Of a stretch of 37,694 nucleotides of DNA, positions 1-37,694 are shown one piece after another. How positions within the stretch are numbered: position 1 is the first letter of the stretch; the number at the start of each line of letters is the position of its first letter. The DNA comes from Candidatus Acidiferrum typicum (GTDB lineage Bacteria; Acidobacteriota; Terriglobia; Acidiferrales; UBA7541), in contig JAOAPV010000079.1 of assembly GCA_025463055.1 (NCBI GenBank), forward strand, positions 1 through 37,694, given 5' to 3'. The notes under the pieces were generated by a model, which did no database searches, was not told where the DNA came from, and worked only from the letters and a program-made list of their open reading frames with translations. A program made the position numbers and the translations under genes.

Positions 1-2
1 TT

Positions 3-1688
3 CTGACCGCTACGATCCTTGTAATTGTGGCGTCATTCGCTGTTATAGCCCCCATGCTTGTTCTCGGAACGATGGCAGGGCGCGACTTTCCGTTCCATCT
101 AGCATCCTGGATGGACGTTGCGAGGCAGTGGCATGAGGGAACGATCTATCCTCAGTGGGCAGAATTAGCGAACTGGGGTTTTGGTGAGCCGCGATTCGTC
201 TTCTACCCGCCCGGCTCATGGATGCTTGGCGCTGCTCTTGGCTCGCTGCTTCCCTGGAAAGCGGTTCCCCTTTTTTTCGTTTGGCTCGTTCTTATTGGAG
301 CGGGCCGCTCCATGTTTCTGTTAGCGCGAGAATCCATGCCTCGGCAGCAGGCTGCCTTGGCCGCGATGCTTTTTGCCGCGAATCCCTATCACCTGCTGCT
401 TGTTTACTACCGGAGTGATTTCGCGGAGCTGCTAGCTAGCGCATTCTTTCCACTACTGCCATGGGGAGTAATGCGGATCGCACGGGGAGGTTGGCGGGCG
501 GTGCCAGCGCTGGCGTCGGTCGTGGCTTTCATCTGGCTCTCCAACGCACCGGCAGCAGTGATCGCTGTATATTCTCTTGTTCTTTTGTGCGTCGTTGCTT
601 ATGCGGTTCGGCGAGAACTACCCTTTCTCCTGTACGGATCCCTGGCTCTTGCCGGCGGATTCGGCCTTGCGGCGTTTTACATTTTGCCGGCCGCGCACCA
701 ACGCGCCTGGGTACAGATCAACCGAGTACTTACAGATGGGCTCCGTCCAGAACAAAACTTTCTTTTCTCACGGTCAACCAGTATGGCCGTGAACACCGAT
801 TTTAATTTAAAGATATCGTGCGTAGTGCTCCTTATGGGAGTGCTGATTGCTGTGGCGGCAGTTCACCTTGCCAAGTCGGCAGCGATCCCCCGGCTTCACT
901 ACTGGCTTTTACTTGCGCTTGGAGCTATATCGTTTTTCATGATGTTTCGTTTTAGCCTGCCGCTGTGGGAACTCGCCCCGGAACTGCACTTTGTGCAGTT
1001 TCCGTGGAGGTATGCCGTTCCGTTGGGTGTCGCGTTTGCGTTTTTTCTGGGAGCGGGGGCGGGCAAATTCCGAGGGCTTTCGATACTGGCTATCTGCCTA
1101 TTCATCTTGGGCGGACCCCTTGCGAAAATAATGCTTGCGATAAACAGACCGTCATCGTGGCGAAAAGCGGAAATTTCTCGATTTCAGCGGAGCATCGATA
1201 ACGGAAAGGGATATCGCGGTATGCCGGAATATCTTCCGAACGGCGCCAAGAGCGAAGTGTCGGAGGAGAGTGCGGCCGCGAGGCAGGGCTCTGATTTTGA
1301 TGAATTCGCAATCACCAACGGAAACACGTTTCGTGTTCAGGCCACGGTGCCTCGAGAAATCGCCTTTAATCTGTTCGACTATCCGACATGGCAGGTAGAC
1401 GTAGACGGCTCTCGAGTGAATCCGAAAGGGAAGGATAGCGACGGCCGCCTCGTCGTGGCTGTACCCGCCGGGAACCACTTGATACATATTTTTCTTCAAC
1501 GCAAATGGGACGCGAAGCTGGGCATTGCTATTTCCCTTGCCACGGCCATTCTGCTCTTGTGCTTGACATTTCTGGCGTGGCGTCCGAACGAGCTGTCCGA
1601 TCAGCTTGACAGTAAGTCTGCGCGTAGCTTTTCAGCTGCGACGGTGGAGGCCCCGGCTTTGTCGATGGGGAGCAATGAGCATAGCTGA
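3..1688 (+). CDS. Polytopic membrane protein, GT-C / PTPS-related family (5' partial)
   Basis: Large integral membrane protein with about ten hydrophobic segments over roughly 400 residues and a soluble C-terminal domain. The early segment with RDFPFHLASWMDVARQW, then WGFGEPRFVFYPPGSW, resembles bacterial membrane proteins annotated as 6-pyruvoyl-tetrahydropterin-synthase-related, which have a GT-C-like architecture and are presumed to handle lipid-linked sugars or surface polymers. The frame stays open to the window edge, and the residues before the GTG at 27 (LTATILVI) are hydrophobic and continue the first membrane helix. The true start is therefore probably upstream and the gene is 5' truncated here. 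The C-terminal part (from about residue 400 of the visible frame) is soluble and beta-rich (TFRVQATVPREIAFNLFDYP). The next gene is another large membrane protein in the same direction, suggesting a shared envelope function. The fold is recognised; the substrate is not known. Confidence 0.7.
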   Translation: MTATILVIVASFAVIAPMLVLGTMAGRDFPFHLASWMDVARQWHEGTIYPQWAELANWGFGEPRFVFYPPGSWMLGAALGSLLPWKAVPLFFVWLVLIGAGRSMFLLARESMPRQQAALAAMLFAANPYHLLLVYYRSDFAELLASAFFPLLPWGVMRIARGGWRAVPALASVVAFIWLSNAPAAVIAVYSLVLLCVVAYAVRRELPFLLYGSLALAGGFGLAAFYILPAAHQRAWVQINRVLTDGLRPEQNFLFSRSTSMAVNTDFNLKISCVVLLMGVLIAVAAVHLAKSAAIPRLHYWLLLALGAISFFMMFRFSLPLWELAPELHFVQFPWRYAVPLGVAFAFFLGAGAGKFRGLSILAICLFILGGPLAKIMLAINRPSSWRKAEISRFQRSIDNGKGYRGMPEYLPNGAKSEVSEESAAARQGSDFDEFAITNGNTFRVQATVPREIAFNLFDYPTWQVDVDGSRVNPKGKDSDGRLVVAVPAGNHLIHIFLQRKWDAKLGIAISLATAILLLCLTFLAWRPNELSDQLDSKSARSFSAATVEAPALSMGSNEHS

Positions 1689-1708
1689 ACGCAATCTAAA
1701 CCCTTGAG

Positions 1709-1730
1709 CTCCTGACGCACGAGTCAGGAG
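1709..1730 (+). other. Perfect 8-bp stem hairpin between the two membrane-protein genes
   Basis: CTCCTGAC, a six-base loop, then GTCAGGAG form a perfect stem 20 bases after the first stop codon. No T-tract follows, so it is not a convincing intrinsic terminator. It may be an mRNA 3'-end or processing structure. Confidence 0.4.
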
Positions 1731-1811
1731 ATTGACCCAGATTTGGTTGGTACCCGCTTTACCTCCCGCCGTTTAGAGGTCCGATCAACAACCGCACGGT
1801 GGAGAGGTAAC

Positions 1812-3332
1812 ATGCAGTCAAGTATTCAGGAGTCTCTATTCAGAGCGTCAGCACGATTCATGAGGCGCCGCTGGCCCCTAACGCTCGGCATTTCAGCGGC
1901 TGTGCTCGTTCCATGTTTCTGGCACAGGCACATTGAGGCTGGCGACCTCGGCAGCCATATATACAATGCGTGGCTTGCCGAACTTGTGCGCCGCGGCCAG
2001 TTGCCGGGGCTCTGGATTGTTCCGCAATGGCACAATGTTGCCTTCGATCTCCTCCTCAGTGCTTTTGGAAAGATATTCGGCTGGCTGTGGGCAGAAAAAC
2101 TGGGGGTTTCCGTATGTGTGCTGATTTTCTTTTGGGGCGCATTCGCTCTGGCTAGTGCGGCCGCGCGGCGCGCGCCCTTGTTCCTGACTCCTGTAATCGC
2201 AATCATTTCCTTTGGATGGACTTTCCAGCAAGGCTTCATCAATTACTATCTCGCGGTGGGACTGGCGTTTTTCGCTTTGGCGATCTTGTGGAGAGGTATC
2301 GGAAGGGAGCGCTTCGCTGCTCTCGCATTCGTGCCGCTGATTTTCTTAGCGCATCCTTTGGGGCTCATGTGGCTAGTGGGCGGTGCGGCCTACATTTTGG
2401 TTGCGGAAAGGCTCCAGCGTTATCGCATTTTCCTTTTTTCGGCGGCGGTCCTGTTAGTTATCTCGATAGGCCTTTACGTGCAACACCATTATTTCGTATA
2501 CCGCTCCAGTAAACCTCCCTACATTTTCAATGGCGCAGATCAAATTGTTCTTTACAGCCGAGCCTACGGGCTCGTAGCTGTCGGAATTTTCTTGTTTGTC
2601 TTGGTGGCTCTCGCAAGCGAGGTGCGGAGGCGGCGGACCGACCCGGAATTCCTGAAAACCGGCGGCATACTTCTTCAGCTCTACCTTATATTGCAGTGTT
2701 TGGTACTTGTGCTGCCGTTTGGTGTGTACTTGCCAGGATATTCGGCTCCGCTAACCTTCCTGCCCCAGCGCCTCACAACCCTCAGCGCCGTCCTTATCTG
2801 CGGCCTGCTGGGGCTGATAAGACCGCGCAAATGGCATTCGCTCGCCTACGCAGCGGCGGCAGTAATGTTTTTTTCGCTTTTATATAGAGACACTGGAATT
2901 ATAAACAACATGGAAGAGCAGAGCGACCGGCTCGTCGCGAATCTCCCTTTCGGACGACGGGTGCTGTTCACGATTCCAGAACGCGGATCGCGGCTGAAGA
3001 TCGGCCATTTTGTTGATCGATCATGTATCGATCATTGCTTCAGCTACGGAAACTATGAGCCGAGCACCGGCCAATTCCGACTTCGCGCCATGCCTGGTAA
3101 CGGGGCGGTTATGACGCAGGTCCCGGATGTCTGGCGAATGGAAGATGGTGCATACGAGGTTACTTCGAATGATCTGCCTGCGGATGAAATTTATCAATGT
3201 GGTGAAAAGGGAAGACAGGTTTGTCTTCGTCCCCTCGAAGCCGGCGAAAAAAACTATCGGCCGCTAAAAATTAAGGGCTCCCCTTTTGATGTCGGCTGGC
3301 CCATCAGCGTATCTTCTGCTTCAACAAGATAA
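1812..3332 (+). CDS. Polytopic membrane protein of unknown function, GT-C-like
   Basis: A 506-residue protein. I start it at the ATG at 1812, which has GGAGAGGT just upstream, rather than at the longer GTG/TTG-type extension from 1743. It has a basic N-terminus, then about ten hydrophobic helices to about residue 390 (of the 506-residue form), and a soluble C-terminal tail of about 120 residues containing a cluster of cysteines (DRSCIDHCFSYGNY). The early loop after the first helix (EAGDLGSHIYNAWLAELV) carries an acidic-aromatic pattern similar to the catalytic loop of GT-C glycosyltransferases and to the preceding gene, so the two may be distant paralogues. It lies 123 bases downstream of that gene in the same direction, with a hairpin between. 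A role in glycan or lipid-linked sugar transfer is inference only. Confidence 0.65.
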   Translation: MQSSIQESLFRASARFMRRRWPLTLGISAAVLVPCFWHRHIEAGDLGSHIYNAWLAELVRRGQLPGLWIVPQWHNVAFDLLLSAFGKIFGWLWAEKLGVSVCVLIFFWGAFALASAAARRAPLFLTPVIAIISFGWTFQQGFINYYLAVGLAFFALAILWRGIGRERFAALAFVPLIFLAHPLGLMWLVGGAAYILVAERLQRYRIFLFSAAVLLVISIGLYVQHHYFVYRSSKPPYIFNGADQIVLYSRAYGLVAVGIFLFVLVALASEVRRRRTDPEFLKTGGILLQLYLILQCLVLVLPFGVYLPGYSAPLTFLPQRLTTLSAVLICGLLGLIRPRKWHSLAYAAAAVMFFSLLYRDTGIINNMEEQSDRLVANLPFGRRVLFTIPERGSRLKIGHFVDRSCIDHCFSYGNYEPSTGQFRLRAMPGNGAVMTQVPDVWRMEDGAYEVTSNDLPADEIYQCGEKGRQVCLRPLEAGEKNYRPLKIKGSPFDVGWPISVSSASTR

Positions 3333-3437
3333 GCGTGCAGTTGTACGCCACAGCGCCGTCCAGCGAATTCCACGTTTTTCGCATGACGCCGCAGTTTTCT
3401 GCCGTGAAGGCTGAGCCGCGCCGCTCAAGGCCCCGCT

Positions 3438-3466
3438 TTGACACCGCTCCGTCGATGCACTACTGT
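3438..3466 (+). promoter_or_regulatory. Candidate sigma70-type promoter for the sugar symporter gene
   Basis: A perfect TTGACA (3438-3443), a 17-base spacer and TACTGT (3461-3466), which keeps the first, second and last positions of the -10 consensus. It lies in the intergenic gap about 110 bases before the symporter start. The weak -10 makes this tentative. Confidence 0.35.
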
Positions 3467-3578
3467 ACCGCTCCGGTTCCGGTAATTCGTTGCCGGTTTC
3501 GGCTGCGAGGCGCACCGCACCTTTACGAAGAAATTAGTGAGCCTGGATTCGGTCCCTCGCGCTGGAAAGTGCGGTGAG

Positions 3579-4931
3579 ATGACTCCCGAGGGCCAAAAAT
3601 CCGCGACCCTGGCCGTTTCCGGGGCAGATGTTTCATCCCGCCCGGATACCCACACAGGTTCGCGACTGTTGCCGGCAGGGCAGCTCGTTCCTTTCATTCT
3701 CGTTACTGGCCTATTCTTTTTGTGGGGCATTCCCAACAATCTGAACGACGTTCTGATCCGGCACTTCATGAAGTCCTTCGCCATTACGCGCTTCCAGGCC
3801 GGATTGGTGCAGTCCGCGTTTTACATGGGATATTTTCTGCTGGCCATGCCCGCCGCCTTCCTCATGCGGCGCGTCGGATACCAATCGGGGTTTGTCATCG
3901 GCTTGATTCTCTTTGGTGCGGGCGCTTTCTTGTTCTGGCCTGCGGCCCTGGCCGGCAGTTACGGCTTTTTTCTCTTCGCTTTGTTCGTAATCGCCAGCGG
4001 CCTATCGTTCTTGGAGACCGCGTCCAATCCCTTCATCGCCCAGTTGGGTGACCAAGATAGTTCGGAACGCCGCTTGAATTTCGCGCAAGCCTTCAACCCT
4101 TTGGGTGCGATCAGCGGAGCTTTGATTGGCACGGTCTTTATTTTTTCCGGGGTGGAACTGACGCCAGAGCAAATCGCCGCGCAGCAAGCGGCCCACACCT
4201 ATGAAGCGTACCTTCGCTCCGAAACATTGCGCGTCGTGAAGCCATATCTTGTCATCGGCGTAATCGCCCTGGTCTGGGCAGTGCTTATCTTCCGCACTAA
4301 GTTTCCGTCCATCCGCGCTGAACACGAAAATGAGTCTGGCGACCGTGGGCGTCTTAGCGATCTGTTCCGTCATCCCCATTTTTTATTCGCGGTTCTCGCG
4401 CAGTTCTTTTATGTCGGCGCTCAAGTCGGGACGTGGAGCTACTTCATTACTTATGTTCAGGAATACGCACATCAATCCGAAAAGGTCGCCGGCTATTTTC
4501 TGACCGGCACACTCATTGCTTTCGGCATAGGCCGCTTCGCCTCCGCCTGGCTGATGCGATTTATTTCGCCCAGCAAGCTCATGGGCGCCTATTCTGTCGC
4601 CAATATAATTCTCGTAGCGATTGCCGTGCTCACTCCCGGTTGGCTGGGCTTGTGGTGCGTTTTTCTGACTAGCTTTTTCATGTCTCTCATGTTCCCAACC
4701 ATTTTTGCGCTTGGGCTCAAGGGGCTCGGTCCAAACACGAAACTAGGCGGTTCCCTCTTGGTGATGGCGATTGTGGGTGGTGCAGTTCTCACTCCAATCA
4801 TGGGATTCATCTCCGTAAAGACACAAAGCCTCGCACTGGCGTATTCCGTCCCGTTGCTCGCCTATGTGATCATCGCGCTGTATTCGTTCTGGGGCTCGCA
4901 GCAGCGCAAAGCCAATCTTATTGCGCTCTGA
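3579..4931 (+). CDS. fucP: FucP-family MFS sugar:H+ symporter
   Basis: Major facilitator protein of the fucose/glucose/galactose permease (FucP) family, expected to import a sugar with protons across the inner membrane. The signature after the first helix, GIPNNLNDVLIRHFMKSF, followed by FQAGLVQSAFYMGYFLLAMP and a long hydrophobic run with the LNFAQAFNPLGAISGALIG segment, is typical of FucP/GluP-type permeases. Twelve helices fit the length. The ATG at 3579 gives 450 residues, close to FucP length; a GTG at 3537 would add 14 residues. The central loop (about residues 190-245) is hydrophilic, as usual between the two six-helix halves. No sugar kinase, isomerase or glycoside hydrolase is adjacent, so the substrate cannot be set from context. 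It converges with the formate dehydrogenase locus 30 bases downstream. Confidence 0.85.
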   Translation: MTPEGQKSATLAVSGADVSSRPDTHTGSRLLPAGQLVPFILVTGLFFLWGIPNNLNDVLIRHFMKSFAITRFQAGLVQSAFYMGYFLLAMPAAFLMRRVGYQSGFVIGLILFGAGAFLFWPAALAGSYGFFLFALFVIASGLSFLETASNPFIAQLGDQDSSERRLNFAQAFNPLGAISGALIGTVFIFSGVELTPEQIAAQQAAHTYEAYLRSETLRVVKPYLVIGVIALVWAVLIFRTKFPSIRAEHENESGDRGRLSDLFRHPHFLFAVLAQFFYVGAQVGTWSYFITYVQEYAHQSEKVAGYFLTGTLIAFGIGRFASAWLMRFISPSKLMGAYSVANIILVAIAVLTPGWLGLWCVFLTSFFMSLMFPTIFALGLKGLGPNTKLGGSLLVMAIVGGAVLTPIMGFISVKTQSLALAYSVPLLAYVIIALYSFWGSQQRKANLIAL

Positions 4932-4960
4932 CGAGTCGGATTGACCGTCGTATGAGCAAC

Positions 4961-6067
4961 TCACTTATCTTGCGGAATTTGTTCTGCGTCCGGTCGAGCG
5001 GGGCCAGGCAGTTGCAACGGAACTTTCGGATCTTTTGATGAAGCTCGTCCTGCGTAGACCCAAGCCCATCTTGTGATCAGTGAGCCGGCGATGGAGCTGA
5101 TCGCCGCCGCTTTGCGCAATTTGACGCTGCGTGGAGATCGTGGGGGTGACGTGAGCGACAGCAGGCGCAAGGCCAGCGGCACAGGACCAGAGAGCAAGCC
5201 GGCCACGCGCATTGTCCAGCCAGTCGGACCATGATGGAGCGGCTCCGTCGCTGGCTCCTTTCCAAACTCCAGCGATGCACCAATCGCGGTCTCGACCACC
5301 GTAGCTCCGATCCCGATCTTGTTGAGCGCGCTGCTGGCGTGACCTCTAAGCTCCAGCACAGACACGGCTGTGGATAGGCCCGAGGTGGCGAAATGTATGG
5401 GAATGAGAGAAACCTTTGCATTCCACACAGGAATGGCAGTAGCACCTACGAGAACTCCGGTGTACGTCGCCAGGACGAGACCGGTCAGCGCGGCGCCGAT
5501 TTCAGCGACATCGGTAAGGACGGGAATTCGCGGAAGCACACGGCGTCTCTCGAGCTCGGAGAGCACAGCGGATGCTGCGGCCGCACTGGAAAACGACACC
5601 AACGTCCATGAGCCGACCGACATTGGGCTTTGCACTTTAAAAACGCGAAGCATGTTCAGGAAGCGCTTGGGGAACCCCAGGTCCGCAATAAGGAGCGGCG
5701 GAGAGAGCGCAGCGCCGATTGCCGCAACCCAACGCGCGTCGCGAATCATGCGCTGGTCCGCGCCAGTGAGCTTTCCCACCGAGGCGAGCATCGCAGAGGC
5801 ACCTGCCGCCCCGCCGACGAAAAAGTAGATCGGCACTTCCCATGTCCATGCGGGAGTTTTGAGCAGCGGCATGCCGTAATAGCCGGTTTGCGGAGATGCA
5901 GAGGCAGCCGGCTCGAAATCTTGAAGGGCGCCATGGCCATTGCTGGGACGCGCGTCCATATGCGAATCAGATGGCAACTTAGAAATGGACGTAGCGCGCA
6001 ATTCAGCTTCGCGCCGGATTTGCTGGAGTCGCAGCTCGCGAGTCTCACGTTCAGGGGAAATGCTCAT
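4961..6067 (-). CDS. nrfD: NrfD/PsrC-like membrane subunit of formate dehydrogenase
   Basis: Integral membrane quinone-interacting subunit of the NrfD/PsrC type, expected to anchor the formate dehydrogenase and pass electrons between the iron-sulfur subunit and the quinone pool. About 70 hydrophilic residues precede the first helix, TWEVPIYFFVGGAAGASAML, which carries the Gly/Ala-rich signature of NrfD proteins. Seven or so further hydrophobic segments follow, and the last 25 residues are proline-rich. It is a haem-independent alternative to the b-type cytochrome FdnI. Its start overlaps the end of the iron-sulfur subunit gene by four bases (ATGA type), so the two are translationally coupled. 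The long polar N-terminal extension is unusual, and a start at the in-frame ATG encoding the HMDARPSNG region is possible. Confidence 0.85.
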   Translation of the reverse strand: MSISPERETRELRLQQIRREAELRATSISKLPSDSHMDARPSNGHGALQDFEPAASASPQTGYYGMPLLKTPAWTWEVPIYFFVGGAAGASAMLASVGKLTGADQRMIRDARWVAAIGAALSPPLLIADLGFPKRFLNMLRVFKVQSPMSVGSWTLVSFSSAAAASAVLSELERRRVLPRIPVLTDVAEIGAALTGLVLATYTGVLVGATAIPVWNAKVSLIPIHFATSGLSTAVSVLELRGHASSALNKIGIGATVVETAIGASLEFGKEPATEPLHHGPTGWTMRVAGLLSGPVPLALRLLSLTSPPRSPRSVKLRKAAAISSIAGSLITRWAWVYAGRASSKDPKVPLQLPGPARPDAEQIPQDK

Positions 6068-6846
6068 CTGTCGCTACTCCCGGTAAAGGCAAGGAATGCG
6101 CCCGCTACCATCGCAGCTGCCGCAATGCCTGCTGACATCCAACCTTTTTTAAGATACGTGGTAGGCACTTCCGGCTTGGGCGGCAGATTGTATGTCTTGG
6201 GATCGCCACGCACGATAAAGAAAGCGTGAATGCCGCCGACGCTCGTGTCAGTGGGATCGTACAGGTTCACGTCATCGAAGCCTTTTTCTTCCAGGTCGCG
6301 AACTCGCTCGCGCGCCGTGTCTCGCAAGTGCTCGATTTCGCCAAATTTGATGGATTCGGTCGGGCAGGCTGTTGCGCAAGCGGGCTCAAGGCCTTCTTTT
6401 TGCCGGTCGTAGCAGAACGTGCATTTGAACGCGCGGCCGTCTTCGGGCCTGCGTTCGACAACGCCGAAGGGGCAGCACACCACGCAATATCCGCATCCGT
6501 TGCAAACGTCCGGTTGAATGTACACGCCGCCAAATTCTGTGCGCACGATCGCGCCTGTGGGACAAGCTTCCAGGCAGCCCGCGTTAGCGCAATGTTTGCA
6601 AACGTCCGAGGAAAATCCCCAGGAGAAAACTTCCGAGGCATTGCCGCCGAAACCGGGCACGGCCCCGTTCTCGACAAACTTTACGTGCCGCCACGTGGAA
6701 TGCCCCAGTGAACCAGTGTTGTCATAGGACAAAGCCCGGAAGTCGAAGCCATCGGCGGGTACCTGATTCCATTCCTTGCAAGCCACCTCGCAAGCCTTAC
6801 AGCCGATGCACAGCGTGGAATCGGTGAGGAACGCCGTGACGCTCAT
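6064..6846 (-). CDS. fdhB: Formate dehydrogenase iron-sulfur (beta) subunit
   Basis: Electron-transfer subunit with four [4Fe-4S] cluster motifs: cysteines 13/16/19/23, 83/86/91/95, 115/118/121/125 and 142/145/157/161. The first (CIGCKACEVAC) and third (CNGCGYCVVCCP) motifs match FdnH/FdoH. At 260 residues it is slightly shorter than E. coli FdnH (294). Residues 236-254 form one C-terminal transmembrane helix, as in FdnH. It would carry electrons from the molybdenum/tungsten subunit to the NrfD-type membrane subunit. Its start overlaps the end of the catalytic gene by four bases and its end overlaps the nrfD-like start by four, so all three genes form one tight operon. Confidence 0.92.
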   Translation of the reverse strand: MSVTAFLTDSTLCIGCKACEVACKEWNQVPADGFDFRALSYDNTGSLGHSTWRHVKFVENGAVPGFGGNASEVFSWGFSSDVCKHCANAGCLEACPTGAIVRTEFGGVYIQPDVCNGCGYCVVCCPFGVVERRPEDGRAFKCTFCYDRQKEGLEPACATACPTESIKFGEIEHLRDTARERVRDLEEKGFDDVNLYDPTDTSVGGIHAFFIVRGDPKTYNLPPKPEVPTTYLKKGWMSAGIAAAAMVAGAFLAFTGSSDR

Positions 6847-9800
6847 TGGGCCACCATCCTGCGCCGCGTCGGTTGGCGCATGGCATTTTCCAACTGCTTG
6901 AGGGCACGCGGGCCGCGTTCTCTGCGCCCAGGGAACACGTTGCAGAGCAGCGCCTTGGACTCCATGATTCGCACATTCGGCTCTTCGGACAGTGCGAGCA
7001 GGTCGTTGGCACTGTCCCCCTTTACCAACCCTTTGTACCCCCAGTGATAGGGCAAACCTACTTGATGAACGGTCTGCCCGTTGAGGTGAATCGGCGGCAT
7101 GCGCGAGGTGACCATGGCGCGGGCTTCCACAATCCCGCGCGCCGTCACGATCGTGACCCAGCCGCGATGCTCGACTCCAACCTGCTTCGCGAGTTCGGGA
7201 GAGATTTCACAGAAGAACTCCGGCTGAAGCTCGCAGAGATGCGAAAGGTAGCGGGACATCCCGCCGGCTGTGTGATGCTCGGTGAGGCGGTACGTTGTGG
7301 CCACGTACGGGAATCTCTCATCCGGAGAGTTTGCGTACTGATTGTCAGGCCGCTCCAGCCTATTCGCCCCGGGGTCCACTTGCTGCGCGGGATAAACGGG
7401 ATTCCTAATTGGCGATTCGAGCGGCTCGTAATGTGTGGGAAGCGGACCGTCCTTCAGCCCGCTCGGCACATAAAGCCGGCTCAAACCTTCCGCATTCATA
7501 ATGAAGGGTTTGTCGCCGCCAAGTGCGTCGTCGCCTTCCGCATTTTCCGGCGGACGGTAGTCAGGAGATTTGTTTACCGTGAAGTCGGGCACATCAAAGC
7601 CAGTCCATTCCTTCTTGTTCTCGTCCCACCAGATTAGCTTCTTGCGTTCGCTCCACGGCCGGCCATCCGGTCGAGCAGAGGCGCGATTGTAAAGAATCCG
7701 TCGATCAGCAGGCCAGGCGAAGCCCCACCCATGCCCGTAGAAGTCTCTTGGCTCGCGCTTGCGTGCGACATTTTCGTCAGGCTTCGGGAAAATACCGGAA
7801 TAGATCCAGCAGCCGCAGGAAGTCGAGCCGTCCGCTTTGAGATCCCGAAAACCTGCCACGAGCTTGCCATCTTTCAATGTTCGGCCGTTGATCTCCTGCA
7901 AGACTTCCTCGACCACCGGTTCTGCATTTGCGCCCTCCGTGGAGTAGTCCCACGTGAGCGCATTCAGCCCGGCGTTCCTTGGTCGCTGGTCCTTGCGCGC
8001 TCGCTCCTTTAGGCGGCGGCCGAGGTGATATATGAACCAAGTCTCGCTGCGCGCGTCGCCCGGCGGATCGACGGCCTTCTCGTGAAATTGATTGAGCCGC
8101 TGCGTGTTTGTGAAGCAGCCGCCTTTTTCCGTGTGGCCCGCGGCAGGGAAGAGGAACACCTCCGTGTCGATCTCCTCGGGATTCAGTTCGCCGCGGCCAA
8201 CTTCTGGCGAATCCAACCAGAAACTTGCGGTTTCGACTTCTACCATGTCGCGCACGACCAGCCACTTCAGCTTGGCCATCGCCTTGCGCTCCATACGCGA
8301 ATGGGGTCCGCCGACGGCCGGGTTTTGCCCCATCACGAAAAGGCCTTCGACATTCCCATCAGCCATTTGGATCCAGTAACCCTGGTGCGAGTGATCTCCG
8401 GTGACACGCGGCAGGAAGGTAAAGCCAAAATCATTCTCTTTAGCGGCCGCGTCGCCGTAGTACGCCTTCATCAGGCTCACAAAATACTTGTCGAAGTTGT
8501 TCCACCAACCTGTTTTGGTTTTGTGATGGTTGAAATAAGCGGCCAGATTGTCAGCGTCTTCTGCGAACAGAGGCATGGGCATGTAGCCCGGAAGAATGTC
8601 GTAGAGTGTTGGAATGTCCGTGGAACCTTGAATCGAAGCATGGCCACGCAGGGCGAGAATTCCGCCACCGGGACGCCCGATATTGCCGAGGAGCAGTTGC
8701 AGGATAGAAGCAGCGCGAATGATCTGCACGCCGTCGGAGTGTTGAGTCCAGCCTACGGCATAGCAGATGGCAGCAGTTTTGTCGGGGCCGGAGGCGGAAC
8801 AAAAAGTTCTCGCGAGCTTCAGAAACACATCCTGCGGCACACCGCAGGTGCGTTCGACAAGTTCCGGTGTGTATCGCGCAAAATGGCGCTTGAGGACCTG
8901 ATAGATGCAGCGGGGATTTTGTAGTGTCAGGTCCTGCTCGTAAATATTTTCCTGAAGCTTTTCCCCGCCGCGGTCTTTCGCATGCCCGCCAGTCTTCCCA
9001 GAATTGGTCACGTCTTTGAGCGGCGAGCCCTTGTACGCCCACGAATCCGTCTTGTACATCTTCGCGTCTTCGTTCCAGCCAGAGAAGAGGCCGTCCAAAT
9101 CCTCCGTATCGCGAAAATCGTCGCGCACAAGGATTGAAGCGTTGGTGTAATTCACGACGTACTCGCGAAAATCCTTTTCGTTTTCCAGAACGTAATGGAT
9201 GAGCGCGCCAAGAAAGACAATATCGGAACCGGCGCGAAGCGGAACCCACATGTCGGCCATTGCCGAAGTGCGGCTGAAGCGGGGGTCGACGTGAAGGACT
9301 TTTGTGCCGCGCTCGCGTGCTTCGACTACCCACTGAAAACCGACCGGGTGATTCTCTGCCATGGACGAGCCCATGATAAGAATGGCATCTGAATTCACAA
9401 GATCTTGTTGCGCTGTAGTTGCTCCGCCGCGTCCGAAGGATGCGCCCAGACCGGGCACAGTCGAGCTATGTCATATACGGGCCTGGTTGCTGACGCACAC
9501 CATGCCTAAGCCGCCTGTGAACAGCTTCTTGATCAGATAATTTTCTTCGTTGTCCAGGGTTGCGCCGCCCAGGTGGGCGATCGCGGTCGTCTGCATCAGC
9601 GACTTGCCGTCCCGCTCTTCTACAAAAGTGCGCTCGCGCGATTGCCACACGCGATCGGCGACCATGTCCATGGCCTTTTCCAACCCGATCTCTTCCCACT
9701 GTTTCGAGCGGGGCCGTCGGTAACGAACTTTCTTCAGCCGGTTCGCATGAGTGGCCAATTCAAAACTTGCCGAACCCTTCGGGCAAAGGCGGCCTCGTGA

Positions 9801-10031
9801 AATCGGCGACGCGGGGTCGCCTTCGATGGAAAGCAATTGGCCGTCTTTGTGAAAGACAAGCTGGCCACAACCCACTGCACAGTAGGGGCAAACCGATCGT
9901 GCGACCTGCGCTCCCTTGTTCCTGGCGCGTAGATTGCGAGTTCTCTCGCTCATCGATTCCGCGCCAGTGCCGTCTGCGCCCTCTACGATCTGACGAACAA
10001 GCGGCCATTTCAGCAGTAAGTCTCGTAACAT
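6843..10031 (-). CDS. fdhA: Formate dehydrogenase catalytic (alpha) subunit, selenoprotein with in-frame TGA
   Basis: Molybdopterin-bis-MGD formate dehydrogenase large subunit, oxidising formate to CO2. The coding frame is one unit of 1062 residues interrupted only by a TGA at 9471-9473 (residue 187). The upstream part ends SNQARI and the same frame resumes with HSSTVPGLGASFGRGG, which aligns with the E. coli FdnG sequence NQARV-Sec-H, so the TGA encodes selenocysteine. A SECIS hairpin lies immediately after it. Cysteines 48, 51, 55 and 83 bind the N-terminal [4Fe-4S] cluster (CPYCAVGC...CPKG). No twin-arginine signal or hydrophobic leader is seen, unlike FdnG, so the catalytic side is predicted to face the cytoplasm, as in the non-Tat FdhA form known from some proteobacteria. 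The ATG at 10031 is preceded by GAGAAGAG. Automated callers will split this gene in two or call a pseudogene. No sel genes are in the window. Confidence 0.92.
9442..9473 (-). promoter_or_regulatory. UGA selenocysteine codon and bacterial SECIS hairpin
   Basis: On the minus strand the TGA (9473-9471) is followed after 12 bases by the stem GTGCCC (9458-9453), the loop GGTCT (9452-9448) and GGGCGC (9447-9442), giving six pairs including one G-U wobble. The loop starts 18 bases after TGA, the same distance as in E. coli fdhF, and carries the same GGUCU loop recognised by SelB. A U sits at the position of the bulged U in the E. coli element. Confidence 0.88.
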
Positions 10032-10112
10032 GGCTCTTCTCTCAGCCGCGCTCCATTAAATTGGATGTGAGCTTGGCAAGAAAGGACAGATATCGCGGGA
10101 ATATTAAAAACA

Positions 10113-10142
10113 CGCGCCCGCGGAATTGCCTCCGCGGGCGCG
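10113..10142 (-). terminator. Strong intrinsic terminator on the minus strand
   Basis: A perfect 12-bp GC-rich stem (CGCGCCCGCGGA / TCCGCGGGCGCG) with a six-base loop, followed on the minus strand by TGTTTTTAAT. It separates transcripts from the cytochrome c/small-ORF side from the formate dehydrogenase operon that begins at 10031. Confidence 0.75.
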
Positions 10143-10209
10143 AAAACAGCTTTGCCAAAGGTGATTGGCTGATTCCAGCGCTCTCACCCCCGCATTTCGA
10201 TTCCTGCAC

Positions 10210-10281
10210 CTACTTACTGCGTTCTGAACCTTTCTTTCCTGTAGTCTTCTGTGAGTCTTGTTTCTTGGGTCGTCCGGCCAC
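10210..10281 (-). CDS. Candidate 23-codon basic small protein with AT-hook-like GRPKK
   Basis: A short minus-strand frame starts at GTG (10281), has the good ribosome site GAGAGGAG eight bases upstream, and ends with TAG. It encodes a very basic, Lys/Arg/Ser-rich 23-residue peptide beginning MAGRPKKQDSQ. The GRPKK core resembles an AT-hook minor-groove-binding motif. About 70 bases downstream is a strong terminator on the same strand, so a short transcript containing only this ORF is possible. It could equally be chance; no homologue is recalled. Confidence 0.35.
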   Translation of the reverse strand: MAGRPKKQDSQKTTGKKGSERSK

Positions 10282-10502
10282 TTTGTTTCTCCTCTCGATT
10301 TCGCGCCAGGTTTATTCCGGTGGAACTCTGCACAGCGTGCGTACTGGCGCCGAACTGTCTGAGCGGTAAGTATCAAAAGCCGCTTGCAACCGTCCTATCG
10401 GGCTCTTGCTGTAACGTCTGTAGTACGGATGGGTACAAGGCCTGAAACGCCTCGCACACGAGTTGTTCGGCCTACGTAGCGCTCAGTTCGTCAAACGAGC
10501 GA

Positions 10503-11066
10503 TCACTTCTTGACAGGAGGCGTCGCAATTGACGCTGCGGGTTGCACAGGCGGCGGCGTGCTAGTCAGTGCTGCCTTCACTGCGGGCGAGATCTTGTCCG
10601 CATTCGCAAGCAAAACGCTCACCTGCCAAATCTGCGTATCGTCTAGCGACGCTTTGAAGGCCGGCATCCCAGTCAGCCGAATTCCGTTTTTCGCTTTCCA
10701 ATATGTTTCCCAGGTTGGATCGTCCGTCACCCCCGTGCCATGGAACAGCTCCGGTGGCTTCGGAAACATCCCTTTCGCGATAGCGCTTTGCGCTTCCCCA
10801 GGCAATCCATGGCAAACGGCACAGTTCTGTTTGTAAACGTCAGCCCCGGCGAGGTAAGTTGCTTCGTTTAAAGGAACCGGCGCGGGATCGGTGTGGGCAT
10901 CTTTGCCGATCCGAGCGTTCAATGCTCCGTGGGCGAGCTTCTTCTCAAACAGCATTGGTGGATCCTCTACCGCGACCGGCGCCCATCCCGTCGTGAAGTA
11001 AAGCCAAGCGCCTGCCGCAACCAGCAGCACCCCTATCAATATTCCAATTACGAAGGCTTTGAACAT
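10503..11066 (-). CDS. Membrane-anchored monohaem cytochrome c
   Basis: A 187-residue c-type cytochrome carrying electrons on the outer face of the cytoplasmic membrane. Residues 4-24 form an uncleaved N-terminal anchor (a hydrophobic run ending AAGAWLYF). The single haem site is C82-A-V-C85-H86, and M134 in LTGMPAF is the likely sixth ligand, as in class I cytochromes and the CccA/cytochrome cbb3 subunit III group. The last 30 residues are Pro/Ala/Thr-rich and probably disordered. It is on the same strand as, and upstream of, the formate dehydrogenase operon, but is separated from it by about 470 bases and a terminator, so it is probably transcribed apart. Electron donor and acceptor are not evident from neighbours. 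Confidence 0.85.
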   Translation of the reverse strand: MFKAFVIGILIGVLLVAAGAWLYFTTGWAPVAVEDPPMLFEKKLAHGALNARIGKDAHTDPAPVPLNEATYLAGADVYKQNCAVCHGLPGEAQSAIAKGMFPKPPELFHGTGVTDDPTWETYWKAKNGIRLTGMPAFKASLDDTQIWQVSVLLANADKISPAVKAALTSTPPPVQPAASIATPPVKK

Positions 11067-11389
11067 GATCCGCTATTCTCCCCCTCGAGTTTGTCGATCG
11101 ACCGCAGACGCCTGTGTCGAGTGTCCACTTTACTCACCCGGTAAGCTTTTGAACGCGCGATAGTGTACTGTCCGGAAGCCAATTGTGCACGCCAATTTCT
11201 ACCTCCAAACTGACGAAAGCCCACAATCGCTTTCGTAACCTTTTCCTCCCTTGAGCCGTCCTATTCTAGGAGTGAGCAGGGTTTCCCGATAAGCTTTGGC
11301 CGGTCGCCTGGAGCCGCCTGGCGTCTCCCCCGAAATGTCTTGCCCGTGGCAGACTTGCTCGCATATCCCTGCAATACAGGAGCATAGGA
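11067..11389. other. Divergent intergenic region, cytochrome c / RND operon
   Basis: A 323-base gap between divergent genes that must hold promoters in both directions. I see no well-spaced -35/-10 pair and no clear operator palindrome. No regulator gene (TetR, MarR or two-component) flanks the efflux operon here. Confidence 0.4.
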
Positions 11390-12754
11390 ATGGGCCATTT
11401 GAACGCTAACCCAGCGGGGCCGGACCCTTCGGACGAACCACGCCTGGGACGCGAACCTGGCTCAAAAGGCCATCGCTGGTTGTGGATCGTCGGTTTGGCC
11501 GTTCTTATCGCCATCGGAGTTTGGTACTTCCGCGGGTCGCACGCGAGCACAGAAGCACAGGGACCAGGCACTCACGGTGGGGGAGGCAAAGGACAAGGCC
11601 GCCAAGGGGGCGCAGCTGGGTTCGTAGTACCTGTTGTCGTAGCGAAGGCGGAGCGCGGCGACCTTCCGGTGTATTTCAATGGACTTGGAACCGTAACCGC
11701 ATTCAACACCGTGACCGTTCGCAGCCGCGTGGACGGCCAAATCACGAAAATCAACTTTAAGGAAGGTCAATCCGTCCGGCAAGGTGAGGACCTTGTGGAC
11801 ATTGATTCCCGTCCGTTCCAAGTCCAGCTCGAGCAGGCCGAAGGTCAACTTGCTAAAGATCAAGCACAGCTCCGCGATGTGCAAGTGAACTACGAGCGTT
11901 TTCAGCTTCTGTACAAAGAAGGTGTCATCCCTAAGCAGCAGGTCGATACGCAGGGTTCACAGGTCGGTCAATTTGAGGGCTCGATTAAAGCGGACCAGGG
12001 CGCAATCGACAGCGCCAAGCTGCAAATCGTCTATTCCCACGTAACTGCCCCAATCAGCGGACGTATCGGGCTCCGTTTGGTGGACATCGGCAACATCGTC
12101 CACGCCACCGATGCCAACGGCCTGCTGGTGATCACGCAATTGCAACCCATCGCGGTCATATTTTCGCTGCCCCAAGATGAGCTTCCGCAGGTTGCCAGCA
12201 AACTCCAGAAAGGCGACCAACTCATTGTCGAGGCTTATGATCGCGCCGATACATCCAAGATCGAATCGGGCAAGCTGCTGACCATCGACAATCAGATTGA
12301 CACGAGCACCGGCACCTACAAGCTGAAAGCCGTTTTCAACAACGATCGCAACCTCTTGTTTCCGAATCAATTCGTGAACGTGCATCTTCTTGCCGATATC
12401 AAGAAGAACTTAGTCATCGTGCCCTCCTCGGCCATCCAACGTGGGCCGCAGGGCACATACGTCTATGTAGTGCAGAACGGCGACACCGCCAAGATTCAAC
12501 CCGTTACCATCGCGCAAACGACCGCGGACAGCGTTGGCTTGAGCGCCGGTCTAAATGCGGGCGACCTCGTCGTTGTCGATGGCCAAGACAAACTGCAAGA
12601 CGGCAGCAAAGTCACCCCCACGTCGCCACCAAACGCACAGAGCGCAACCGGCGCGCAGCAGCCGTCTTCGCAACAGAGCAACACGAAGACCGGCGCGATT
12701 GGCGGGCGCCGCCCTCAAGCTCCGCAACCGAATAGCTCCACAGGGAAGCACTGA
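11390..12754 (+). CDS. mdtA: RND efflux periplasmic adaptor, MdtA-like
   Basis: Membrane-fusion adaptor linking an RND pump to an outer-membrane channel. A hydrophilic 28-residue N-terminus and a transmembrane anchor at about 29-47 are followed by a Gly-rich linker. A barrel-sandwich/lipoyl half follows ([20 protein letters not shown]), then an alpha-hairpin (about 140-200), the second lipoyl half ([20 protein letters not shown]), a beta-barrel domain and a membrane-proximal domain. This is the AcrA/MdtA order at a typical length (454 residues). The C-terminal 45 residues are a Ser/Gln/Pro-rich tail. An uncleaved helix replaces the usual lipoprotein signal. ACAGGAG precedes the ATG. The stop overlaps the next start (TGATG), so adaptor and pump are translationally coupled. 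Confidence 0.9.
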
Positions 12755-15700
12755 TGAGTCCATCAAGGCCGTTCATTTTGCGGCCGGTCGCCACCACGTT
12801 GCTGATGGTGGGGATTCTGCTGGTAGGCTTTGTCGCGTACCGCCAGTTGCCTGTTTCCGCCCTGCCACAAGTCGATTACCCGACGATTCAGGTGCAAACC
12901 TTTTATCCGGGAGCCAGCCCGGATGTAATGGCGTCTTCCGTAACGGCGCCGCTCGAGCGCCAGTTTGGCCAGGTCCCCGGACTGAACCAGATGACCTCCA
13001 CGAGCTCCTACGGCAGCTCGCTGATCACCTTGCAGTTCGATCTCAATCTCAATATCGACGTGGCTGAGCAGGAAGTGCAAGCGTCCATCAATGGCGCTTC
13101 CAATCTTCTGCCGCAAGGGCTGCCCAACCCTCCGATCTACAGCAAGATCAATCCCGCCGACTCCCCGATCCTCACGCTTGCGATTACTTCCGATTCGCTG
13201 CCGCTTCCCAAAGTCGAAGATCTTACCGACACCACACTCGCGCAAAAAATTTCGCAGCTCACCGGAGTGGGGCTCGTCAGCATCAGCGGTGGACAACGGC
13301 CGGCCGTACGCATCCAAGCCAATCCCACAGCGCTGGCTTCGTATGGACTAAGCCTCGAAGATCTTCGCACGGCGCTCACGCAGGCCAATGTCGATCAAGC
13401 TAAGGGGACTTTCGACGGTCCGCACCAGGCCTACACTATCGGCGCAAACGATCAATTGGTTTCGAGCGACAGTTATAAGCCGCTCATCATCGCCTATCGC
13501 AATGGCGCGCCGGTTCGCCTGACCGACGTCGCCACTGTGCTCGAGGGCGTCGAGAACGTGCAGCAAGCCGCCTGGGCCAATCAGAATCCCGCCGTCATCC
13601 TCAATATTCAACGTCAACCCGGGGCCAACATCATTGCCGTCGTGGACCGCGTCAAGAAATTGCTCCCGCAGTTGCAGGCCGCACTTCCTTCCGCGGTGCA
13701 CGTGGAAATTCTCACCGACCGCACCAATACGATTCGCGCTTCCGTTGCGGACGTGCAATTCTCGTTGATGTTGACCATCGCGCTCGTAGTGCTGGTCATC
13801 TTTGTTTTCTTGCGCAGCGTTCGAGCCACCATCATCCCCAGTTTCGCCGTGCCGCTCTCCATTGTCGGCACGTTCGGCATAATGTATTTGCTGGGCTACA
13901 GTCTCAACAACCTTTCCCTGATGGCGCTCACCATTTCCACCGGCTTCGTGGTGGACGACGCCATCGTCATGATCGAAAACATTTCTCGTTACATCGAAGA
14001 GGGTGAATCGCCTTTACAAGCGGCCCTCAAAGGCTCCGAGCAGATCGGCTTCACCATTCTCTCCCTCACCGTCTCCCTGATCGCTGTGCTAATCCCGCTG
14101 CTCTTTATGGGCGACATTGTGGGCCGTCTATTCCGCGAATTTGCTGTAACTCTCGCCGTAACCATCATCGTTTCCGCATTTGTATCGCTGACCCTGACTC
14201 CGATGATGTCCGCCAAGCTCCTCCGCCATATAAAGGAAGAAGATCAGAGCTGGTTCTATCGCAAGTCGGAGCACGTCTTTAATTCCGTCATCGCGTTTTA
14301 CGGGCGCACCCTGAAATTTGTGCTGCGTTTTCGCACCACCACTCTACTCGTCACCGCCGCAACGCTGGTTGGCACGATTCTTCTATACATCTATGTCCCC
14401 AAAGGTTTCTTTCCCGTGCAGGATACCGGCGTAATCCTCGGCGTCTCAGAAGGGCCGCAGGATGCTTCCTTCAGGTTGATGTCCGCAAAGCAACGCGCGT
14501 TAGCCGACGTCATTTTGAAGGATCCAGCCGTCGCCAGCCTCTCTTCCTTCATCGGCGTGGACGGCATCAATACCACGCTGAACAGCGGCCGCATCCAGAT
14601 CAATCTGAAGCCGCTCGACCAGCGCAAAATTTCCGCTTCCGACATCATCCGGCGGCTGCAGCCGGAGCTCGCCAAGATAGACGGTATTTCACTCTTCATG
14701 CAGCCTGTGCAGGATCTGACCGTCGAGGATCGCGTCAGCCGCACGCAATTTCAATACAGCCTGGAAGATGCGGACGCGAAGGAGCTCGGGTATTGGGTTC
14801 CCCGTTTCTTGGACAAAATCAAAACGTTGCCGGAATTGCGCGACGTAGCTAGCGATCAGCAGAACAGCGGTTTGCTCGCGGTGCTCACCATCGATCGCGA
14901 CACGGCCTCGCGCCTCGGAATTCTTCCCGCGGATATCGACAACACGCTCTACGACGCCTATGGTCAGCGCTTGGTCTCGACCATTTTCACCCAGTTGAAT
15001 CAATACCACGTCGTCTTGGAAGTCGATCCTCAGTTCCAGCAGAATCCGCAAGATCTCAAAAATATTTACGTGCACTCGTCAAACGGACAAGCTGCGCAAG
15101 CGCCGTCGTCCGGCTCAGGGTCTTCGATCAGCGCCACGACGGTCCCGCTCAGCTCCGGTCCAACGACCCAGGTCCCGCTCAGTGCCTTCACGCGGTATGA
15201 GCCCAGCAGCACCCCTCTCACCATCAATCATCAGGGCCAATTTCCAGTTGTCACTCTGTCTTTCAACCTTGCTCCCAACGCCTCTTTGGGCGAGGCCGTG
15301 AACGCCATTAATCAGGTTAAGGACGAAATTGGCATGCCGCCAAGCATCAGCGCCACCTTCCAGGGGACCGCGGCGGCCTTCCTGCGCTCGCTCTCCAACG
15401 AGCCGATTTTGATTTTGGCCGCGCTAGTTACGGTCTACATCGTGCTGGGGATTCTTTACGAGAGTTACATTCATCCCATCACAATTCTCTCCACGTTGCC
15501 GTCCGCCGGCGTTGGCGCAATTTTAGCTTTGCTGCTGTGCCGCACGGAATTCAGCATCATCGCCCTGATCGGCATAATCTTGCTGATCGGCATCGTGAAA
15601 AAGAACGCCATCATGATGATCGACTTCGCGCTCGAAGCCGAGCGCAAGGAAGGGAAGGCGCCCCTCGACGCCATCTACGAAGCGTGCCTTCTCCGCTTTC

Positions 15701-15972
15701 GGCCCATCATGATGACTACGATGGCCGCGCTTCTCGGCGGCTTGCCGCTGGCTCTTGGCAGCGGTGTCGGCTCCGAGCTTCGTCGTCCTTTGGGAATCAC
15801 CATCGTCGGCGGCTTGATTTTGAGCCAGATTCTAACCCTGTACACAACGCCGGTCGTCTATCTCGCGTTTGACTGGATTTCTCGCCGCTTTCAATTCCAC
15901 GTTGGCAATCCGATCGACCAAGTCATGCCTGGACCTCCGCACGGCGATCCCGCCGGCGCTACGGGAGACTAG
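12754..15972 (+). CDS. mdtB: RND efflux permease, MdtB-like
   Basis: A 1072-residue inner-membrane proton-driven exporter of the hydrophobe/amphiphile efflux class. The N-terminal [20 protein letters not shown] helix, the large periplasmic porter loops, the transmembrane motif [14 protein letters not shown] with proton-relay aspartates D401 and D402, and the late [15 protein letters not shown] motif are those of MdtB/MdtC. Length and order match the family. Residues about 774-808 in the second porter loop are a Ser/Gly/Gln-rich insertion ([15 protein letters not shown]) absent from the sister permease. It overlaps the adaptor gene by one base and is followed after three bases by a second, paralogous permease, as in mdtABC, where the two permeases form a heterotrimer. 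No outer-membrane TolC partner gene is present. Confidence 0.92.
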
Positions 15973-15975
15973 CTC

Positions 15976-18900
15976 GTGAACGTCTCCGCAAACTTTTCCG
16001 TTCCCTTCATCCGCCGGCCTGTCGCCACGTCGCTCATCACGCTGGCGATCCTTCTTTCCGGCATGGTGGCCTTTCGCTTTCTTCCGGTTGCACCGTTGCC
16101 CCAGGTGGATTTCCCCACAATTTCGGTGGGCGCGAACCTCCCGGGCGCAAGCCCGGAGACGATGGCGTCGGCCGTGGCCACCCCGCTCGAACGTCAGTTC
16201 GGCCGCATTGCCGGTGTTACGCAAATGACTTCCTCCAGCGGCCTCGGTTCCACTGGAATCACGTTGCAGTTCGACCTCAATCGCGACATCAATGCCGCCG
16301 CCCGCGATGTGCAGGCCGCTATCAACGCCGCGCGTAGCCAGCTTCCTCCCGATCTTCCCGGCCAGCCAACCTATCGCAAGGCCAATCCGGCCGATGCGCC
16401 CATCCTCCTCCTCTCGTTGACCTCCGATAACATTCCGCCAGCGGAAATCTACGACGCCGCCGATTCCATCTTGGCTCAGAAGCTGGCCCAGGTGGAGGGC
16501 GTCGGGCAAGTCTTTACTTGGGGCAGCTCACGTCCGGCCGTTCGTGTGGAAGTGAATCCGAATCAGCTCAATGCCTATGGCATCAGTCTGGAAACCATTC
16601 GGCGCTCGCTGCAGGCGGCCAACGCCAATCTCGCCAAAGGTTCACTGTCCGATGAAAGAAAAATGCGGAGTATCGCGGACACGGACCAGCTTTACAAAGC
16701 TTACGAGTATCAGCCTCTGATCGTCGCGGGCCATGTCGGCGCGCCCGTGCGCCTGCGAGACATTGCGGAGGTCACGGATTCTGTCGAGGATACGCGCAAC
16801 CTCGGTCTCACTAATGGGCAGCCTTCGGTCATGCTCGCCATTTTCCGACAGCCCGGCGCAAACATGATCGAAACAGTGGACCGCATTTTCACCTTACTTC
16901 CGCGTTTGCGCGCGTCAATCTCTCCGTCACTCCACTTGAACGTAGCCATTGACCGCACAACAACCATCCGTGCGTCGGTTCATGACGTGGAAATTACCCT
17001 GCTTATCTCCGTCTCCCTGGTGATCCTCGTTGTCTTTGCTTTTCTGCGCAGCTACTGGGCCACGATTATTCCCAGCGTCGCCGTGCCGCTCTCTCTTATC
17101 GGCACCTTTGGCGTCATGTATTTGTTCAACTACACGCTCGATAATCTGTCCCTTATGGCGCTGACCATCTGCACCGGTTTCGTTGTGGATGATGCCATCG
17201 TGGTCATCGAAAACATCACCCGTCACATCGAAGCCGGCATGGCTCCCTACGAAGCCACGATCAAGGGCGCGAGTGAGATCGGGTTCACTGTTCTTTCCAT
17301 GAGCACATCGTTAGTCGCGGTCTTTATTCCGATTTTGTTGATGGGCGGCATTGTGGGGCGCCTGTTTCGCGAATTCGCCGTGGTGCTCAGCGTCGCCATC
17401 GCCGTTTCGCTATTTGTTTCGCTCACTACCACGCCTATGATGTGCGCGAGATTCTTGAAACACGAATCCGGCAAACATGGCCGCGCGTATCGGGTTTCGG
17501 AAAGCATCTTCAACGGGATGCTGCATACCTACGACATTGGCTTGCGTTGGGTCCTGCGCCATCAATTTCTAATTTTGCTTCTCACCATTGGAACGGTTTG
17601 CCTCAACGTGTATTTGTTCTGGGCCACTCCCAAAGGCTTTTTCCCGCAGCAGGATACCGGCCGCCTCAACGGAATGATTCAAGGCGATCAGGATCTCTCC
17701 TTCGCGGCCATGTCGCAGAAGATGCGCATCTTCACCGATATCGTCGCCAAGGATCCGGCAATCGACTCGGTGACGTCATTCACGGGCGGCGGCAGCGGCG
17801 GCAGCACCGCGCGCCTTTTTGCGCAGCTCAAGCCTCTCAATGAGCGGAAACTAAGCGCCGATCAAGTGATCGCTCGCATTCGCAGAGCCACTTCACGCGT
17901 CCCCGGAGCGGCGCTTTACTTGCAAGCCGTCCAGGATCTAACCGTCGGCGGTCGCTTCGGCGGCGCGCAATACCAATACACGCTGCAGGCTGATAATCTT
18001 GCCGACCTTACTCATTGGGCCCCCATCATCCAGCAGCGCATCAGCAAAATCCCCGAGTTGCGTGACGTTAATTCCGACCAGCAGATGCGCGGCTTAGCCA
18101 GCAACATTGTCGTTGACCGCGATACTGCTAGCCGCCTTGGCGTGAGCGCCGCGAATATTGACAACACCCTTGACGACGCCTTTGGCCAGCGCCAAGTCTC
18201 CAATATCTACAAAGGATTGAACCAGTATCACGTCGTCATGGAAGTGATGCCCCAGCAGCAACAGAGTCCCGACGCGCTGAAAAGCATCTACGTGCCTGCA
18301 AGTTCCGGAAAGCTCATTCCGCTAAGCGCCTTCACCCACTACGAGTATTCCAATACGCCACTATCCGTGAACCATCAGGGTCTTTTCCCATCCATTACCC
18401 TCTCGTTCAATCTTGCACCCGGCGCCTCCCTGGGCCCCGCTGTCGAGCATATTTTGACGGCGCAACGCGAGTTGGGCGTCCCCACCAGCGTGCACGCCAC
18501 ATTTCAAGGAACCGCTCAGGCCTTTCAGGATTCCCTCGCCAATCAGCCGGTGCTGATCGTCACCGCGCTCTTCGCCGTCTATATCGTGCTCGGCATTCTT
18601 TATGAGAGCTTCATTCATCCGATCACTATTCTGTCAACCCTTCCTTCGGCCGGCATCGGCGCGCTTGTTGCCGTACGGTTTGCCAAATCCGATCTCAACA
18701 TCATCGCGTTGATTGGCATCATTCTCTTGATTGGCATCGTGAAGAAAAACGCCATTCTGATGATCGACTTCGCCGTGCAAGCGGAGCGCGTGGAAGGCAA
18801 GTCCACCGTCGATGCCATTTACCAGGCGTGCCTGCTGCGCTTTCGCCCCATCATGATGACCACTATGGCCGCGCTCCTCGGCGCCCTACCTCTTGCCCTG

Positions 18901-19092
18901 GGCAACGGAGTCGGCTCGGAGCTGCGCCGTCCGCTCGGCATCACCATTGTCGGTGGTCTCATCCTCAGCCAGATGCTCACTCTGTTCACCACCCCGGTCG
19001 TTTACATCTACATGGATCGTATTCAGACCTGGATGCAAGGGCATCGCGCGCGCGGCGCCGCTCCCGCTCCTCTCCCTGCGCACTCCGATTAG
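15976..19092 (+). CDS. mdtC: RND efflux permease, MdtC-like
   Basis: A 1038-residue RND exporter paralogous to the preceding permease. It starts with GTG at 15976, three bases after the previous stop; GGGAG upstream lies inside the preceding coding end. The first helix follows PFIRRPVATSLITLAILLSG. D405 and D406 in [14 protein letters not shown] are the proton-relay pair, and [15 protein letters not shown] is the conserved motif of transmembrane helix 10-11. The C-terminus is short and Ala/Pro-rich. With its neighbours it forms adaptor-permease-permease, the MdtABC arrangement, which in E. coli exports bile salts, novobiocin and metal-linked substrates; the substrate here is unknown. No regulator gene is linked. 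Confidence 0.92.
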   Translation: MNVSANFSVPFIRRPVATSLITLAILLSGMVAFRFLPVAPLPQVDFPTISVGANLPGASPETMASAVATPLERQFGRIAGVTQMTSSSGLGSTGITLQFDLNRDINAAARDVQAAINAARSQLPPDLPGQPTYRKANPADAPILLLSLTSDNIPPAEIYDAADSILAQKLAQVEGVGQVFTWGSSRPAVRVEVNPNQLNAYGISLETIRRSLQAANANLAKGSLSDERKMRSIADTDQLYKAYEYQPLIVAGHVGAPVRLRDIAEVTDSVEDTRNLGLTNGQPSVMLAIFRQPGANMIETVDRIFTLLPRLRASISPSLHLNVAIDRTTTIRASVHDVEITLLISVSLVILVVFAFLRSYWATIIPSVAVPLSLIGTFGVMYLFNYTLDNLSLMALTICTGFVVDDAIVVIENITRHIEAGMAPYEATIKGASEIGFTVLSMSTSLVAVFIPILLMGGIVGRLFREFAVVLSVAIAVSLFVSLTTTPMMCARFLKHESGKHGRAYRVSESIFNGMLHTYDIGLRWVLRHQFLILLLTIGTVCLNVYLFWATPKGFFPQQDTGRLNGMIQGDQDLSFAAMSQKMRIFTDIVAKDPAIDSVTSFTGGGSGGSTARLFAQLKPLNERKLSADQVIARIRRATSRVPGAALYLQAVQDLTVGGRFGGAQYQYTLQADNLADLTHWAPIIQQRISKIPELRDVNSDQQMRGLASNIVVDRDTASRLGVSAANIDNTLDDAFGQRQVSNIYKGLNQYHVVMEVMPQQQQSPDALKSIYVPASSGKLIPLSAFTHYEYSNTPLSVNHQGLFPSITLSFNLAPGASLGPAVEHILTAQRELGVPTSVHATFQGTAQAFQDSLANQPVLIVTALFAVYIVLGILYESFIHPITILSTLPSAGIGALVAVRFAKSDLNIIALIGIILLIGIVKKNAILMIDFAVQAERVEGKSTVDAIYQACLLRFRPIMMTTMAALLGALPLALGNGVGSELRRPLGITIVGGLILSQMLTLFTTPVVYIYMDRIQTWMQGHRARGAAPAPLPAHSD

Positions 19093-19447
19093 CAGCCTTT
19101 TACCTCAGAATATACTGTATCTCTGAGTAAAGACGGGGGTCCCCCTTAGCCCCCATTCTGTACCCCTGTACAGCTAGCCTCCTGTAGACGCCCTGACGCA
19201 AAATCGCCTCATCCTGAACGGCGCATTTCAGGGCAATTCCAAGTTTACGGCGGTAATTTTTTGCGTGGCTCTGGTCCGGCACATTCTTCCTGGTAATTCT
19301 CTCGCCCTGCTCGGCCACTTCCTCGTTGGACAGATCTGCTGTTGCGCCGCGGCCAGCGCTGTTTTTCAAAAGCAGCGATTGGCGGAACCGCGGCGGTTCG
19401 ATAGCCGAAGTACCGCGACAAAATTTAGTAGGTCGGGGGATATAAGA
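19093..19447. other. Intergenic region after the efflux operon
   Basis: A 355-base gap. It holds a CTCAGA/TCTGAG inverted pair soon after the mdtC-like stop and a perfect CTGTAC-CCCT-GTACAG hairpin at 19158-19173. Neither is followed by a T-tract. A frame open from 19265 into the next gene lacks coding character and contains no secretion signal. No -35/-10 pair stands out. Confidence 0.4.
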
Positions 19448-21076
19448 ATGGTTTTACGCAAAGTCGTTTCTGTGTTTGTTTTGGCTCTGGCATCTTTGGT
19501 CGGGGTAGCTTCTGCCAATGCCAAAGCCTTCTATATTTCAGGGACCTCGAGTCGCACGACTGGAGGCACCAGTTGCTCCGATGCGCTCTCGGTGGCGTGG
19601 TTCAATAATCCTTCAAGTTGGGGCACTGCTTCGAACCAGATTAGTGCTGGCACGACCGTGTTTCTTTGCGGTAGGTTCCAGGGAAGGCCGGGTCAGCAGC
19701 TATTGGTTGCCCACGGCGACGGCACGGCGTCGGCACCCATCACCATCAAATTTACGACCGGCGCAATCCTCAGTGCTCCGTACTGGTCAGGGTTGGGCGC
19801 GATTTACATCCAAGGCCGCAGTCACATTACTGTGGACGGTGGTACCAACGGCATTATTGAGAACACGGCGAACGGTACGGGTCGCGCCTATCGGCAAAAC
19901 TCCGTGGCTGTTCACGCGCCGTCGTGCAACAACTGTACTGTGCAAAACCTGACCATTCAGAATCTTTATGTCCGCACATCCTCAACCGACACCGCGGCGA
20001 CTCATTCCGTCAACTGCGTTTACTCGTTGAACGCCAACAACTTCACGATTAATCACATCACCTGTCACGACGCATCTTGGGCCATCGCCAGCAACGGAAA
20101 CAATTTCACGCTTGAAAACTCGGACATCTACCATGTCGATCACGGCCTCGCTTGTGGGGTTACCGGGACCATGGGCAACTACAGCATCCACAACAATCAT
20201 TTCCACGACTTCGCCAACTGGGATTCGCCCACTAACACCTATCACCACGACGCCATTCATATCTGGGGGCAGGGCGGCAACAAGTTCAGCGGAGGCGCCA
20301 TTTATAACAATACTTTTGATGGCGACTTCGGCGTCAACGTGACGGGCCACATCTTCCTTCAGGACTCCGTCTCGCACGTCGCCGTGTACAACAATGTTTT
20401 TTCAACCCCTGCCACTCGCACTATCAATTCCCTTTGGTTTGCTGCGTCCTCCACGAGTCTGCCCGGCGGCCCCGCCACAGGGAACTCCGCCTACAACAAT
20501 TCCATTAACGCTGGCGGCCATCGTACTGGCACTGCTTTATTCGTCGCGAGTCAGTTGTCCTTTACCGCGGTGAATAACGTCCTAGCCGGTGGGTCGTCCA
20601 ATATTACGATTCAGGGCGGCGGAACACGCTCATCCACCGGAATTAACAACAATATCTACCGGGATTTGTTCGCAGAATTCGGAGACTTGAACACCTTCGG
20701 ATTTCAAGGCCACACCTACCACGTATTGTCCCTGTGGCGGGCTGCTTGCGGCTGTGATGGTGTCTCCAAGCTCATCACCGGCGCGCAAACCACTGCTTTT
20801 TCGCCTGTAACTTCCGGGGCCGGAGCCACGGTCGCGAGCGCTAGCGTCACTTCACCAGTCGACGCCAGTACTCCTGCCGCTTCCGATGCGGTCAATATGG
20901 CCGTCGTCTCCACCCCAACTACCAAGGAGCCCGATCTTGAGCTTCTGTATACCGTGGGCGAAGGCAACGGCCTCAACCTCTCCGAATTGGCTGTTGACGA
21001 CCTCGCTCCCCTAGCCTTTGACAAAAACGGCGTCGCTCGCCCCCCTGGCGGCCCCTGGAATGTCGGTCCTTTCTAG
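19448..21076 (+). CDS. Secreted right-handed parallel beta-helix protein
   Basis: A 542-residue exported protein. I start it at ATG 19448 (GGGGGA upstream), because this gives a clean signal peptide: MVLRKVV, a hydrophobic core, then ASANA before the mature KAFYIS. The mature part is rich in Asn, Ser, Thr, Gly and His, with repeated short beta-turn units such as NFTINHITCHD, NFTLENSDIYH and NYSIHNNHFHD at about 20-25 residue spacing. This is the hallmark of pectate-lyase-like or polysaccharide-active parallel beta-helices. Several Cys residues may form disulfides. It ends with RPPGGPWNVGPF, similar to the WDIGAYE-type end common in this family. A polysaccharide lyase or surface-binding function is inferred from the fold; no catalytic residues can be assigned. 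It is followed by its own terminator. Confidence 0.75.
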   Translation: MVLRKVVSVFVLALASLVGVASANAKAFYISGTSSRTTGGTSCSDALSVAWFNNPSSWGTASNQISAGTTVFLCGRFQGRPGQQLLVAHGDGTASAPITIKFTTGAILSAPYWSGLGAIYIQGRSHITVDGGTNGIIENTANGTGRAYRQNSVAVHAPSCNNCTVQNLTIQNLYVRTSSTDTAATHSVNCVYSLNANNFTINHITCHDASWAIASNGNNFTLENSDIYHVDHGLACGVTGTMGNYSIHNNHFHDFANWDSPTNTYHHDAIHIWGQGGNKFSGGAIYNNTFDGDFGVNVTGHIFLQDSVSHVAVYNNVFSTPATRTINSLWFAASSTSLPGGPATGNSAYNNSINAGGHRTGTALFVASQLSFTAVNNVLAGGSSNITIQGGGTRSSTGINNNIYRDLFAEFGDLNTFGFQGHTYHVLSLWRAACGCDGVSKLITGAQTTAFSPVTSGAGATVASASVTSPVDASTPAASDAVNMAVVSTPTTKEPDLELLYTVGEGNGLNLSELAVDDLAPLAFDKNGVARPPGGPWNVGPF

Positions 21077-21106
21077 TCCTAACGCTTCTCGCCCTACCGC
21101 ATGGTG

Positions 21107-21139
21107 CCGCGGCTGCGTCCTCCCAGGACGAAGCCGCGG
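21107..21139 (+). terminator. Intrinsic terminator after the beta-helix gene
   Basis: A two-part stem, CCGCGGCT/AGCCGCGG outside and GTCCT/AGGAC inside, with a three-base loop. It is followed by ATTTGTTT, about 30 bases after the beta-helix stop codon. Confidence 0.6.
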
Positions 21140-21301
21140 ATTTGTTTCCCCGTTGCCAATAACTCTCGTACAGTATTCTCCCTATAGATAGACACCCGAG
21201 TATAGAGCATACTCGCCAACCTGAATCCTCCTTTTGCGCGCTGCGGCGAGGGCACGCCGTTTCGACTGATCGGTTTCTGGCCGCCGCAGTAAGGGCAAGA
21301 C

Positions 21302-22057
21302 ATGACACCACGTCTACGCGACGTTCTAGTCGGCCTCCCTGTTTACGTTCCAATTCGTTTCGTTTATCAATCGCTGTTCAATCGCGATGCTATTCTCCGG
21401 CGAAAAGCCCGCCGGCAGTTTTATTCCAGTTTTCTCCAGCCAGGAGACCTCGTTTTCGACGTCGGTGCCAATCTCGGAAACTACGCCGAAGCATTATGCG
21501 CGGTCGGCGCGTCGGTGGTAGCAATCGAGCCAGATCCACGCAATGTCAAAATTCTGAGAAAAAGGCTCAAGAGCGATCACGTTCATGTCGAATCTTGTGC
21601 GCTTGGCAGAAGTGAAGGCAGTGCTGACCTCCGCATCGCTTCCGATCGCGTGGACATCAGCACCCTTTCAAATCGATGGGCGGAAAACCAGAAGGCAGAC
21701 TGGCAAGGCACGGTGCGGGTTCCCGTGCGAACCCTGGATTCCATTGCGAAGGAGTACGGTATTCCGAAATATGTGAAGGTGGACGCGGAAGGATATGATG
21801 CGGAAGTGCTGCGTGGCATGTCGTTTCGACCGGAAATCGTCAGTTTCGAGTTCCTGCCTGAGGATATGGACATAGCCCGGGAATGCATCCAACTCTTCCC
21901 GAAATGTGCGTTCAACTTTGTTATTGAGCAGCGGTCACGGTTTGAACTGAATCGGTGGGTTAGCAGCGAAGAGATTCTCCCTGCGCTCTTCGATCTTCCT
22001 AAGACAGTCCTGTACGGCGACGTGTTCACGAAGAATCTTGCCGGGCCAGTTTCGTAG
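21302..22057 (+). CDS. FkbM-family SAM-dependent methyltransferase
   Basis: A 251-residue class I methyltransferase of the FkbM type, which usually O-methylates sugars or polyketide/lipid hydroxyls. The SAM-binding motif I is at LVFDVGANLGNYAEAL, followed by VVAIEPDPRNVKILRKRL (acidic residue contacting the ribose), and a later VKVDAEGYDAEVLRGM segment is characteristic of FkbM proteins (I/VKIDVEG-E-VL). Length is normal for the family. TAAGGGC precedes the ATG. It stands alone between a secreted beta-helix gene with its own terminator and a sensor kinase, so a glycan-modifying role is only inference. Confidence 0.85.
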   Translation: MTPRLRDVLVGLPVYVPIRFVYQSLFNRDAILRRKARRQFYSSFLQPGDLVFDVGANLGNYAEALCAVGASVVAIEPDPRNVKILRKRLKSDHVHVESCALGRSEGSADLRIASDRVDISTLSNRWAENQKADWQGTVRVPVRTLDSIAKEYGIPKYVKVDAEGYDAEVLRGMSFRPEIVSFEFLPEDMDIARECIQLFPKCAFNFVIEQRSRFELNRWVSSEEILPALFDLPKTVLYGDVFTKNLAGPVS

Positions 22058-22278
22058 CGGGTGTTGATCCGGAAGGCGGTGAATTAAGGGCCGAGAGCGC
22101 ATCTCGACTCTCCTTTGAACGCTAGCCCCCCTTCCAGACATTCCTGCTTCTGCCGCCCAGTCCTACAAGGTTTACCCTATTCCGCAAATCTGAAAACACG
22201 CTGAAAATCTGGACCGCGCGGGAGAGAACCTCAATTGTTCGTTGCCTTTGGGTAACCGCTTCCCGTCACGTTAAATAG

Positions 22279-23763
22279 ATGAGTTCAACGGAAATTTCTC
22301 CGCTATCGGCGGGAATGCCTGCTTCCCCCACCCAATCAGCGCCCGCACCACACTGGCATGACGGCGAACCGGGTGGCCACGTCGTCCAGTTCTACGCCGA
22401 CGATTCTTTTCTTCTGGAATCACTTAGCAAATTTATCGGCACCGCTTTGGTTGCCGGCGATGCCTCGGTGGTCATCGCTACTCAGTCACACCTCGATGGT
22501 CTTGCGGAGCGCCTCGCCAGCCGTGCCCTCAGCGTCCGCAAAGCCGCACGAGAAAGCCGTTACATACCACTCGACGCCGCCAAAACACTGGCCAAGTTCA
22601 TGCGCAACGGCCACCCCGACTCCGCTGCATTCGCCGCGACAATGGGCCCCGTCCTAAGCCGCGCAGCTGCCGCCGTCGAAAGCCAGAACTCCCGAGTCGT
22701 GGCCTTTGGAGAAATGGTCGCCCTGCTCTGGGCCGACGGAAACATCGACGCCGCCATCAAACTCGAGCAACTTTGGAACGATTTGTCTCGCCAACACGCC
22801 TTTTCCCTGCGCTGCGCCTATCCCATTACTGGATTTTGCAACGAAACGCATGCCGCGCCGTTCCTAAAGATCTGCTCTGAGCATTCCGCCGTAATTCCGG
22901 GTGAAAGCTACACCAGCTTGGCCTCCGAACAGGATCGCCTGCGCAACATTGCCCAACTCCAGCAAAAGGCTGAGGCACTAGAAACGGAGAAAGCTCTCCT
23001 TCAGGCACTGCGTCAGACCAAGGACGCCCTGGAAAGGGAAGTTGCCGAGCGCCGCGCCGCCCAGCGCAAGTTGCGGCATTCCGAGCTGTCCCTCCGCGAG
23101 CTTTCCGCGCATCTGCTTCGCACCCAGGACGAAGAACGCCGCCGCCTCGGCAGAGAGTTGCACGATACCGTCGGCCAATACCTTGCCGTCCTCAAAATGG
23201 GTCTCGATTCCCTGAACTCCGGCAACGAAGTCCCGGGCGAGATGGCCGCAAAGCAAATGTCCGATTGTCTCAAGCTCGTCGATCAATCCATCAAAGAACT
23301 GCGCACCATGTCCTATCTTCTTTATCCGCCCATGCTAGAGGAAATGGGCCTCAAGACCGCCATTCTCTGGTATGTAGAAGGCTTCGCCAAGCGCAGCGGC
23401 ATTGACGTTCAGCTCGATATTTCCCCTGCTCTTCACCGCCTGCCTCGCGAACTGGAGCTCGCTGCCTTCCGCGTCTTGCAGGAGAGCCTCACTAATGTCC
23501 ATCGCCATTCCGGCAGCTCCACCGCGCAAATTCGCCTTCGCGTCGAAGAGGGTTTGCTTCTTCTCGAGATCAAGGATTCCGGCAAAGGGATGCCACCAAA
23601 CATTTTGGAAGCCTTCCGCGATACTCTGGGCACCATGGGCGTCGGGCTGCGCGGTATGAACGAGCGGGTACGTCAGTTGGGTGGTACGCTTGCGTTGCTC
23701 TCTGACGGCGGTACTACCGTCAGAGCCTCGCTGCCCTGTGCGTTCGAAAGCTTCTGTTCCTAG
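22279..23763 (+). CDS. MEDS-domain sensor histidine kinase (HisKA_3 / NarX-like)
   Basis: A 494-residue soluble sensor kinase. Residues about 25-195 match the MEDS (DcmR-type) sensory domain, opening GHVVQFYADDSFLLESLSKF and containing VVIATQSHLDGLAERL. A coiled coil at about 205-265 links to a dimerisation/phosphoacceptor domain with H295 in GRELHDTVGQYLAVLK. The ATPase domain includes LQESLTNVHRHS (N box), DSGKGMPP and GVGLRGMNERVRQLGG. There is no transmembrane helix, so it senses a cytoplasmic signal; MEDS domains are associated with one-carbon or hydrocarbon-derived ligands in known proteins. It lies 84 bases before a receiver-only protein, its likely partner. No clear ribosome site precedes the ATG. 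Confidence 0.9.
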   Translation: MSSTEISPLSAGMPASPTQSAPAPHWHDGEPGGHVVQFYADDSFLLESLSKFIGTALVAGDASVVIATQSHLDGLAERLASRALSVRKAARESRYIPLDAAKTLAKFMRNGHPDSAAFAATMGPVLSRAAAAVESQNSRVVAFGEMVALLWADGNIDAAIKLEQLWNDLSRQHAFSLRCAYPITGFCNETHAAPFLKICSEHSAVIPGESYTSLASEQDRLRNIAQLQQKAEALETEKALLQALRQTKDALEREVAERRAAQRKLRHSELSLRELSAHLLRTQDEERRRLGRELHDTVGQYLAVLKMGLDSLNSGNEVPGEMAAKQMSDCLKLVDQSIKELRTMSYLLYPPMLEEMGLKTAILWYVEGFAKRSGIDVQLDISPALHRLPRELELAAFRVLQESLTNVHRHSGSSTAQIRLRVEEGLLLLEIKDSGKGMPPNILEAFRDTLGTMGVGLRGMNERVRQLGGTLALLSDGGTTVRASLPCAFESFCS

Positions 23764-23847
23764 CAACTCCCAGAAATGACCTGTCCCCCAGCAGCTTGAT
23801 GTATGTTTCGGGATCATCGCTTTTCGACTTCAACCAGGTGAAACGAG

Positions 23848-24342
23848 ATGTCCGCCAGAATTTTACTTGTCGACGATCACGATGTAGTGCGCCAGGGACT
23901 CAGGTCTCTTCTAGCCACGCGTCCGGACTGGGAGATTTGCGGCGAAGCCGCTGCTGGCGAGGAAGCGGTTCAGGCCGTTGCCAATCTCAAGCCGGACGTC
24001 ATCATCCTCGATGTCACCATGCCCGGCGGCATGAGCGGGCTCGAAGCCGCGTCTCGCATAATCGCCCTCGGCAGCAGCACCCGCATCCTCATCTTCACCA
24101 TGCACGAATCTCAGCGCATGGCGGTCGATGTGCGCGAAACCGGCGCTCACGGCTTCGTCCAAAAGTCCCAAGCCGCGCGCGATCTCATCGTCGCCGTGGA
24201 ACGCCTCCTCGCCGGCGGCACATTCTTCGGTACCGAGCCCAACGACCAGCCTGGAATCAAGAAGTCAGACAAACCTGCCTCCGCGGCCAAAGCCGCCCCC
24301 GGCTCTGGCTATACCTTCTGCACTGTTTTCTCTTTCGCTTGA
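23848..24342 (+). CDS. Single-domain response regulator (receiver only)
   Basis: A 164-residue NarL-class receiver domain. D9/D10 form the acidic pocket, D55 (IILDVTMPGG) is the phosphoacceptor, T84 and K106 complete the switch residues, so it should be phosphorylatable. The NarL/LuxR helix-turn-helix that normally follows is absent: after about residue 128 there is only a short Lys/Ala/Pro-rich linker and a hydrophobic end. No LuxR domain follows downstream. It sits directly after the MEDS kinase and probably receives phosphate from H295. Output may be by protein interaction, or it may act as a phosphate sink. The stop lies six bases from the convergent stop of the iron exporter gene. Confidence 0.85.
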   Translation: MSARILLVDDHDVVRQGLRSLLATRPDWEICGEAAAGEEAVQAVANLKPDVIILDVTMPGGMSGLEAASRIIALGSSTRILIFTMHESQRMAVDVRETGAHGFVQKSQAARDLIVAVERLLAGGTFFGTEPNDQPGIKKSDKPASAAKAAPGSGYTFCTVFSFA

Positions 24343-24348
24343 TTGCCC

Positions 24349-25308
24349 TTACGAGCTGCCGATCAGATAGCCGGCTAGGAACACCAAGAATCCTCCTACA
24401 ACCACCTGAAATGTGGCCTGCAAGAAGGGCGTATCCATGTAGCGGTGCCGAATGTAAGCGATCGCGGCCAGCTCGAAACCGACCACAATAATGGCCACCA
24501 GCGTCGCAATGTGGAAATTTCCTATCAGAAATGGCAGCGTATGCCCCAACCCGCCCGCCATTGTCATGAGACCGGTTATCGCTCCTCGCAGCCAGGGCGA
24601 CCCCCGACCGGTCAGCGATCCGTCGTCCGATTGCGACTCCGAGAAGCCCATCGAAATGCCCGCGCCGATCGAGGCTGCCAGCCCAACGCGAAACGCGTCC
24701 CAGCTATTGTGGGTCGCAAAAGCCGCTGCGAAAAGCGGCGCCAGGGTTGAGATCGACCCGTCCATGAGCCCCAGAAGCCCCGGCTGTACCACCTGAAGCA
24801 AAAACAATCTTTGGTGCGACGCGTCCTCCGCGGCTTTTGCACTCAGCGTAAGGTGTTTTTCCTCCAGATCGCCCGCCGTTTGCGTGTGCTTCCGCTCCTC
24901 ATCCGCCAGCCTGTTCAGCAATTCACGTGTCGAAGCATCCGTGGTCCGCGCAATCGCCTTTTGATAAAAGCGCTGCGCTTCCATCTCCATGACTTCTGCT
25001 TGCCTTCGCGCTACGTTCACGCCTAGCGGCCGCACCAACCACGTCGGGTTCCGCCGGATGAAGCCTTTCACGTTCTCCCGCCGGATCAGCGGAATGCGGT
25101 CGCCAAAGCGTTCCTTAAACATCGCCAGCAGCCGGTCGCGGTGTACCGCTTCCTCTTCACGCATTCCCTCGAACATGTCCGCGGTAGCCGGATAAGACTC
25201 GCGCAACGCGTCCGCAAACTCGCCGTAAATCCGCCCATCCTCTTCTTCCGACGAAATCGCCAGCGCCAGAATCTCCCGCTCCGTCAAATCCTTGAATTTC
25301 TTCAGCAT
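24349..25308 (-). CDS. mbfA: MbfA-type membrane-bound ferritin-like iron exporter
   Basis: A 319-residue fusion of an N-terminal ferritin-like/erythrin domain (about 1-160) to a VIT1/CCC1 transporter domain (about 165-319). The first part carries the Glu/His ligands expected of a di-iron helical bundle: E21-E23, EEEAVH near 51-56, EVMEMEAQRF near 105-113 and DEERKH at 136-141. The second part begins PGLLGLMDGSISTLAPLFAAAF and has about five membrane helices with GISMGFSESQSDDGS. This order matches MbfA of Bradyrhizobium and Agrobacterium, which exports iron and protects against iron and peroxide stress. It probably lowers cytoplasmic Fe2+. No Fur or Irr box could be recognised upstream. It is convergent with the receiver gene. 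Confidence 0.88.
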   Translation of the reverse strand: MLKKFKDLTEREILALAISSEEEDGRIYGEFADALRESYPATADMFEGMREEEAVHRDRLLAMFKERFGDRIPLIRRENVKGFIRRNPTWLVRPLGVNVARRQAEVMEMEAQRFYQKAIARTTDASTRELLNRLADEERKHTQTAGDLEEKHLTLSAKAAEDASHQRLFLLQVVQPGLLGLMDGSISTLAPLFAAAFATHNSWDAFRVGLAASIGAGISMGFSESQSDDGSLTGRGSPWLRGAITGLMTMAGGLGHTLPFLIGNFHIATLVAIIVVGFELAAIAYIRHRYMDTPFLQATFQVVVGGFLVFLAGYLIGSS

Positions 25309-25473
25309 CCGTCGCGTCCCTCACACATTCGAACCCGCAGCATCGCATAAACGCACATTCAAGTCATCTTGCTTTACCTCACCGCGGCTCACGCCAACTC
25401 CCGAGAATCTCCCAGTGATTCACAAATTCCTGGAGAGTTCTAGGTTTGACCGCAACCCAGAACGCAAGGTCCA

Positions 25474-27357
25474 TTAGGCGGGCAGGCGCATTTTTTTCAG
25501 CAATTCAGCAAACCGTGGATCTTGGTGGAGGCTTTTCATTAGCGGACTGTTCTTCACTTCGGGTGCACCGGGGTCGCGCTGTCGAACAGCGCGATCCATC
25601 CAGTGAAACGCATTTTCGATGTCTCCGCGGTAAGCGTAGGCCTCGGCGATTTGGTATGCGCCGTCATTTTGATGGGTGGCGATGAGTTTTTTCAAAGCGT
25701 TCTCGGACTCCTCACCACGACCGGCCCCATAGTAAGCTAGCGCCTCGCCAGACAATTTCTCCCATTCACCAGTCTCCTTCGCCATCTCCGCCAGCGCCTC
25801 CTGCTGGCGCCCTTCCGCTAAAAGAATCTGGCCCTCAGTGAGGTGAAGCGATGAAAGCTGCGGGTTCAACTCTTGAGCCTTTTGTAATGCGGCGCGAGCC
25901 TCTTCATGTCGCCCGAGAACATATAGCTCATAACCTAACGCCAGATGAAAATTGGCCCGCAGCGGGTCAAGCGCGATCGCCTGCTTGTACAGCGCTAGTG
26001 CTTCCTCCATCCGTCCCAGGATTCTAGCCAGGTACGCCTGATTGCTTAAGACCGTAGCGCTACCCGGCGCCAACAGCCCAGCTCTCTTCAGAGAAGCATC
26101 CGCTCCTTCCCAATCCCAGTCGCAGTTAATCTGAACCATGCCCAATCCCAAGTACCCGGCGGCCAGGTTGCGATCAAGCGCAATCGCCTTCTCTGCGCTT
26201 TCGCGTGCGCGCCGAAACCCGTCGGTACTCTCAATGACCGCGACTCGGGCCATTGATACCAAAACTTGCGCTCGCTGTGCCCATGCAGGCGCATATTTCG
26301 CGTCTAGCTTGATCGCTTGTTCTGCATAGGAAAGCGCCTTCTGGAGATCCTCTCTGTCTTGTCCCCGGGCCGCAAAGTATTGGCCCTGCAGGTAAGCCTG
26401 ATAGGCTTCGGGACTCGTGCTTCGCGAGGTTGCCGACACCTCCGCACCCGTGGAGCTCAGCAGTTTCACTTGCAAGGCGTCGGCTACGGCTCGCGCGATC
26501 TCGTCCTGAGCTGCGAAAATATGGGGGATCTCACGATCGTATGTTTCCGACCAAAGTTGAAATCCATCGTCAACTTTCGTGAGCGCTGCCGTGATTCGTA
26601 CGTGATCGCCTTCCTTCCGCACGCTTCCTTCAAGCACATTGGCGACTCCAAGCTTATGTCCCACACTGCGCACGTCTTCGTTCTTGCCCTTGAACTGAAA
26701 CGCCGAGGACCGTGCAACCACCTTCAGTCCCGGTATTTTGGTGAGATCGGTAATCAGTTCCTCGGCCAGCCCATCGGAAAAATATTCTTGATCTTTGCCC
26801 GCACTCAGGTTGGCAAACGGCAGCACGGCGATGGAAGTAGTCTTCGCCGAACGACGCGTCGCCTTCTTTCGAACGAGCCAAAGCTCGCCCGCCGTTGCGG
26901 CTGCCGCGACCAGCGCTAACACAGCTACCGCCACCAGCCTCCGGAGATGCCTTCTTCCGAAAGATTTTCGCCGTTCGGAAGCTCCCCTTTCGGCGCCAAC
27001 CTTTTCTTTGGCCCCGCCTGAAATGGGCAAGTCCGGACTTTCGGTCGAACCCTCCTCTATCACGGGTGCAATGAACCGGTATCCCCGTTTGGTCACCGTT
27101 TCGATAAACACAGGTTTGTCGGGCCGGTCCCCCAGGGTCTTTCGGATTTCCAGAATGTACTTTCTGAGGATCTCCGGGTTGACGTAGGTTTCCGGCCACA
27201 CGGCCTCCAGAAGCTCGTCCTGGGTGACGACCCGTCCCGCGTTTTCGACCAAATAACGCAGCACGTCGTACGCTTTCGGCGGGATTTGCACGCGTTCTTG
27301 CCCGCGCAAAAGGGAATGGTTTGCAGTATCAAGGCGGAAAGACTGAAAGGACTTCAT
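25474..27357 (-). CDS. Winged-helix / TolB-like / TPR transmembrane regulator
   Basis: A 627-residue protein of a class abundant in Acidobacteriota. Residues 1-100 form an OmpR/CadC-type winged helix (PPKAYDVLRYLVENAGRVVT, TVTKRGYRFIAPV). A single transmembrane helix lies at about 140-162. The periplasmic part begins with a TolB N-terminal/FlgO-like domain at about 174-300 (SIAVLPFANLSAGKDQEYFS, VLEGSVRKEGDHVRITAAL). It is followed from about 315 to 600 by tandem TPR units (AYLGLGMVQINCDWDWEGAD, LALYKQAIALDPLRANFHLA). This resembles CadC-like one-component membrane regulators that bind DNA inside and sense outside. It is divergent from the GntR-FCD-phosphatase gene across a 309-base gap, so it could regulate it. 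No Shine-Dalgarno sequence is seen before the ATG. Confidence 0.88.
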   Translation of the reverse strand: MKSFQSFRLDTANHSLLRGQERVQIPPKAYDVLRYLVENAGRVVTQDELLEAVWPETYVNPEILRKYILEIRKTLGDRPDKPVFIETVTKRGYRFIAPVIEEGSTESPDLPISGGAKEKVGAERGASERRKSFGRRHLRRLVAVAVLALVAAAATAGELWLVRKKATRRSAKTTSIAVLPFANLSAGKDQEYFSDGLAEELITDLTKIPGLKVVARSSAFQFKGKNEDVRSVGHKLGVANVLEGSVRKEGDHVRITAALTKVDDGFQLWSETYDREIPHIFAAQDEIARAVADALQVKLLSSTGAEVSATSRSTSPEAYQAYLQGQYFAARGQDREDLQKALSYAEQAIKLDAKYAPAWAQRAQVLVSMARVAVIESTDGFRRARESAEKAIALDRNLAAGYLGLGMVQINCDWDWEGADASLKRAGLLAPGSATVLSNQAYLARILGRMEEALALYKQAIALDPLRANFHLALGYELYVLGRHEEARAALQKAQELNPQLSSLHLTEGQILLAEGRQQEALAEMAKETGEWEKLSGEALAYYGAGRGEESENALKKLIATHQNDGAYQIAEAYAYRGDIENAFHWMDRAVRQRDPGAPEVKNSPLMKSLHQDPRFAELLKKMRLPA

Positions 27358-27666
27358 CTAGCGGGCCCGTTTCGCTCGGAGGAGAGCATCACGCCGAAGT
27401 TTATATAGATTATCGCGACACCCCCTTGGATACCTCACGTCTTCAGGTTGACAGCCTGCGGATGTTCTGGTCCCGTTAATCATCCTGTTTTCAATAGCAT
27501 GGCTCTTCACAAGGACTCCACACAAACCGGACGCGAACTTCACACCTGTTTCGGCTTAGCTTCGTACTGTGCTCCCCTGACGAGCCAGGTCACACATCGT
27601 AGCTCGTAAATTTTGGTACGTATCGGCCTCCCGACCCGGCCGAGAAACGTAGGAGGAGCAAGCACA
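27358..27666. other. Divergent intergenic region, TPR regulator / GntR-PP2C fusion
   Basis: A 309-base gap expected to hold both promoters. On the minus strand a TATATAA element (27401-27407) lies 44 bases from the regulator start; on the plus strand TTGACA (27448-27453) has no matching -10 at 16-18 bases. No clear palindromic operator was found. Confidence 0.35.
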
Positions 27667-29112
27667 ATGGTTCTACTTAGTGACGAAGACAACAAGACGC
27701 TCGGGGGTGTGCCCCCTAAGGCCCAAACGCTGGGGTTCGGGCGGACGCGTTTGGCTAGAGAGCTATTTAACGGCCGTTACCGGCCGGGAGAGTCCCTGCA
27801 ACTCGACAGAATTGCCACCGAACATGGCATGGACAATGACTCGATCTTAAGAGCCTTTGCCGAATTCCAGGCACTTGGGTTGGTGACTCTTGCCGGCAAC
27901 TTCTCTGCGATCGTTCATTCTCCTAATCCGAAAGAAATGCAAGAGGCCTATGAGATACGGGCCGCATTGGAGGAAATCGGGGGACGCACTGCGGCGCGAG
28001 CTCTGAAAGGCAACACAGCGGCATTACAACGCGAACTGGACGCCATGCGCTCCGCATTTCGCCACAGCGATCTGGATTCTTTCGTGGAACACGACGTAAC
28101 ATTTCATCGAAGCATCCTGCAAGCGTCTCGCAACGAAGTCTTACTTCAGGTGTGGGACAGCTTGGCTGTCGACCTGCGAATTCGAGGAGCCATAGGAAAG
28201 GTCTTGACGGATCTTCGCGAGGTAGTTGAATCGCACCAACCCATTGTCGACGCTCTTGAGAAAGGCCGGGGAAGGGAAGCCGGACTCCTGTTGCGCAATC
28301 ACGTCGAAACGCTCTCGGAGTACATAAGAAACTCCGAATCGGACTCGGGACCTCACGGGGCTCTTCGCAGTGATTTGGAGGGCGCCAAGGATGTTCAACG
28401 GGCGTTCTTCCCGTCACAGAGCCTATCGATTCCATGTCTATCGTGCGAAACCTTTTACAAGCCTGCTCAGGAAATCGGAGGCGACTACTACGACTTTTTC
28501 CCCCTGCAAGAGGGGCGATGGGGCATCGCGATCGGAGATGTGTCCGGAAAGGGAATCGGCGCGGCCTTGATCATGGCTAGTCTCCAAGCTTCCCTTAGGG
28601 CCCAGGCATCGCATTCCCATTTTGACCTTTCCACGCTCATACGGGACGTTAATCGGCTCGTGTATGAATCCTCTCCGACGCATTTCTTTGCATCACTTTT
28701 CTACGCGGAATATGAGCCGGCCACGCGCATGCTCAAATACGTGAATGCCGGCCACAATCCACCAATTGTGCTCCGCCCGCACGAAGGCCAACCTCAGATG
28801 TTCCGTTTAAGATCCGGCGGTATGCCCGTGGGGATCTCCCCGGACTCGCAATTTCCGACGACGACCTTTCAGTTCGAAATTGATGACCTTTTCGTCGCCT
28901 ACACGGACGGAATCACAGAAGTAGAGAACTCTAACGGCGAACTGTGGGGAGAGCGAAGCCTTAAAAAACTTCTATCCTCGTCCAGCCATCGGGCGCCAGA
29001 CCAAATCATAAAGTGCATCCTCGACGAGGTCGCAACCTTTGCAGATCGTCTCCCACAACGAGACGACATGACCCTCGTAGTGATGCAAGTACAACCTGGC
29101 TGCAGCGTCTGA
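27667..29112 (+). CDS. GntR-FCD sensor domain fused to PP2C/SpoIIE (RsbU-like) phosphatase
   Basis: A 481-residue protein starting at ATG 27667, preceded by AGGAGGAGC; a longer TTG start at 27613 is less likely. Residues 25-85 are a GntR-type winged helix (ELFNGRYRPGESLQLDRIA, FQALGLVTLAGNFSAIV). Residues 92-222 are an FCD domain (YEIRAALEEIGGRTAAR) with the complete metal-site set D143, H147, H190 and H212 at the usual spacing. Residues 235-476 are an RsbU/SpoIIE PP2C phosphatase: AKDVQRAFFPS, GGDYYDF (D273), GDVSGKG (D291), YTDGITE (D414) and RDDMTLVV (D466/D467), so catalytic aspartates are intact. The HTH recognition segment (DNDSILRAF) lacks the usual SRTPVREAL arginines, so DNA binding may be lost. 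The expected substrate is a phosphorylated anti-anti-sigma (STAS) protein, not encoded nearby. Confidence 0.88.
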   Translation: MVLLSDEDNKTLGGVPPKAQTLGFGRTRLARELFNGRYRPGESLQLDRIATEHGMDNDSILRAFAEFQALGLVTLAGNFSAIVHSPNPKEMQEAYEIRAALEEIGGRTAARALKGNTAALQRELDAMRSAFRHSDLDSFVEHDVTFHRSILQASRNEVLLQVWDSLAVDLRIRGAIGKVLTDLREVVESHQPIVDALEKGRGREAGLLLRNHVETLSEYIRNSESDSGPHGALRSDLEGAKDVQRAFFPSQSLSIPCLSCETFYKPAQEIGGDYYDFFPLQEGRWGIAIGDVSGKGIGAALIMASLQASLRAQASHSHFDLSTLIRDVNRLVYESSPTHFFASLFYAEYEPATRMLKYVNAGHNPPIVLRPHEGQPQMFRLRSGGMPVGISPDSQFPTTTFQFEIDDLFVAYTDGITEVENSNGELWGERSLKKLLSSSSHRAPDQIIKCILDEVATFADRLPQRDDMTLVVMQVQPGCSV

Positions 29113-29188
29113 CGTCCTGTACGCGGGCTTATCTAGACAACTCGTTCGCTCCATGTTTTAAGATGGCTGTGATAGGCCCTCCTCGTGA

Positions 29189-30340
29189 TCATCGGCCTAG
29201 CTGCTCGTGGTACAAGAAATACGCGTAGGCATTCTGTGCGTCGGAAGAATTCGGGAAAACAAAATAGACGGAGTTTTCCGTAGTCGCGTAATTGACGGCA
29301 GGAAACGTCCCTCTAGTGGTCCTGCGTTGCGGGCTGTCAATTTTTTGTGGAAACGGAGCGCGGCTCGCGTGAACGCGTACCGTCCACGTATCATCGTACG
29401 TTGGCGTTGGCGCTACAAGATCGATCGTTCCAATATCGTCGTACGGAATGGTTGTGAGAATAGTGGTGCCGGCCATGCTTCCATCGCCGCCTGTCCACCT
29501 CTCTTGAACGGAAACACCGGATCCGATTTCCGCGATTGCAATTTCCTTGGTTCCATCCCTGCCCGCATTCTCTGTCTGTGACATCCAAATCTTGCTCGAG
29601 GGTAACCTCACGCTTGGTAGGACAGCAGTAATCTTAGGCGCGTCTTTCTCTGCCTGCGCAATTTCTCGCTGTGCCTTCGCGATTTCGAGCTTGATGGATG
29701 GAAGTTGCGGGTGGACACGAGCCACTTGGCCGGAGAGCTTGCTGACTCTCTGCACAGCATCCCGAATCTGGTCAAAGTATTCTTTGACGGGTGAGCTCGG
29801 ACCCTCGCTTTCGTTATTTTCGAGCGAGGGCCCAGTGGTCGTTATCAGTTTGTCTAGCCGGTCATCCAGCCGAATAAGTTGATGTAGTGCTTCTAATTCA
29901 GGGGGCTGGGTCTCTGTGAACTGGACCTCATTGGACCGGGTCTCGGTGGGCTGCTCCACTACGGCGATCGGGCCCAATGAATTCAAGAAAGTATATCGGC
30001 CCCACGTGCCCGGGCCGAAGAACTTCAAATACGCTTCCTCAAATTTTTGAGCAGCCTTGAGCCGCTTCAGAATGCGTCCGGCTGAAGTGTCTTCGATCAC
30101 TCCCCAACGCGAATATTGCAAACCAGCGTTTGGGCGCGGGATGCGAAGGCCCTCTCGATAGAACCAAACCTGCCATCGCACCTGTTTCGCATACGCCGGA
30201 TTGTCATTCGCGATTTCGAGAGTCTTTCCATTGAACACGTAATAGCCATTCGTGTCGCTGTCATCTTGCCGTTGCGTTCGCGCGCAAGGGACTATCGCTA
30301 ATAAACATAGACCAAGCGCAAGAGGAGAGAGCGTTCGCAT
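29189..30340 (-). CDS. Secreted protein of unknown function
   Basis: A 383-residue protein that I do not recognise. I use the ATG at 30340, which has a G-run (GGGGGGC) 7-12 bases upstream and yields a signal peptide (MRTLSPLALGLCLLAIVPC...), rather than the longer frame to 30433 that would overlap the preceding gene. The N-terminal third is a basic, Trp/Tyr-rich region (VRWQVWFYREGLRIPRPN), followed by a helical region with coiled-coil character (about 150-225, LSGQVARVHPQLPSIKLEIA and AQREIAQAEK), and a C-terminal beta-rich part (GTTILTTIPYDDIGTIDLVA, SVYFVFPNSSDAQNAY). It is 52 bases downstream of another secreted gene on the same strand, suggesting co-expression. It faces the PP2C fusion gene. 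Confidence 0.6.
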   Translation of the reverse strand: MRTLSPLALGLCLLAIVPCARTQRQDDSDTNGYYVFNGKTLEIANDNPAYAKQVRWQVWFYREGLRIPRPNAGLQYSRWGVIEDTSAGRILKRLKAAQKFEEAYLKFFGPGTWGRYTFLNSLGPIAVVEQPTETRSNEVQFTETQPPELEALHQLIRLDDRLDKLITTTGPSLENNESEGPSSPVKEYFDQIRDAVQRVSKLSGQVARVHPQLPSIKLEIAKAQREIAQAEKDAPKITAVLPSVRLPSSKIWMSQTENAGRDGTKEIAIAEIGSGVSVQERWTGGDGSMAGTTILTTIPYDDIGTIDLVAPTPTYDDTWTVRVHASRAPFPQKIDSPQRRTTRGTFPAVNYATTENSVYFVFPNSSDAQNAYAYFLYHEQLGR

Positions 30341-30392
30341 GTACGTGCCCCCCGCAAATAAAAAGAACACTTCTGCGTCTTTCCGTGTTCTG

Positions 30393-31421
30393 CTAAGGTC
30401 CTGTCGCCTTGGAGCGAATCGTAAACACCACACCCCGCTCTCGGTTAAGTTTGGAAGTCATCTGGAAATCGAGTTCCTCAAGCTGTAGGATCTGTTGCGT
30501 CCCATCCGAGCCGACGAAAAAGAGCTGGCCTCCCTCGATCCAATAGTTCGTTGTAACGTAACCCCGGCCATCCTTGAGGATCAGCAACGTCGGCCTGGGT
30601 GACTGCGACGAGCGTTCTGCCGGCAAATACGTTTCGCGGATGCTCGTATTCTCGATGCCGGCTGGAGACCCGATCCACGAACGTTCCGATTCCTCCGCGG
30701 GTCTGCTCGTACCTCCATACACGACCCTCGGGAATGTGCTAACCCTAAAGGTTGAATTCACGTTTGAATTCACGTCCGAATTCACGCTTGAGTTCAAGCT
30801 TGAGGATGGTCTTGAAGGCTCCTGCGTGGGGGAAAGCTTCTCATTAGCGATGACGACCGCATCCGCTGGGATGTACAGATCGTCCATAAGCCTCAGCAGA
30901 AGAGGTGTTTCGCCCTTGAGTGTGGGGCGAGGTCCGCGCGCAGGAAGGGTGATTATCTTCTCCGGCCAAAGAATCGGAATAGCCCACTCAACCGCATCGC
31001 GCCGCGCATGGCCGCGGCCCCGGATGTCGCCTGCTGCATCGACCCTGTAGTGCGGAACCGACACCACCTTGGCGGATAGCGGAAATGTGCCGCCTGGCAC
31101 GGTCAAGCTCACGAACTCCAGCTTAAGCCGGCCTTTGCCGTAGAAGTGTCCCGGGTCGCGAAATTCCGCCAGCCGGCCAGACAGAAACGCGCCGCGTGGA
31201 AATACTGGACGGCCGAACATCGTTAACGAACGGATGTGACAAAGCATCGGATCGCCGACATGTGCCGTCCGGGACGAGAAGTTTGGCTCATCGAGAGTAC
31301 ATTGCAGGAGAGTTCCAGCCGGGACGGTCAATTCCTTTGTTTGTGCGGTGGCGATCTTCGCCGGAGACAAGATGGTCGCCAGACACAATACGGCGGCAAC
31401 TGATAAGGAAAATCTTCGCAT
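30393..31421 (-). CDS. Secreted protein of unknown function with a beta-rich domain
   Basis: A 342-residue exported protein. The ATG at 31421 has GGAGG at a good distance and opens a signal peptide (MRRFSLSVAAVLCLATILSP, cleaved near ATAQ); the TTG-based extension to 31433 contains that ribosome site and is rejected. Residues about 30-165 follow a pattern recurring in secreted acidobacterial proteins: VPAGTLLQCTLDEPNFSSRT, VFPRGAFLSGRLAEF, GRLKLEFVSLTVPGG. I recall these as uncharacterised beta-structured proteins, so no function is claimed. Residues 196-210 form an NS-rich linker encoded by a 12-bp tandem repeat. The C-terminus has two short blocks (RPTLLILKDGRGYVTTNYWI, GTQQILQLEELD). It is probably co-transcribed with the next gene downstream. 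Confidence 0.6.
   Translation of the reverse strand: MRRFSLSVAAVLCLATILSPAKIATAQTKELTVPAGTLLQCTLDEPNFSSRTAHVGDPMLCHIRSLTMFGRPVFPRGAFLSGRLAEFRDPGHFYGKGRLKLEFVSLTVPGGTFPLSAKVVSVPHYRVDAAGDIRGRGHARRDAVEWAIPILWPEKIITLPARGPRPTLKGETPLLLRLMDDLYIPADAVVIANEKLSPTQEPSRPSSSLNSSVNSDVNSNVNSTFRVSTFPRVVYGGTSRPAEESERSWIGSPAGIENTSIRETYLPAERSSQSPRPTLLILKDGRGYVTTNYWIEGGQLFFVGSDGTQQILQLEELDFQMTSKLNRERGVVFTIRSKATGP
30751..30798 (-). repeat. 12-bp tandem repeat, four units, within the secreted-protein gene
   Basis: Consecutive units GTTGAATTCACG, TTTGAATTCACG, TCCGAATTCACG and CTTGAGTTCAAG (plus-strand reading). They encode an Asn-Ser-Val/Asp/Asn linker, in frame, in the minus-strand gene. A slippage-prone linker of variable length would be expected. 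Confidence 0.75.
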
Positions 31422-31534
31422 ATACACCTCCAACTTCAGTTCACGATTTAGCGATTGGGATCCCGCAAGAGAGCCGAAGGCAAGCTTGGCTCAGGATCTG
31501 CGCAGAACAGGGAGGCGGGGATACTGCAACTGAC

Positions 31535-31547
31535 TATCTGACAGATA
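31535..31547. promoter_or_regulatory. Small inverted repeat upstream of the secreted-protein pair
   Basis: TATCTG-A-CAGATA, a perfect 6-bp inverted repeat with a single central base, about 115 bases upstream of the 31421 start. It could be an operator; no bound regulator can be named. It may also be chance. Confidence 0.2.
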
Positions 31548-31638
31548 CCCTGAGTCGAGTGAAGCATGGCACTATCCCAGGACAAAACTGCTTATACACC
31601 TCAGTTGTGCCCAATTCAATCCCAGAAAATGAGGATGG

Positions 31639-32124
31639 GTGGCGGCAATGATGACACGGCTTAAGAGAGAATTTTGCGGAGGAAGGCGCCGCCGACTCCC
31701 AAATCCACGCTGGAAGCGTCAACCCTCACGTCATGGCCGGAGTGGCATAGTTGGCGGACCTTTCACGAATTTGGTCAAAGCATGCCAAGAATACTTCCAA
31801 GAAAAAAGGTGCGAGCGAACCCTGTCGATCTCGTTGGCCCTCGCAAAGGCCGGCGTGCTGCTCGCCGCCGAGGGGCTTCGCCCGACCTCCAAGGGGATGC
31901 GCCTCCGAATGTCCAAAGGCAAGCGGGTTGTAACCGACGGCCCGTTTACCGAAGCGAAGGAAGTGATCGCGGGATTCTGGATGATTCAGGTGAAGTCGAA
32001 GGAGGAGGCTCTCGAGTGGGCCAACCCGTGTCTCCTGCCGGAGGGCGGCTTGATGGAGATTCGCCAGGTGTTTGAGAATTGCGACTTCCCGCCTGAACTG
32101 CAGAAGAAGACGGCGGACCCGTAG
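31639..32124 (+). CDS. YCII-related (DGPF) domain protein, probably 5'-degraded
   Basis: From about 31840 the frame encodes a clear YCII/DGPF domain: AKAGVLLAAEGLRPTSKG, the TDGPFTEAKEVIAGFWMIQV core and KSKEEALEWANPC. Such small proteins are often encoded next to ECF sigma factors and have an uncharacterised role. The N-terminal part (before AKAGVLL) does not look like the family. The frame reads VKACQEYFQEKRC, whereas a family member would read VKA(T/D)K-...-MPSEELL. One base further (31784) the next frame reads AKNTSKKKGASEP, which fits better. This suggests one or more small indels near 31783 and an inactivated gene. The open frame shown is the longest possible; the translated start is unknown. 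Confidence 0.5.
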   Translation: MAAMMTRLKREFCGGRRRRLPNPRWKRQPSRHGRSGIVGGPFTNLVKACQEYFQEKRCERTLSISLALAKAGVLLAAEGLRPTSKGMRLRMSKGKRVVTDGPFTEAKEVIAGFWMIQVKSKEEALEWANPCLLPEGGLMEIRQVFENCDFPPELQKKTADP

Positions 32125-32154
32125 GTTTACGCAATATTCTCAGCGTCGCTGCGT

Positions 32155-32460
32155 TCACTTTATGATGTTCTTGCCGAAGTTGAAGCATGGACCGATGGAG
32201 AAGCGCGTCGTGAGTCGGCCATCTTTCAGGAGATCGCTGAACAGATGGTCATAAACGAGGTCCGCCCGCACTCGAAGACCGACGTGCCTTGAGAAAAGAA
32301 GGTCGGCGCCGCCGCCGAATCCATAAAATCCGGTCCAGTCCGTCTTCTGCCCGGAAGGTACCAATTGCTTTGCGATGGCGGGAACAATGCCGGCTTCCTG
32401 CTCGCCACCGAAGGCTGTCTGCCGAGCGCCGGGTGCCGCACCCCTTGATTTTGAAGTGTG
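32155..32460 (-). pseudogene. C-terminal remnant of an outer-membrane beta-barrel protein
   Basis: The minus-strand frame ends ...GPCFNFGKN before a TAA. Its last 60 residues (WTGFYGFGGGADLLFSRHV, GLRVRADLVYDHLF) alternate polar and hydrophobic residues, as in the last beta strands of OmpA/opacity-type barrels. No start codon, signal peptide or N-terminal strands are present: the frame runs upstream into the LuxR gene's region without a plausible beginning. I read this as the 3' end of a deleted gene. It lies between the degraded YCII gene and the LuxR regulator. Confidence 0.45.
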
Positions 32461-32486
32461 CGGGGGTTCACGTTTCTGATTGGGCG

Positions 32487-33275
32487 CTAAACCAGAAAGC
32501 CCTGCGTTCGGTAGAGCTGCACAATATCCAACCGGTCCTCCGCGCCAACCTTATGCTTCATTCGATACAGGTGATTCTTCACCGTCTGCTCGGATAGCGA
32601 AAAATGATTCGCGATTTCTTTGTTGGTCAAACCCTTCGCGATCAGCGGGACCAACTGCTGCTCCCGGCGCGTCAACCCCAGCCTGCGCCGAGCGCTAGCG
32701 CACGGCAGCGACGCCGCTTCACTCTCAAAATACCGAAACAGCGCCGCGCACAACGCGCCCGGACAAACTGCCTCCCCGGCGTGCACCGCGCGCACTCCCT
32801 CCAATACCTCCTCGGAAGAAGCGTCGTGCAACAAATATCCGTTGATTCCCGCGCGCACGCATTGCAGGAATTCTGCCCCATTCCGTACTATCCCAAGCAG
32901 CAGGACGCGCACCCCCGGAGCTGCCGCGCGCACTTCTCGAATCATTTGCAAATCATCGTTCAGCGCACCTCGCGAAGTCAGCAGCAAAACGTTCGCATTC
33001 GCTTGGGCCACCTGTTCCGCTTGCAATGGCCCCTGTGACTTCATGCCGCTTACCTGGATTCCGCCTTTCTTCGTGAGCATGCGCGCCAGCGCCTCCCGGA
33101 GCAGGCGATTGTCCGCGGCGACAAACACGGTGAGCTTGGGAGCTTGCGCTACCGCACAATCCGGCTGCGATTTTCTCTCCGATTCATTTGTCGCTAACTG
33201 CGTTGCTCCATTAGATCGTACGGTCCCCGCTGCCACCCTGTCGGTCGCCGGAATCCCACGCACGCTCGCACTCAT
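32487..33275 (-). CDS. LuxR/NarL-type regulator with a degenerate receiver domain
   Basis: A 262-residue protein. After a 45-residue polar extension, residues about 47-168 form a receiver-like domain, and 197-262 a LuxR helix-turn-helix (LTRREQQLVPLIAKGLTNKE, SLSEQTVKNHLYRMKHKVGA), which should bind DNA. The receiver lacks the phosphorylation machinery. The phosphoacceptor Asp is replaced by T100 (ANVLLLTSRGAL), the switch Thr/Ser by G128 (LLLGIVRNG) and the conserved Lys by H150 (GYLLHDASSEE), so it cannot be controlled by phosphorylation in the usual way. It has no linked kinase. It could respond to a ligand or partner protein or be constitutively active. A start further downstream, nearer the receiver, is possible. 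Confidence 0.85.
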   Translation of the reverse strand: MSASVRGIPATDRVAAGTVRSNGATQLATNESERKSQPDCAVAQAPKLTVFVAADNRLLREALARMLTKKGGIQVSGMKSQGPLQAEQVAQANANVLLLTSRGALNDDLQMIREVRAAAPGVRVLLLGIVRNGAEFLQCVRAGINGYLLHDASSEEVLEGVRAVHAGEAVCPGALCAALFRYFESEAASLPCASARRRLGLTRREQQLVPLIAKGLTNKEIANHFSLSEQTVKNHLYRMKHKVGAEDRLDIVQLYRTQGFLV

Positions 33276-33746
33276 GCCTTCAACACCCCCCAGGTATGTC
33301 TTCGCCTTCCGGACCTAAGCCGCCATAACAACCGGTACCGTTGTTGCAATCTACGCTGCAATTCCGCAGCCGCGTCCCTGAGCGACTTTTTATCTAACTG
33401 CGGCCCATGTTGCGTCATTCTTGTCACTTGGCGCAGACGTTTTGCCGCCCCAGTTTTACGTCAGTGCCATTACGGTACCAATTTAGAGTCCGATTTCAGT
33501 TTGAAACTATTGTTACGTTCTATGCATTTTTTCGTTAACGTTTCGCTACCAACACTTCCTTTCCTGGTACGCACGTACTACCATCTCTGGGAGACGTTCC
33601 ATGCCCGTGAGTACGTCTCCTCTATAGAATCTCTATTGCGCTTGGCTCAGGCTTGTCTCAGCGGACATTTACGTCGCGCGGTCCGCCCGAGCACCAGACA
33701 ATGCCGGTTCAGAATTGGCCAGTTCAGAAGTGAACACTAAGGTTGA
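33276..33746. other. Intergenic region between the LuxR regulator and the PilZ gene
   Basis: A 471-base gap between divergent genes. It contains an imperfect palindrome at 33327-33345 close to the LuxR gene start, an AT-rich stretch near 33500-33540 and a TATAGAAT box at 33623-33630 about 120 bases before the PilZ gene, without a good -35. I see no convincing gene here. Confidence 0.4.
33327..33345. promoter_or_regulatory. Imperfect palindrome upstream of the LuxR-type gene
   Basis: AACAAC-CGGTACCG-TTGTT, an 8-bp perfect core with asymmetric arms, about 50 bases upstream of the regulator start on the minus strand. It could be an autoregulatory operator; this is speculative. Confidence 0.25.
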
Positions 33747-34133
33747 ATGGATAAACTTCAGCAGAATTCAGCAACCGCGAAACGCGGAAAGTCCGAGCGG
33801 CGTTCGAGCCGCCGCTGCAAAATCACCCAGCTCATGCGCATTCGCCCGTCCGATCCGCAGAGGGCCCATTTCGACGACATGCGCGGCACCCTCAGCGTTT
33901 CGCGCACCGGCGTCTATTTCCAGACCAGCGAAGCCGGCTACGAAATCGGCATGCGCCTGTTCCTCATCATGCCGTACTCGAATGATCCCGGCTCGACCAA
34001 CCGCGAATATTTGGCGGAAGTCGTTCGCAAGGATCCTTTACCGAACGGCTTGACCGGAATCGGCGTTAAGCTCCTCCTGGAGGTTGGCCCGCAGCACTCC
34101 TACTCCTTCGAACCGCCGCCGCTCCGTAAATAG
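33747..34133 (+). CDS. PilZ-domain protein
   Basis: A 128-residue protein consisting essentially of one PilZ domain, a c-di-GMP-binding module. The basic RRSSRR motif at residues 18-23 fits the RxxxR signature, and LSVSRTGVYF (residues 49-58) the (D/N)xSxxG motif, though with Ser in place of Asp/Asn at its first position, so c-di-GMP affinity may be altered. Short stand-alone PilZ proteins with this layout are common in Acidobacteriota and are often anchored to motility, exopolysaccharide or type IV pilus control. No such genes flank it. A terminator lies about 50 bases after the stop. Confidence 0.7.
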   Translation: MDKLQQNSATAKRGKSERRSSRRCKITQLMRIRPSDPQRAHFDDMRGTLSVSRTGVYFQTSEAGYEIGMRLFLIMPYSNDPGSTNREYLAEVVRKDPLPNGLTGIGVKLLLEVGPQHSYSFEPPPLRK

Positions 34134-34180
34134 ATTCCTTCCGGCCGAGCGAGAATTTTCACCGAACCTCGCAGTAAAAA

Positions 34181-34215
34181 GAGAAGGCGCCCCGGCAGAG
34201 CCGGAACGCCTTCTC
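34181..34215 (-). terminator. Intrinsic terminator, T-tract on the minus strand
   Basis: GAGAAGGCG / CGCCTTCTC outer stem with an inner CCGGC/GCCGG stem and a three-base loop. On the minus strand it is followed by TTTTTACTG. It closes the TPR gene and repeat region and may also serve the convergent PilZ gene, where the downstream tail is weaker (TTCGTGTTT). Confidence 0.7.
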
Positions 34216-34241
34216 TTCGTGTTTGGGGGGTGGAGGAATTT

Positions 34242-34401
34242 CTAGAATTTTGTGTCAGCACAGCTTTCTGAATTGCCCTTGTCGAACTCAGCCGAATTTA
34301 GCTTCGCCAACTTAGCTTCGCCAACTTAGCTCAGCCCAATTTAGCCTCGCCAACTTCGCCCTCCCGAATTTAGCCGAGCTTAAACTTAGGTCAGCCTGAA
34401 A
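34242..34401 (-). pseudogene. Decayed pentapeptide-repeat coding tail
   Basis: Directly after the TPR gene's TAG, the same frame continues FQADLSLSSAKFGRAKL and then NWAELSW, matching the A(D/N/E/K)(L/F)xx periodicity of pentapeptide repeats. It then needs a one-base shift to read AKLNSAEFDK before a TAG at 34242-34244. The DNA shows imperfect tandem units of 14-17 bases (consensus TTGGCGAAGCTAAR on the minus strand). This looks like a former extension, or a separate small gene, disabled by a nonsense codon and an indel. The terminator follows 26 bases downstream. Confidence 0.4.
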
Positions 34402-34417
34402 CTAGGCTTGCCCAAAT
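34284..34417 (-). repeat. Imperfect 14-17 bp tandem repeats after the TPR gene
   Basis: About nine units related to TTGGCGAAGCTAAG on the minus strand, two adjacent ones almost identical. The array begins in the last codons of the TPR gene and runs to near the terminator. It underlies the pentapeptide-like reading described separately. Confidence 0.7.
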
Positions 34418-34863
34418 GCTTGCAGGGCCCGGTGCCTAAGTCTGCCAAGCTGCCGATTTACCGGATGCTGTCGCGACAAGAACGCGAGCACTGGCGTCTT
34501 GCGCGGCACCAGCCTGTTCTTCGCGATCGTCAGCCGGATGTCGCGCCGTGCATATTTCAGTCCGGCTTCCAGCACTTCCAGCGCTTCTTCGCGGCGCCCC
34601 GCCGCGGTATACACTTCCGCAAGATTCAAATAGAGCTGGGCCTGATTGCGCTTCATGCGAACCGCTGCATCGCACAATCTTTCCGCTTCGCCCCATTTTT
34701 CTTCCGAGCGCGCCAGGACCACACCCAGGTACGACATGTAGTAGGGATTATTCTTGTCGAGTTCCGTCGCGCGCCGCATGTGTGGCAGCGCCTTTACCGC
34801 ATAATCGTCACGCAGAAATGCAAGCCCTTGCTTAAATTCGCGGAAGGCTTCCGTATCTAGCAT
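34402..34863 (-). CDS. TPR-repeat protein
   Basis: A 153-residue protein from the ATG at 34863 (GGGGGTGA upstream), built mainly of TPR motifs: REFKQGLAFLRDDYAVKALP, HMRRATELDKNNPYYMSYLG, GEAERLCDAAVRMKRNQAQL and AEVYTAAGRREEALEVLEAG. TPR proteins mediate protein-protein contacts; the partner is unknown. Earlier starts reach 35028 (GTG) with 55 more residues lacking clear TPR features and weak ribosome sites, so the shorter form is preferred. The C-terminal 45 residues are very basic (RHPVNRQLGRLRHRALQAFG-type). The frame ends at a TAG immediately before repeat DNA that looks like a decayed pentapeptide tail, so the present C-terminus may itself be truncated. Confidence 0.65.
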   Translation of the reverse strand: MLDTEAFREFKQGLAFLRDDYAVKALPHMRRATELDKNNPYYMSYLGVVLARSEEKWGEAERLCDAAVRMKRNQAQLYLNLAEVYTAAGRREEALEVLEAGLKYARRDIRLTIAKNRLVPRKTPVLAFLSRQHPVNRQLGRLRHRALQAFGQA

Positions 34864-35163
34864 CAGCTCACCCCCAAGGGACTCAGAGGAATTTGTGGAT
34901 TTTGCGGCACGCGAAGCCAGCCGGAATTTATCGCTGCTTTGGATTCTCTTGAGGCGCTCCGCCATCCCCCCACAGCCCGGGAAAGCCATCGAAGCGGTTC
35001 GCGCAGTCGCAATCACGTTCCGTCTCACTGCTGCGAACCTACGCGGAATCGGTGCCTCAATCTACTGACCCGCCGTCCAGTCTTGGGACAGCGCGAAAAA
35101 CCCGCAGTAAAGTTTTCCGACTGGCCCACTGGCCCCGCGATCTGGCCAGCCGCCAAAACACGC

Positions 35164-35190
35164 TTTTAGCCAGTTAAAATGCGGCTAAAA
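35164..35190 (-). other. Hairpin at the end of the DUF2252 gene
   Basis: TTTTAGCC and GGCTAAAA form a perfect 8-bp stem with an 11-base loop, overlapping the stop codon of the DUF2252 gene. The following minus-strand sequence (AAAAGCGTGTTTTGG) is only weakly T-rich. It may act as a terminator or protect the mRNA end. Confidence 0.35.
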
Positions 35191-36273
35191 TGCGCGTTTC
35201 CAGCCGTCGCGCCAGTCTTCCCAGTCAGCCAGAGTCGCCGCAAGCATCGCCTTTGAAGCTTTGTGCAGCCAGCGCCCGCGGCGCGCCGCCAAGTCTCGCT
35301 TTACCTTCGGGATCGCGCTCCTGGTCCCGAAATGCATGTTGGCCGTTTCCCAGCCCATGCAATAGAGCAAGCGCGCTTCGTCGCGTTCTTGCGGGACAGA
35401 GGCCAGCTCGATTCGCGAACAATCCGGCGCCAGCCGCCGCACCAGCCAGTGCCCATGAAATCGCACGCACGGGTCCTGCACGCGAATCGCGCTCTGCACC
35501 AATTTCGGACCGTAAAGATCGACCGATGAATCTCCGCGATACCACGCCCACGCGGAGGTGCGAATCGCCTTGGCTTCCCGCGCGACGTATGCGCCTTCCC
35601 AGGCAGACAACGCGAGAATGCGCGGATGCCCCAGGCTCCCCAGCCCGGCAATCCGCCGCTTCAGCACATACGCGGGACGAGGCCGCGGAAACGACTCTTC
35701 CAGCAGGCGCCGCACTTCCGCGGGCGGCTTCGCAGTGTACGGCGGATTCTGTGTCATTTTCGCCCAGAAGCGCACAGGGTCGCGCAGCTTGCTCAGCGCG
35801 ATCAAGCGGAGCCAGCGATTGCGCTCCGCCAGGACAAAGGCGCGCCCACCCGCGGTGAGCGCGTCGCGATAGCCTTCTTCGATCGCTTCCGCGGCTTCGC
35901 GCCGCGTGAGGCTTAAATGCTCTCCATGAATTGCGAGGTACGCGCTGGTGGTCAGCCGGACCAGATCCAGCGCGTATGGGCCGGGCCAGGTTTCGTCCAG
36001 ATCGTTTACGCCCCAGATCAGGCGGCCTTCTTCGTCGCGCCAGGTGCCGAAATTTTCGATGTGGAGGTCGCCGACGGCGAGGACCGCGGGCGCTTTGGCC
36101 AGATCGTCGCAGCGTTTGTGCCACTGTTGCAGCCAGCGGTAAAACGTGGCGCGAAAAAACGCGAACGGCGATTCCGCCATGTGCTGGTGCTTCAGCGCCA
36201 CATCGCTTCGTACCAGCGGGATTTGCTTTGCGACCCAGTGCTCGAAATCGCGAGTCGCCTTAATTATGTTCAT
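35185..36273 (-). CDS. DUF2252 family protein
   Basis: A 362-residue protein of the DUF2252 family (COG4320), whose biochemical activity is not established to my knowledge. Residues 68-74 (GDLHIEN) and 90-94 (NDLDE) resemble the catalytic loop and metal-binding Asp motif of aminoglycoside phosphotransferase-like kinases (HGDLHxxN and IDFD), so a kinase-like fold is plausible. Other conserved blocks: RSDVALKHQHMAESPFAFFR near the start, and FHGHWLVRRL and YCMGWETANMHFGTRS near the end. Length is close to, or slightly short of, family members of 400-450 residues. It is downstream of serine hydroxymethyltransferase on the same strand, with a hairpin-bearing repeat between them, so co-transcription is uncertain. 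Confidence 0.8.
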   Translation of the reverse strand: MNIIKATRDFEHWVAKQIPLVRSDVALKHQHMAESPFAFFRATFYRWLQQWHKRCDDLAKAPAVLAVGDLHIENFGTWRDEEGRLIWGVNDLDETWPGPYALDLVRLTTSAYLAIHGEHLSLTRREAAEAIEEGYRDALTAGGRAFVLAERNRWLRLIALSKLRDPVRFWAKMTQNPPYTAKPPAEVRRLLEESFPRPRPAYVLKRRIAGLGSLGHPRILALSAWEGAYVAREAKAIRTSAWAWYRGDSSVDLYGPKLVQSAIRVQDPCVRFHGHWLVRRLAPDCSRIELASVPQERDEARLLYCMGWETANMHFGTRSAIPKVKRDLAARRGRWLHKASKAMLAATLADWEDWRDGWKRAF

Positions 36274-36317
36274 CTACGTTCTGCCGCATGGTCGCTGCGC
36301 CGCTGCGAAGAGAAAAG

Positions 36318-36347
36318 CAGGGTCCCTCGGCTTCGCTCGGGATGACA
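36318..36347. repeat. Candidate interspersed palindromic (REP-like) element
   Basis: GTCCCTCGGCTTCGCTCGGGATGAC, or its reverse complement GTCATCCCGAGCGAAGCCGAGG, has the form of a palindromic intergenic repeat I recall from several bacterial phyla. It sits in the 88-base gap between glyA and the DUF2252 gene and can form a stem. Only one copy is visible here. Confidence 0.4.
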
Positions 36348-36361
36348 ATTTCGCGGGAGCG

Positions 36362-37675
36362 CTAAACCCGCGCGTGTTCGACCCTATCCGACTGGCGCGT
36401 CAGGCGCGATTCGTAAATCGGGAAGCGGGCGGCGAGTTCCGCTACTTGCTTGCGGACGCGCTGCTCTGTGGCGGTGTCGCCCATGTGCAGCAGGATTTCC
36501 GCTATCCAGACGCCGATTTGGTCCATTTCCGGTTCGCGCATGCCCCGGGTGGTGATCGACGGGCTGCCGAGGCGGATGCCGCCGGCTTTCATTGGCGGTA
36601 GCGGATCGAAGGGGATGGCATTTTTGTTTACGGTGATTCCGGCGCGATCGAGGGCTTTTTCGGCGTCGCTGCCGGTGAGGCCGCGAGAGTGCAGCTCGAT
36701 CAGGAAAAGGTGATTGTCCGTGCCGCCGGTGACGATGCGGAATCCCTGCTTGGCGATGGAAGCAGCGAGGGCTTGCGCGTTGACGACGACTTGTGTCTGG
36801 TAGTCGCGGAAACCGTCTTCCATGGCTTCTTTAAAGCACACTGCTTTGGCGGCGATCATGTGGACCAGCGGGCCGCCTTGCATGCCGGGGAAGGTTAGCC
36901 GGTCGATTTCTTTAGCGTAGGCGGCACGGCACAGCACCATGCCGGCGCGCGGACCGCGCAGCGTTTTATGCGTGGTGGTGGAGACGATATCGGCGTGCGG
37001 AATTGGGCTGGGATGCACGCCCGCAGCTACCAGGCCGGCGATGTGCGCCATGTCCACGAAGAAAAGGGAATCGACCGCTTTGGCGATTTTCGCCATCCGC
37101 TCAAAATCAATGATGCGCGAATACGCGCTGGCTCCCGCCACGATCATGCGCGGCTTGTGTTCGTGGGCGAGCTTGTCCACTTCGTCGTAGTCGATGCGCT
37201 CGTCTTCCTGGCGCACGCCGTAGGCGATGAATTTGTACATGCGGCCGCTGAAGTTCAGAGGATGCCCGTGCGTGAGGTGGCCGCCGTGAGAGAGGTTCAT
37301 GCCCAGCACGGTGTCGCCGGGCTTCAGCGTGGCCATGTAGACGGCGATGTTTGCCGAGGTACCCGAATGCGCTTGCACGTTGGCGTGCTCCGCGCCGAAG
37401 AGTTCCTTGGCGCGATCGATGGCGAGTTGCTCGACTTTGTCGGCGTACTCGCACCCGCCGTAATAGCGCTTGCCCGGATAACCTTCCGCGTACTTGTTGG
37501 TGAAAATCGAGCCCATGGCCTCGAGCACCGCTTCGGAGACCAGGTTCTCCGAAGGAATCAGCTCGAGCCCGGTAGCCTGGCGCTTAGCCTCATCGCGCAG
37601 CAGCTCTGCAATTTGCGGATCGACGGAGTCGAGCGGGCGATTCATGCGGTCGTTGGCGTCAGTGGTGTGCGTCAT
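36362..37675 (-). CDS. glyA: Serine hydroxymethyltransferase
   Basis: PLP-dependent enzyme interconverting serine and glycine with transfer of the hydroxymethyl group to tetrahydrofolate, the main source of one-carbon units. The 437-residue chain has the N-terminal [20 protein letters not shown] block, [17 protein letters not shown], the HGGHLTHG region, [13 protein letters not shown] and the cofactor lysine K237 in [13 protein letters not shown]. Length is close to E. coli GlyA (417), with extra residues at both ends (a 12-residue polar start and a C-terminal tail after LAARFPIY). The start at ATG 37675 follows GGGGACT. Only 19 bases upstream are in the window, so any glycine or THF riboswitch would be outside. 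Confidence 0.95.
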
Positions 37676-37694
37676 CGTTTAGTCCCCAGCGTTA

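Follow-up and report, generated by a model that had tools for sequence, protein, structure and literature searches.

Apparent replacement of a sensor by a GntR-FCD module in an RsbU/SpoIIE-type phosphatase of Candidatus Acidiferrum typicum

We describe a protein of Candidatus Acidiferrum typicum in which a GntR-like winged helix and an FCD domain are joined, in one frame, to a SpoIIE/RsbU-type PPM phosphatase. It is encoded in a stretch of 37,694 nucleotides (contig JAOAPV010000079.1; hereafter the window). Judged from the sequences compared, the fusion is evidently a real, rare and inherited sensor swap. We lean, with moderate confidence, towards a model in which the FCD domain would gate the phosphatase, the winged helix would no longer read DNA and the target would be a STAS protein. 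The coordinates of the features are given in Table 1.

Gene and domain organisation

The gene is a single uninterrupted frame from the ATG to the stop codon and encodes 481 amino acids. According to Pfam, residues 282-475 match SpoIIE (PF07228; E=1.2e-51, 175.8 bits against a cut-off of 25) and the protein belongs to the FCD family by domain (E=3.3e-22); GntR is matched only weakly, at residues 28-76 (E=0.0073; score 16.4 bits, cut-off 27). Both the NCBIfam matches, which are all below cut-off, and the PDB sequence matches to the whole fusion are split in the same way: the N-terminal half matches regulators (GntR-type in NCBIfam) and the remainder matches phosphatases (SpoIIE, SiaA and RssB in NCBIfam). 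A profile of the N-terminal part gave PDB sequence matches to regulators only. At E<=0.001 the fusion copy is the sole FCD match in its own genome.

The sequence-only reading had seen here a complete GntR-FCD unit followed in one frame by the phosphatase. The frame is borne out: there is no internal stop, and orthologs carrying FCD and phosphatase in one frame occur in three other genomes, which rules out an assembly chimera or a chance frame. The FCD part of the unit also stands, whereas the winged helix, with its GntR match below cut-off, is degenerate and cannot be called complete.

Table 1. Positions in the window of the fusion gene, its parts and its divergent neighbour
Feature	Position	Strand	Evidence
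Fusion, 481 aa: GntR-like winged helix, FCD, SpoIIE/RsbU-type PPM phosphatase	27667..29112	+	Frame, Pfam, orthologs
Ribosome-binding sequence AGGAGG, just 5' of the fusion gene	27651..27656	+	Sequence
Winged helix (aa 28-84), degenerate, with substitutions at the DNA-contact positions	27748..27918	+	GntR Pfam match below cut-off; alignment
FCD sensor domain, aa 93-214	27943..28308	+	Pfam E=3.3e-22
Putative FCD metal ligands D143 (28093-28095), H147 (28105-28107), H190 (28234-28236), H212 (28300-28302)	28093..28302 (span)	+	
Linker aa 216-240, D226-S227-G228 then helix into the phosphatase	28312..28386	+	Secondary-structure prediction alone, of low confidence
PPM phosphatase region aa 241-476 (Pfam SpoIIE 282-475)	28387..29094	+	Pfam, alignment, structure matches
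Divergent neighbour: OmpR-type DNA-binding domain and TPR	25474..27357	-	Pfam

Orthologs and inheritance

Among the 89 family genomes searched, unbroken orthologs are found in G032, G064 and G069 (64%, 67% and 62% identity to the query); the three cover query residues 1-481, 23-476 and 23-481 in one frame, and that of G064 has an ambiguous stretch right before D414. The four unbroken copies, query included, are 57-66% identical among themselves, and over residues 28-476 their pN is 0.20-0.27 against a pS of 0.68-0.83. A copy on the MAG contig JAUTXJ010000153.1 (labelled Acidobacteriaceae) has the identity and coverage of that of G032 and probably comes from the same genome. A fifth copy, in G024 (locus L113 / G024:C17:71536-72233), is broken: it has a one-base frameshift near residue 186 and, further on, a TAA. 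Either this lineage is losing the fusion or its MAG contains errors there.

In a tree of 117 phosphatase domains, built without duplicates, GntR/context loci, short matches or sequences containing stops (the broken G024 copy among them), the four unbroken fusions group together (support 1.0) within a clade of 25 sequences (support 0.88). Four of the 21 other members of the latter were scanned (L006, L032, L034 and L035). No phosphatase relatives were found closer than these acidobacterial GAF-SpoIIE proteins (identity up to 46%), which carry GAF, in three of the four also PDZ, where the fusion has GntR-FCD. Since the phosphatase nests among the scanned GAF-SpoIIE enzymes, the tree is consistent with a sensor swap, and the simplest reading is that one fusion event would have put GntR-FCD at the sensor position.

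Distribution of the architecture

In the family, 46 of the 89 genomes matched the whole protein at E<=1e-40; four cover the FCD domain in one frame, one more is split, and the remaining matches begin at residue 209 or later. The N-terminal profile found the fusion in 5/95 genomes of the order, one of these broken. In the class, 57/399 genomes matched at 1e-15, and beyond the five known loci the only frames longer than 400 aa were those of G634 and G624, which were rejected as further fusions: they are plain GntR-FCD genes with a run-on upstream frame. In the phylum, the N-terminal profile matched 9/396 genomes (the query genome and eight with plain GntR-FCD) and the whole-protein profile 47/396 at 1e-58, the FCD domain being covered by the query only and the rest beginning at least at residue 201. 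No further GntR-FCD-SpoIIE fusion was found in the searches of the order (95 genomes), class (399) and phylum (396), where at most seven candidates per genome were scored in the class and four in the phylum and divergent fusions could escape. A scan of named contigs, with patterns derived from the query protein alone, gave one relative spanning both halves (L031) among the best 80 of 544 relatives.

FCD itself is present in 69/89 family genomes. Nine of the matches lie in frames longer than 400 aa, namely the four fusions, three run-on frames and two proteins in which GntR-FCD is followed by a cysteine-dioxygenase-like domain; SpoIIE occurs in the four fusions only. A widespread architecture is not supported, given the few genomes that carry the fusion in the family, order, class and phylum searches. 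The sequence-only reading was not aware of a described protein of this kind, and we found none: no open-access paper combines GntR, 'FCD domain' and SpoIIE (subscription journals lie outside this coverage), wider open-access searches, judged by titles and abstract openings, gave nothing on such a fusion, and neither GntR nor FCD appears in the open-access main texts on PP2C/SpoIIE phosphatases that were examined.

The cysteine-dioxygenase-like proteins represent another fusion of FCD to an enzyme within the same genus (L178:947-2206 in G028 and L179:1090-2349 in G030). In both, GntR is above the Pfam cut-off and CDO_I falls just short of its own cut-off of 23 bits (22.5 and 21.7). Whole-protein matches to this fusion are found in 3/250 class genomes searched, and G595:C70:42175-43368, by whole-protein match only, is 47% identical to it over 9-409.

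The FCD site

The residues D143, H147, H190 and H212, taken from the outset as a complete FCD site, are all present in this copy with a spacing of 4/43/22. They match the metal site of Ps5454 (N144/H148/H192/H214, spacing 4/44/22) and the His triad of TM0439 as these are given in the corresponding passages of PMC7674646. For DgoR and CitO, passages of PMC7674646 and PMC4746285 report that metal at the FCD site mediates carboxylate binding, and Arg98 of the fusion takes, by motif, the place of DgoR R102 (PMC7674646, same passages). With FadR-family GntR-FCD regulators (TM0439, Ps5454, DgoR, CitO) the fusion shares the FCD domain and, in this copy, an Asp/His metal site of nearly the same spacing; it differs from them in a winged helix without the usual DNA-contact residues and in having a phosphatase as its output.

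Arg98, H147 and H190 are kept in 4/4 fusions and the whole metal site in 3/4, the G069 ortholog having Ala at 143 and Gln at 212. By its residues, a putative divalent-metal Asp/His-His-His site is present in this copy and in two of the three other unbroken orthologs. Given the Ala and Gln of G069, either metal would be dispensable there or that copy would sense differently. Among eight plain GntR-FCD relatives, Asn is found at 212 in three closely related sequences (L121, L122 and L124) and at 143 in one (L127), so two of the four putative ligands vary naturally.

The winged helix

Concerning the N-terminal domain, FadR positions were assigned by motif and spacing, as the FadR sequence itself is absent from the alignments. 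On this numbering, the position of E34 is Leu46 and that of R49 is Leu61 in 4/4 unbroken fusions, against Glu and Arg in 8/8 plain relatives; none of the 4 fusions has the wing Gly, which 8/8 plain relatives keep, and the position of T44 is Asp56 in 4/4 fusions. The broken G024 copy likewise has Leu46, Asp56 and Leu61. The DNA-contact residues of the FadR family are therefore replaced in all unbroken fusions, and the lack of an SRTPVREAL-type motif, pointed out before any alignment, is confirmed in the sequence and in the alignment. The contact table in section 5 of PMC4494728 gives E34 electrostatic bonds with R35, R45 and R49, so two bonded partners have changed together to a hydrophobic pair.

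Conservation is inverted between the fusions and the plain relatives. Identity in the HTH segment (residues 46-68) is 40.6% in the four unbroken fusions (6 pairs, including G064 with its ambiguous stretch) vs 67.5% in six plain relatives (15 pairs), and in the FCD domain 67.7% vs 35.5%; the six are those left of the eight after L122 and L124 were dropped as near copies of L121, were picked by similarity to the fusion N-terminus and are more diverged among themselves than the fusions. Of five regions compared, the HTH segment is the least conserved and FCD the best conserved in the fusions; among plain relatives conservation peaks in the HTH segment. Values for plain relatives over the linker and phosphatase columns reflect overhang without meaning and were disregarded. 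The columns invariant in the four fusions number 3/23 in segment 46-68, 63/126 in FCD, 110/236 in the phosphatase and 2/27 in the N-terminal tail (1-27), which lies outside the five-region comparison and is less conserved than the HTH segment. With columns treated as independent, segment 46-68 differs from FCD at p=0.001 (Fisher).

The winged-helix region is full length in the four unbroken copies. In segment 46-68, pN is below pS in 6/6 pairs, although this covers only 23 codons and pS is near saturation; in each of the six pairs this segment has a higher pN (0.30-0.42) than FCD (0.13-0.26). The excess of synonymous change, together with Leu46, Asp56 and Leu61 in all five copies, suggests that the winged helix may be a reworked scaffold more than a product of neutral decay. 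There is good evidence, from the replaced residues and the inverted conservation, that it is unlikely to read DNA in the canonical way. The sequence-only reading had called it a dimerisation or vestigial module; the loss of DNA reading agrees with the alignment, and 'vestigial' may be too weak a word for a domain with the same three residues in five copies.

Phosphatase domain and linker

D273, D291, D414, D466 and D467, the metal-binding aspartates of the family, are invariant in 37/37 aligned phosphatase sequences and are kept in all four unbroken copies; the set described at first sight is thus all there. In Foldseek the structures ranked highest are the RssB phosphatase domain of P. aeruginosa, the RsbU domain of Rv1364c and SiaA, and the 50 of 378 matches listed are all PPM-type phosphatases. 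The AF2 model of the full protein is good only in the phosphatase (mean pLDDT 75.4), the N-terminal half being weak, and a model of the N-terminal part from two sequences is poor (51.9). A search for FCD relatives in viral contigs, made to deepen the fold alignment, found none. In the AF2 prediction, of low confidence and for the monomer only, helices at 202-223 and 231-246 are separated by a break at 224-230. Within it, D226-S227-G228 follows the last FCD helix and does not vary among the four unbroken copies.

The fusion is like RsbU/RsbP/RsbZ and RssB-type PPM phosphatases (PF07228) in its catalytic domain, in the N-terminal place of the sensor and in the helix before the phosphatase. RsbU proper has an RsbU_N domain which binds RsbT, whereas the fusion protein gave no RsbU_N match in Pfam. 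The sensors of PPM phosphatases named in section 18 of PMC12143880 are the RsbU N-terminal domain, PAS, GAF, response receiver and HAMP; FCD is not one of them.

Genomic context and candidate partners

The fusion gene stands alone, with a divergent upstream and a convergent downstream neighbour. A 64% identical homolog of the divergent neighbour lies beside the G064 ortholog and a distant one (22.6%) near the broken G024 copy; none was found in the fetched flanks of G032 and G069. The promoter scan, the repeat scan and an upstream comparison with G064 gave nothing convincing: upstream of the gene the repeat scan found no compact palindrome, and the only inverted repeats were two imperfect ones whose arms are separated by 65 and 68 nt.

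The proposed partners were sought in the whole genome. No STAS or RsbW-like protein was matched by Pfam among the nine neighbouring ORFs scanned; the genome as a whole contains 15 SpoIIE, 11 STAS and 18 HATPase_c_2 matches (eight of the last above cut-off), so candidate RsbV/RsbW-like partners exist away from the fusion. Based on a crude motif scan, Asp-Ser-Ser-Gly occurs in 2/11 STAS loci, C49 (beside a HATPase_c_2 gene) and C43, and these two proteins are candidate targets of the phosphatase.

The same genome has a stressosome-like cluster (G000:C51:5020-7656, L174) of RsbRD_N-STAS, STAS, HATPase_c_2 and SpoIIE proteins followed by an RsbU_N histidine kinase. By gene order, we take the HATPase_c_2 protein to be RsbT-like and the SpoIIE protein RsbX-like; this stressosome may drive the kinase and not an RsbU phosphatase.

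Other loci were noticed in the window. An in-frame TGA at 9471-9473 interrupts the gene at 6843-10031 (-), presumably that of a formate dehydrogenase alpha subunit. Its context is NQARI*HSSTVPGLGASFGRGG, which we assume to be the expected selenocysteine place of such enzymes. According to Pfam, 24349-25308 (-) encodes a rubrerythrin domain fused to a VIT1-family domain, and 22279-24342 a histidine kinase with a MEDS sensor and, behind it, a receiver domain for which no output domain was matched.

Proposed mechanism and alternatives

FCD regulators are dimers which are altered by ligand binding. The fusion would be a soluble, probably dimeric serine/threonine PPM phosphatase that has captured a GntR-FCD metabolite regulator as its sensor. 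The FCD helical bundle would bind a small molecule, in all likelihood a carboxylate coordinated by a divalent metal, and the FCD dimer would change; the change would pass through the last FCD helix and the short Asp-Ser-Gly linker to the alpha0/switch helices and turn the phosphatase on or off. The active enzyme would dephosphorylate a STAS-type anti-anti-sigma protein whose gene lies elsewhere, and the winged helix, its DNA reading gone, would be retained as a packing or dimerising module. With an FCD dimer that changes on ligand binding and a helix that enters the phosphatase, transfer to the switch helices would be a natural mechanism; PMC12143880 reports control through a coiled-coil linker by exchangeable sensors for RsbU and proposes it for others. 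We see about an even chance that a metabolite-binding one-component repressor module has become the sensor of a partner-switching phosphatase with its DNA face rebuilt for a structural or protein-docking role, a Leu-Leu pair having taken the place of the Glu-Arg pair by which FadR organises its DNA contacts. The points which count against the full model are Ala143 and Gln212 in G069, the break in G024, the rarity in the family, the lack of a partner gene among the neighbours scanned, the weakness of the AF2 models in the N-terminal half, where linker and dimer geometry would have to show, and a conservation comparison of four fusion sequences.

The FCD domain and the winged helix might instead be only a dimerisation scaffold or a protein-docking site with no small-molecule gating, as the G069 ortholog without two of the four ligands would allow; RsbU is controlled by a partner protein and not a small molecule (PMC12143880), and the leucines at the former DNA-contact positions could form a protein surface. 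We regard this as unlikely, since conservation among the fusions is highest, of the five regions, in FCD, which has Arg98, H147 and H190 constant and most copies keeping the whole site, and varies far more in the plain relatives.

Continued DNA binding with altered specificity, giving a DNA-located or DNA-regulated phosphatase, is very improbable: the E34, R49 and wing Gly positions are replaced throughout, every fusion has Asp where T44 would be, conservation is lowest, among the five regions, in the HTH segment, and the only upstream repeats are the two imperfect, widely spaced ones. The full-length winged helix with pN below pS speaks for such binding, as does a speculation in PMC12088040 that some PP2C enzymes may be DNA-activated. 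A recent, poorly constrained fusion with little function, heading for loss, would fit its presence in so few genomes of the order and the broken copy; it is improbable in view of four copies which have diverged to 57-66% identity with all five aspartates in place and with pN far below pS over residues 28-476.

Significance

What is new is a sensor variant on a known enzyme type; the enzyme itself is of no new kind. If the FCD-gated model is true, this is an FCD-gated protein phosphatase which directly links central metabolites to anti-anti-sigma phosphorylation. To the known sensors of PPM phosphatases (PAS, GAF, receiver, HAMP) it would add metabolite-binding repressor modules, and it would test the exchangeability of sensors on a dimeric coiled-coil linker, an idea put forward in PMC12143880. 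It is also a tractable example of how a transcription factor can give up DNA reading yet retain its ligand sensing, and the change can be followed residue by residue. As FCD ligands can be screened by thermal shift, a partner-switching input in Acidobacteriota could become experimentally accessible.
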